A stretch of 64,000 bases of DNA. It comes from Ulota crispa (lineage: Eukaryota; Streptophyta; Bryopsida; Orthotrichales; Orthotrichaceae). This document shows positions 1 through 64,000 of the stretch, piece by piece. The notes below the pieces were generated by a model, which saw only the letters and a list, made by a program, of their open reading frames with translations, was not told the DNA's origin and did no database searches. Every line of letters begins with the position of its first letter. The first letter of the stretch is position 1. The position numbers and the translations under genes were made by a program. The stretch covers positions 8,372,501 through 8,436,500 of the forward strand of contig OY987246.1 in the NCBI GenBank assembly GCA_963920765.1, in the 5' to 3' direction.

Positions 1-360
1 GATGTCAAACCTTCAAATATTTAAGGTTTTTAGGTAACTGTACTAGGAAATCTACCCAAAATTACGAAGTGGTGCTCATACAATCTTCAAAGTTATCACC
101 CTTGCAAAGTTTCACAAACTACTTGATAAAAATTCAATAAGTCTTCATAACATATATATGGGATAAGAAGAGAGCTACAAGATCACTTGATAACTTTTAT
201 AAAGAGAGTCCATAACTAGTTTGTGTTGTCAACCACCTCTAGAGGTAGGTGATAAAGTTATCATACCTCATAACTTGCAAAAGTGGTTGAGTTATGGGGT
301 GAACCTTGCCAAAGTTATCATGTGAGAAATACCAGAAAACAGCTAGGCTTGACACCCACT
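1..360. repeat. Dispersed repeat R, uninterrupted copy
   Basis: Segments such as gatcacttgataactttta, ccacctctagaggtaggtga and tgacacccactac recur in the same order at 41880-42640. This copy lacks the 446-bp insertion present in the other, with the junction near 165. It has no coding capacity. Confidence 0.7.
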
Positions 361-738
361 ACTGACTCTGTAAGAGCATTCTTATTGTGGATCATAGTTT
401 GAGAATTGCAAACCTGGTCCAATGCACTTTGTATGTGAGACGTGATTTTAAAGAGGATAGCAAAAAGCCTAGCCCACACCCAATAGTTTTAGTGGCCCTC
501 AAAAGTCCTTCAAATTGCTTTGTATATTGCTATTAAAGAAATGATGACCACTTTGCAAGTCAGAAACAAAAATCCTATTAGAAAAGCCTAACAAAAACAA
601 AGTTTGCATTCCACTCTACCAGTGTGCATTGGGTTGGAGGAGCCGGTGTGTTGCCCGCTATGCTTGAAGCTACGTGACGAAGCTCTGTAATTGCCGTTGC
701 CAAGCCCTGATGCAGGGTCTAGGTTGAGGATGCCCTAA
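361..738. other. Unclassified stretch with a short GC-rich patch
   Basis: No gene seen. Positions 610-735 are more GC-rich than the surroundings and may be a fragment of an older element. Confidence 0.3.
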
Positions 739-1060
739 GAGCATCGCCAACGTTGCACATCAAACTTGACACTTCAAGATATTTCATCTATTTTGAAGAG
801 CCCTCAAAACTCATATTCTCCATCTTTGCACTTCACATGCGGCTTTTGTTCTTCAAACATGCTCCACAAATAGTCATTTGACTATTCACCAAGGAGAATA
901 TAGGATACATCTCACTAAACTTAGGATGAATAGTGTTTTGAAGGACAAATGCTTTAACACACTAGGATGAAGTGCCATGAATGTATTTTGAGGGGACTGG
1001 AGCACTTATCATCCATGCTTGAAGTGTGTCAAACCTCTGGAGGGCAAAGCTAGAGATGCT
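739..1060. mobile_element. Candidate short hAT-like MITE
   Basis: It begins GAGCATCGCCAAC and ends GAGATGCT, the pattern of common plant hAT-type MITEs (GAGCATCTCC...). Flanks share only CTAA, so the target duplication is not convincing. A related element appears at 24886. Confidence 0.4.
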
Positions 1061-1110
1061 ACTAAATATTGCATTAGTGTAAGTGACTCACTAAATATAT
1101 TGTAATTTAC

Positions 1111-1521
1111 TTGGTGTAAAATTATGACTTATCATTACCATAATTGGAAGCGCATTAAAAATAAACGAAATATCCACAATCATATTTATATTTGGAAATT
1201 GAACAACCAACATAGAGCTCGTTGAAAGCAAGCGAGAAAACAAAAAACATATAATGAGCCATTGCATACCATGGGTAAGAAAGAAAATCCATGACAATGG
1301 CACAATGAACTTCAAAACTTTGCCAAGCCATTGCCATGGATTTTTTTCTTACCCATGGTTTGAAGTGGCTCATTATATGTTTTTTGTTTGTTTTCTAGCT
1401 TGCTTTCAACAAGCTTTGTGTTGGTTGTCCAATTTCCAAATCTAGATATAATTGCGGTTATTCCAAGGATTTTTTAATGTGCTTCCAAGGATGATATTCA
1501 CAAGTCATAGTTTTACACCAA
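1111..1521. mobile_element. Foldback element, 411 bp
   Basis: The left end TTGGTGTAAAATTATGACTT matches the reverse complement of 1502-1521. The arms continue through atatttggaaattg, gaaagcaagc and ccatgggtaaga to a centre near 1316. Arms are imperfect, so this is an older insertion. No coding content; similar ORFs on the two strands are a result of the symmetry. Confidence 0.75.
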
Positions 1522-1591
1522 GATGCCACATTCAACTAAATCTAAACTACTCATTGAATTATAGGCTATGAATGAAAAACATGGTAAGGGA

Positions 1592-1705
1592 GATTTCTCA
1601 ATGTTGAGGGGCATGAATTTTTCAATGTTGAGGGGCATGAATTTTTCAATGTTGAGGGGCATGAATTTTTCAATGTTGAGGGGTATGAATTTCTCAATGT
1701 TTTGC
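1592..1705. repeat. 24-bp tandem repeat, about 4.5 copies
   Basis: The unit aatttttcaatgttgagggg plus catg repeats almost exactly. In the minus frame it gives an eight-residue repeat, NIEKFMPL, with no start or context suggesting a gene. Confidence 0.9.
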
Positions 1706-2593
1706 ACAAATCACCAACTTTTTTAGAAACTCCTTGATGTTTTCATTGAATCTCTCAAATCTCTTAAGGCCTTTGACAAATCTCAAGATATTTTATACAC
1801 AACATACGCAAAATTATTGGAAGATCTCTCAATGTTTTGCATATTGGTTATTATTTTTAGATTTTTTGTAGTCCAAAATTAGTGAAATATGGCATCAAGC
1901 AAAAGATAGTAATACATTTTGTAAGTCCTTTAGCTCCTAAATGATTGAGAGTGCCGTTGTGACCAGCACAATATGGGGTATTTTTCTTGTATTTGGAATG
2001 GATCCACACCTCTACTACATTTAAGATCAACAAAGAAGTTGGAGAATAGATCAAAGCGGTTCTACAAGCTACTTGAGATCCCAAATTAAAACTTCATACT
2101 GGTAGCAAATACCAATTATACGGCAACATATATACTATGCCCTATGGTCCTTTAAAGTTTAGAGCAATGCATTGACAATACTCTTAAAGCAAATTTACAT
2201 ACTTTGGTAGAGTGCAAACTCATTTGTTATTTATGAGTTTCCTTATTTGGAGGGAGCATAAAGTTTACTTTTAGATATTCAGGGAAATTTTTGTGTGTTC
2301 CAAATAGCATTATGCTATCTTAGGCCAATTCTTCTTTCAGGAAGAGTAAGCCCTTTGTTGTGTTGATTTCATTAGAGAATATTTGGAGGGACATCCATGT
2401 ATCGATCCAAATTTGTGGAAGCTACCGAAATTCTTACAATGGTGGTCTTATTTCTTAATTGCACAAGTTCCACTTCAATGCACCTTTGATGGATTGAAAA
2501 GGGCAAAAAAAAATCTAAGAAGGGCTTTCATATGTTGTGCAAGATATAGTTGAAAATTGGCTTGCCATGTAGGCATTCTGAAGTCAACTTAGT
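1706..2593. other. No feature seen
   Basis: AT-rich DNA without a credible ORF. Nothing recognised. Confidence 0.4.
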
Positions 2594-2837
2594 TGATATT
2601 TGTTAATTTGGGAAAAATACCTTCCCACAACGGATGTTGGGATATTGAATTGCATTTGTGAGAATACCTGATGATTTAAAGTGAATCTTTTGATGATTCT
2701 TTTGAGATATTTCATCATTGATGTAAGGTCTTGAAGAAATCATCATAAAATTCACTCTAAATCACCTAAAAACTTTTAAAAACAAAATATTCAAAAGTCT
2801 AAAAATCGAGGCTTTTTCCCAAATTAACTAATATAAC
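2594..2837. mobile_element. Foldback element, GTTAATTTGGGAAAAA ends
   Basis: Inverted arms start tatttgttaatttgggaaaa and meet near 2715. The same end type is found at 45757-46002, defining a small family. The flanks show no clear target duplication. Confidence 0.65.
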
Positions 2838-5800
2838 ACGTTACCAAAATTGTGACTTGAGATAAAATGTGAAGCTAACATTTTCAATGTTCATCCCCAC
2901 AACTAATTAGATTTTGATGGATCATGAAACATAGTGTTAACCGCTCCTTAAGCAATGAGATTCGGTTCACACTCATAACTAAGAGAATAAAGTAAAGCTA
3001 TGTTTTATTAATGAATGTTTTTTGCTTCTTTTTTAAGGTTAAAAATTTCTCTGTATTATTTACACTAGGGAGCAAAGTTTCCTTCAATAGTTTGAGAAAT
3101 GAAAACAAAAATTCTATGAAAATTATTGAGAAATAATTTATGTTGCAATCGTCTTGATCTCATGCCCAAGTTTTTTTTTTTTTCCTAATTGAGCTTGCAA
3201 GTGTGCCATGCATATCTAATTTTTTTGAGTTTTTGCATGTTATTGATTGTTGCCATTGCACATGTTATGTAGGTTCACTGTTAGCTCCCATTCTAATCAC
3301 AATTTCATATTCACCCCACAGCTTCTAAATAATGCCAAACTCACACAAAGATCCTAAAGTCAAAATCCCACAAAATAATTGGGCATGTTGGGAGAATGCA
3401 TGGTTGAGTGGCTCAAAAACGTGACAAACCATATAAATTTGCACAGACTCAATTTTCAAATGCCAAAATAGTACATTAGAAATTTTCAAATAAGAAAAAT
3501 AAGTCCATTGCAGAGACTTGAACTTTATTGTAACTACAATAATGTTGTTCAGTTTCTTTTTTGGCATTTCATGGAGGTGTGGAGGACTTTTGAAAAAACG
3601 TGAGTGTGACATTTCTATTGTCTGCAAGGTTTTCAAGGACTTTTAAAGATGGTATAGTTACCTAAGAGAATACAAAGGACTATGATTTTAGTGGGTATTA
3701 GGGTAAAATTTTATGAAATTATAATCTTGTTTTGTAAATGTGTATAGAATGTTTGCAAAGGACTTTTTAAGGCCTTTTTAAACCTTCAATCTTACGAGTT
3801 CTTTTTCTCCTTTGTTTTTTTTTTGTTTTTCCAAGTTTTCTATTTTCAATTTGAGTAATTTTCAGAGTTCTAGGTGAGCCTCTAGCAATAAGGACTTTTT
3901 GAACAACTTTGACTAATTTAAGTCTAAGCCCTAGAACACAGCCTGCACTGGGTAATTTCAAAAATAATAGATTTGGAGACATTGGACCATCAGATTGAGT
4001 TTATAAGTCCATTGTAGACATGAAGAGGCTACTTAGCCGCCAGGACACTTGATGCAATTACAAACTAACACTTGAATCAAAATCCTTAAATCCACTTATA
4101 GGACTTTGAGAATAGGGACTTTTGCCAAAATTGAGCCACCCAACCTTGCATTGACCCTGTTATTATGTGACATAAGAGGAAATGACTTTTGATGTTCAAG
4201 TTCTTGTTTGAATGGCCTTCAACTTTCAACTAGGCCCATTTCACATTCACATTAAAAAAATGCATTGCAATTTATCAAATTAGATGTGTTAGGATTTGTT
4301 AGAACTCATTGAGATCCCATAAATGCCGCCTAGCATAAAGCAAGAAAGCAAGATAATGTTGAATAGGTATCAAAAACATCTTTTTTTGTTTAAGGCATCT
4401 AAATTACATCCTTTCATTTTCAAAACACACCCAATGGTTTTACATTGCTCAATTTTCAACAATGCTCATTGTAATATTAGAGGTTATGCACTATGATACT
4501 CACCCATTCATAAGTCCTTACTTTTTCTCCACCAATTCTCTCACATCAACCAAAGCATTAGTCCTTACATCCCTCTAGTCTAATTTACTAATAGCACTTG
4601 ATTAAATAGAAATGCAACACTTCACGTCTTAAAAGAATAATAGTAGAAGGCAAAATGAATGGTAGTTTTATGACACAACAATTGTGCAAAAAAACTTGTA
4701 TTTAAAGAAATGTTCTTGTTGGTAAACCATGCCACTTGTCATATTTAGAATTGTGATTCTCCACTTAAAAAGGTCCAAGAAGTATTGAAAGTGCCTAATT
4801 CCACCTTATAGGCAGTTTATTCCTTCATGTTAATTCAAACATTTGTGCCAATTTGTAAGAGAGAAAAACATTTACTTTCCAAAAACAATTTTATTTTTAT
4901 ATTGTAGTTGTCTAAATGTTTCAATTTAGTTGCTTGCAATGAAACTAATAGTTGGATTGCCAAGTATTTGAGCTAGTAGTTTGCAAATAATGTATCAAAC
5001 AACCTCTAGGATTAATATATTGAGATGAATTTGTTATAAGTAGGTCTTAATCTGTAAATTGTAATAGACAATTCTAGTTGTTACAAATGGCTACATATGT
5101 TTGGTGATTACAAATTAGTTTTTAATGAAGAAGATGTTTGTTCAAGGCAATAATTTTTTTCAAAATGAAACTTCACATGTAGAAAACCTATGGACAATCT
5201 TTTTTTTTCTCCAATTGAAATCTACCTTTCATGGTAAATGAGCTCCCAATTTCTCTAAAGCTAGTGGCACAAAGTAGCATTATTGGTCTCTTATAAGTTT
5301 CCCAAATTTTATTAACTAAAATTGGCCGGTACATACATTTAAGGATGCCCCCTTAGTTTCAAAGAGCATTCAAAACTAATTTTAGTCTTTTAAGACCTAC
5401 ACTAATTTTCTAAAAATGGTCTTTTAGTTGTTTAGAACCTTCTATATTCATCTAAGGATTTTTTTAGCTTAGTATAACCTTTCCCATTTATAAGGTTTAT
5501 TAAAGGAAAACTCTAATTCAAACAAAAAGTCATCATTTTTATTTTCTTGGTTTTAGCTTTCAAAGACCTTATGCTTTCTTTTAGTGTGAAGGCACTTTAA
5601 ACCATTAACACACACTGTTTATTCAATTAGTTGAAATTGTGACGTTTCTGGTTATAAACGGTAATCCATATAGTGCTACTCTAACATGATCAAACTTAAA
5701 ATGTAAATCATTTCAAAATCTCTAAATAAAATTAAAATTATCTCCATCTTAAATTTTGACGTAATTCATGTTCACTTAAAAAAACTGCAAGTTTGAAGAA

Positions 5801-6784
5801 ATATACAATCTCACCAATTTAAATGAAGTAATGAGCGACTCGGTGATTACCAGATTTGGAAGTAGTGACCGCATATCTATAGGACCAAACCTTGAATTTT
5901 TTGGTAATAAATTCTAAAGTGTAAATATTTGGAATTTTGCAAGTTCCAAATGACGATTTCATGTGTATCTTTTATACCATCGTTTTTAGATTTTCTGAGA
6001 GTAGATTGAAAAGATTACAAAATTTAAAAGCTTTTTAATTAAAGAATTAGTGATAAATACAAAATATTCTCAAAACAGTCTACAAATTTATTGCATTATA
6101 TGAAAAATCAATACATATCTAATTTAAATCACATATTGTGAATTAAATCACATATTGTACATTGACTTCCAAAAAATATAAAACATCTTGTTGTGTCATT
6201 CAAAAAACATTGCAAAATATAGAATATGCTTGAAAATTTGTTGATTTACATCTGTGATATTTCATTTGTATGTAATCCCAATCAAACATACCAAATTTCA
6301 TTTCCTAAGAACCACAACCCCATTCTTTTTGGTAAATTGTTGTGTATGATATAAATGATTTTACGTGATAATTCATTGAAAGACATTGGTGATATATTTT
6401 GAAATTTTGTTGCATATAAATTAGTAGGAAACCTCCATAGGAACATCTTTCCTTTAACGATCATTTCCAAAAAAGCTTCAAGTTTTCTTTAATAGAGATT
6501 TCAATTTTGGGGTGACCATGCCCAAATTTTGTAAAATAGACATTTCTTGAAGATAATTTGTTTTTTTCTATTTGACTCATACGCTATGACCAAATTTGTA
6601 ATTTTGAGAATGGTGGCACATTGTCGTGAAGTTTGTTGCCTCTCCGGAAAAGCATAGGGCTCTTGGCTGTAGAAAAGTTTTTGTGAAAAAGGAGGAAAGT
6701 ATCAAAAACCCTTCACTTGGAATCCCCTTTCACAATACAACCCTCAAGACTTGTAGGATATGTCTAGTAGCACTTGAACCTCTC
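2838..6784. other. Long AT-rich stretch without recognised genes
   Basis: Only short chance ORFs occur. Positions 6250-6330 match 9455-9530 in inverted orientation (accaaatttcatttcctaag type), so part is an old dispersed repeat. Nothing else supported. Confidence 0.4.
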
Positions 6785-7045
6785 AAGTTTGCCTACTGAG
6801 CATCCTCTCAGCCTTGAAGATTTAATATATAAAAGAAGATAAATTCAAAATCCAATATACCAAACGATACAAAAAAAAGTTGATATAAAATAAGAGAAAA
6901 AAAGAAGATAATATATAAAATGCATAGATTCCCAAAATGTGTCCATAGTTTGCCCTTTAAGTAGACTATAGTTTTAATCTCTCAAAGTAAAAGTCACTTT
7001 AAAGGTAAAAGTCACTTTTTGCCTCTCACTAGTGAATTCAATGAG
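6785..7045. repeat. Direct repeat, left copy, flanking the gag-protease fragment
   Basis: This copy begins caagtttgcctactgagc, continues with an AT-rich block (taatatataaaagaagata) and tagtttgccctttaagtag, and ends gtgaattcaatga. The same order recurs at 7949-8245. The copies differ at roughly one base in six, plus short indels. It overlaps the end of the protease frame, so it is either part of the element duplicated once or an old LTR-like pair. Confidence 0.7.
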
Positions 7046-7951
7046 CTCAATAACCTTTTGACTCCAACTACCACTTTCAGCAAAGGATGAGCTCTCAGAT
7101 TCTCACAATTCTTCTCATGATTTGCACAAATTGTCAAAAATTGCACAGCTTGTTTCCCATCTTGGCTCCTAACTTTGGCATATGCTGATCCATTGTCCAT
7201 GACTTTTGTCTTCATTCAAGTAGCTGTAATATATGGTTGCCCAAGAATAATAGGATAAATAGAGTTAGTTTGAACAAAAAAGTTCTGCTCGTCTTTAACA
7301 TCTCCAATCAACACACACATTTGAGCAAGCTCCATAGAATTTCCCTCCATAGTTTGTATCAATGGGCCACTTCCCTTGCTTATACAGCTTTTTTGACATT
7401 AGATTGATCTCTGAACCATGATCAATCAATGCAACAATGGGTTCTTCTAGATTTCCCAGCTTAACCAAAGTCTTTGTTGTAGCCCTTGCCCAATGACTCC
7501 GAAAATAGTGACTGGTAGCTTGAATATCTCCGTCTTTTGAAACTGATCCCATCCTAGCAACTTCTCCATAGATGTAACCAGCATCATCTTTGTCTTTTTC
7601 ATCCGCATCTACCTTCACACCTTGAGCGTGTGCTGTTGTAACATCTCCAAAATTTTGTCGTTTCCTCTTGATAATGTCAATGATAACCTCATGGAACTCG
7701 CGTTTTGCAATCCCAAGAACTTCCCCCAATGTAAACTCTACCTTCTCATTCAAAATGCGTTCTTCCAACACCTTCTTTAGATCCGTGGCCACCTCAATAT
7801 CAAACTTTAGTTTATAAGCTGGGGCCTTGTATTTTCCCTTCATAGGTACTTCAAGCCCTGATTTTGTTGGTTGTGCCTTCTCTCTCTTCATTGTCCTAGA
7901 GTAGGCCTTTTGATGAACCTTCACCAGCTTTATCTCCCTTGCGCTTCTCAA
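7012..7951 (-). pseudogene. Retroelement gag-protease fragment with retropepsin-like domain, broken
   Basis: The frame 7951-7295 (218 residues) has a Lys-rich region, then a retropepsin-like site: LGNLEEPIVALIDHGSEINL, where DHGS replaces the usual D[TS]G. After a frameshift near 7310, minus-strand codons at about 7216-7290 give a glycine-containing segment ending ILGQPYITAT, the typical second half of such proteases. A TGA stop then precedes KTKVMDNGSAYAKVRSQDG (7215 downwards). The TGA could come from CGA by deamination. Typical of Ty3/gypsy-type polyproteins; no reverse transcriptase or integrase is present in the window. The fragment is flanked by 260-300 bp direct repeats. Confidence 0.72.
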
Positions 7952-8245
7952 GTTTGCCTGCTGAGTATCCTCTCGGCCTCAAAGATATAATATATAAAAG
8001 AAGATAAACCATAAATCCAAATACAAAAAGATATAATAGAAAATGATATAAAATAAGATAAAAGAAGAAGTACATAAGATAGATAGATACCCAAAATATA
8101 TCATAGTTTGCCCTTTAAGTAGTTTATGGATTTAATCTCATATAGTAAAAGTCACCTAAAGTAAAAGTCATTTTAAAGGTAAAAGACACTTTAAAGATAA
8201 ATGTAACTCTTTGCCTCTAATTAGTGAATTCAATGACTAAAGGAA
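7949..8245. repeat. Direct repeat, right copy, flanking the gag-protease fragment
   Basis: Second copy of the repeat at 6785-7045, in the same orientation. It has extra short blocks of the gtaaaagtcac type. It runs directly into the TTAA-type element starting near 8236. Confidence 0.7.
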
Positions 8246-9147
8246 TGAGCCTTTTTTTCAAGTTAAAGTCACTGAAAATTACCACTTCTAGGGGAATGTG
8301 TAGAAAAGTAGGAAAATTTGTTTTTTTAAAAATCCAGTCGTAGGATCTTGCTCTAGATTGCTAGAGGAACTTGTGGGAAAAAAAAAGTCAATTTAGATGG
8401 AGAGGAGTGAGATATTTACATTTAAAGTGCAAAAAAAAAGTTTTTTCCTTGCCGCCCAGAAATTTCAGAAGTCTTTGACCACTCTTATATCAAAAAATTA
8501 CTTTACACAAAGTTGAGGTTTATTTTTCCCATGTAGGAGATCAAGTTAGTTATATGTGGGAGAATTTTCAAATCAATTGGAACTATACAACACATGGGAA
8601 AAAATAGTAAGTAAAAAGAAGTAGAGAATGAGTCAAAATATTAAATTGTTAAGAATCGAATTATTGAAATGAAAAATGCAAATCTCAATGGTTGTAATGT
8701 TGCAATAAACAATCTACTTCTTTTGGTTTAGTTTTTTTTCCAAAATAATGAAAATTGAGTAAAATAAAGAACTTCAAAGTTTATTTTAGATTAGAGAATC
8801 CGTAACTATCCGCAAACAAAAACTCCTCATAACTTTCATCTCATTGATTGAATTTGAATGATTCAAAGCTTCCCACATGTAAAAAATAGAACCAATTTCA
8901 AAAAACAAAATTCAAAAAATGTAATTCAAAAAAAAAAAGGCTGCCCGGACAAGCAGTCCTCCCCAAATTTTCCTAAAATCATGCATAGTTTCTTTGTCAA
9001 ATGTCAAAATGAAGAAAAAATTAGATGCCCACATAGATCTTTGAATTCCCCACCTACAATAAAATTTTCAAAAAATTGCACAAAATAGTTTAACCATAGG
9101 TACATGCCTGAAATCCATTTGTCCCCCGAACGTACAAATAGTCCTTG
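8236..9147. mobile_element. TTAA-type element, full-length family member with worn ends
   Basis: Internal order matches the complete copy at 16831-18016 read in reverse: an aggatcttgc block, gagtgagatatttacat, accactcttata, cataactttcatctcat, tagatgcccacatagat, then catttgtccccc and ccttgaggggtaa. Ends are mutated (actaaagg and ggggtaac) and the TTAA is no longer perfect. Non-coding. Confidence 0.7.
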
Positions 9148-9663
9148 AGGGGTAACCTCTTGACTCTAACTACCATTCCTTAAACCTAACAATCCTTAGA
9201 ACCAACACAAATGAAATAAGGTGCCTAGTTTTCAAGTAGAGGATAGCCCACATCATAACAACATTAACTTTGCCAAAACCTAGTAAAACAAATAGAGATA
9301 TCAATTTTACAAACTTTGGTCGTAACAACTCTTAGATTGAATTCTTCATAGATCACATTTTCATAACTTAATGAGATTTTTTAAATGTGAAAGATGTGTA
9401 TACAGATGTTTCTTGCATATTTGTGCTATCAAATCTAGAAAATTCATTGTCAAACTATTCATTAAAATTGGGTTGTGATTTTTAGGAAGTGAAATTTGGT
9501 ATGTTTGATTGGTATTACATAAGAATGCAATACCAAGGATGCAAGACAACAAACTGCCAATCATATTCTGCATTGTGCACAAAGTTATTTGAGTGGCATT
9601 GTAGGGTGTTGTATATTTGTTAGAGGGCAAGAACTTTGTAAGAATAAAAAGAAGGAAAATTTG
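9148..9663. other. No gene; part is an old dispersed repeat
   Basis: A 107-codon minus frame here has no recognisable domain. Positions 9455-9530 are an inverted copy of 6250-6330. Confidence 0.35.
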
Positions 9664-9960
9664 AAATTTGATTTTTGTAATCACAGTATCACAACTTGGA
9701 AGGTCAGATCAAGGTCCGGGAAGAACTGACCGCTAGTTCAAAGTTAGCTGATTGAAATGAAAAAAAAAAAAAAAAAATCGTTTGCAATTTACAACTAAAA
9801 TCCGATCAAAAATCCCAAAAAATTATATTTATAGTACAAAATAGAGAAAATAACCAAAACGGGTTCAATATGGGGAATAAAAAAATCAACCAAAAAATCT
9901 CAAATATTTCCCGGACCCTGGGTCAGATATTCAACATTAATATTTCAAAAAATTATTCAT
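9664..9960. repeat. Remnant related to the arm of the foldback at 49787-50915
   Basis: It shares gctagttcaaag, a cgtttgcaattt segment and agagaaaataaccaaaa in the same order as 50620-50780, with lower similarity than the two arms of that element have to each other. An old relative. Confidence 0.55.
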
Positions 9961-10327
9961 AATCTTTAAGTAATACAAACCTAGCAAGGATACATGTCTA
10001 CCTATCATAGTTTGTAGTTGAGAATGTGATTAAGAAGCATATAATATAAAAGAGATATAGTTATTTTCTTAGAGTTTTTATGGCCACTTTCTGTATTAAA
10101 CATCCTTTTTAGTCAAACCTTGTCAGTATCCTTATTTATTTCGGATAAGAAACTGTTTATTGTATTCATTTTGTTTCTAGGTAACTCATGCAAAGAACTT
10201 AACATTTGAAAAACATGAAAATTTGATAACGCATTTGTGTAGATGAGTAATCAATATTAAAAGTGGATTTTCAGTCTATTGTTAGATTTGTGATTGACTT
10301 CCAAATGCAAGCCAAATTAGCAAAGGT
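9961..10327. other. No feature seen
   Basis: AT-rich, no ORF and no repeat recognised. Confidence 0.35.
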
Positions 10328-10331
10328 TTAA

Positions 10332-10543
10332 CCCCTGAACGGCCCATCGGACATCTATGGCCATATGTACAGTCATATTTGAGCTGCTATGAGGGGTTTC
10401 CAAAAAGAAATATGCACCCACCATCGTACAATCTTTTAATATGTATGGTTGTAACACTTAATTTTCAACTAATTCAAACTTCTAAATATGGATTGCGACT
10501 GTATTTGGTACCATAGCTCTAGAGCCCAAGGGCCCTTTAGGGA
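10332..10543. mobile_element. Short TTAA-type MITE, 212 bp
   Basis: TTAA (10328) precedes CCCCTGAACGGCCC, and CCCTTTAGGGA precedes TTAA (10544). The interior matches 36119-36341 in opposite orientation, including ggtaccatagctctagag and the tgtatggttgtaac region. Confidence 0.82.
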
Positions 10544-10568
10544 TTAAAGATGGTTATTGCAATTGGTA

Positions 10569-10895
10569 AGGTAGGAGATTCTAATTTGGAGCAGGCTCTA
10601 AAATGAAGCACCTCCTCAAATGTACCTTGTTTGTACATGTTGTTTTTTATAACCCATCAACAATGTACAAATAGTGTATATTTGAGAAGGTGCTCCTTTT
10701 TCAAGCCTTATGACCTTTCCACTTCAAAGTTTTATAAGTAATTTCACAAAGTTCCAAAAAATATGAAACAACTTGGGTTAGATGCCAATTTCTATTGTCT
10801 TTCAAGAAAAATTTATTGAAAAATATTTTAAGTGGTTTCTCCTCCCCAAAGTTTAGTTTCAGCCCTTAGATGCTCCATTTATGAGCCTCCTACCC
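10569..10895. mobile_element. TA-flanked element, 327 bp
   Basis: TA then AGGTAGGAGATTC at the left; GAGCCTCCTACCC then TA at the right. The inner inverted segments gcacctcctcaaatgtac and its partner are shared with 57313-57636, a sister copy of nearly equal length. Ends and TA duplication suit mariner/Stowaway-type MITEs. Confidence 0.7.
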
Positions 10896-11235
10896 TAAGC
10901 AACTCCCCATCATAACATTCAGCATCACTCAGCGAGCCTACCCTCCTTCCAACTGAAAAGCGTGGAATATTCCACAGTCTTTCATCTAGCCGGATGAAAG
11001 AGTGGAATTTTCCACACCCATCAGTAGCTAAGAGGATACTTGGTTGAATTTGTCAAAGAGTTTATGAAAGAGAGGCTCAGTTTAGTGCGCATACGTTGAT
11101 GTGGGGGCCAGCCATGTCAGAAAAAAAAAGCGCATTTCTGGTACATCCTGAGCTTGTTAGGCACTTATAGATTCTTTTAATGGCTCAAAGCTTATTCATC
11201 TAGGAACATTGTCAGTAAACTCAAGTAAGGGTCAA

Positions 11236-11730
11236 GCCATGTCTTTTTAGGTTATCATAAAACTTTTGCAATTTTGCAAGAAGCTTTTGGCCTAAAATAA
11301 GTTCATTGTTTGCATGTCTAGGTCCAACTATATTACAAAAAAAGACACTTTCTTGACTAAGCACTATGACTGCCGTGAGTCATTTCAGACAGTCCATAAT
11401 GACTCATTTTGGTCATTATGACTGCCGTGAGTCATTTCAGACAGTCCATAATGACTCATTTTGGTCATTATGACTGCTGTGAGTCATTATGAACTGTCCA
11501 AAATGACTCACGGCAGTCATAGTGCTTAGTTAAATAAGCTTCTTTTTTTTGTAGTATATGCCTTTTTAGGTGAGAACTATGCTTTTGCACCTTGCAAGAA
11601 GCTTTTTGAAAAAATACCGTTTTTAGCACGTGTAGTTCATACTATGTCTCTTTAGGTCAATACATAGCTTTTACAAACTTGCAAGAAGCTTTTGACCCAA
11701 AATAGGTCAATTTTTTGCATCCATATCCAT
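11236..11730. repeat. Degenerate 85-95 bp tandem repeat, three units, interrupted by a foldback
   Basis: Units begin near 11236, 11560 and 11642. They share tctttttaggt, acttttgca and cttgcaagaagcttttg. The foldback at 11331-11556 sits between units one and two. Confidence 0.6.
11331..11556. mobile_element. Foldback MITE with internal 52-bp duplication
   Basis: Outer ends TATTACAAAAAAAG and its inverse bound perfect inverted arms CTAAGCACTATGACTGCC. Inside, a 52-bp unit (atgactgccgtgagtcattt start) is duplicated exactly. The ends resemble the ACTACAA start of CACTA-type elements, but no clear 3-bp duplication is seen. Confidence 0.75.
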
Positions 11731-12874
11731 TCTATCACTTTTTTGTTTTATCAAGCACGATTTTGAGAGTAGCCTCTTATGAAGCAAGCTATGTGTATAC
11801 AAAAAGTATCAATATAATTGACTCTAGTCTATCCGGGATTCCAAGATGGTTATCTAGATAACTTCTAGAGCAAGACATGAGAACCGGCCTTCAGCCTTGT
11901 TCCTCCTAGCGTGGATACTCATAGCAGAATGTCAGTAATATAGAAAGAAACAGGATGAATGTATAGTCAAGTCTTGAATAGCTATCCTAGTCTCTTATTA
12001 CACAAGTAATATCGAGCTGTGATCTCAATAGTAAGAAAAGTTTAACATAGCTGAGCTATGGGATTTTTTTAAAAACCGGTAGTGGTACTTTTTTTAGAAA
12101 AAAGAAAGCGACTATAGGTAGAGGAATATCAACTGCCATAATGTATAGAGCAACCTCATACCTCAAAAAATACAGAAAGAAAATGTTCCAAGGAGGGAAT
12201 TACAAAGGCATATACATGTCCATGCAACCGTAAAAAACATTTAACAATAGGTTTGGAGAGATGAGTAGAAGTTTGCGTGAAAAGTTGTCCGTTTCATTAA
12301 GAGGATCTGGGCCTCACCTGTGCCCATCCCAAACAACCCAACAATCCAATATTAGTTGTGTGAGAGGATACAGCAGGTATCAGCAGCCCAGCATTGCGTG
12401 TTATTGCTTTCACACAGAAAGAAAGAGACAAAATCAAAACATACAATCATCCAATCATAAAAAATCAAAACCCATAAAGTAGCAAAACCTGATTAGCATG
12501 TGTTTGGGAAGAAGCCATGTATCTAGAAAAAGCAGAGCCAGTAACAGCTCCTCCACCCCTGACTCCCTGGTCCGTAGCTCTCTCGTGACAGTATGTACCG
12601 TGTACAAGCTCAGAAACGTAAGCCCAGTATAGGGAGCGCAAAGCACGTGGGCTGTAAGCAAGGCAGGAAAGCTTAGAAAACAACCGCTTACTAACCCTAA
12701 TCCGGTTTAAGGGGCTTGAGGCTCATATGAGGGCTAAGTCACGATTTATTAAAAAAAAGAGTAACCCGCCTCTCTGCTCAAGGGTCCCGCCCTTCAACTT
12801 ACGGGTGTAGTAATCCCGTCCCTTGAAAGGGTGAAAAGCTGGTGGTATTTTTAAAAAAAGAAAAAGAAAAAGTT
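11731..12874. other. Unclassified stretch
   Basis: More GC-rich than neighbours around 12300-12850, with short ORFs on both strands and no domain. Possibly an old element or organelle-derived fragment, but I could not identify it. Confidence 0.3.
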
Positions 12875-13558
12875 ATCTTTTTCTATAGGCACCCTTGGGG
12901 GATTTTCGGGATTTTGGGCATGTACTTATGGCTAAATTACTTTGTGTGATTTTTTGAAACTTTTATGGGAGATGGGGAATTCAAAGATATGTGTGGGCAT
13001 TTAATTTTTACCTCTAAATGAATTTATGATAATTTTAGTTCGGCGGGCAGCAAACTTTTTTAAAATTTTCATTTTTTTAAAATAAAAATTTGTGGTTAGT
13101 TCTTTAGACTTATGTATATGTGGGAAGCTTTTAATCATTCAATTCTAATTGATGAGATGAAAGTTATGAGAAGTTTTAGTTTGTGGGTAGGTGTGGAGAT
13201 TCTCAAAACAATGCCTACACACAAACTAAAACTTCTCATAACTTTCATCTCATCAATTAGAATTGAATGATTCAAAGCTTCCCACATATACATAAGTTTA
13301 AAGAACTAACCTTGAATTTTTATTTTAAAAAAATTCAAATTTTAAATAATTTTTTGGGTGCCCACCGAATGAAAATTCTCATAAATTCATTTCTTACTTC
13401 TTCAATAAATGTCGGAATGAGGAAAAATTTAGATGCCCACACAGATCTTTGCATTCCTCATCTCCCATAAAAGTTTCAAAAATCATGCAAAGTAGTTTAG
13501 TCATAGATACGTGCCCAAAATCCCATTTGTCCCCAAAAAGGGGGCTTGGTCCTTAAAA
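12875..13558. mobile_element. Foldback derivative of the TTAA family (two right halves, inverted)
   Basis: Arms meet near 13210. Each arm holds, from the outside in, a gggattttgggcatgta block, a ttcaaagatatgtgtgggca block and aagttatgagaagtttt. This is the right half of the TTAA family present twice in inverted orientation. The outer termini (ggtccttaaaacc at right) are worn and lack TTAA. Confidence 0.75.
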
Positions 13559-15474
13559 CCTTTTGTATCTAAGTAAAAATTCGTTAACTTTATTTTAGTA
13601 AAGGTATCACGGCCTTTTATTCCCGGAATTTGTATCTAGATTATTGATCACCTAGGCTTTAATAAGATAAAAGCACGTGGTGTAGAATCTAAATCTTTGC
13701 CCGTACAATAAAAAAGAGGAGTCAGTACCATATAGGCGTCATTGAGAAAAAGTGCTTGTTTTTGCAAAAAGTAAGCTATGCTTACTTAAGTCACTCTTAT
13801 AGGTGTAGGTATATTTAACATATAACTCAAGGATTATAAGTTAATCATAGCTCTTATTATATCCCAATGCTAGTATCAACATATTTATTGCTATACGCAA
13901 AAAAGTAAATGTAAGTATGTAAATAGATTTAGGCATGCTAGTAGTTTTTCTTATATCTTATATTTCAAGTGCACAAAGTTAGGTGACTATACTTGTGCAG
14001 AAATCTTGAAAAAAGAAAAAAGAAAAAAGTTTTTTTATTTTTTATTTTTTATTTTTTTTGTGTGTTATGATGAAGTTCGTGGATGATACCTGAAGAGAGG
14101 GAAAGGCAGCCTCTCTCCAAGTTACTGAATGTTATGATATTGGCAAACTAAGAACTCCGGCATATTAAATCAACATGGTACAATGCCCCAAACAAGTTCT
14201 TGAGTTTTAGGAAATTGAGCTAACCATTATATCAACCTAATCATACAATAACAAGTCTCATACTCAGGCTAGTATTTTATCCATTAACATTATTTGTAGA
14301 GATGAGGCTTGAGATTACTAACATACGACCATGTGGGATTTTAATGACTTTAAAATGTTTAATTGTTGTTCTTCACCACTGGTTGCTCTCTAGCCAAAAA
14401 AACCCAAAAACTTGTTGAAGGACATGCACAGTTTATTGTCCAAAAAGTAGATTCATGCCATAAATTTAAAAAATTTCAAAAAACATTAGCAATCTATGGT
14501 TCACAAAAACAACATGAGGAGATCAATCTATGAATGACAAATTGATGCTTGAAACATTTGGTTCAATAGGATGTGCACGACATCAAAACCCATTCCAATG
14601 GCCATGTATAATTTAGATTCCTTTCATAGTCTGGAATAAGTTTTGTATGGCATTAAAAGTTTCTCTAATCGCTTTTGTGTGAGTAGAGAAAAATTAAATG
14701 AAGAAACAAGATTGCCTTGCTTTAAAAAAAATCTCAGTCTCATTCGATTTGATAGAGTGTGTTGCCATTCAATTCTTCAATATGCTTTTATAAATAGAAA
14801 TCATAGTGATTTCTTGAAATTTTAATTTTACTTTTTGAAATCGTTTTATAGCCTTTTCTAACTGGACTGCCCTTTTTTTTCAGGTGATCCATGTGTTTAA
14901 TTTTGGAGCTATAGAGTTTTTGTAGAAAAACTGGATAGATTTATTATAAAAACTCTCCAAAAATGAACAAAACAACCAACAATGCATGGAAGTGTGAAAG
15001 TCAAGTTTTTATATGCGGAAGGTCCACTTACATTCATATATTATTCACATTAGGAATGCTCAATCTTCAGTTCCAAATTATTTTTCAAGGAATAGTGAAT
15101 TTTTGTGTCAAATTTGATTGATAAACATTAAAGAAAGTGTTAGTATCTGAGTGCATAGTGAGGGCATGCGCAAAGAATCAATTAGAATCATGTAACTTAC
15201 ATATCAAACAAATCAGAAGGAAAAAGGAGTACACATTCAGCCAAAATTAAAGGGATACACGTGTCACTGCATTAGTGGTTCAAAAAATGGGATCAGTGCT
15301 TGGGACCCACAAACGCCATACTTGTATATGTGTGAATCTAATTTGACTTACAAACGACAAGGAACATTTGAAATCTGTTTTTTTTCTAAATTCTCACCCG
15401 AGTTGGGTGATTGGCCTCTGGTTGTTTTTTTTTGTTTTTTTTAATCTCCTGAGTTGGGTGGGTAGACTTTTTCA
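13559..15474. other. No gene recognised
   Basis: AT-rich with a T/A-only tract at 14010-14060. Nothing supported. Confidence 0.35.
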
Positions 15475-15667
15475 GGGGATAGTGATAGTAGATTCAACAA
15501 TATGGGGATAGTGATAGTAGATTCAACGATATGGGGATAGTGTTCAACGATATGGGGATAGTGTTCAACGATATGGGGATAGTGTTCAACGATATGGGGA
15601 TAGTGTTCAACGATATGGGGATAGTGTTCAACGATATGGGGATAGTGATAGTAGATTCAACGATATG
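15475..15667. repeat. 21/29-bp tandem array
   Basis: The unit gatatggggatagtgttcaa plus c (21 bp) repeats five times. It is bracketed by 29-bp variants that carry an extra gatagtag. Copies are nearly identical, so the expansion is recent. Confidence 0.93.
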
Positions 15668-16155
15668 TATACCATCAACAGAACATATCTTGGAAATTTA
15701 GCTCAACGATTTGACAATTCAACTAGATTACACATTATAACACATCTTTCCAGTTTGAGAAATATAAATCAAGCGTTGATCCCGAAGTGGTTAAGACATT
15801 AAATGGAATACATACGTTGCCCAAGTTTGCCAAAACTTTGTACCTACTTTTGCAGACAAACAAAACCATGGCAACCCAAAACCAGTTGAAAAAAAACAGG
15901 TGATAAAATACTAGAATACTGTTTCTCAAAAACATTTATTTGGTACAAAAGAAAACGAGGGTTTCAAAAAAAATTGAAAGTGGTAAACTCAATAGCATAT
16001 AAAGACAATGATTGTTTGTCTTGGAATTGCTATTTCGGTGGTCACACTTCCATGCAAGCGCATTAATCAACTCTTTAACCTTTCAGCTTTTTGCTAAATT
16101 TGACCACACACAGAAAGTTGCTCTCATGGTTCTTGCTTTGTTTTTATGGGTCGTA
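15668..16155. other. No feature seen
   Basis: No credible ORF or repeat. Confidence 0.35.
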
Positions 16156-16561
16156 AGGTAGAAGCACCTATATGTGACATTTTTGTTACATCAATTCACT
16201 AGGAGTGTGCATCAAGATTTTGAGATTGTAGAAGGGTTAGGAAACCAATAGAGAGTGCTGAAAATTTGTTTTTAAAATTTTCTGAGATCATATGAATAAA
16301 TTACAAATTGTTGCAGGTAACTCCCTAGACAAATTTATTGTGGACACTAGACGCTCATTGAATTGCTTGTATTGAAATGCAAATGCAACATCAAAAAGAC
16401 CATGCTACATGTTGTCACCTACACAATTTGTGTTCCAATTCTCAAATATGGTGACAGCTTTAGCTGATTTGCGTGTCTGATTTGGGTATTTGATGGATCA
16501 GATATGGGTTCATTTATAGGTGTCCAAAAACAAATAGTGTGAGATTAAGGTGCTTCTACCT
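16156..16561. mobile_element. TA-flanked element, 406 bp
   Basis: TA then AGGTAGAAGCACCT at the left; the right end reads inwards AGGTAGAAGCACCTTAAT and is followed by TA. Non-coding member of the AGGTAG family. Confidence 0.72.
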
Positions 16562-16830
16562 TAGAGCAATACGCACTCAACAATGCAAGCAAGTAAAGAA
16601 AAAATGGATAGGATTGGATAGAATCAACAAGGTGTGCACGTTCATCCATATAATCTACAAATATCAATCACTTTTGTCCAAAATTTGGCAAATCTTGTAT
16701 TTATTTGAGGAGGATTTTTCTATTTTATACATTTACCCACCCAATTTTTTTTAAGAGCCAGTGTCAAATTGAGAAAACTTTTTGCTAAGAACATTGTGGG
16801 CAGCTATTGCTAAATTGAAAACCAAGTTAA
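16562..16830. other. Short unclassified gap before the TTAA element
   Basis: No feature seen, except the TTAA at 16827-16830 that bounds the next element. Confidence 0.4.
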
Positions 16831-18016
16831 ACCCTAAAGGCCCATTGCCCCCTCGAGGGACAAATGGGATTTTGGGTAGGCCTAAGGCTAAACTACTTTG
16901 CGTGATTTTCTGAAAATTTTATTCAAGGTGCGGAATGTGAAGACCTATGTGGGGTAAATTTTTTTCTCCATTCTAACAATTATTGAAGAAGTTATGCATG
17001 AATAATTGAAAAACAAGGGAGAAATAGGCAGAAACAAAAAAAACAAAAAAAACAAAAACAAAAAAAATAAAAACAAAAAAAACAAAAAAAACAAAAAAAC
17101 AAAAAATAGAAAAACAAAAAAACAAAAAAACAAAAAAACAAAACAAAAACAAAACAAAAAATAGAAAAACAAAAAAACAAAAAAACAAAAAAACAAAAAA
17201 ACAAAACAAAAACAAAACAAAAAAACAAAAAAACAAAAAAACAAAAAAACAAAAAAAAACAAAAAACAAAAAACGAAAAAAAAATTGCAACTTTTTTAAA
17301 TAAAATTTTGAAATTGGTTCTTTAGATTTTTATGTACTTGGGAAGCTTTGAATTATTCAATTTTGATAGATGAGATGAAAGTTATGAGAAGTTTTAGTTT
17401 GCGGGTAGGTATGGGACTCCCAAAGCTCCTTCTTTTTCCCCCTTGTAAAATTTTTTGCTTTACTTTTTTTAGCTCTTTGTGTATTTGTTTTTTCACTTTT
17501 CTTTTTTGCAAGTTGTAGTAGACTAAGATTCCTTGGTTTTTGCCATTTGGATCAAAGTAATTTGGGGTTTTTGAATTTTACATAAATCCTCTAATTTTGC
17601 CTAGTGTATATGCAAATTTCATGACCTTACGGCATTGCAGGATTTTACAAAGTATGATCCACACCTCAATTTCATTTGAAAATTCTCCCACACATACCTA
17701 ACTTGGTCTTCTACATGGGAAAAATAAACCTCAACTTTGCATAGAGCAATTTTATTGATATAGGAGCCGTCAAAGGCTTTTGAAATTTCTGGGTAGTAGT
17801 GAAAAAAACTTTTTTTTCACTTCAGATGTGAATAGCTCACTCCTCACCATCTAGAATGAGCTTATTTTTTTTGCATAAGTACCTCCCATTGTCTAGGGCA
17901 AGATCTTACAGCTGGATTTCCAAAAAAAAAGAAAAAGAAAAACATTTCTCCTCACTCCCCCAAAAGTGGCAGTTTTGAGTGATTTTCACAAAAAAATGGG
18001 CTTGGGCCATTAGGGG
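16831..18016. mobile_element. Complete TTAA-type element, 1186 bp
   Basis: Bounded by TTAA at 16827 and 18017. The left end is ACCCTAAAGGCCCATTG (one base changed from CCCC). The right end is CCATTAGGGG. The internal order is shared with 8236-9147, 23696-24744 and 46581-47505. No transposase, so it is non-autonomous. It contains an A-rich microsatellite. Confidence 0.85.
17031..17280. repeat. A-rich (caaaaaaa)n microsatellite
   Basis: Runs of seven or so A separated by C, with a block near 17100 repeated near 17157. The Phe-rich minus-strand frames here are artefacts of this tract. Confidence 0.95.
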
Positions 18017-18019
18017 TTA

Positions 18020-18250
18020 AGGTAGGAGGTTCTAAAAGCGTCCACCTCCTAAAAGTGTTCGGCTTTAGGAACATCTTATATACTTTACAAGAAATATATA
18101 CCACTTTCATTGATGAGTTAGTCATGCTTAGCACTATGCTAAGCATGACTAACTCATCAATGAAAGTGGTATATATTTCTTGTAAAATATATAAGATGTT
18201 CCTAAAGCCGAACACTTTTAGGAGGTGGACGCTTTTAGAACCTCCTACCT
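18020..18250. mobile_element. Near-perfect palindromic TA-flanked MITE, 231 bp
   Basis: The left arm from AGGTAGGAGGTTCTAAAAGC is mirrored base for base to CCTCCTACCT at 18250. The loop is 3 bp at 18134-18136. By eye there is one mismatch in about 114 bp of arm. TA flanks both ends (18018 and 18251). It abuts the TTAA element on its left. Transcription would give a long hairpin. Confidence 0.9.
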
Positions 18251-18253
18251 TAG

Positions 18254-19062
18254 AAGAGAAAGAAGGGACATGAGAGAGAAAAACAAAAAGAGCTGGATAT
18301 CAAATATCAAAAGGAGTTTTGCACGGTAGTCCAACTAAATGGCATTCAGAGTTTCAGACACATCAACCCATGGCAGAGTAGTACTGGCAAATTAGTTCGT
18401 GACAGGGAAATCAATTGTAACTTACTAAACTTAGTGGCTCACTGGCCGCTGGCTCAGTACGGTAACTAAAGATAAAGTTACCAGGGCGCAGTGATGTCAC
18501 ATCCACCACAGCTCCACAAGCCTGGAAGTGAAGTTTCAATGATTGTGATTGGCAGGGCATACGACGTTTTTAAATAGATTTTCCTCTGATCTTTGTGCGT
18601 GGTACATGGTACTATAATGTATGTACAAAGAGGGCCAGTTCACACTTCACACCATGTCCCAAATCCCAAGTCCCAAGGTGGAGAATGCTATAACTTATTG
18701 TGACTAGGGATCCGTGAGTAGCATTACAAGGGATTTGATCCAAAAATGGGCCCCTTCCCACAAAATTTTGGGAATTTTGGGAACGTTTTCACAACATTTC
18801 CACATAGGCAATTTGCAGGAGTATGACATGGCATTAGTACGACCACGTTAAACATTATTATTTAACTATTATTTTTGAAAAAAAAGAAAAATCTTGATTT
18901 TTTATATTTTTTTATTATTATTTTTCTGACAATCGGCAATGGCATTGGGAACATTCAAACTCATAGCCCTTTCTTGAGTCCAAATCCCTTGTAATGTGAA
19001 CTTAGATTTTTTTGTCAAAATATTCAATTTGACTTGTAACAGTGGTTCTACAATTGTGCATT
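18254..19062. other. No gene recognised
   Basis: Mixed-composition DNA without a credible ORF or repeat. Confidence 0.35.
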
Positions 19063-19789
19063 TTAACCCCTAAAGGACCAACTATCCCCTTGGGGACAAA
19101 TGGATATTGCCTAATTTACTTTTTGTGATTTTTTGAAACTTTCATTGAAGGTGTGAAATTCAAATATCTACGTGGGCATCTAGATTTTTGAAGAAGTTAA
19201 AACTCAAAACCACATCTACCCGCAAACAAAAACTTCTCATAACTTTCATCTCATTAATGAAAATTGAATGATTCAAAGCTCCCTATGTATATATAAGTCT
19301 AGAGAACCTATTTCATATTTTTATGTTTTTAAATGCAATTTTTAAAGAAGTTTTTGGGCTGCTTGATCTCGCTCGTTTTCCAGAAATTCAGTTTTAATTT
19401 CTTCAATATACATCAAAATGAAGAAAAAATTAGATGCCCATGTAAATCTTAGAATTCCCCATCATCCATAAAATCTTCAAAAAATCACGCAAAGTAATTT
19501 AGCCATAGGTACATGCCCAAAATGCTATTTGTCCCCCAAAACGATGTCCTGATGGAGATATCTCCATCATGTAGATACTCATTATATGTTTATGTTTGTG
19601 TTGATTTCAATAAATCAACAGTTGAGGCAAAAGGGGTGGTCGTGGTGAGGACCACGGTTTGGTGACAGCGCAGCGGCCATAGATTCCAATGCGCTGCGCC
19701 GTCTTGTCACATGCACAGCTCAGGGGGGTAGGTAGCGGGTTGGCTAGGCCAATTTCCTGCCTCACTAGTTGCCAAGCCGTGAGCCGCCA

Positions 19790-19880
19790 TCACCGCTTGA
19801 CGAGCCCGATGGGATTCGAACCCGGACCGGCGGGCGACCAGAGACGACCGCTTCTCCAGTCAACCAAGTCCACGACTTGG
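19790..19880 (-). other. tRNA-like Pol III box pair (possible SINE head)
   Basis: On the minus strand GGGTTCGAATCCC (19811-19823) is a perfect B box. CTTGGTTGACTGGA (19856-19869) lies at about A-box distance before it. The T arm and acceptor do not pair well, so this is not a working tRNA. Confidence 0.35.
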
Positions 19881-21148
19881 CAACTGAAGACAAGCGTTTG
19901 ACGCTATTATATGCTTGCAAGGGCACGTGGCCACTTTACGATGGCATTTATTTTGTAATTTAATCATTTTCATATGTTTATCTAGAGATTTTGGAAGGCT
20001 CATATATTTTGCCTTTGTTTGAATAAAAATACTAAGGGTTTAGAAGTCAATAGGAAAGGTGTGAAAGGAGAAAGGGTTTTGGCATCTATGGTGGGGTTAG
20101 GATAGGGAGGGCATGGGCTGATGTGCCCCACCTCCCTACCTTAGATAGGGTCGAAATTGTGGAGGAAAGATCCCTTAGTTGTTGGAAGTTAGTGTATGAG
20201 TGTTGGTGGGAAGAAGAAAAAAAAATCCCGAAACTTTGATGTGAGATTTTTTTCTGTGTATACGTGATTTTGAATTGAAATTTGATGAGGTTGTTCTTTG
20301 TGTGATTACCTTTCTAAAATGAGTTTGCAAGCTTGATTTGAAGTTGTGATGCAAAAGTTATGAGTGTTTGAATTTTGGAGTCAAAAAGCCAAACTATGAA
20401 GAAAGGCTGAGACTTTGACAAGCCATAACTTATGATCTGTATATCATTTTGCAACAAGATTTAAAGAGGGTGTTTATCTTAGTCTTGGCTTTCTAGAAAG
20501 TCCTTAAATTTGAGATTTGAAGCTTGGACAAGAAAGTTATGGAAGTGTGAAGGTTTGGAGGTGGCTGCCCTTTTCTTAGGAAAGGGCTGAGACTTTGAAG
20601 AGCTACAACTTTTGGACAGTATGAAATTTCCTTCTCAAATTTTTAGGAGTGGCAGTTTGTTGTCATAGCTTTCCGAATTGTCTTTAATCATTTCATTTGG
20701 AGTTTTATTAAAGAAGTTATGGTGGGTAGAAGTTGGGGGTTTGGGTGCTCTCTAAAAAATTGAGACCCACATTTTGATTGACTAGAACTTTTGGACAGAG
20801 TTTTATTTTGAAGTGAAAAATTTACGGGTTGTAGCCAATGATATCATCTTTCTAAATTGATATTACGTTTTTATGGGTGATGTATAGAACAAAAGTTATA
20901 GAGGTTTTTAGAGGCAATGTTTAGTTTGTAAAGAGGAAGAAGAGCCTCTACTTTGAACTCGCATAACTTTTGGACAGTATCTTAGATTGAGTTGAAATTT
21001 AGAGGGATGTTAGAAGGTTAGGAGAGCTTTTCAAATTGCTATTACACTTAGCATTTGAATCTTTGAGCCATCTGTGGCATTAGATAGAAGGTTGCTGCCT
21101 TTTCTAGGGCTTGTTATTTGTGATTTTCCCCATTGTTTTTATTAAAAC

Positions 21149-21212
21149 ATGAAGACTTGAAAACTTGAAGACATGAAGACTTGAAGATCTGAAGATATGA
21201 AGATTTCAAGAG
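21149..21212. repeat. Minisatellite of about 10 bp (gaagacttga type)
   Basis: Six or so variants of gaagacttga in a row. Confidence 0.8.
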
Positions 21213-22029
21213 GAATGTTTTGGGTTTATTTTTTATGTATGTGTGGGATGTGGCTTTGTTATTCCTAGCCGGTTTTGGAGGCTCGTTTGTCAATTCATTT
21301 CCATTCTGTTTTGTAAACCTTGTTGCGGGCAGTTTGGGTTAAACCAAACTTAACCCCATTTATTGTTGTGGTGACGAAGTGGGATTGATCACCCACATGG
21401 TCGAGACTTGCTCTGTTCTCACGATCTGGAGTTTTGGCCAGCAGATCGTGAATTTGATTTTAGGATCCCGTCATACGGACGGCAGCTCGTGTCTGCTGTC
21501 CCGATCTACCCGTCCCGTATCCAGTGGGCTCTTATCCCTACCTTGACCCTTATACCCTTAGAGCCAGCCACAGGATAGGCCAACGGAAGACTGAAGACTG
21601 AAAATTTGAAGAGAAGATCAAGATTGACAACGTTTTCAGTCGGCAACGCACGATCGCAGCAAGACACCCTGCGTGTTCCCAAGGCGCGCTCCTCTCAACC
21701 CGACAACGGGGCTTGATCCTTTAAGGGTTAAACTTTTATCTTATGAAAAAATTAGAGTTATTTAAAAAAAATCATTGATTTTGAGCTCAAATTTGATTCT
21801 TGTTCACCAAATTGCAATTCATTGCTCACAAGCTCAACATTAGGGGGTTTCAAATATCTGAAATAATCAGTGAACAAATGGTTGTGAACATGTGGTCAAT
21901 TACCAGTGAATATGTAAGCACAACCTCCTCGAGGAGGTTGTCACGGCGCATTCATTGAGTGACTTGGCCAAGTTGTTCACGCCCACTTGTTCAGGTGAAC
22001 AAAACTAGGGTTGAAACCCATATTTGAAA

Positions 22030-22889
22030 GGGAAAATTTGAAAAAATACCCCTGTACTTTTTTGTATTTTGAAAAGTACCCCTATAAATTTTGAAATTGC
22101 AAAAATACCCTTGTGGAATTGCAACAATACCGTTGTCTTTCCATAGTTCCATTGTACTTTAGAGTATTGTTTTGTTAAACAATATTCTTGTGCAAACATC
22201 GCATTGCCACAAGCATGTAAGCAAGCTGGAAAATCATTGTGCATTTTCAAATTGGGAATTGATACATGTACCATCCCTTCTTGACTATTCTACCGCACCC
22301 TAATATGTATGTTCACTATTTACAATAATAAAAGAGGTGTGGACCTCAAGAAAAACATTGATAATTTGAAAATATAAATTGACATAGAAGATGCCATTTT
22401 TAATTTTGTTTTTCAGCTTTTAATCCTGCTCATAGTATCAATTTTAAAAAGTAAAAATTAAACTAAACATAATTTAGATTTTTTAATTGATACTATGAGT
22501 GGGATCTAAAGCTAAAAAAAATAAAGTTGCAACTTCTATGTCAAGTTGTATTTTCAAATTAGCGATGTTTTTCTTGTGGTCCACACCTATTTTAATATTG
22601 TAAATATTGACCATATATATTAGGGTGTGGTAGAATAGTCAAGAAGGAGTGATACATGTATCAATTCCCAATTTGAAAATGCACAATGATTATCGCTTGT
22701 TTACATGCTTGTGACAATGCAATCATTGCACAACAATATTGTTTAACACAATGATACTCTAGAATACAACAAAATTATAGAAAGACAACAGTATTGTTGC
22801 AATTCTATAGGAATATTTGTGCAATTTTGAAATTTAGAGGGGTACTTTTCAAAATATGAAAAGTTACAAGGGCATTTTTTAAATTTCCC
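22030..22889. mobile_element. Mutator-like foldback, 860 bp, with perfect 9-bp target duplication
   Basis: TATTTGAAA at 22021-22029 is repeated at 22890-22898. Ends are GGGAAAATTTGAAAAAATAC and the inverse of AAATGCCCTTG-type sequence. Arms continue to a second pair of ends (GGGAATTGATACATG) at 22254 and 22669. A 9-bp duplication and long inverted ends indicate a MULE-derived, non-autonomous element. Confidence 0.85.
22254..22669. mobile_element. Inner foldback core, GGGAATTGATA family
   Basis: Shares ends and arms (gactattctaccgcaccc, catagtatcaatt) with 36466-37303. Here it forms the symmetrical centre of the larger foldback, flanked by AATT and not by a direct duplication. Confidence 0.75.
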
Positions 22890-22920
22890 TATTTGAAACC
22901 CCTATTTTACTCTCACAAAA

Positions 22921-23080
22921 TAGCGTTGTCAGTTCCCAAGTTCTAAAGCCCCCAAATCTTCAAGTTCCAAATTCCCAAGTTTCTAAACTTCCAAGTCCCT
23001 AAGTCTCCCGTAGTCACTAAGTTTCAAGTTCAAGTTCCAAGTTTCAAGTTCCAAGTTTCCAAGTCTCCAAATTCCGGATC
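22921..23080. repeat. Degenerate aagttcc-type simple repeat
   Basis: Many variants of caagttccaa and caagtttcc in series. Confidence 0.75.
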
Positions 23081-23691
23081 TTGAATTTCAAATGTTGATT
23101 GATTGAGAGGATGAAAAATTGAGACTTAATTATAGCATCACATAATGTCCCGGATTTCAAGTCTTGATTTACTTAGAAATGCCTACATGCAACATTTTTG
23201 AATGTTATGGTGATAAGCAAATGGAGTTTCACTTCGTTGGTTGGGTTCAACGATAAAAAAGATTCAACGTGGGAACTAAATTCCAACAATTTTGTTGTGT
23301 AAAACGTTTAAATATTGATTTTTATGTTTCTATTGTCGATAATCTTATTAATGATTTTTTCTTTTTACAATGCAATAGAGTTGGGAATACGAGACATGAA
23401 ATGCTTCTAATAACTCCTATTGAGGTACTTCATTGCGAGATAACCTCCTTGGCTAAGAGCAAACAAGTTCCATAACCTCATAATGATACGAATTTTGAAT
23501 TTGGCAAAAAAAATGCCAAAACAATCCCAAAACACACTTTTCTCTATGGCAAAGTTTTAGTCTTTGTTCAATTTAGATCTTAGAACATTGGACTATATGA
23601 TGTTTTGGGCTATAGTCTTTTTTTCAATTTAGTGGTCTAGAATCTTAACATCAAATGGTATGTGATCTTACCACCATAAGAATTGAGCTTC
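23081..23691. other. No feature seen
   Basis: No credible ORF or repeat recognised. Confidence 0.35.
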
Positions 23692-23695
23692 TTAA

Positions 23696-24744
23696 CCCCT
23701 AAGGGATCAAGCCTTTATTTTGTGAAAATCAATGAAAACTACACGCACTTTTGGTGGAATGAGTAGAAAGGTAGGAAAAAAAGTTTTTCTTGAAAATCTA
23801 ACCATAGAATCTTGCCCTAGACTATGGAAGGTACTTTGGAAATAAAACTAGCTCATTTAAAGTGGTGAGGAGTGAGATATCAACATTTGAAGTGAAGAAA
23901 AAAAATTCTCCAAAAACTTCAAAAACCTTTGACTGTTCTTATAGCAAAAAATATGCTTTAAGCAAAGTTGAGGTTTAGTTGGTCCATGCAGAAGACCTAG
24001 TTAGATATGTTCGGGAGAATTTTCAAACAAATTGGAGGTGTGCATCAACTTCAAAAAATCTTTAAAGGCCAAAAAGTCAAGAAATTTGCAAATTCACTAA
24101 GCAAAATTAGAGGGCTTATGTAAAATTCAGAAATTTTAATTACAAAAATCTAAATGGTGAAAACTATTTGGAAAAAAAACCAAAAATGCAAATACAAAAA
24201 CTACTCAAAAAATTAAAATACCAAATTTTACAAGAGGCAAAAGGAATAGAGGGTTGGGAGTCCCCCAAGACAGGCTCCTTATACTCCACTCCCCTTTGCA
24301 CAAGTGTCCACACCTTGTGCGGTTGTGCCCATAAGAGCTGATCCTCTTTCGACACCAGGACACTTTTTTTCTGGCAAAAGGAAGCCAAACGGGCGAAAAC
24401 TCTGACAACGTGCAACAAATGTGGGCATGTCCCTCCAATTACTGGCCAGTGTCCTCTTGACATGTGTGTTCTGGCAACAAATGTTAGGCCAAAACAAATG
24501 TGTTGACTCAACACCCACTTGCAAAGGAGAGGCCCTACTTGAACTGCCCCTCTCCCCTAGAATTGATAAATTCTTGCATAACTTCTTCAATGAATGTTGG
24601 AATGAAGAAAAAATTAGATGCCCACATAGATTTTTGAATTCCCCATCTTCCATAATAGTTTTAGAAAATCACACAAAATAGTTTAGCTATAGGGACATGC
24701 AAAAAATTCCATTTGTCCTCGAAGGGACAATGGTCCTTTAGGGG
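23696..24744. mobile_element. TTAA-type element, 1049 bp, with a captured GC-rich segment
   Basis: Bounded by TTAA at 23692 and 24745. Ends are CCCCTAAGGGATCAAGCC and TGGTCCTTTAGGGG. Left and right parts match the family, but 24240-24540 replaces the usual centre and is of different composition. Confidence 0.85.
24240..24540 (+). other. Foreign GC-rich segment inside the TTAA element (possible captured gene fragment)
   Basis: The plus frame through 24288 has one TGA (24339) and encodes WQKEAKRAKTLTTCNKCGHV followed by PPITGQCPLDMC. A CxxC pair and a CxxxxC pair recall a zinc-binding module. No family recognised. Longer minus-strand frames also exist, so the coding strand is uncertain. Confidence 0.4.
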
Positions 24745-24885
24745 TTAAGACGCCCATAGTAAACTATTGTCATAAACTAAACAACTAATGATTAATTGAT
24801 GACAAATCATAGTGAATTTTGCCTAGTCCTATGACAATCTTTGTGTCAGTTTAGATGCTGTTAGTTATGTTGAGGGCATCTCCAC

Positions 24886-25195
24886 AAGTGACTCGGGCTC
24901 CCTAGTGGATGAAAAGTGTTTGGGCCCCTCTCAAAACCCTCTCAAACTCTCTTATTTAGAGAGTTTAGCAAGCCACTCTTCAAGCCACTGTTCATGCACT
25001 ATTCACCTTAAGTTTAGTGAGCTTTATCCTCTTCTTCCCTAGATAAGTGGTCTAACTACTTATTTATGGGGTGTGTTGGAGTGTAAGGCCACCTTTTCAA
25101 AGAGCATGAGTGGAGATTGAAAGCCTTTAAGCCTCGCCAAACCATATGAAAAACTTTGAGCGAGCCTGGACTGGTGGAGATGCTATGAGCCATCC
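24886..25195. mobile_element. Candidate hAT-like MITE
   Basis: Ends GGCATCTCCACAAGTGACTC and, read inwards from the right, AGCATCTCCACCAGTCCAGG. Interior rich in short inverted phrases. No clear target duplication. Confidence 0.55.
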
Positions 25196-25423
25196 CCAAG
25201 TGGTGGCACTGTGCTTTTACAAGCCTCATGCTTTCTGATTACTTGGCAGATATTGCCTTAGATTTTATTGTTTTTGTTGTTTGGTAGACATAGCCTTAGA
25301 TTTTGTTGTTTTGAATTGAATTTGGTCATGTCTCATGGATTCTATTTCCAAACCATTTTTGAATATGACTTTTGTGCTTTGTCCTTATTTATCCTTTTTT
25401 GTGTCAAAAAAAAAAGACATATT
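25196..25423. other. Unclassified gap with a local 40-bp duplication
   Basis: catagccttagattttgttg recurs in slightly altered form at 25250-25312. No gene. Confidence 0.4.
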
Positions 25424-27489
25424 CTAATTGGGACAACGCTATTTGGTGAGCATAACTTGGTGAGCACAGAGCGGCAAGCCAAGAATATGTGAGTAGTGAG
25501 CCAAGATTTGATGGGCAGCAAAAAAATTTGGAGAAAAAATAAATAAATTAGAAAATGACTCATTTTTGTATAGAGATGACATGTTTTTTTTAAATTTTTA
25601 TGTTGTATAATATTTTTCCTATGACTACGGAAACTGAAAGCCCTATGACCATGGGCAGATAGCTATGGATAATTGGCTTAGTCATTGATGAAAAATACTT
25701 GAGATGGTTCTTTGTGTACATTTAGGAACACAAAGTAATATGGCAAAAAAAACATATTATAGATAAATCACTAATTGAATGATGAAGAAAATGACTAATA
25801 AGAGGTAGCCTCCACACATGAATCACCTTGAAATATATGTTGCACAAAAGCAACTATCAAATACAAAGATGCATGGTAGGTGTCATCAACAGGCGTTTCA
25901 CCTCCAAAAACTAAAGGTATGTGCATATATAAAAGGGTCGCTTTCAGAGTCTACCTTACAAACTATGGTGAATAGTGCATTGACCACATTTGCCAAGCGC
26001 CCCTATAAGCATCTCTTTCAAGTACAGACATGTGCACTCAAGAAACAACTAAATGGTAAGCAAGTACTGCTTTATCTTGTTTCCTAATTCTGATTGCAAC
26101 ATAACTATGCACCCAAATCTTGAATGAGGAATGAGGGTGACCTTTTGAATTTGACCACAAATCAAATTAGCTAATGCACAATTATTTGATTGATTGGTCG
26201 TACGCCCCTTTAAACAACATTGTAAAGGCTTTCTAGACCTTGTTTTAGGGTGCTCATCTGGAAGTGCAGGAGATGGGACTCTGACAAGTCAATGATTACA
26301 GTCTTACTGATGATTGGCCAAAAATATGTCTTAGAGAAATCTCTTGGCATTGAGGGAGTTGAAATCTAGCCTGCTCAAATGCTAGAATCTCCTTGGTGCT
26401 CAAATTTGTACCAAATTTCACTGGCCAGATTTCCGGTTTGTACCTTTGACATAGCGATTGATGTTACATTGCAGAAATACAATTTGCATCACTTCCACCT
26501 TGTTCTCTTTGAAGTTTGTCATGCCGCCAGTATATGTTGGAGCTGCTGTATTACAATTTTGTTGCACAATTTGGCTGTGCACTTCTTCTTTGTATTGACT
26601 TGTTGTGCAAAGCATGCCTTTGCTAAACAGCTAAATAAACAAGCTATATGGCATTTGCTCTTATCACATGCAGTCTCCATAATAGCAATTACATGACCTA
26701 TAGGAAGTGGAAGAAAATTATTGGTTGCAAAACCTAAAACAAACTCAGAAGGCAAACCATGTGAAGGATAATCTTCAGATATATGCTATAAAATGCTATT
26801 GTTAGCATGCACAATTGTCCTTGGAATTCCAACTCAAGGTTGTGCGTAGTTCACTTTGTTTAGATGGTGGGATTCTGACTCTGACCCATGAGGAATGTGG
26901 GCCTTTTGCTTCAAGGACCCAAAAACTTCCTCCCCTTCAAAGTGTGGCTGATGAGTGCAAAACTCGCTTGCACCGGGAACTTGATCCATCATGACATTTA
27001 GTCTTGCAGGGTCTTATGATTGGCAAAACAATGAGCGGCACGTATTTGCAACTCCTCCGTACTTGGCCCTTGTCCACCATGGTCACCTTGCAAAATTGAT
27101 TATATTGTACAACTTGTAGAGAAGCACAAACATAATCTTCCACAGTTGCAACATACAGATCAGGACCACAATTTCCTGATTGCTAGAGCCACTTGTTTTG
27201 GATTGACTCCATTAAATTACAAGATGGCATCTCAACACATTTGTCATCACTTAGTTTCTGCTGGAAAAACATTAGAATATTAGTAAACATCCAAATGAAA
27301 AAGCCAAGAAGAAGATTTTGAGAAGAAGCTAAATTACAAGTAGGTCTTTCAGCTGAAGAGGACACTTTAGGGTCTACAGCAGTAGGGTTCATCATTATGT
27401 ACAAGACCACAAGGGACAGCGTGAGGATAGCTACAAGGGTGGCTTAGTTTGATGTCACGACTTCTAGATTTCTAAGAAGGGTCTCAAGG

Positions 27490-27720
27490 CAGAGAGGGTT
27501 GGCCTTGGCATCAAAGTTGTGCACCAAGTGAGGACATTTGTCAATTAAGGAAGGGTCTTGAGGACGAGACCGCTGGCCTTGGCATGAAAGTTGTGCACCA
27601 AGTCAGGACATCCGACAATTATGGAAGTGTCTTGTGGCCAAGAAGGCTCGTCCTCACATCTAAATTGTGTGCCCACTGCTAAACGAGAACATTTGGCAAT
27701 GAAGGGAGTATCTTTTAGCC
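27490..27720 (-). repeat. 72-bp tandem repeat, about three copies, within the transposase-like frame
   Basis: Matching positions recur at 27499, 27572 and 27644, a 72-73 bp period. On the minus strand this is a 24-residue repeat with a conserved Cys-Pro and an LVHNFxAKA motif. A period divisible by three and an open minus-strand frame suggest the repeat was once coding. Function unknown. Confidence 0.6.
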
Positions 27721-28832
27721 GAGGCAACTAACCTATATGGTTAGATCTTAAAGCCATTGGGAAAACATAACGGATGCGCTTCAAGGTAATACAAATATTT
27801 GGCTAATAGAATCATAGACAAGAAAGAAGGCAAAATTAAAGTAAAGTTGGAGGGACCAAATTACATACCAAATGCATGAAACCACCCCACTGGCGATAAT
27901 AAAAATGCTAGAATGCCAACCACAAGTCAAGACAAGGAATTGCCTCATGGGTTGCTGCGCCGGAGGAAAGCCACCACGCTCGGATTGCGTAATATCTTGA
28001 TTGCACTTCGGCAAGCGTAGGTGAGTTCTTGTATTGTTTGCAAAGCTGACGATGTTGGTGTTGCAGGTCAAAACAAATATTTGCCTTTGTGTATTTTTTT
28101 AAAGACTGCACCTAGTAGAATAAATAAGTGCGCTCACGGTCCAGCATGGGAACTTTTGGATCACCAAAATCGTAAACTTGGCAAACATCATTCTAATTTT
28201 CTTGGGCGCTGTCTGCCTTGAACCCTTTAGAATTTGCAAGGGAGACACCATTTTGGTAGCAAACTTTGTTCAAATTCTTCCAAAAGAGTATTTGAGCTAC
28301 AACGTCTTTTGATTGCATATCACAAAGAGCAATAGTCTGCACCCGACATAATGTGGAATCATACACATGACATGCCATGTGAGTTACCTAGAATCTAGCA
28401 ACTTGGATTACATTTAAAACTGCTGCAAGATCTAGACGTGCCTCTTGAACCAAAATTAGCATCTTGGATTCTAGAGATTTCAACTTAGAAAGAGAAAAAT
28501 AAGTATTTGGTTTTGCAGGGTTTGTATAGATACTAAGAGATAGTGATTTTGAATTTCTGTCATTGATGCTTATAAATTTAGGCAGGCTGAAAACCAATGT
28601 CATGACTTTTGGCTCGGAAGTGACGCTCTCATACACAAGATAGGATTTGTGTTGTTAAAAGTTGTGCCACAAAAGGAGGATAGACAAGCTGATCCAGGCA
28701 ACGCCTAATGTATTTCATGACAAGGTAGATCTTGCTTGTAATTCTCCAAATAAAATTTGAGCGTGATTTAGTAATGATCAAATGTGCAGCACAACTTTGA
28801 GCACCATGGGGCTGCTCTTGTGCCCGAGACAA
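27545..28832 (-). pseudogene. Decayed transposase-like gene (RNase H-fold/MULE-like), stops in frame
   Basis: One minus-strand frame can be read from 28636 down to 27545, broken mainly by TAG codons at 28388, 28193, 28112 and 27908. The protein segments are gene-like: MACHVYDSTLCRVQTIALCD, then QSKDVVAQILFWKNLNKV, GFKADSAQEN, a Lys/Gln-rich helical stretch, then AIRAWWLSSGAATHEA and, across a stop, YRQWGGFMHLV. A strand-turn-strand followed by an Asp in KADSAQ suits the DDE core of MULE or related transposases. An N-terminal part (28629-28832) lies in another frame, so at least one frameshift is present. The low-coordinate end carries three copies of a 24-residue repeat. I recall similar proteins in seed-free plants, but family assignment needs a profile search. 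Not functional as it stands. Confidence 0.5.
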
Positions 28833-28998
28833 GGTCTCTGTGCTTTAAAGTTGTGCAACAATTAAATAAAATCGAGTTGTTAATGAAATATGACACTTTG
28901 GAATTAGCAAAGTTTGAGTAATTTCTCATAACTTTTCACCTCAAGTCATTTTCTTCTGGTATATCTGATCTTTGCACAAGTTTAGAAGCAAGAGGGCC

Positions 28999-29620
28999 AG
29001 TCTCGTGAACAAGATGGTCTCTCAGCACCAAAGTCCAGGATCATTTGCATTACCTACCGCTAGCAGGTACACGATTGGGAGTTAAGTTTGGCACTCTCGT
29101 GAGCAAGAGAGGGGCAGGGAACCTTTCAAGTCTTGGAGCAACTATTGCCAACTAGTCCCGATGTGGCACGACTTGGCAAGCCGGAGGACCACTCTTGTGT
29201 GTGAGAGAGGGATCCAAAACCTTGAGGTTGTAATCTGCCTCTTGCCTGCCACTTCCACCGTCGTACGAAGTGGCACGCCGGAGGATCACTCTCTTGTGCG
29301 AGAGAGGGGTTCTGAACCTTCAAGTCGTGGACCGCCTCTAGCTTGCCACTTCCAACGTGGCACAACATGGGAAGCTGGAGGATTACTCCCGCGTGCAAGA
29401 GAGGGGTCTAGAACCTTCAAGTCTTGGACCCTCTTTTGCCTGCCACTTCCGCCTCATCAAGACTCAGCTCTTTGAAATCTCACTCTCGTTTACAAGAGAA
29501 GGATCTAGAACCTTCAAATCTTGGAGCACATCTTGCCTGCAATCTCCACCATGGCACAACCTGGCTCTCTAGGAGATCACTTTTGTGCGCAAGAGAAGAG
29601 CCGCGGGGGTTCAAGACCTT
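28999..29620. repeat. 97-bp tandem array, six to seven degenerate units
   Basis: The landmark cactctcgtgxgcaagag recurs at about 28999, 29092, 29190, 29287, 29383, 29481 and 29578, giving steps of 93-98 bp. Units also share cttgcctgccacttcc and a gtggcacxacttgg segment. GC content is higher than the surroundings. The array sits between the two pseudogenes of the 6.5-kb transposon. Long open frames cross it on both strands, which is a by-product of its composition; I do not call a gene. Confidence 0.75.
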
Positions 29621-29859
29621 CTGCTTTTGTGGGTCAAGTGGTCAATTTTGGACCCACTATGATAGCATAGTTGATAAGAGTTCAAGGACGGCCTGACTGC
29701 CAATGGCATCGTCTTAGGATAGTGTGTCCATGTATGCAATTTTGTCTAGCAAAATAGGAACTAGAGTATAAGCATGGCCAAAATGTAGGAGTGCAGCAAA
29801 TCATTTTGATGTTATGTACTCATTGCAACAAATTTGTTGTGATTGCAAAATCAAGGTAC

Positions 29860-31271
29860 CCATGCTTGAGTGTTTGATGGAGTTCCACGTTTGAAGAATG
29901 GTTGTGATCTTGTCATTATGGATCTTCTAGATGACCTTCCAATTCCAAGGCTTTCTGGACCTAATTCTGAAGTTCCATTATGGAATGTCAAGAAACTTGG
30001 GTATCTAGAAAGTATTTTGGATTTTGATGCAATTTTTTTACACAACTATGGAGTTGTGATATTATTTCACGCCTCCTTTAATGAGATGGATCATTGTATC
30101 AAGCGCTTACTCAAGACATTTGGGTTCAAGTTACACAAACAGTGGTTTGGAACAAACTAAATGCATCTCACAAATGCAAGTGACTATGCAGAAACAGTAA
30201 GTGGATTCTTCTATTGATTTTTCAATGTTTGAATTTAAGGTATTCTTCTACATGCTTGGATACTAGCAACTTCTCCTATGTACTTGCAGTCACTTTGATT
30301 TACTACCAATTTATTTGTGCATAATCTAAAAGTGCTACTGCGGTCCAACTTTCAATTCAGAGAAATCCCGAGGCTAAGACTGCATGTATTAATGTTGGCA
30401 AAGACAACATTCTCTTAACTATGTCACAAAGGATACACAAGTTCATTTCAAGGGTCAGCCCTTCAAGGGTGCATGTAAAAAGGACGCGGTCCTTTTGCAG
30501 CTGCTAGTCCAGGCTACTACTCTCTTTGAAGATGTTGTGATTGATAGTACAGCTGCATGCAGTAGGTTATTTACTAATCTTCTATATTTTATGTCTTTTG
30601 ATATATTCTATATTTGTAGTATGTGGTTAATTTACCAACGTTTGCTTGTTGTTGTTTGCATGAGGTAGCATTCAGGCTTGTCATGACTCAAGTCGGCGCA
30701 TAGTTGCCATGGAGGAGGACACGCTTTGTTTTTTACAATCATTTTTTGCCAATGGCGTGAGAGGCTGCAGTTGGTTCTGCTAAGAGGCAACAAGTATCTT
30801 CCTTGACTCCTTCAGGTGATTCCAAGGAGGCAAATTTTGACAAAGAAGATGTACATGTTTTCCTCAATCAATTCTATAAGTAAGTTTCTCCCTTCCCTTA
30901 CTAATGTCTTTTCTTTTTTGAATCTTTATCATGTAAATTTGTTCTTGATCCTAAATTCTAAACCATGTTTTTACAGCCCAAGCATAGAGAACAATTTTGT
31001 GATGCCTTGTTATGCAAAGGCCACAGCCCAAGTCATGGAAAAATATGGTGTCGTAGAAAAAAAATTGAGGCCTTTTCGTGGAGATTCTAGAATGCGTCGC
31101 TTTCTCCAAATTTTTGCAATGGAGCTTGATTCAAGCAAGGTGGAAGCTTTTGTGGAGGCTAGCTTGAGTGTTAGAGGAATCTCTTTGTCAAGTTCCCTAT
31201 CACTTTTAGTAGTGAACTTGGACAGCAATTCTGATGATTTGGAGACTGTTCCTTTGTTAGCCTCATATTAG
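29860..31271 (+). pseudogene. Decayed intron-containing gene resembling a beta-class N4/N6 DNA amino-methyltransferase
   Basis: Coding-quality segments run in order. The first, 29873-30157, contains GCDLVIMDLL and a later strand NYGVVILFHA followed by GFKLHKQWFGTN. The second, about 30360-30561, holds a KKDAVLLQLLVQATTLFEDV block then IDSTAAC. The third, 30665-30879, begins SIQACHDSSRRIVAMEED and ends in a basic SAKRQQ tract. The fourth is 30977-31271, ending at TAG. Introns 30562-30664 and 30880-30976 are GT-AG and keep the frame. The order matches the permuted beta class (motif IV, then X, then I): DLVIMD for motif IV, KKDAVLLQLL for X, DSTAAC...RRIVAMEED for I. The catalytic [DNS]PP[YF] motif is not intact: MDLLDD stands in its place. 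A TAA after WFGTN and frameshifts near 30430 and 30760 break the gene. The C-terminal 97 residues match no family I know. The methyltransferase identity is inference from motifs. Confidence 0.48.
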
Positions 31272-31969
31272 AGAGTTCAAAAACTCTCTTATTTCGTTTT
31301 CAATGAGTTTTTTTGGGTGTCTCTAACTATATATTGTATGCTCTCATTTGATTTCTTCTTTATTTCTTGTGTTAATCACTAGTTTGGAAACTTGCACTTG
31401 CTCATTGGAACTAAGTCGTATTACTTCTTCTTTGCTCTTTAATTTTCTTAGCTTTGTTAATTTGGTGATTTTTTCTTCTAAAGCTTGTTCTTGTATAAGG
31501 TCTAATATATATATATATGTTTTTCTATTTTACTCACTTCAATATCCCAAATATGCTCACAACCACTATTATGGGCTAATTTTTAAATTCTATATCTTTA
31601 CTCTTCACCATTGTTTGTATGCGATTTGTCCATTTTATACGAATGATTTTTCCCTAATTTCTACCCCAAACCTTACAATTTCTTTGGCTTACATCTTCTA
31701 TTTTAATGCCCACCCCAAGCCCACGCTTTTAGGTACCACCTTCCACGATTTGAAGAATTCCATTTTTATAAACAATTTATTCAAATAAACCACTTGCACA
31801 ATCCAAATTTTTGGGCATAGATCATCTAAGTCTTTGCCCAAAGTTTTTCCGCGGTTTTAGGTACTTCTATCCATGGGTATAGGATTTTCATAACATTTTC
31901 TCAATAATTTAGGCTCACGGCTCTGTGCTCTGTGCTCTATGCTCACTAAATAGCAATCCCCCCCTAATT

Positions 31970-33985
31970 GCAAGATTGTGAGGATTAACTTTTAAGAAAG
32001 TTTTTCCCACTAATCTTGAATAATGAAGTTTCATCTTCTATACTTTATATTGTTGTCTGAAAATCTTAGTTTCAATATTTTCATCATACAAGGTGTGTAT
32101 TCTAGCAAGTACTTTCAGTACGATTTTTTTTTTAACCACTATAAGTCACAAAACAAGTCTCTGAATCTTTGGATACTATCAAATATTACAAAATCACATT
32201 ATGTTTAGAATATATTTTAAATTTTCTGTTTAGCTATTTGTTCAAAACGTAGCAAAATATGACATTTTGTGTTGTATGTTGCTTGAAAAGATTACTTCAA
32301 TGATAACATAGAACCCTTGTTAGTGCAAGAAAGACTTTAATCTCACAATTTTTTAATAAAATGCCTCAAATGTACTGCTTGAATTTATCTTCCATTTTCT
32401 TTTGTCCATCTAAATAGATGCATCTTTGAAGGCCAAGCAAGTTCCTCATTTTGGTACTTCTCATTTACAATTACCAAATCAATTATGATAAATGATGACT
32501 TATTCATTGCTTTTGGATATTAAAAGACTTACATTTGATGAGAAGTTTATTGATTTTCATGAATAGTATAGACACAAGGCACCTTTCTAAATTCAAGTGT
32601 TGATAAAGTTCTATAGTAAATTATTTTATAGATATAAAAATGTGCATTCTACATCAACTCAATAAAGGCTTGGTAGTATTTTCATCCAATTCATCTATTA
32701 CCTCCCAACATTCAATTCCATATCCAATTTTGATAATACACAATCTAGAATAAAAAAGCATACCACCAGTACACTAGGGCAACATTGTTAATGTAATAAT
32801 AACAAATTACTTATACTAATAAGCAATTTTGACTACTAAAGGCACATTAGAAGTAGTGAGACATTTGTAGTTTTTTTAACATAGCAATTGATTTGATCAA
32901 CCTAACATATGGGTTGCCAATGTTAGCAATAAGGTTTTTTTGTGTTGTGAGAGTCAAAATAATAATAATGTATTTTTTAATTTTTATCTACAAAACAAAA
33001 AAATTAAGATACTAAAATTAAGATAATGAAATCTTGAGATTGGATGAAATCTCATGCCTTTCCTAATCTTAGTCCCAATTGTGTCATGTATTTAGGGGAT
33101 TCAAATTGTTTAATTATATATTGAAGAATAGATTTTTTGGAGTGTAAAGCAATAAGGATGAAATTATTATTTTTCAACATTGGAATGTGGCTATTTGTAT
33201 ATTACTCATTAGAGTCCTTATTGATCATAATTATTTGTTGAGATACTAAATAAATTCATTATGGCAATTTTACATCACTTCTATGCTCAACAACGCATAA
33301 TTACACTAACATCTTGAAATTAAGAATGAGAACCATCTCCAATTTTATAAGATAATAGGATTAGAATTCTTCACATGTCTTAAATTGAAAATAAGGTCTC
33401 TGTCAATTCTATTTTTTAAAGTGTTTCAAGAAAGTTTAATCCTCACACATTTGCGTGTTTGAAAACTTCATATTGCACATATTATATGAGAAAAGAAGTT
33501 CTTACTATTCTTAAAGATACATTACTTGTTTGTTCTTGACAAAAATGAAAGTAAATGATATTTACAAACTTTGAGTTAAAATAAAAAATATAACTGTATC
33601 TATTTATTTTCATGTAAATTGTATAAAAAATCCATTATATCTTTGAATAGATTCAAGATGTACAATGTAACAATAGGAAAAATGAGCAAAGGGACTAATT
33701 TAGATCTTGTAATGGCCAATCATGATACTTGGCATTTTTTATATCATAGATTTGTTTTTTCAAATAAACTACCCTTGTTCATTAAAAAATTGGTGGTGGC
33801 TTGTAAATGATGCTCTTCATGAGATTGATGAAGCTCCAAAGGGTATGATATATCAAAAGTAAAAATACAAGTCACACAATCCAAGTAAAGAGTAGATTTG
33901 AACGTTACTAGAAGAATGCCTTTGGTAGTCAATGAGGAGAGGAGGTGCTCAAGCTAGTGCCTTTCCATGATTGACTTGTAGTGTA
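31970..33985. other. No gene recognised
   Basis: AT-rich; only chance ORFs under 70 codons. Confidence 0.4.
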
Positions 33986-33989
33986 GCAT

Positions 33990-34350
33990 ATCTTACAATC
34001 CTTTAGGACATACATGCTTCTAAGGAGTTATTCTTGTAAAACATACACATATCAAGAAAATGTTATTGCAAGACAAACAAGCTTTGAGTAGATTTGCTTG
34101 TAGGACATGCATGCTTAGAGTAAAGAATATTGTACAACATGCAAGTTTTGAGCAATTGATTTCATTGAACAAACATAATTTAAGTAAACACTCTTCCAAG
34201 GCATTCATGATTCAAGTGAGGACTACTTTTGAACATGTATGCTACTAGTAGACTCTCATGCAAGATATGAAAACTTGGAGTAGATATTTACAACATACAT
34301 GCTTCAATTAGACACTCTTGTAGGACATGCATGTTTTAAGTTGATTTCCT
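33990..34350. repeat. 32-bp degenerate tandem array, about 11 units
   Basis: The phrase ggacatgcatgcttnga recurs at 34006, 34038, 34070, 34103, 34134, 34168, 34199, 34231, 34262, 34291 and 34323. This is a regular 32-bp step despite heavy divergence. It is old, and has no distinct spacers. Confidence 0.8.
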
Positions 34351-35142
34351 TTGAAATTGATAATACTATTACTCTTTGCAAAATAAAAAAGTTTAAAGTA
34401 GTTTTGGTGTTAACTACATCATTGCTCTTGAAAACTAACAGAACTTTGCTTTCACTTTTATTATTTTGTTTTTGTTCATCTCAATTTGTTCTCATTTTTT
34501 GCTGTGAACTCTTTCATGCAATCAACACTTTGCCTAACATATTTTGTTGCAAATAAGTTTCTTGTACAAAACAAGGAAATCATTCAAGTTGCTTTATTCT
34601 CCCTTTAGATGTTTAGATGGATGTTCCATGTCTTCCTTTGAAATGACTAAAATATCAAATTAATCTAATACACAATCATACATATTAAAAAAATGCTAAT
34701 AATTCATCTTAATAGCACCATCAATGCTATGCAAGAGAAGCATTTGAACAAGGATATTGTTGCCAAGAGCTCAAATGTCCATCCAATAGGGACAAGTAAT
34801 TTGTTTTTTTGGTCCTGCAAGTGGCAAACTTTATATTGTATTTTGAAAATTTATTGTATTTTAGAGTTTGTATGTTACACACAAAGATTTTGTCAATGCC
34901 ACTTTTGAAGACATTTGAAAACATGTACTTTGTGAAGTCATTCTTATGATTGTAATTTCCTCATGAACCTCCTATTCTTGCTTGTACTTCTACCACCATG
35001 ACAAAATGCACATCTCTCCTTCATATTGGGCTAGCATTGAAGCGTTGCGCACTTAAACTAGGTGGCCAAATTTTGAAGCGGCAATTTCATTGCCACACAC
35101 ATTGTATTCCAAATTTACATTGGATGTGGGCATTGAGGTTGT
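34351..35142. other. No gene recognised
   Basis: AT-rich DNA, no supported feature. Confidence 0.35.
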
Positions 35143-35146
35143 TTAA

Positions 35147-36066
35147 CCCCTAAATTCTTGAGTGTCTCATCAAGGGACAAATGAGATTTTGGGCAGGTAC
35201 CTATAGCCTAAATTTTTGTTTTGACTTTTTGAATTTTTTTTGGATGATAGGAAAGCACATTGGCTTTTGAGGCATATAATTTTATTCCAATCTATGCCCA
35301 AAAGCAAAAGTTATGCCTACAAAAGCAAAAATTTATGGAGATCGGGCAGCAATTTTTTTACAAAAACTTGAATTTTTTTTTAAAAAAGTCCTCTCTTAGG
35401 TTATAGTTTTGTTTACATCTGAAGCTTTGATTCATTCCATTTGGACTAGTTATGATAAAGTTCTGGACAGTCTTGTTTTTTGGGCAATTCAAGCATCTTC
35501 TTGAAAAAATAACTTGTAAACTTCATTTTTGAATGCAAGTTTAACATTTTTTCAAAGGATTTGGTGGAGAGGGTGAGGTTTGCTTTCTAGAACAATCTCA
35601 GCATAGGAATTATTGCCTTTCAATTCCATTGCAAGGTTATTGATAGTTCAAGTTTTTGTTCAATCTCAAACTTTTTCCCACCTAATGTTTTTTTTAAGAA
35701 TGAAAATTAAACGTTTTTTGTTTTGATTTTTTCCCAAGATTCTCAACTTAAATTTGCACCATAAAAAAATAAACCTCAAAACTTTGTGTTGCAAAAAATT
35801 TAAGTTAGAAAGTTCATAGTCAAATAATCTAGTCATGCGAGGTGCAAAAATGTTTGTTTATTACACTTTAAACGCAAGTATCTTGCAATTTAGGTGGTCA
35901 AATTTTTTGAATCTTTTTTTCCACATTCTTATACTAGTCTAGTACAAGATCCTATAGTCAGATATGCAAAAAGACCAATTTTCAAACATTTTTACTCTTT
36001 GCAATAGAAATGGCAATTTTGAGTGTCTTTTGACAAAATAAAGACCCTAGGACCAGGCTTTAGGGG
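35147..36066. mobile_element. TTAA-type element, 920 bp
   Basis: Bounded by TTAA at 35143 and 36067. Ends CCCCTAAATTCTTGAG and GGACCAGGCTTTAGGGG. The interior follows the family plan (gggacaaatgagattttggg near the left end) but is strongly diverged. Confidence 0.82.
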
Positions 36067-36118
36067 TTAAGGTAGCAATTTCTAAGTACAACTACCATCT
36101 AAAGTAGGAGGTTCCTAA

Positions 36119-36341
36119 CCCCTAAAAGGCCCTTGGGCTCTAGAGCTATGGTACCAAATACGGTTGCAACCAATATTCAGAAGTTTGAATCAATTAGAAA
36201 TTAAGTGTTACAACCATACATACTGAAGGGTTGTATAATGGTGGGTGCATAAAAAAATTTGAAAGCCCTCAAAGCAGCTCAAATACGTCCGTACATAGGG
36301 CCATACATACGGCCGCAAAGGGCTTTCGTGACATTCAAGGG
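36119..36341. mobile_element. Short TTAA-type MITE, 223 bp, sister of 10332-10543
   Basis: Ends CCCCTAAAAGGCCCTTGG and ACATTCAAGGG, flanked by CTAA (36115) and TTAA (36342). The interior is the reverse of 10332-10543. Confidence 0.82.
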
Positions 36342-36465
36342 TTAAAGCAACCATCTATTAACTCATTTGAACTTTTGAGGGAGTTGGATTCCTTTAACAT
36401 TTTTCATCAAATTTTCTTGAAAAATAAATGGATTTAGCATTCAATCCAAGTGGCTAGGTATTTTT

Positions 36466-37303
36466 GGGAATTGATATATGTACAATCCCTTTTTGACTAT
36501 TCTACCACACCTAATATATATGGCCAATGTTTATGATGTTACAATAGGTGTGGATTACTAGCAAAACAACACTAAGTTGAAAATACAACTTGACATTATA
36601 GTTCTAACTTTAATTTTGTTTTTGAACTCCTAAAATTGCTCATAGTATCAATTAATAAAAGGGAATTGATATGTGTACCACACCCTTTCAACTACTGTAC
36701 CACACCCCAAGGTAAATTTTAGATTTCTACCATCACAAAGCTGAACTTGAGAATTTGGAATTCAGATTTGGACATAAAGACTATGAGTTGGTCTAGAACC
36801 ATAAAAAAAAGTTGCAACTCAACAACACCCAATGAAAAAGTTTAGCTAGGGAGAAAAGTGTTACTTTTACTTTTGTTTGTAAACAAGGATAAGCTTTTTC
36901 ATTGGATGTTGTTGAATTGCAACTTTTTTTTATGGTTCTAGAACAAATCATAGTCTTTATGTCCAAAGCTGAATTCCAAATTCTCAAATTCAGCTTTTTG
37001 ATGGTAGAAATCTAAAATTTATCCTAGGATGTGGTACAGTAGTTGAAAGGGTGTGGTACACATATCAATGCCTTTGATAAAAATCTAAATTATACTAAGT
37101 ATAATTTAGATTATTTATTTGATAGTATGAGCGGGATCTGGAGTTGAAAACAAAAATGAAGTTGCAACTTCTTTGTCAAGTTGTATTTTCAAATTAGTGA
37201 TGCTCCACCCACGGTTTAAACCTACTTTAATATTGTAAGTATCTGCCATATGTAGTAAGTGTGGTAGAATAGTAAAAAAGGGGTGGTACATATATCAATT
37301 CCC
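36466..37303. mobile_element. GGGAATTGATA foldback with 8-bp target duplication
   Basis: GTATTTTT flanks both sides (36458-36465 and 37304-37311). Ends are GGGAATTGATATATGTAC and its inverse. Interior arms match 22254-22669. A second related foldback is nested at 36661-37072. Confidence 0.82.
36661..37072. mobile_element. Nested foldback of the same family, diverged
   Basis: Starts GGGAATTGATATGTGTACCA and ends in the inverse with small changes. Its arms match the core at 50145-50557 (taaattttagat, atttggaattcagatttgg, tttagctaggg). The uninterrupted arrangement is seen at 22430-22500. Confidence 0.75.
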
Positions 37304-37621
37304 GTATTTTTCCTCTTCTTGCAGAATCGATTATGACTTTCTAATATTGTAACTGTAAAGGCTCAAAGAGTGTCCACCTCCTAAAATGTTCTCTACCACT
37401 AATCATGTAAAAAAATCTTAACCCCTAAAGGACCAAGCCCTTCTTTCTTGCCAAAATCACTAAAAACTGCCACTTCTAGGAGGTTTAGAAAAAATGAATT
37501 TTATGTTTTGTTTTTGGGAAATTCAACTGTAGGATCTTGCCCTACTCTAGAAGAGGTGCTTGTGGGGAAAAAAATCAGCTCATTCCAAATGGAGAGGAGT
37601 GAGATATTTACATCTAAAGTG

Positions 37622-37659
<38 letters not shown>

Positions 37660-38023
37660 ATGTTGCCCAAAAGTTTCAAAAGCCTTTGACCACTCTTATA
37701 ACAAACAAATTGCTCCACCCAAAGTTGCTCTTTATTTTTTCCATGTAGGAGATCAAGGTAGGAATGTATGGAAGATTTTTCAAATCAATTGGAACTTTAC
37801 AAGACATGGGAAAAAATAGTAAGTAAAAAGAAGTAGAGAATGAGTCAAAACACTAAATTGTTAAGAATTTAATTATGGAAATGAAAAAGGTTAATCCTAG
37901 CGGCAATAATGTTGTGATAAACAATCTACTTCCTTTGGGTTAATTATTTTTCCAAAATACTAAAAATTGAGTGAAATAAAGGACTTCAAAGTTGATTTTA
38001 GAGCAGAGATTCCATAACTGCCC

Positions 38024-40719
38024 ATGTGAGTGCTCAAACCTCCCCCTTTAGAGGTAAGCGCAAGCACAATTGGGTTCAAGGGTTTTATCCTGCAGGTAAG
38101 TTGGAGAATGAACTCAAAGTAAGAAAACAACAATTGGGTGGTTTGGTTTGTAGGTTTCCAATTTAATATACCTTCCCAGCAATGGATCTTTTTGGATGTG
38201 AATCTAGATAGTTTTTAAGTTTTCATGAAAAAGAGGGGTTTAAAAGGAAGAGAATGTGAGATTTAGAGGAAAAATAAGAAGTAAAAAGAGAGGAAAGAAA
38301 TTCTCTAAATTAAAGAAAAGCACCCAAAATGTAGAGAGAAAATAAGAATAGAGGAAAGAGGAACAAAACTAATCAAAACGAGAGAAGAAATGGAGGGGAA
38401 TTGGGGTGGCTAGCCCCTTGGCCCTGCAAAGGCTGAACCCTTAATATGTACCCGGGATTGATAACTGGTGAGGTACACGCTTCAATACCCGGACTTGTAC
38501 CCAGACCCTGCTCGCGCTGGCCCGAGGCCACGCTGGCTGCTGCGGCGGTCGGAGCCGCTAGAAGGAGGGACAGCAATTGTTGCTGTATAAAACTAGCGCC
38601 TGCCTTTCTCTCCATAAGTCACTCGGCTAGGTGCTGGGTTAGGGCTACTTTCCATTGGGAAATTCGGAGGGCAGATCCAAAGGAGGTGGGAGTTTCCATT
38701 AACAATTCATATTACTTGCACGGCCTATCGGACCTCCGGGTTGCGGCCCATGATTTCAGGGTTTATAGAGTCAGGAGGCTCTAAAGGAGGGATTGGAGTT
38801 TCTAAATCCAATTAACTCAAGGTAACTGCAGTTCAGTTTCTACTTGTGGACCTGTGCAAGTAAAATAAAAAGCATGGGGCAGGAAGCGTCCAGGCAACTT
38901 GCCCCTCCAACTGCTATTAAACAGAACCTCAATGGAAAGTTTGTCAAGGATCTGCTGGCTTAGGTCAGGGTTTGGGCCCCCTCCAGGACCCAGAGGTCCG
39001 ATGGCCCAATGGAAAGAGGCTCTTACATGGCTGGGCTGCCGGCGCTCCTCATAAGGCGCTGCTATATTGTCCGTGGGGTTGGGAGTTCGAGCCCCAACTT
39101 TGCCATTCACTACCATTTTTTTTGCTGTCTCCCTGGGGTTACTAGCCGTGCCGGTAGCTCTAGAGTATCAACCGATCTAGCCAGTCGCACTAACGTGCTG
39201 CGCATTCCTTGCGCTCCAACCCTCCTCACACTTCCGGACTCCCTTCAACTTTTTAGGCACTCTTACAATTCACCCCAACTTTAGAAAGTTTAGATTAAGA
39301 ATTCTAACTCTGCACACTTCTAAACTAAGCCAACTCTCACTTTCCTAACTCACAACCAAATCAAGACAAAACTTAGACAATACTTGATATGGAGGGCTAG
39401 GACAATAGCTCCGACGTCTAATAGCAAGATTGATAAACGACACTTAATGCACGGCAACTAGGACGATAGCTCCGCCATCTAACAAGAATTGCTCTCACTA
39501 ATACCTTAAGGGAGTCCAATGCTCTCTAAGGTCCAAATTCTAACAATAATTCTTTGAAGGAGTCCAATGCCCTCCAAGTTCCTAACTCTAACAACAACAA
39601 CAACAACAATAAGGTCCTAAAAACATTATAGATAGAAAACTGAAGGGAAAAGCCATTAGAGCTTTCAAGAAGCAACCGTACTAATAAAGAAGTGAATCTT
39701 TGGGAGGAGGTGGACCTCCTATTTATACATTTGGAGGAGACCACCTCGTCCCTCTATCTGGAAGATCCATAGATCCCTTGAAATCTATCTAAAATCTAAG
39801 AAAAACACAAAATGGATGAAATCTGAATGAAATCCGCATAACTTTTGGAGCGTAGCTCCAAACATCAAAAAAATGGTGCCATTGGATTCCTTGGCTCTAA
39901 AATAATTGGTTTTGATTGTCCGCACTTCCAATTCCAAGCTACAGGGCATTGGGAATCTTCAAGGAAGGGTAAAGGGTGGATGGATGAAAAACTCAGAATT
40001 GAGAGTTCATCCCAATTTGTGAAGTTGACTTCCCGAGGTCTTCTGAGGTTGTCGAGGGAGTTGAAAAGCACTCCTTGATTTTGTCGATTGGACTTTGGAT
40101 GGTTTGATTTCTTGCGATTTGTATTTACATGAATTCTTGATGTTAGTTGGCGATTGTTGTTTGGGGCCTTGCCGCTATCAGAACAACTTCAAACTTGGGG
40201 AAGTGTCTTGAATCTTTGAGAAAATCTTCCATGAATTTTAGTAGCATTTTACTGCCACTTGTCAACTTCCTTGGCTGAGGTTGACCAATAATCTAGCAAG
40301 GTTGACTACTTGGAATTGCACCTTTCAAGAAGCGAAAGGTATTGGGAACCTTGGGTGTAGACGCACCAAATGATGTAGTAGCTAGCAACGTGAACTGGGT
40401 GATGGGGCCATTGGCCATGGGATTTTACTAATTCTACTCCTAAACTAACCCTCTCTAATTAGGTTAGTGGGGCCTTGTCGAGGGGATCTCAAGCCCCATA
40501 GATGTATGTCACTCAAACTAATTAAATCTTACTAAACCTCACTAAATCATTTCTAATGACTTACCAAATGGAATACGGTAAATAGCGTACCACTAACCAT
40601 TTGGTCTAACTAACCAAAATCAATACAAATGACTATTTCACTTATCTTAATGAAAATGCAAAGCTAAATAAAACAAAAAATAAATTCAGGACAACTAGTG
40701 CTGAATTTGGGACTCACAT
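38024..40719. mobile_element. 2.7-kb insertion with ATGTGAGT/ACTCACAT ends and CCC duplication
   Basis: The host TTAA element is split exactly here. The insert starts ATGTGAGTGC and ends GACTCACAT, with CCC on both sides. No coding domain. A ctatttatac box lies at about 39720. GC-rich parts at 38440-38800 and 38990-39250. Could be a short-TIR DNA element or a retroelement LTR with TG...CA ends. Confidence 0.55.
39000..39096 (+). other. tRNA-like Pol III box pair (possible SINE head)
   Basis: TGGCCCAATGG (39002) fits an A box and GAGTTCGAGCC (39083) a B box. The spacing of about 80 bp is longer than in a normal tRNA without intron. A T-run follows at 39117. Not a working tRNA by eye. Confidence 0.35.
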
Positions 40720-40963
40720 CCCGCAAACAAAAACTCATCATAACTTTCATGTCATTGATTGAAATTGAATGATTCAAAGCTTCTCATGATTAAAAAAACC
40801 AAAAGAACCAATTTCAAATTTGTGCTTCAAATAATACATTTTTAAAGAAGTATTTGGGCTGCCTGTATGAGCAATCCTCTCCAAATTTTCATAAATTCAT
40901 GCATAACTTCTTCATCAAATGTCGGAATGAAGAAAAAATTAGATGCCCACGTAGATTTGTGAG

Positions 40964-41879
40964 TTAAAAGAATGCGTATTTGATTTTCTATTAATAGATT
41001 GCATGTGTATGTGCCTAATTTGGATTAATTGTCATCTCTAAATGCTTGGTCTATTGAAGGTAATTTTGAGAGCTATTGTGAGGTTTGGAATTAAGTCAAC
41101 TGGATCTGGTCCAGAGAATGTGAATGAAATCGATAGTTGGATTAAGAGAATGGAATGCGTGATCAATGGTAATTTGAATGAGGGTCATAGAAGCTGATTG
41201 AGAGTAGAAATCGATAGAATAAGAATGTCAATTAAAAATTGAAAGTGATCTATGTATAGTGAGAGATCAAGAAGCATTTAAAATGAGAGCTTTCAGATTA
41301 ATGGAATTCTTTGAGAGCTTGATTTGTGAGAATTTCAATAGTCATACATGACGAGGCTATGACTAGATTGTCATGAGTGACATAAATATAGCCATGAGGG
41401 TTGATTTATACTCGATAGGTGTTAGAATATGGATTTCTGAGGGAGTAGGATCATAATCTATAGAAAAAGCAATTCCAAACAAATTAAAATGAGATAGAAT
41501 GGCTATAGAAATTCCCAAGAGAATTTGTGAGTTATGCATTGAAAATCAATAGAAAAGGAAGAGTTAAATAATGAGATCATCATGGAGATCAAATTGAAGA
41601 ATGGCATGAAGACTATGGAGCAAAGCTGGATTGCAAATCGAGAGAAAAAAACTAAAGCTAAAGAAGGAGAATAAGACAATTGCTATAAGTTCTTCTTTAA
41701 TCCTTAATTATAATAGAAGTCATAGTATCTATTGAAGAGGGTTAGGACTTAGATTCCGTTTAAGTTTTCTGTTATGCTTTCCCTTGGCTTTTTAGAATAA
41801 CCTAAAAATTACAATAGTAATCCTTCCTCCCTGCGTTTGAACTTTAAGACTATGGATTTTATAAATCTTTTTGAGTGTA
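40964..41879. other. No gene recognised
   Basis: A/G-rich, low ORF content. Confidence 0.35.
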
Positions 41880-42640
41880 AAAATCTATCTACAAATCTAC
41901 AAAGTTATCACTCTTGCAAAGCTTCAGAAACTATTTAATAAAACTTTCAGTAACTCTTCATAACATATGCATGGGATAATGTCACAAAGATTGATATGTA
42001 ATATTATAAAGGGATGTATGTGATGTTACAGATGTCAAGATGTAATATTACAAAGGTCACTATGATTGTATCCTAGAATGGAGATGTGATATCAAAGAGG
42101 TAGGGTGTGATATTATAGAGGTTAGTGTTACTACTAATCATTCTACTAAAATCTCATTTACCTCTATAATATCACATACTAACCTCTTTAATATCACATC
42201 TCCATTCTATATGATATTATGGATACAATCATAGTAATCTTTATAATATCATATTTGACCTCTTTAATATCACATCCTACCTTCTTTAATATCACATCAT
42301 ACCTCTTTACTATCACACCCTCTTTAATATCACACTCCTAACCTCTTTAATATCACACCCTACTGTCTTTAATATCACAAAATTGAGTAAATTAGAATTT
42401 AGGATTTAGTAGTGAGAGGAGGTTAGTGTGCTAGAAGAGAGCTACAAGATCACTTGATAACTTTTACAAAGAGAGGCCATAGCTAGTTTGAGTTGTCAAC
42501 CACCTCTAAAGGTGGGTGATAAAGTTATTATACCTCATAACTTGCAAAAGTGGTTGAGTTATGAGGTGAATCCTGTTATAGTTATTGGGTGGGAAACACC
42601 AAAAACATCCAGGTTTGACACCCACTAATGGATGGGGCCC
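41880..42640. repeat. Dispersed repeat R, copy carrying an insertion
   Basis: Same order as 1-360 (caaagttatcacycttgcaaag, gatcacttgataactttta, tgacacccacta), interrupted at 41988-42433. Confidence 0.72.
41988..42433. mobile_element. 446-bp insertion made of ctttaatatcaca repeats in both orientations
   Basis: Left third reads gtgatattata-type phrases, right two thirds ctttaatatcaca-type phrases, about ten in all. Together they form a loose foldback. The copy at 1-360 gives the empty site (atgggataagaagag). No clear target duplication. Confidence 0.65.
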
Positions 42641-42668
42641 TTTGAAGTCCCCCCATTGGCTCCATGTA

Positions 42669-43390
42669 AGGTAGGTATATCCATACCCAATCATTTAAGG
42701 GTTTGGGGTACCTCAAGGACTGCAAAAATTTAAGGTAGGAGCACCCATAAACGTCAAACTAAGAGTTTTGAACATGATGACTATTAATAAACAACTAGCA
42801 AATTATAGGATCCTATTAGGAACAGGAAAAAAATGAGTTTGCACTTTCAAATGTATTATTTGGGTATTGTAGGAATAAGTTATGAATTTTTAAAGAGCAA
42901 ACTGCCATTGCACCCATAACCACTTTTAAGAATTCATGTTCACATGTTGTACATTCTTGTCATTACATCTATTCCCTTCCACATATTTTTCAAGATTTTA
43001 GAAGTGACAGCTATGGGGACATTGACGCTTATGGGTGCTCCTACCTTAGGAACAAAATCCATAGGGTTAGCCTTTCAACAAGCTATCATGCAATGTAATT
43101 TTTGTGGAAAAAAATATTGTAGATTATTTTATATTAAAGGGAAAAGTTGCAGCTCGTAGGGTCCCTATGAGCAACTCTAAACTAACCTTGAAACTACTTG
43201 GATGTGTTTTAATACACGTATTTGATGGTCCCAATCCCAACCCTCTCAGACTAGCTCTTAAGTTGACATGTGACAAGATTTGCTTATATAAGTGGCATTC
43301 ACTGCTCCACGTTGGATTCAACAATGTGTGGAGAACACCCCAAATATAGAGTGCAAAAATGAGCCCAGTTGGGAATGGGCTGTCCTACCT
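42669..43390. mobile_element. TA-flanked element with a nested TA element
   Basis: TA then AGGTAGGTATATCC; right end GGCTGTCCTACCT then TA. The interior matches 50986-51406 (gttagcctttcaacaagcta, gcaactctaaactaacctt), except that 42733-43046 is inserted. Confidence 0.8.
42733..43046. mobile_element. Nested TA-flanked element, 314 bp
   Basis: The ends agree at about 25 of 27 bases (AGGTAGGAGCACCCATAA). TA lies on both sides. The sister element at 50986 lacks it, so the insertion is directly provable. Confidence 0.88.
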
Positions 43391-43392
43391 TA

Positions 43393-43864
43393 CTGCACAT
43401 TCATATTTGTGGGGCTAGCGTGGAAAATCTCAGCTTTTTTTTAATAATCAAGGGTAAAAACAATAATCTGTCCCTTGTTTTGAGTTGGTCAGTTTTATTG
43501 TGTTTCTCATCTGTGTCAAATGTGAATTCCAATTTCAATCTTGTGATAGCAAGTTTTTGGACACTTACATTTTCTTCTATGTGAAAAATCAGAGCTTTTC
43601 CACCCTGGCCTCACAAATACGTATATGCATTAAACCATTTAGCCCAAATTTCCTTCAGAAATCGGCGAATCCCTCTAACTGCTTGGATGAAAGCATCTAC
43701 TATTATCCGACGGACGGGATGAACACGGCCACGAGGACAATTTTATCCATTTTCTCTTTACCTGCTGGAATCCCCAGGGTACGTGTCGCTCGATCAATGG
43801 TCAAAACGAATGAAATCCCCTGCCTTACAATAGTGTTAACAGACGTGACTGAATTTAGCGAGGC
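43393..43864. other. No gene recognised
   Basis: Short ORFs only. Positions 43640-43860 are somewhat more GC-rich; nothing identified. Confidence 0.35.
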
Positions 43865-43868
43865 TTAA

Positions 43869-44820
43869 CCCCTAAAGGACCAGGGGTGTTTTTTGAGAAA
43901 AAATCTCAGAAACTGTCAACTTTTAGTGCATTGTCCAAAATTTAAAATAAAAACCTTTTTTCTCAATTCCAACCGTATAGAAGTGTGTCAAATAGATAAT
44001 TTAATGTGTGCAAAAAATTTTAGCCCATTTGACCACGCGGATTGTAAGATTATAACATTTGAAATGAGAAAAATAGCTTTTTTTCACTCCTGCAAAACAA
44101 GGTCAGCAGACTTTGACCCTTCCTAGAGTAAAATTTTTGCTCTACACAAATTTGAGCTTTTTGACCATTCACAAGTATATGATGTTAGGTTCACTCATGA
44201 TTTTTTTTCAAAAGCAAACTTAGAGTTTAGCTTATTCTAAATCACCCTCCAATGCAAGGAGGTTTAGTGAATATTAACATTAGTCATTCTTTCATGATTT
44301 CTTGTGCAATGTGGAAGTCTTTTATTTGAAATCTCAAAGGTGAAAAGTTGGAGACTAACATTTGGAATATATGAAATAAAGTTTCAAGAGCTTTGGATTT
44401 ATAGATTGAAAGATGATAGGGCTTGAAGTTAGAGGATTTTTTTTTTCTTGAAGCTGACTGAACATAGTTAACAAAGTTTGACTCCCTTTAGAATGTGATG
44501 TGAGTCCTCAATTTGTTTATTTTTTTGACAACTGTACACCATGTTTTTTTAGTTACATACTTGCCAAATTTCAAAAGTTAATGAGAGTTTTAGCATAAGA
44601 TTCTCCAAAGATGCTCAAATTGCCCAAACTGCCCAATTTCTTTTGGGCAATATAACTTTTGAACCGAGCATCCAATTAGGGAAAAAATTAGATTTCCACT
44701 TGGGAGATACATATTTGCACTTTGTATAACAATTTTGAGAACATCCAATAAATATTAACTCCATATGACCCTACCTGAGTTCTCAAATGGCTGTTGAATA
44801 ACCACTTGGTCCTTTAGGGG
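43869..44820. mobile_element. TTAA-type element, 952 bp
   Basis: TTAA at 43865 and 44821. Ends CCCCTAAAGGACCAGGGG and ACTTGGTCCTTTAGGGG, a clear inverted pair. Interior diverged from the main family. Confidence 0.87.
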
Positions 44821-44920
44821 TTAAACTTGTACGTTTTATTGCTATGGAAAAATGTATTAAGCTTATATATATGAAATTAAGGCACATTTAGAAGTGTTTT
44901 GAGCAACTTGAGCTAATTAA

Positions 44921-46493
44921 CCCCTAAAATACCAAGGCCGTTTTCTGCCAAAAATCACTCAAAAGAGCCCCTCCTATTGCGTTCGTAAAAAATTCCAACA
45001 AAATGATTTTCTTGGAAATCTAACCATAGGATCTTGTAATACACTTGTAGAAGAAGAAGTAGTAAAAAAATTTGTGACATTTGACTGTACATATTGAAAG
45101 TCATGAGCATTTGAAGAGAAAAGTTTTTTTTTTCCATTGTGTCTAAAAATTTCATATGGTTTTGACTAACATTTGCTGAATTTTTTGCACTACAAACCTT
45201 GAAGATGTAATTTTATCTTATAGGTTATCAAGTTAGACCTCTGTACACCATTTTTCAAGGTAATCAAAGACACAAAACACATCCTAAAAAATATTGCAAT
45301 GCCACTATATAACAAGTTTTGCAAATACACTAGGACATTTTTGAGTGAAGTTTCCTACCACAAGTTTTTAAATAAGGAAAATCCAAACAGTGTGTTTGAA
45401 GATAAACATGTACTTCAAATGTAAAAAAAAGATAAAAAACTCAAAATCTCTAAAATTTAGGAGCTCCCAAAGCCTAATCTGACCTCCTAATTGGAAATGA
45501 AAGGGGGCAATGATGAAATAATGGGGGACCACCAAAGCAACATGCATTAGAGGAAAATTAGCTCAAGAGAAGGCCCCTATGGGAAGTGGTTGGAGGGGTC
45601 AAAAGCATTTAAATGTAATGTCCTATTTCAAATAAAAAGAGACTAATCCCCTATACCCGCTTATAAGTACTTCATGAGAATAATTTCTTTTTACAATACT
45701 ATATGGTTTCTGTTTGATGAGTGTCCTTGTTTGATTGGGAATTCTAGTCCTAGCGTGTTATTTGTTAAATTGGGAAAAACGTAGGTACCATTTTGTATTC
45801 CACCTGAAACCCAAAAAATTACCTTAAACCAAATTCAAAGGTATCAAATTCAGTATGAACCACTAAGATTTGTTCCCTCGCAAATTCCTCCTCTTAGGTG
45901 AGGGCACATGTACCAAAATAAACGTTGTGAGTTGGAATTTAGGTGATCATCTAAATTCTTGAAAGTCCCAAAATGTATTGTTTTTCCAATTTAACAAATA
46001 ACGTGTTTCCTAGTTTATTCTTGTGTCCCACTCAAGGTCCTTGCATTTGTCATTGCCATGTTATAATATTGTTTTCCATCATCAATCCTTTTGTAATGTA
46101 CCATGATACACTTGAGTGGTTCACAGAAGGTAGAGATACTTGTGTAGGTACCTTACCTATGCTTCTCATATCTAAATAAATAAGGTGGTTTGTTAAGGTT
46201 GGGAGGCCTTCTCTTGAGCTCACTTTCCTCTAATGTGGCAACCCCTCATTGCTCCCCCCTCCAAAGTCAATATTTTCTCCCTTGCCCAAGCTGCCTCTTG
46301 AACTGCTTTTGGCCAAAAAAAACCCATAAATTTTGAACCATGTGACATAATCACATGATTTTTTGCATCCCAAAAACTTTATACATTCCTACACACCCAT
46401 AAAAAGTTTCAAAAAATCATGTCAAAAATTAAGGTCACACAAACCTATCCAAAATCTCAAAAGTCCCTTGAGTGGACTTTGGTCCTTTAGGGG
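44921..46493. mobile_element. TTAA-type element, 1573 bp, with a nested foldback
   Basis: TTAA at 44917 and 46494. Ends CCCCTAAAATACCAAGGC and TTTGGTCCTTTAGGGG. Its extra length comes partly from the foldback at 45757-46002. Confidence 0.83.
45757..46002. mobile_element. Foldback element nested in a TTAA element
   Basis: Ends gttatttgttaaattggg and inverse, same family as 2594-2837. Confidence 0.75.
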
Positions 46494-46497
46494 TTAA

Positions 46498-48271
46498 CCC
46501 CTAAACGTCCAAGGGTGTTTTTCTTATTTTTGGAAGGCAGTTTTGAAGTTTTTGAATTGTTCTTGCAAGATCATTATAAACCCCTAAAGGCCCAACTGTC
46601 CCCCGGGGGACAAATGGTTTTCAAGCATGTATCTATAGCTACTCTAGTTTATGTGATTTTTTAAATCTTTCATTGAAGGTGAGGAATTCTAAGACCTACA
46701 CAAGCATCTATTTTTTTCTTCATTTTGACATTTGACAAAGAAGTTATGCAAAAATTTATGCTACCCGGGGAGGGAGGGCAATCCAAGCAGTCCAAAAACC
46801 TCTATAAAACTATATTTTTTTTATTTAAAAAAATATAAAATTGGTTCTTTAGATTTTTTTATATGTGGGAAGTTTAGAATTGTTCAATTTTGATCAACGA
46901 GATGAAAGTTATGAGATGTCTTAGTTTGTGGGCAGTTATGGATCCTCTACACTAAAATAAATTTTGAAGTCCTTTATTTTCCACGATTTCAATATTTTGG
47001 AAAAACAACAAAACCTAAGGAAGTAGATTGTTTATTATAACATCATAACCATTGGAATTTGCATTTTTCATTTCAATGATTAAATTCTTAACAATTTAGT
47101 GATTTGACTCATTCTCTAGTTCTTCTTACTTACTATTTTTTTCCCATGTGTTGCATAGTTCCAATTGATTTGAAAATTCTGCCACACATACCTAACTTGG
47201 TCTTCTACATGGAAAAAATAAACCTCAACTTTGTGTAGAGTAATTTTTTTGATTTAGGAGTGATCAATGGTTGCTGGAATTTTTGGGCAACATGGAAAAA
47301 AACTTTTTTTTTCACTTTAGATGTAAATATCTCACTCCTTTACATCTAAAATGAGTTGATTTTTTTTCCACAAGTACTTCTTCTAGTGTAAGGCAAGATC
47401 TTATGGTTAGCAAAACAAACTTTATTTCCTACTTTTTTACTCATTCCCCCCAAAGTGGCAGTTTTCAATGACTTTCACAGAAAAAAGGGCTTGCGCCTTT
47501 AGGGGTTAAACATCAAAACAAAATTGTAACCGTTGAACCCCACACAGGTTTTAAGAAATTTGTGATTGAATGATGACAAGTATAGAATTTTTTGCCTTTT
47601 TCAATTGCCCAAAACTTCTAATGCAAATTGGCAACTTTTAAATACAAAAGTGGAAAGTAGTCACTTAGGATACTTTAGTGTTTATTGTTGTTACTTCAAA
47701 ACTAATGGCCCCCCTTCCAAATCCATGACCATAGTTTCACAAATGAGCCTGCAAGGCAACTATCAAAGTGAGAACACCTAATACATAGAATTTTTTTAGC
47801 TTCAATTATTGGCCAAAAATCAATCTGAATGAAAGAAAATTCAACAGTGAATGGATTCTAGTATCTGTATCAAAAATATTCCAATTGAAATTAGTCCAAA
47901 AGCTCTTCTACATTTTGTTAGATGTCAAAATTTCAACAAAAAGACCCTTATTGCCGAAGAGAGTGCCCAAAGGAAATCTTCACCTTTTGCTCAACTTGAT
48001 GCCCATCTTTTCAATGTGGCAACTTCTCATAGGCTCTATGACACTATTCACGACACTATTCATGACAAGAAATATATGCTTGTAGTTAACCTTCCACCAA
48101 AAACAAATGGAATAAGATTTGGAGGAAGTTGAATTTGAACTATGCTAACTTTAGCGCCCAACTTTTCCAAAAAAATACTTGAAAATGATAAAAATCCATG
48201 CCTTCAACAAGGTTTCAAAGTTTCTTGAAGTTTTTTGGACACTCAAATTGGGTGCCTTGTGCATGTAGGGG
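46498..48271. mobile_element. TTAA-type element split by another TTAA element
   Basis: TTAA at 46494 and 48272. Left end CCCCTAAACGTCCAAGGG; right end, read inwards, CCCCTACATGCACAAGGC. Positions 46581-47505 are a nested member. The pairing of these two ends is inferred from position and similarity. Confidence 0.6.
46581..47505. mobile_element. Complete TTAA-type element, 925 bp, nested
   Basis: Left end ACCCCTAAAGGCCCAACTG after ATAA (mutated TTAA). Right end GCGCCTTTAGGGG before TTAA (47506). Same layout as 16831-18016: gggacaaatgg, ggaattctaagacc, gaaagttatgag, ctcactcctt. Confidence 0.83.
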
Positions 48272-48275
48272 TTAA

Positions 48276-48505
48276 CCCTTGAGCGCCCGGTCGACATTAC
48301 AATGTCGATGGGCCCACAAACTTTTTCTCACTCTTTCTCTCAATCCGTACAGTGAGAACAGTCGTGGCTGGTCCCCATCAGCAAAGAAGGTAGTCCTTTT
48401 TCAAATCCTACAACCATTTTTTCTGAATGTAATTTTCCAAGCTGTGATGGCCATTAAACCTCCCATTTTCTCCTAAATCCTAAAATAACTCTGCACGCTC
48501 AGGAG
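48276..48505. mobile_element. Short TTAA-type MITE, 230 bp, CCCTTGAGCG ends
   Basis: TTAA at 48272 and 48506. Left end CCCTTGAGCGCCCGG; right end, read inwards, CTCCTGAGCGTGCAG. Confidence 0.78.
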
Positions 48506-48509
48506 TTAA

Positions 48510-49777
48510 GAAAGACCACAAAGTCTAGGTCTAGGGTGGTGGGACACTGGTTGCAGCGTAATAACTTACGTTCACCAGATTCCACAAGGAGGTACGGCAA
48601 ACCATATTCAAGAAGCTTTAAAAAAATAAAAATAGACCCCAGTGTGATATTATTTAATTTTAACCCACCAGTGACATTAGGATCTAGCCAGCAATCAGGT
48701 GGTACAGTACTACTACTCCTTTCTATTCAAGTGAAAATATTAAATAAAAATATTCCGTACGCTTTAATGCTTTGCCATGCAATCTCATTTGTTTAGAAAT
48801 TAGGATATAAAAATCAAATCACACAATAAATATATGTGTACAATTATGTTTTTTTGAGTTGACATTTAAAAAATAAAAGATTTTTTATGATTGGTTCAGT
48901 TGTACATCTCGATCTCGGAGGGGAATGGAAATGGGAAGTAAGCCATTCCACGTGGCTTCCTCAAATAGGGAAAGTGTGAGTTTTTTCTAAATGAGAAATG
49001 TGTCAAAAATGTATATATTTGGGCAAATGATGAGTGTTGCTATCTCAAGCGAATTTTTTGAGTAAGGTAGTGTTTTAGAATAATCTATTTTCAACTTGTG
49101 TTTGATGAATATTAACTCACAGTCCTTTTTTTTCTTGTAGACACAAATGGACAAAGTCTATTGCAAATTAAGTAAAATTCAAAAAGTCCCCAGCCAAAAC
49201 AAGATAGGGCTGTATAAAAGGTGTGTGAAAATTTGACTGCTAGTTGGTGCTAAGTAAATTCAATAAGTGTGCACAATCACCAATTCCTAACTTGTATTTG
49301 ATCCTTTTCGGAACACAATCATTTCAATTATTGTGCCCCACACAAATCATGTTAATTTGCACTAATCCGCTGAACATGTGAATTTGTGAATTGGTGAATT
49401 TGTGAGGCATACTAGTAAATTAATTCACAATAATTTAGATCAATTCAAGATACTATGAGCTACATTATTTATGTATTATCTCAAATATTGTGATTTTAAG
49501 TGACCAAAGTTTCAAGAAGATTTTGCAAGCACTTAGTTCAATTAGAGGATGTGTGAAGGATACATCATTTTAAAAGTCCAACCATCAAGCTGCTATTCAA
49601 AGGGTGGTGAAAGCTCATGACCAAAACCTTACTTGGAGAATAAGGGTAAGAGACATGCCACATTTCAGACAAACTAGTGTGAAAAGATATTGCACTATTC
49701 AAGATCTTGCATTAATTGAAAAGATATGTGTAGTAGAATGATAAATATTATTTTATTGTTAGAAACCGTCATTATTA
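48510..49777. other. No gene recognised
   Basis: No credible ORF or known repeat. Confidence 0.35.
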
Positions 49778-49786
49778 TTATTATTA

Positions 49787-50915
49787 GGGAAAATATCAAA
49801 ACTAGGCCTGACAATTGGCTGTATTTTGAAAGAGTCCTGACAATTCAAAAATATCCAAAATTGGCCTCATCCGGGTCTTGAGTTATTGTGGTTGTTTTCT
49901 TTCAATTCTAGAACCGGTTCATCAAGGAACTTTTTTGGTTATTTTCTCTAAATCATATTATAAATATCAAAAAATTAGATTTTCAATTGGCTTTTCAGCC
50001 AATGTTTACAAATTGCAAACGGTTTTTTCTCATTTCAACCGGCTAGCTTTGAACTAGCTGTTAATTCTTCCTCGACCGCCTCATCGTATATAAAAAGTAG
50101 GTCTTGCAACCAAGGTAACCAAAATTTTGTGTGTGTTTGTATATGGGAATTGATATGAGCACACCTGGGGTTTGATATATGCACACAATGAGAGGGGTAA
50201 ATTTTAGATCTTTACCATCAAAAGGCTAAATTTGAAAAGTTCAAATTTAGATTTGGATTTAGAGACCTTTATTGAGTCTAGAATCACAATGGAGGTTACA
50301 ATTGAACTATGCCCAATGGAAAAGCTTAGCTAGGGGGCAAATTATTACTTTTGCCCTTGTTTGTAAAAACAATTAAGCTTTTCCATTGGGCATAGTTCAA
50401 TTGTAACCCCCAATGTGATTCTAGACTCAATAAAGGTCTCTAAATCCAAATCTAAATTTGAACTTTTCAAATTTAGCCTTTTGATGGTAAAGATCTAAAA
50501 TTTACCCCTCTCATTGTGTGCATATATCAAACCCCAGGTGTGCTCATATCAATTCCCATATACAAACACACACAAAATTTTGGTTACCTTGGTTGCAAGA
50601 CCTACTTTTTATATATGATGAGGCGGTCGAGGAAGAATTAACAGCTAGTTCAAAGCTAGCCGGTTGAAATGAGAAAAAACCGTTTGCAATTTGTAAACAT
50701 TGGCTGAAAAGCCAGTTGAAAATCTAATTTTTTGATATTTATAATATGATTTAGAGAAAATAACCAAAAAAGTTCCTTGATGAACCGGTTCTAGAATTGA
50801 AAGAAAACAACCACAATAACTCAAGACCCGGATGAGGCCAATTTTGGATATTTTTGAATTGTCAGGACTCTTTCAAAATACAGCCAATTGTCAGGCCTAG
50901 TTTTGATATTTTCCC
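49787..50915. mobile_element. Large Mutator-like foldback, 1129 bp, near-identical arms
   Basis: Ends GGGAAAATATCAAAACTAGG and its inverse. TTATTATTA on both sides (49778 and 50916) gives a possible 9-bp duplication, but it sits in a simple repeat. Arms of about 535 bp mirror each other with only a few differences by eye; centre at 50351. Confidence 0.85.
50145..50557. mobile_element. Inner core of the large foldback, GGGAATTGATA family
   Basis: Starts GGGAATTGATATGAGCACAC; its arms relate to the nested foldback at 36661-37072. It is exactly centred in the larger element. Confidence 0.72.
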
Positions 50916-50985
50916 TTATTATTATCATACATAGAATATGCTCAAGGTTAGAGGCTCAAAATTTGCTTGAAAGGACAATGAAGTA

Positions 50986-51406
50986 AGGTAGACACACCCA
51001 TACCTGACCGTTTAAGGGTTTGGGGAACCTCAAGGTTTTGGAAAATTCCGGAAAAAAATCCGCAGGGTTAGCCCTTCAACAAGCTATGATGCAAAGCAAT
51101 TTTTGTAGAAAAAGATATTGTTGAGTATATTTATATTAAAGGGCAAAGTGTCAGCTCATAGGGTCCCTATTAGCAACTCTAAACTAACCTTGAAATTTCT
51201 TGGACGTGTTCCTATAATGGCAGTTGACAGTCCTAATCCCAACCCTCTCAAAGGAGCTCAACAATTGACACGTGGCAAAATTTGCTTGTGCAAGCAATAT
51301 GCAATGCTCCACTCTAGGGCTCCACTTTGGGTTCAAGAGTGGACGATAAACACCTCAAAAATAGAGTACTAAATTGGGAAGCAATTGGGAATGGGTGTGT
51401 CTACCT
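50986..51406. mobile_element. TA-flanked element, 421 bp (empty-site sister of 42669-43390)
   Basis: TA then AGGTAGACACACCCAT; right end ATGGGTGTGTCTACCT then TA. A clean 16-bp inverted pair. Confidence 0.85.
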
Positions 51407-51433
51407 TATATCCACATTTTCTTTGAGGTTTAA

Positions 51434-51675
51434 CCCCTAAAGGAGGATGTTGTTGTTTTGTATACAGACTCCCGTGTTGTATACGGACGGGGTATATGGA
51501 TAGCATGTGAATCCCATTGGAGTTGTAAATTTCAAGCCAAGTCAGAAACATAATACTGGTCAACTAGGAATTTTTAGGGAATTTTTGACATTTGTTGTAA
51601 AATTTTTTTTTCAAGTACTAAATGATTCTCTTACAAATAAATACAACACTTTTGGTAGGCAACATCCTTTAAAGG
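51434..51675. mobile_element. Short TTAA-type MITE, 242 bp
   Basis: TTAA at 51430 and 51676. Ends CCCCTAAAGGAGGATGTTG and, inwards from the right, CCTTTAAAGGATGTTGCC. Confidence 0.82.
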
Positions 51676-51679
51676 TTAA

Positions 51680-52416
51680 GTTGAATGATAGTCTACCTAC
51701 TTGAAATTGTGTAGGGTTCTTTCTTAGCTTCAATCTTTTAGAAAAACCTCTGATAATATTGCAACAACAAAAAAGAACTGCATCTTCATTCAAAAAAATG
51801 GAAATTCAGAAAAAAAAACATTCCTATTCAACCAGAAACATGTATTAACAAAATCACCTTTAAAAGCATGTGAAAATAGAAGGTATAAAAAAACTAAAAA
51901 ACTTGAATCTAGATAACTGATCACAAATCTTCTAAACTACTCCTCAAACTAAAATAAGCTCTTATTTCAAAACTGATATATAATTAAAATCGTCGAGCAA
52001 ATCTGTCAATCCAATGAAAAGTCTAAAATTTTCGAAGTTTCTTTTGTTTTTCTTCACGTCTACCAATGTTCAAATTTGGATTAATATGTTTCTAATTGTA
52101 GTAATTTTGTTTTTTTTAACACTATACAAATAACATACACGTAGCATTTGCATATATCAAAATTTCCCACAAATATTTATATAACATATATATTAATTTT
52201 CTAAAAAGGCATAATCACATGTCTAGGAATTTCACAAGGCAAAGAACAAAATGGATTACGGGTCATTGATAAGCAAAGTTTTATTTTAGTTTTACAGTGA
52301 CAAACCACGAGAAATTATACCATATCAGTAGGGAGAACTTACAAACCATAAAACGACTTAAAACACAATGAAACTTACAAGGCTAGGCCAAATATGGTAG
52401 GGTAGTTTTTTTATAT
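51680..52416. other. No gene recognised
   Basis: AT-rich, nothing supported. Confidence 0.35.
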
Positions 52417-52420
52417 TTAA

Positions 52421-53187
52421 CCCTTTAGGGCCAAGGGCGTCCCTAGCCCAGGGTCAGTGCGAGCATTGCAATCCTTAAAGTGGCTAAGTTATGGAAATTG
52501 CTACCAAAAAAATTATGTAGCTAAATTTTTATGAAACTTTATAATGTTAAATTTGTAAATTTTTACTTTTTAGTAGTGTTTTTAGTCACTTAAGGTAAAA
52601 GTGAAAATTATATTTGAAATCACTAAGTAGCATCTTTTTCCATGTTTTCTCGATAAGTACAAGGATCTTGTGAAGATCTATATGTATAGATGGAATACAA
52701 ACTACTAAATCTATTACTTGGTCAAATCTTGTAAGCATAGCCTAAATGACCAAAAAGATTATAACACATCCATGTCAAGTTGAGGGGGTCATAATTTTTG
52801 AAATCATATACAGTGTTGTGAGGTCAAATTTGTATCTTTTTAGAGCCCAAATGTGATTTTGAGAAATTGCAATGTGGTAGGTGACCTTCATACCAAGCAT
52901 ATGAAGAATGTTTAAGTTGAATATGAGTTTGGACAAGAATTTCAAGCATTGCAAAGTGAGGGGGTCTTTTTATAGGTTTTACTCATGATTCCTTAGCATG
53001 ACTCACTTCAATCCAAGCTTTTGGATTCAATATAAATCCAATAACAGCGTACACAGGCTTGCTTGATCAGAAATTCCCGTGCCCTCCAACTTTGTTCCCA
53101 TATCAATTGCAATCGCATCATTCTTCAAAAGTTATTTCAAAAAAATAGCTTCAAACAACCAAAATTGACACTCCTAGCCCTAAAGGG
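52421..53187. mobile_element. TTAA-type element, 767 bp, CCCTTTAGGG ends
   Basis: TTAA at 52417; left end CCCTTTAGGGCCAAGGG; right end, inwards, CCCTTTAGGGCTAGGAG. The right flank TTGT is a worn TTAA. Confidence 0.72.
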
Positions 53188-53191
53188 TTGT

Positions 53192-55517
53192 GCACCTACA
53201 GAAAACATTTACATCTTAGTAAGATTACTATTCATCATTTTCCTAAAAGGGCATTCATCTAGGTATATACATACTTTTATCTCTAATTAGCAAGAGCCCT
53301 TTCACAAAAGACTCACACATCACTATGTTTTTTTTTTTCATTTTCCATATAGTCTATATAAAGCCACCTGACATAAAAAACTATTAAGGCCTCTTAATGA
53401 AGCCAAAGTAAAGCCTATCCAAATTCAAAAAATTAGAGCTAGTTTCATCATGATAATATACCAATGAGTTACAAACAAGAGTTGTTCTTATAATGTCATA
53501 ATTATTGCTTGATCAATGTTTTGATCCCTATATGTATTGCATCTTTTTTTCATTCACAATAATAACATTATTTAAAAAAATTAACATCAAACACAATTTA
53601 AGTAAGGTATGTCAACTTTCACCACGTCATATGGGAAGATCTCAAGCAACTTAGATTACACCACAATTGTTTTGTTAATATCAAGGTGTGTTCTTGCTTC
53701 ATGTTGACAATGATGTCAATGTGAGTTTAAGACGAGATCCACCTTGTTTAAAGTAGTTATAAATGTTGCATTACTTTAGATTAGGAAATAAAGTTATATT
53801 TAAAAGTTTTACCCTTAATAGTCAAATGTGATAGTCAAGTCACCATTTGCAACTATATTGCAATTTGTTTAACATCAAGAAGGTTCAATCTTTGTTTTCA
53901 ACGGTTGGATTTCTAAAATAGACTTCAAAGATAGCAATAATAGATATTTGTAACACATTTGAGTGCTCCAAATACAAAATCATTCCAATCTCCACTTTTG
54001 GAATGGGATCTACCAAGAAAGGGAGGCATATTTGTTGCATGTAAGCCCTTGTCTAGTTTCATTAAAAACACAATTGTTCCAATAAAAATCAATTGTTTGA
54101 TCTACTCAATTATAATAGGGTAGAGCTAAACTCTCAACAATCTTACTTGTTGTCTTTCTTCATTCATTTTTCTATGGAACTTCAAAGCATGTATTTATGG
54201 CCTCAACTATCTAATCTAAGGGCTTGTACACAAGAGAAAACTCCCCTTACTAAACGCTAGAAGTTATTTTTGAGGCCTCATTTACACAAGTTTGTAATTT
54301 TGCACTTGGTACAATGCACTTTGTGTTGATATTGTTTTGTATAATAAATGCGATTCTTACAAAGTACTTGAAGGATTAAGAAATTTTAATCATTTTTACA
54401 TCTAATACCATAACTACATTTGTGACTATATTTTCCCAATTAAAAATACAGTTAAAATTGTCAAACTTTAGCCTTCTCAATAGTGTAGGGACCGAGTGTA
54501 TGATTGTAAGCCCAAGTGCAAAATATCAAATTTAGTGTTAAAATAATTTTATTGTTGGACCAATCTCAAATTTTGATGGATATGATTACCACTTAGTATC
54601 TTGCACATATGAGTTTATAGGGGGGACAACTAGGCTCTTTTTACAAACAAGGATAAAAGTAACAATATGCCCCCATTTTGTAGCTAGTCATTTTTATTTC
54701 CTTATGATGATTGAGAACGTTGTGTAGGGATATTTTTGAGCTTCACTATTCAATACTGTAGTGTGACTTGCCTTTTGTTTTTGCAATGATGAAATAACTA
54801 AATTTTTCACCCAAAGTGGTTTGTTTGCACTTAAATGGATTAAAGATGATTTTGATTTTGTAACCATATAATTACTTCACCAATTGTCATGTACACTATA
54901 TGGACAATAGATTTATTTAAAACATTTAATATTTGTGAACTTGAGTATGCAAAGGGTGTGATTTATTTGTTGAGCTAACTCTTGCCATTTGAGCAAGTGC
55001 CAAAGAGTTGCAATATATTCTTCTAATTTCTTTAACATACTATTATAATCATGTTGACCACTATTTAAAAACATTTCCAACACATGTCCTTAATTAACAA
55101 GATTTTTGTCATAGCTCTTGCTCATTTTTCATAGACTTCACTTTTCATTTCCTGATCTTTTGTAGAAATTTGATTTTGAAATTTATTAATTAATAAAAAA
55201 CAAAACCCATGTCACACTATGGTAGTTGACATTTCCATTTTTAATAGATTTTCCCAACCCTACACTTAAACCTTGTATTCATATTAAAATAATGTATTAT
55301 TGGTACACAAACATGCCCTTTATGGAAGCCGGATGTATGTTAGAGGGTGCTTCTATACAAGGGAGACACTTTTTATCCTGACAACTTACCCCAAACTTTC
55401 TTTTTTTGGAAAGGGACGCAAAGGGAGCAAAATCCTCTTGCTAAGTAGTGTATAGATAGATATTAAAAAATTCTCTAATTATTTCTTGTAGTTTCAAAAA
55501 GGTATTAGTTTTTTTTT
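53192..55517. other. Long AT-rich stretch without recognised features
   Basis: Only chance ORFs. No repeat shared with the rest of the window was noticed. Confidence 0.4.
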
Positions 55518-56699
55518 GGGAAATTTGATGTATATCCTTGAAACTTGCAATGTTTGAATAGATATTCCTGATTTTTCAGAAATTGCACAAATACCCTTGA
55601 CATGGTTATTTTTCTTTGTCAAAATCATTGTTTTTACATCTTGTAATGAATGCCTTAATGTTTGAAGTATAGGAACACACAAAAATGGAACAAAATAATT
55701 AAAAAAATACTTACAAAACTATCTTAAGATGCTCCTTTGAGATGTCAAGGGTATTTATGCAATTTCTGAAAAATCAATGGTATCTTAATCTTTAAAGGTC
55801 TGCGCATCCACTTTTGGGATGCGCCTTGGTCAACCCTGATTGTAACTTTCAAAATATTGATTTTTGGTACATGGTTCAAACTACTAAAATGAAGCTTGAC
55901 AAGTTTTCTTTCTATTCCATCTGATTTTTTTGAAAAATTTCAAAAATTGAAAAAGTTATTTCCATTGAAAGCTCCAAGTGTTAAAATCCAAATAACACAA
56001 TATGGTGTGTTTTTTCATTCATATTTTCTACTCTTTAAATGAATTTTAAATTTAAACTACAAAACTGTATTTCTCATTACACCATTCAGTTACAGTAGAA
56101 ATTATAGATTTTCAAAATACATATTCTAATTGATATGATTTTATTTCCACATTTAGCTTCAAAAAATCACAATAATTTGAAATTTTCATCAAATTTATCT
56201 AATTTTTATCTAATTTTTATATCGTAAATAGAAATTAAATTTTTCTTCTAGTAAAAAATATCAAAATTTTATAAATGAATCAAATATAAAGATAAACTTA
56301 GTTTGAAAGTCAAAATTAACTTTAAATTCTTTGTTGTGGGCGTTTTGGGTGTAAAAAATAATATAACCAATTGAAATTTTTTCACACTTGTCTTTAATGC
56401 TCCTTGTACCTCTTGAAAAAAGTTCAAGTAATTTGGATTTTTTTTGCTATTTTAACTTATTTATGTTCATTTTTTGAAAAAAATGATAACAATTACAAAT
56501 TTTCATGAAACAAATTGAAATTTCTTGTAGTGATATGTCATTCATAGTTTCAAGCAGTAAAAATACAGAATTGTTGTTTGAACACACTTTAAAAGACAAA
56601 ATTAAACTTAGACATGAGGTTTGACCATGTCAAAATGGATCTAGTCCTTTAAGGGTTAACAGATATTGCAAATTTCAGGGGTATCCACCAAACTTTCAC
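55518..56699. mobile_element. Foldback split by a TTAA element in its right arm
   Basis: The left arm (GGGAAATTTGATGTATATCC, then ttgcaatgtttgaatagat, ttcagaaattgca) is mirrored by tgcaatttctgaaaaatca at 55755 and, beyond the insert, by cagatattgcaaatttcagg at 56660. T-runs flank both sides. Confidence 0.68.
55789..56655. mobile_element. TTAA-type element, 867 bp, inserted in a foldback arm
   Basis: TTAA at 55785 and 56656. Ends TCTTTAAAGGTCTGCG and CTAGTCCTTTAAGGG. The opposite arm of the host foldback provides the uninterrupted sequence. Confidence 0.8.
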
Positions 56700-57310
56700 T
56701 TTTTTTATTCGCATTTTGACATGCTAACAGTACACTAACTACTAGCTCTGTATTGACATCCCCTCATTGCAAACCGGGTATTTCGATCCATATGTGAATC
56801 CAGAATTCCCAAATTCAACCTCCCAGTGGCAAATTTCCAAACTCCTACATTTTCTGCCACGTGGAAAAATCTGAGCTTTTCTTCCATGAATGTACAAACT
56901 CGTGTGTGCAGTTATACCAAGCCCTGGATTACAGTATCAGAGCATTTCTTGCCACCCGTCAAATGAGCCCTTTGTGTTTTACTTGTAATGGCTTTTGCAA
57001 TTCGAGTTTCCAACTACACTGTACTCGTCAATGTGTACGAGTGGGGCTATTCAGGTTTAGCCACTTTCACATCAAATTCGAGCTTTCTCCAAGCCTCCTT
57101 CATGGTCCTTGTCAAGCACTATTCACGCTACGACGTCACCTTGTAACCAAATGTACCAGTGCAATTTGTTATAATGCAAGTGCAGGCCCTCAAACCTTCC
57201 GGGCTGAAGGAGAACTTCACGCCTATTGCGCTACCTACTGCTTCCGTCTCCCTCCAAACCTAATTTTGACTAGGGGTTTCATTTGGCGAGTGGCAGGAGA
57301 TGCTCTTATA
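56700..57310. other. Unclassified stretch with a 150-codon open frame
   Basis: The plus frame 56861-57313 is Cys-rich and open but has no domain and no gene-like codon pattern that I can see. It ends at the junction with the TA element. Probably chance; a decayed gene fragment is possible. Confidence 0.3.
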
Positions 57311-57312
57311 TA

Positions 57313-57636
57313 AGGTAAGAGACTTGTAAACCGACCATCTAAGAGCTGAAACTGAATTTGGGGAGGTGGAACTTCTTGATATATTTTTCAGTAAATTTTC
57401 CTTGAAAGACAAGAGGAATTGACATCTAACTCAAGTTATTTTGTATTTTTCAAAACAATGTGGAATTAGTTATGAAATTTTAAAGTGGAAAGATCATAGG
57501 GCTCTAAAATGGTGCACCTCCTCAAATGTACATCCAATTCACATTATGGAAAAGCTATGAATAAGCCATGTACTGACGGGATCATTTGGGGAGGTGAGCA
57601 GAATTAGTGCCGTAAAGCAATTCGAGCCTCTTACCT
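57313..57636. mobile_element. TA-flanked element, 324 bp, about 0.74 kb upstream of the bHLH start codon
   Basis: TA then AGGTAAGAGACTTG; right end GAGCCTCTTACCT then TA. Inner ctaaaatggtgcacctcctc matches 10569-10895. Its left junction creates a TATATAAGG string. Confidence 0.72.
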
Positions 57637-57639
57637 TAT

Positions 57640-58375
57640 TGTAAACCGGCTTGGAAATATCACGAGTGGAACATGCTTTTTATTTTATTTCTGATCTTTT
57701 TGAGGGAGGGCGATGCTGACTATACTTCAGAAGTGAGTTATTTCTATTGCAAGGAGCACCAATCTATTTGTTTAATGAAAACTCTAAATTGGCAACTTAG
57801 CTGGCTCTTTGGGCTTACAAGAGACACCGACCAGCACAAGACGGCGCGCGCACGCCCGCCCACTGCCCGTCCACGACTGGTCTATTCTACGGTAACATCG
57901 TAGCCGTATACGCCACAACAACTTCATCCATACACATGCACACCATTCATCCACCAGATATTTCTGATCCAACCATGTATTCATCCAACAGCGCACCGTA
58001 ATCCATACGAGGTACCCGACCACGCTACATACGACTCTGAAAAGACCACCGTAGTCGTCTCCCTTACTTTAATTGCTTTTGCTGCTGCAAAACAACCTTG
58101 GCTTTAGCTTTGGACTTTGCTTTTGCCTTGCTTTGTTTCCGTGCAAGTCTACGATCACTGACCGCAATCCCCGCCCTTTTCTCTGCCAAGAAGCAGCATC
58201 TCGGGCCCCGTCTTGATTCGGCACTGTGCTTCTTTCCGGGAGTCTATTGAGTGGAGAATGGTTCTGTGTTGCGTCGCTTCTGTTTAGGGGTTTGTTTGTG
58301 TTGCGGAGGAGCGTGAGGTTGTTTTGTTTGTGGACGTTTGTGGACGATTGTGGAGTTTGTGAGGCGTTTTAAGCG
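57640..58375 (+). promoter_or_regulatory. Upstream region and probable 5' leader of the bHLH gene
   Basis: This stretch separates the TA-flanked element ending at 57636 from the bHLH start codon. GC content rises sharply from about 57840 and stays high through exon 1, unlike all flanking DNA, as expected for an unmethylated promoter-leader island. From about 58060 it is rich in CT tracts, typical of plant 5' leaders. I see no convincing TATA box close to the start codon, so the transcription start is not placed. Confidence 0.5.
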
Positions 58376-61300
58376 ATGGCGCAGCCGCCGAGTACGTCGA
58401 TGATGATGGCGATGCAGCAGCAGCAACAGGTGCACCATCACGGGGGGATGGGGTTTCACCACCATGGAATGGGGGGAGGAGGAGGAGGAGCGGGGGGTGG
58501 GAGTCCTGGGATGGACGATTACTTGGACATGTTTGCGATGCAGGGAGGGGGGATGTTTGACATGGCCGGGAACGGGAGAAGCCAGCAGTGGGATTACAAC
58601 GTGAGTTCCGGGGCGGGGAAGGCGTTCGGGATGCCGTCGATAGGAAAGAAGGGGAATGAGGGAGTGGATTATGGTTTGTCGGAGGTGCAGATCCGCCAAC
58701 AGAGTGTGGGAGGGAGGGGTGGGGAAGGCGTGCCGGTCGTGAGAGAGGCTCTTAATGGCGCGGCCGTGCACGGAGATTCGCTGACGCGGTCACTGTCGCT
58801 CGGAAGTAGTGCGAGTGAAGATTCTGGTCCTCAGCAAGGGAAAGGCGGGGACCAGCTGATGGCGTCCGTTGTGACTCCCTTGCAGCAACAATCATACGGT
58901 GGTGTTGGTGTTGGTGGTGGTGGTGGTAATGGCGTGCCTTCACTTCCCTCGAGCTTTGCCCAAGCCAAGGCAGAGAGCGTGATGCTGGTGGGAGAGATGG
59001 ACTCGCACAATGCGCAGTCTCTTGGAAAGCGGTTCCGGGAAGACGACGACAGTCACCCCAGGACCACTGTACGCTCTCAAATATCCCTTGCTGAAGCCCG
59101 CATTGTGTTCATCGTATCTTTACTTACTTCTTGTTGCAGTGAATTTTGACTCACAGCTCAAGTGTCTAACTCGGTGAAAGGTTTTCGCAGGAGATGCTTT
59201 TCTAACCTTTACAGTGAACCTTTGTTTTACCAAAATTTGAACGGGCTTCGTGTCGATGTTTATGCCCGTGCTTCGCTTCAAATTTGAATAGGGAAGGTCA
59301 TAGTTAACGATCGTGCCAATTAGTGATACTCTTAGTTAACTTTTTGAGCCATTCTTGGAATGTACGATCGTTGGTGCACATGTTTTGGATTTGAATCTGT
59401 AGAAACAGACGATCACTGCACATGTCTAACGCTCCATTTACTGTAGCAGCTCATGTTATGGCAATGCACGAGTGGAACGAAGTTCGATTAGGTTTGTGTT
59501 CAAGATAGAACTGTCATATCACATGAAATAATACCTAGGCTTCCATTTCCATTTCAAAGCCCTGGTAGTCATCTTGATATCCAGCAGTCGCCACTTTTTT
59601 CTACCAGTACGGTGTTCAAGAGTTGTTGAGGTAGTTTACTTTTCTTTATAGAAAGCTGTACCACGACATTGACCTCGGCATTAATGTCACCATCTGGTAC
59701 AGTACCTGCACGCATGCAGTTCTTAGCCCTGTTTGGTTCTTGTGGTACAATGAAAGATCCCAGCTAGTACCAACGTTGCTAGCGGTACCGTTGACTACAC
59801 AGATATAAACACTTTTTTTTAATCCTCTGCTGTGCCTCCTATCTTTATATTAAGTTTCAGATCGGTGCAGTATAGTGTTGTATATTGGCTCATTCGATTT
59901 GCTTGTATGGTTGCCTGGACCTCTGAGCCATGGGGACGCTTGACAATGCCGGATCTTGGTGGGTATGTATCTGGTAGCTTAGTTTCATTTAGTGTGATAT
60001 ATCTTTTTCCAAATATTTGTGCATTGACGAACGTTTCCTTGCTCTGCAGGGTGTTATGTCAAATGGGAGTGTGCAAGGATCTGGATATGCCAACTCTGGG
60101 GGGGTTCCGTCTGGACAGTCTCTCCCAGGCTTGGGGCCTAGACCGCGTGTGCGAGCACGTCGTGGTCAAGCAACTGATCCTCACAGCATTGCTGAACGGG
60201 TATGTGAAAAGTTCCGGTTTGATCGTCTTTCTCAATTGTCAGTAGAGATCTATGTGTGGGCTCATGTAGGAATAATGTTGTTGAGCCTGCAACTGTGTGA
60301 ATTTGGTGATGTATTGTTGGTGTTGTACAACTAAATGAACTATGGTTGCCAAATGTTGCATCTGCCCTCAGTAGGCTTTTTGAAGAACAATCGATTGTGC
60401 TGTGTATCTTTTTACCGAGTTAGTCTTCCGTATGAAGCTTTTAGTTCATTGGACACCATAAATGAAGTTGGGGCTTCCATAACCTTGATATGCACTAATT
60501 TTTATCGATAGAATAGGGGAATTTTGTAAGTGGTGTTTTCTTTCTGATTACCTTCCTGTTGTTACTTTATGTTCTGTGTCTTGTGGTGTTGGCTGGCATT
60601 GATCGATGCTAATATTCTCTTCTCTTGGTGTGGATTATAGCTTCGTCGAGAGCGAATTGCAGAGCGCATGAAAGCCTTGCAAGAACTCGTCCCCAATTCT
60701 AACAAGGTAAGCGATCTGATTCTCTGTACCGGACTGAGTTATGTATACTATTTGTTTTGTTCTTGTGTAGATAAAGCAATTATGATCCAATCCAGTGTAT
60801 GGCACAAGTTAGGTTTGAAGTTTCAGTTTCTCTACCTATTTATGAAGTATCATTGTTGAGGCGGCTTTTCTTGAGGAGAGGTTCATTAGAAGATCCAATT
60901 ATGTTTCTCTGTTGATTGTTAATACAGACCGATAAAGCGTCAATGTTGGACGAAATTATCGACTATGTCAAGTTTTTGCAACTCCAAGTGAAGGTGAGTA
61001 TTGCAAGGCTTAGTCAGTGTCTGCACTCTAATGGTATTACCGATGACTTGATGGCATACATGCTTATCCCGCTGGTATGGGTGAATGTGTTTAAGTCAGT
61101 TTCAGAAATTCCCTGCCATCAAATTATGCTCTTCAAGATTATTTACTTCGTAGAACTCCATTGATCTCAACCCGGTGGTTTTTGCAGGTCTTAAGCATGA
61201 GTCGGTTGGGAGGTGCTGGAGCACTTCCTTCACTTGTTAACGATCTGCCTACAGAGGTAGTTACTTTGCTATGATAACCTTACATCATTCTGTAGTATCG

Positions 61301-61793
61301 TCGTCGGCGCTTTTAGGCTCTTTTTTACTTCACATTTGTATGTTACATTGTATTAGAGATACAGCTTATGTGTTTTCACAGTAACTGCAACCGTGGAGTC
61401 CTGAGACGAGTACGTTGAATTCGTTTGCAGGGTGGAAACAATTTTTCTGCATCAGCTGGGTCTTCTGCTGTTACTAACCCTGGGCAAGATGGTTTAGCAT
61501 TGACCGAAAGACAAGTGACGCGATTGATGGAGGACGATATGGGGAGCGCAATGCAATATCTCCAGAGCAAGGGACTCTGCCTTATGCCCATCTCTCTGGC
61601 AACTGCAATATCCACAACAAACAAGGGCCCCGGGCAAACCAATGCAAGTTCAGGGGATCGGCAGGGATCAGTTGCAGCAGCAGCAAACAATGGCAAGTCC
61701 GCAGCCGGTCCCAGCGCAGCTGCAGGATCCAAGGACGACGGGTCAGAGGGTGTAAGGGTGACTGAGAGTGCCAGTGCTTCACAGGAGACCTAG
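58376..61793 (+). CDS. LRL: bHLH transcription factor, LRL/UNE12 group (subfamily XI), six exons
   Basis: Predicted nuclear DNA-binding bHLH protein of 468 residues. Exons: 58376-59068, 60050-60199, 60641-60706, 60928-60993, 61188-61256, 61431-61793. All five introns are GT-AG and phase 0. Residues 1-75 are rich in Gln, His, Gly and Met. [11 protein letters not shown] motif closes exon 1. The basic region (about 266-287) has His276, Glu280 and Arg284, the triad expected for E-box/G-box binding. Helix-loop-helix runs to about 325, with [20 protein letters not shown] across the loop. [12 protein letters not shown] follows. A C-terminal conserved block (373-409) contains [19 protein letters not shown], diagnostic of this group. 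Known relatives control root-hair and rhizoid growth or fertilisation steps; that role here is inferred. The first ATG after an in-frame-poor GC-rich leader is used. The exon 1/2 join is the least certain, because intron 1 is 981 bp. Family call is very sure; the exact orthologue is not. Confidence 0.93.
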
Positions 61794-62934
61794 GTGGTCA
61801 TGCCAGGACCTGCAGTTGGTGTGGCAGGATATAGCTATGTCTCAGTATCCTCTGTGCAGAGTTCAGTATTTTCCGACTTGAATAGTGTTTTTTTTTTTCT
61901 GAACTGTCTGAAGCTACTGAGGTTGGAGATATCCCGGCTGTAGCACCTGACGTTCAGCAGCTATCTTATGTGGAAGTGCAACTATTACCTGCTTCCCTCA
62001 GAAATGCTGCTTGTAATGGGAGCATGCCAAAGTAACAGGCAAGTAACCCAACCCCATAAGTTGACAGTTGTGGAGTTTTAAGTAGATACCCCCAAACATC
62101 TGTGCAGACACTTTAGCTTATGCTGAATGAATATCAGCATGTTCGATCAGTAATTTTTTGGTTTTGCTTCAAATGGTGCCTATATTTCCTGTTTTCTGAA
62201 TTGATACTTTGAAGACTAGCTCCCTGCGTTTCAGCTCAATGTACCTTAGCTTTCACAGAACTGTTTTGAAAATGGTTGAATTCTTGAGAGGACAAAACCA
62301 TGCTTTGTATACAGAACTGAGTACGAAGTAGTTGTCTTTGCCACCGTTACATCAGTTCTAAAACCTTCAAGCTTGGATGTGCAGGCAAGGGTAGCTCTGG
62401 TGTGCATTTACAAATGCCGACTCTGCAATGCACTAACTGCATTTGTTTAGGCATAGGCTTTGTATTCTAGTATAGAGACTAGCAATTTTAGGACGTCGTA
62501 CTTCATTGAAATGGACTCATTGAATCCAAGTACAGTGGATGGGCCTCTGAATTCTCATCAGAGTCTTTTTGATCATTTCATTGTATCAACCTAAGTGCAA
62601 CTCAGGTCCCTAGGTGTAAACAAATTTTGAAATTTGTATAGCAATCCACGTTAGTAATCACTTTTAGCTTGTTTTAGTCGGTTATGTTTTTTTCCGTTTT
62701 GGTCTTTCTTTCAGTATCAGTATCCATTTTTGTGTGCTTACAAGAATTTTGTTTAAATTGCCTCCGTTGATAGGACTTTTTGGTTTCGTTCGAATCAAGT
62801 ATGACTGCTGTTTCCAGCCGTACTTTTTTTGAATGATTCTTGAGGAGTAGTTTTGTCTTAAGTGATTAGGATTCTAGAGTGCATATTTGATTTGTATATT
62901 TCCTTAGCTGCTAATAACGGTAGTACTTCCCTTC
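61794..62934 (+). other. 3' untranslated region and downstream flank of the bHLH gene
   Basis: Unique-looking, T-rich DNA follows the TAG stop and continues to the TTAA element at 62939. It has no ORF or repeat seen elsewhere in the window. At least the first few hundred bases are presumably 3' UTR. The polyadenylation site could not be fixed by eye. Confidence 0.45.
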
Positions 62935-62938
62935 TTAA

Positions 62939-63669
62939 CCCCTGAACGCCCCAGTGACCAAAATGGTCCTCACAAGATTTAATGGTCCTCACAAGATTTC
63001 ACATGCCTGTTTGAAGTATTGGATCTTTTTTTTTTAATCTTGGTATAAATCACAATTATCAAGGTATTCAAGTGGTCCATGCAAGTAGAGTATCTGCAAG
63101 GCAAGTCAAATGTTATACAAGGGTGTCAAGAGTTTTAATTGTGTGAAACACCATGTGGGGTGGTAAGTAATGTCTTGCAAGGTACAACTAATCAATACTC
63201 ATTATATGCTTCCTTGGTAGCAAAAAATTTGTTAGTACGGGTCTGTTGAGGCAACCCTCACCAAGTGTGCCGGTCATCATTTTTCATGCAATAGCAAATT
63301 GAAGCTCTAAAACTTAACCTACAAAGAAGATCAATCTTCAATAATTTGTAAGTGTGCATTCACATCTAATTTATCTACTCAAAAAATTTAAGATGAACTA
63401 GGAGTTTGAAGAATTTTGTAAAAATCATTAAATAGCAACTACTTGCCAAAAGTGAGATTTTGCCATCACAAGTTTGATTAAATGTTATAATCTCCTATCT
63501 CCCATGGTCAGTTGTTCCTAAAATTAGCAGGCTATTTTCTAAGTGGGTTTTCCACTATTTTCAATGGTCACTTTTTGTGAATCATCTAATTGATTGAGAT
63601 ATAATGTATCAAAGTTGTAGGTCTCTCAAAGCCTTGATTTTGGTGAAAAATGGCCTGGGCACTCAAGGG
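62939..63669. mobile_element. TTAA-type element, 731 bp, downstream of the bHLH gene
   Basis: TTAA at 62935 and 63670. Left end CCCCTGAACGCCCCAG; right end, inwards, CCCTTGAGTGCCCAGG. Non-coding; ends belong to the CCCYTGARYG subgroup also seen at 48276. Confidence 0.87.
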
Positions 63670-63673
63670 TTAA

Positions 63674-64000
63674 GCTTGGAAGGTTTTAATGCTGTTTATA
63701 ATAGGGTAAACAAGTGGTATGGTAAATGCCCCCATTGTAATATTGTTTCTATAAGTTGCAAAAATCAATATTGATTTCAGAGTGCATTTAGTGAGATTTT
63801 TTTTTTGTTTTTCACAATGCACCATGTATCTATGATCTACTTCTAAAAACTTCAAATGAAAAACATGTCTTTTTTTGTTTTTTTGGTGACTAAGAGGCAA
63901 AAAATGTCTCCTTTTGTATTTAGGGATACTCTTAAATGACCATAGGACATAGTAAATACGTTGTTGTATAATTGGCATTTGCTACCAACTAGAGGTTTAA
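63674..64000. other. No gene recognised at the window edge
   Basis: A 102-codon minus frame here lacks any domain. Nothing else seen. Confidence 0.35.

Follow-up and report, generated by a model that had tools for sequence, protein, structure and literature searches.

Can a DNA transposon of a plant carry, beside its transposase, a gene related to DNA methyltransferases as a standing part of its makeup? The question is raised by a 64,000-nucleotide stretch of the Ulota crispa genome (the window), in which the initial annotation described a transposon with long inverted ends and two divergent gene remnants, a description that our comparisons bear out. The whole element (positions 25430..31960, ~6.5 kb) was delimited from 15 loci that possess both ends and both gene regions and from the alignment of the ends among copies. 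Its left terminal inverted repeat (25430..25493) starts with GGGACAACGCTATTTGGTGAGCA and contains GTGAGC-type subrepeats, and the right one (31900..31960) finishes with GCTCACTAAATAGCAATCCC, both being defined by the sequence and the comparison of ends; GTGAGC / GAGCACAGAG subrepeats are abundant in both ends of the element. Positions 25438-25493 and 31900-31954 form imperfect inverted repeats of ~55 bp with a local score of 35, against a best of 28 in 300 shuffles. The element is flanked by the target-site duplications ATTCTAATT on the left (25421..25429) and CCCCTAATT on the right (31961..31969), which are equal at 6 of 9 bases. The hexamer CTAATT, previously taken as the target duplication, is present at 25424-25429 and 31964-31969 as part of this degenerate 9-bp duplication. 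The corrected length comes from 14 elements with readable flanks, in 13 of which the element's own pair agrees at 7 or more of the 9 bases (perfectly in four, at 7-8 bases in nine more), as against 3 of 182 mismatched pairs. The duplication of the window copy alone would not stand out, because mismatched pairs also reach 6 of 9 (16/182 at 6 and 3/182 at 7). The element belongs to a DNA transposon lineage whose insertions duplicate 9 bp of target sequence; this copy has been shortened and has decayed.

Both genes of the window copy are broken, with the transposase-like remnant lying on the minus strand (~25.9-28.9 kb) and the methyltransferase-like remnant on the plus strand (29.87-31.27 kb). 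In the former, a C-terminal exon remnant (25892..26201, minus strand), located by tblastn with an L045 exon, shows one half (CxC) of a SWIM-like CxC...CxH signature, the other (CxH) being unseen in this copy. A core exon remnant (27866..28279, minus strand) with three stops matches C5:8400366-8400779 (E 7e-49, 56% identity), and its relatives read GFMADxAQANW...CLFHW. The 9-bp duplication, the inverted ends and the presence of a second gene by the transposase are shared with Mutator-like elements (MuDR, VANDAL), and a C-terminal CxC...CxH, which in several copies of the transposase can be seen, may be a further resemblance. PMC6446971 describes MULEs with target duplications of 8-11 bp, with SWIM fingers and with second ORFs; the present family falls within this range of duplication lengths and has long terminal inverted repeats, which some MULE groups do not. 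However, the MULE DDE domain of Mutator-like elements (PF10551) was not detected in the present transposase: none of its 71 matches in the genome lies less than 29 kb from any of the 150 transposase matches (the nearest is at 29 kb), and an hhalign comparison of the transposase with 11 MULE domains of the same genome returned 0.4%, with a score equalled by 9 of 60 shuffles, which is noise. Homology of the transposase to MULEs is unsupported, the domain being undetected, though its absence is not thereby proved. Pfam SWIM matched one of four C-terminal exons scanned at E 0.88, below the cut-off; the strongest below-cut-off Pfam match was that of Abhydrolase_2 to one transposase exon (E 0.001). 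A search for protein homologues with one transposase exon recovered none.

In three longer elements related to that of the window, both genes are multi-exonic and divergent, and the second encodes an N-terminal domain marked by the motif ICDGNHR, followed by a charged middle and by a C-terminal part that is akin to the beta-class (permuted) DNA amino-methyltransferases. The window copy of this gene is devoid of the N-terminal domain. A methyltransferase-like exon (29870..30157, plus strand), placed by comparison with profiles and relatives, covers the motif IV-V region (DLVIMDLLDDLPIP...WN...LHNYGVVILFH) and then runs into a stop. The first part of the motif X/I region (30456..30563, plus strand; QPFKGACKKDAVLLQLLVQATTLFEDVVIDSTAACS) and the continuation of motif I past an intron (30670..30729, plus strand; IQACHDSSRRIVAMEEDTL) are our own readings against relatives, and the profile comparison of motif X/I used the exons of the relatives, not that of the window. 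In hhalign comparisons with YhdJ and seven phage methyltransferases, the motif IV exon obtained a probability of 67.7% (E 4.9e-5) and the motif X/I exon one of 92.3% (E 5.5e-7); both exons are collinear with the methyltransferase profile (columns 24-85 and 194-254), and either score was reached by 0 of 60 shuffles. These two collinear matches bear out, at the level of sequence profiles, the predicted relationship of the gene to DNA amino-methyltransferases. The permuted motif order, IV and then X-I, is that of the beta-class enzymes such as YhdJ and the phage N-4/N-6 methylases; unlike these, the present gene is split by introns, has an extra N-terminal domain and is without the canonical motif IV. 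No Pfam family was recognized in the 10 ORFs of the window that were scanned, and Pfam searches with window ORFs and relatives' exons together returned nothing above the curated cut-off, with scattered matches below it, among them 'Methyltransferase small domain', which one methyltransferase exon out of 20 matched at E 0.13. Sequence searches of the PDB gave weak, scattered matches only (best E 0.13). Homologous proteins were recovered for the methyltransferase exon alignment (12) and for the N-terminal exon (one); scans of viral contigs produced 41 pattern matches in each, none of them confirmed. A first reading of the gene as an FtsJ/RrmJ 2'-O-methyltransferase was dropped, without a separate test, once the motif X/I exon was recognized. 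The N-terminal DGNHR aligns with the DGSRR of phage ParB at a score equalled by 18 of 60 shuffles, that is, at noise, and ParB homology of this exon is unsupported against five phage ParB sequences. With regard to a Rossmann-like methyltransferase fold, a model of the motif IV exon (113 residues) as strand-helix-strand-helix is of low confidence (mean pLDDT 56.7, pTM 0.47) and decides nothing.

The gene had been described as coding for a base-modifying enzyme. None of the 24 genomic sequences and none of the 12 others has the canonical motif IV, [DNS]PP[YFW]; 13 of the former and 10 of the latter read D-x-P-[EKD] there, and the remainder deviate more. With the canonical form absent from all 36 sequences compared, catalysis is therefore doubtful. 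Substitution ratios suggest that the second gene shows signs of being kept by selection: point estimates of dN/dS for its diverged copies are 0.13, 0.19, 0.20 and 0.29 in one group, and five of the six pairs in a second group lie at 0.30-0.44; 17 of 37 pairs yielded no ratio, and the three lowest values come from three shared copies. The transposase exon gave 0.14, 0.17 and 0.49. Close copies have higher ratios (0.40-1.17), and pooled pN/pS values are 0.33, 0.50 and 0.63.

The explanation of the whole that we regard as fairly probable is a 9-bp-duplicating lineage in which a divergently oriented transposase gene is accompanied by one for a methyltransferase-like accessory protein acting on the element's own DNA. 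The transposase would bind GTGAGC subrepeats in the termini and move the element by cut and paste, and the accessory factor would most likely counter host silencing or control transposition. It might do so by methyl transfer or, since motif IV is altered, through binding of SAM or DNA with no canonical catalysis involved. Analogues are offered by the Dam methylation of bacterial IS elements and by VANC in VANDAL elements, the latter not known to be related to methyltransferases. We infer a role of the second gene in marking, protection or counter-silencing. Conceivable, though on the whole unlikely, is that the second gene instead encodes a catalytically dead, methyltransferase-derived DNA-binding helper of the transposase that takes no part in modification or silencing; for comparison, MURB is regarded as a transposition helper of MuDR. 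A helper of this kind would agree with the pairing of the gene with the transposase and with a motif IV that is non-canonical throughout, yet accompanied by dN/dS below 0.5 among diverged copies. Against it, SAM binding seems to matter, to judge from motif X/I, the SAM-binding region, which can still be recognized, and the copies are too decayed for a judgement on single residues.

In favour of the accessory-protein reading, the two genes recur as one unit in the genome. A methyltransferase-like exon lies in divergent orientation within 30 kb at 89 of 129 transposase loci, as against one convergent and no same-strand case; 1000 shuffles gave a mean of 4.2 pairs and a maximum of 12. Of the 89 divergent pairs, 15 are as closely spaced as in the window subfamily and the other 74 are not. 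Unpaired loci number 39 of 129 for the transposase and 29 of 116 for the methyltransferase, and a host gene may be among the latter. Of the 116 methyltransferase loci, 82 have the N-terminal exon upstream in the same orientation; in the window subfamily, none of 17 loci does. The initial annotation had termed the second gene cargo; it does lie inside the ends at the 15 loci, but its recurrence makes it a partner rather than an occasional load. Mutator-like elements often capture fragments of host genes, and the many broken copies and the relaxed ratios of close pairs, up to 1.17, might point to a single such capture that left a functionless passenger; 89 divergent pairs, most of them outside the spacing of the window subfamily, and dN/dS down to 0.13 among diverged copies render this quite improbable.

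The distribution of the ends also favours the accessory-protein reading. Probes from the 5' and 3' ends found 16 and 18 long matches, respectively, in the 275-Mb source genome. At 15 of 19 loci, the window included, both ends enclose both gene regions in unchanged order; when the refuting conditions named in the initial annotation were put to the test, the other four proved to have one end or a part only, namely C8:15.19 Mb (without a 5' match), C8:6.31-6.34 Mb (split), C4:14.16 Mb (3' part) and C3:6.94 Mb (5' end only). The three longer elements (12.9, 14.2 and 14.0 kb) are bounded at both ends (C5:23222865-23235733, C10:1471220-1485388 and C1:32845275-32859237) and have such ends and duplications, the longer second gene, and in each case matches of the transposase, N-terminal and methyltransferase exons. 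Without necessarily being intact, they have both genes between the ends and a duplication of fixed length, here 9 bp, as the initial annotation had proposed to ask of further copies. In a further element on C9 the right end is visible and the left end was not found. A false composite of two nested or adjacent unrelated elements, as the odd internal repeats of the window copy and its two broken genes might suggest, is hardly credible with the arrangement repeated between the same ends at 15 loci and again in three longer elements flanked by duplications of 9 bp. The family is large; the window copy is one member of it, and longer members hold both genes.

No such plant element is described in the open-licence PMC full text searched. 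Epigenetic enzymes are on record, in the literature covered here, for transposons among retrotransposons and those of fungi, oomycetes and viruses. The string 'methyltransf' has 0 occurrences in the main text of PMC6446971, the table of which has SET as the epigenetic enzyme. VANDAL elements with VANC anti-silencing proteins share an element-encoded accessory gene with the present family and provide the proposed analogue for counter-silencing (PMC13317346). The DNMT retrotransposons of dinoflagellates and charophytes and the DIRS elements with Dam-like enzymes noted in PMC5890265 are likewise mobile elements with a DNA methyltransferase, but are retrotransposons with C5 or Dam-like enzymes, whereas the present family consists of DNA transposons whose domain is related to the beta class; DNA transposons of marine viruses that encode DNMT are mentioned in that source too. 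MuDR and HarbingerS elements of Phytophthora with SET (PMC12730594) are DNA transposons with an epigenetic enzyme beside the transposase, although enzymes and hosts differ. Membership in the Lanisha / EnSpm-type (CMCT) elements, to which PMC12730594 ascribes 2-5 bp target duplications and mostly CA..TG termini, finds no support, as the present duplication has 9 bp and the termini are different.

A lineage that keeps a methyltransferase-derived partner through deep divergence would provide a testable arms-race system, in which one may ask whether the protein modifies or unsilences its own element; it would also be a possible route for bacterial-type DNA modification domains into plant nuclei, and the change in motif IV offers biochemistry a clearly framed question. 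We advance only tentatively, as one joint proposal, that this lineage, possibly a superfamily, is defined by a standing divergent pair of a transposase outside known family models and a beta-class-derived protein whose motif IV has been re-made and whose N-terminal domain is ParB-like; ultimately of bacterial or phage origin, this protein would mark or mask the DNA of its own element against host silencing. Between both genes of the window element (28998..29611) lies a 34-base motif repeated seven times at spacings of 94-98 bases, with four copies in a 135-base register, and this array recurs in 14 of the 17 stretches assembled for the window subfamily.

Both ends of the element in the window (start 25430, end about 31960; opening sequence, as read from the window, GGGACAACGCTATTTGGTGAGCA) recur elsewhere in the genome with both genes between them. 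In the 275 Mb searched (157 contigs, with C1 to C11 ranging from 41.4 to 6.3 Mb), a 301-base 5' probe gave at least 41 matches (best 40 of 74 candidates scored), 16 of those listed being long with 80-100% identity, and a 321-base 3' probe gave 21, of which 18 are long. Combining these with separate searches using the + and - gene regions, we found at least 15 loci, including the window, that carry both ends and both gene regions in constant order and orientation, with matching pieces about 83-94% identical to the window element; four further loci (C8:15.19, C8:6.31-6.34, C4:14.16 and C3:6.94 Mb) are partial. The proposal of the initial annotation, that one transposon holds a methyltransferase-like gene beside a transposase-like gene, is thereby extended from a single copy to a family. 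Another 25 listed 5' matches, elsewhere in the genome, are short (~44-116 bases) and fall at the terminus (25430-25493); they are perhaps ends of related families or of small non-autonomous elements.

The annotation had also raised a target duplication of fixed length, which among the copies proves to be 9 bp. Perfect 9-mers are duplicated in some flanks (e.g. GTGCTTGCA, GGTGTGTGC, TACTCTCTT, GCACCCCAG). Across 14 elements, namely 11 of 15 window-type loci with boundaries taken from the end alignment and three long relatives whose left boundaries were placed by eye with both flanks visible, a bias in their favour, own flank pairs agree at 9,9,9,9,8,8,8,8,8,7,7,7,7 and 6 of 9 bases, the lowest score being that of the window copy. 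Among 182 mismatched control pairs, with the right flank likewise free over seven offsets, 3 reach 7/9, 16 reach 6/9 and none scores higher. The match fraction is kept up to 9 bases and drops past that. The loci left out were C2:16.87 Mb, where the right end is not recognisable, and C4:8.60, C3:4.80 and C11:2.96 Mb, where a flank or end lies outside the stretch read. These duplications speak for insertion through a 9-bp staggered cut.

The pairing of the two genes reaches well beyond the window-type copies. The transposase exon of L046, a diverged relative, gave at least 150 genome matches (best 150 of 162 candidates) and the methyltransferase exon of the window 121, which, merged when at most 3 kb apart, yield 129 transposase loci (among the matches listed) and 116 methyltransferase loci. 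A methyltransferase locus lies within 30 kb of 90 of these 129 transposase loci, 89 divergently, one convergently and none on the same strand, against a mean of 4.2 and a maximum of 12 in 1000 runs of random placement; 39 transposase and 29 methyltransferase loci, among the matches listed, have no such partner. The gap of 1.3-1.7 kb typical of the window subfamily occurs in 15 of the 89 divergent pairs, and most others are spaced by 7-14 kb (range 5.1-21.9). Both ends were found for three long elements, at C5:23222865-23235733 (12.9 kb; CTTCAAAGT/CCTCAAAGT), C10:1471220-1485388 (14.2 kb; AACAATTAG/GACAATCAG) and C1:32845275-32859237 (14.0 kb; TGTTTTGCC/TATTTTGCC); all three contain transposase, N-terminal and methyltransferase exon matches, and all three have stops in the transposase exon.

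Exon-by-exon reading of relatives gives the layout of the second gene: an N-terminal exon with ICDGNHR (alignment A2, 18 sequences), a charged stretch, an exon with VDLxxxDxPExLPxPxIS...WN...FxFAxxxLHDDGA (alignment A1, 20 sequences) and, beyond further exons, ...VVDCTxxxG followed by ASIxACRAAGRxxVALEDD. Of 116 methyltransferase loci, 82 have the N-terminal exon upstream and on the same strand; at the remainder it is downstream once, on the opposite strand once and absent within 12 kb at 32. As it is upstream at none of the 17 window-subfamily loci (one has a downstream neighbour), this subfamily is internally shortened. Spaced repeats, 94-98 bases apart, occupy 28998-29611, between the two divergent genes and where a shared promoter would sit; they recur in 14 of 17 assembled window-subfamily stretches and in none of 10 from other families, not all of which span the region.

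We compared the second gene by hhalign with YhdJ and seven phage beta-class methyltransferases, excluding a phage locus (L122) with its methylase annotated in two pieces. The VDLxxxDxPE exon falls at the motif IV-V position (probability 67.7%, E 4.9e-5) and the VVDCTxxxG/ASIxACRAAGR exon at X-I (92.3%, E 5.5e-7; nine rows entered by hand, several partial, four with exons joined by eye), collinear with the beta-class profile. Control MULE and transposase profiles stay below 1%, and 0 of 60 column-shuffled queries reach the real score for either exon. The motif IV exon of P0005, a related protein, was modelled with AlphaFold2 (12 further rows, including that of the window) at low confidence (mean pLDDT 56.7, pTM 0.47); the order of strand 15-19, helix 44-55, strand 61-65 and helix 70-82 would fit half a Rossmann fold, but such a model is too weak to count. 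Thirteen proteins from public genomes or metagenomes (P0001-P0013) are related to the two exons, with E down to 2e-40, and relatives are thus present in other sources.

From its protein family and standing pairing with the transposase, we infer that the second protein would act on the DNA of the element itself. Motif IV in the form [DNS]PP[YFW] is absent from all 24 genomic and 12 other sequences, with D-x-P-[EKD] in its place in 13 and 10 of them respectively, and ordinary N6/N4 methylation is for this reason uncertain. An alternative that we take seriously, though as the less likely one, is a regulator that binds SAM or DNA. Published accounts, in the excerpts available, describe DNMT and Dam-like genes carried by retrotransposons (PMC5890265), TET/JBP in fungal DNA transposons (among PMC12730594, PMC5890265, PMC6446971, PMC13317346), SET in oomycete MuDR/HarbingerS (PMC12730594) and VANC in VANDAL (PMC13317346); the open-licence papers searched yielded no DNA transposon of plants that carries a beta-class-related gene.

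The transposase of the relatives has a core exon with FKGFMADxAQANW...R.CLFHW.QSLEKHT, a last exon with CxC...CxH and an upstream exon with CK.CK...GTHSH. By eye, we take these to resemble the second catalytic D and C..H of Mutator transposases, a SWIM finger and a WRKY/GCM1-type finger, respectively. Profile tests do not bear these resemblances out. The Pfam SWIM profile gave E 0.88, below cut-off, in one of four C-terminal exons. Similarity of the transposase exon to 11 MULE domains was at noise level in hhalign, and none of 71 PF10551 matches in the genome comes nearer than 29 kb to the 150 exon matches listed. We call the element Mutator-like in its ends and duplication, without placing it in a superfamily. 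The 71 PF10551 matches themselves represent Pfam-recognisable MULE transposases with no detectable similarity to the transposase exon of the element.

Nei-Gojobori ratios were computed on groups picked by similarity, some copies being picked for open frames. For the methyltransferase exon, dN/dS is 0.40-0.90 among five close copies (10 pairs), 0.30-0.44 in five pairs and 1.17 in the closest pair of four copies, and 0.13, 0.19, 0.20 and 0.29 among seven diverged copies, where 4 of 21 pairs have estimable dS (0.70-0.98) and the three lowest values have three copies in common. Pooled pN/pS values are 0.63, 0.50 and 0.33. The transposase exon gives 0.14, 0.17 and 0.49 (3 of 66 pairs below the dS cut-off). 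These values would be consistent with active lineages being under selection and copies decaying once inserted. The methyltransferase exons of L061, L063, L068, L072 and L091 (loci on C7, C9, C4, C9 and C1) are very similar, with dS of 0.07-0.12, which suggests comparatively recent activity.
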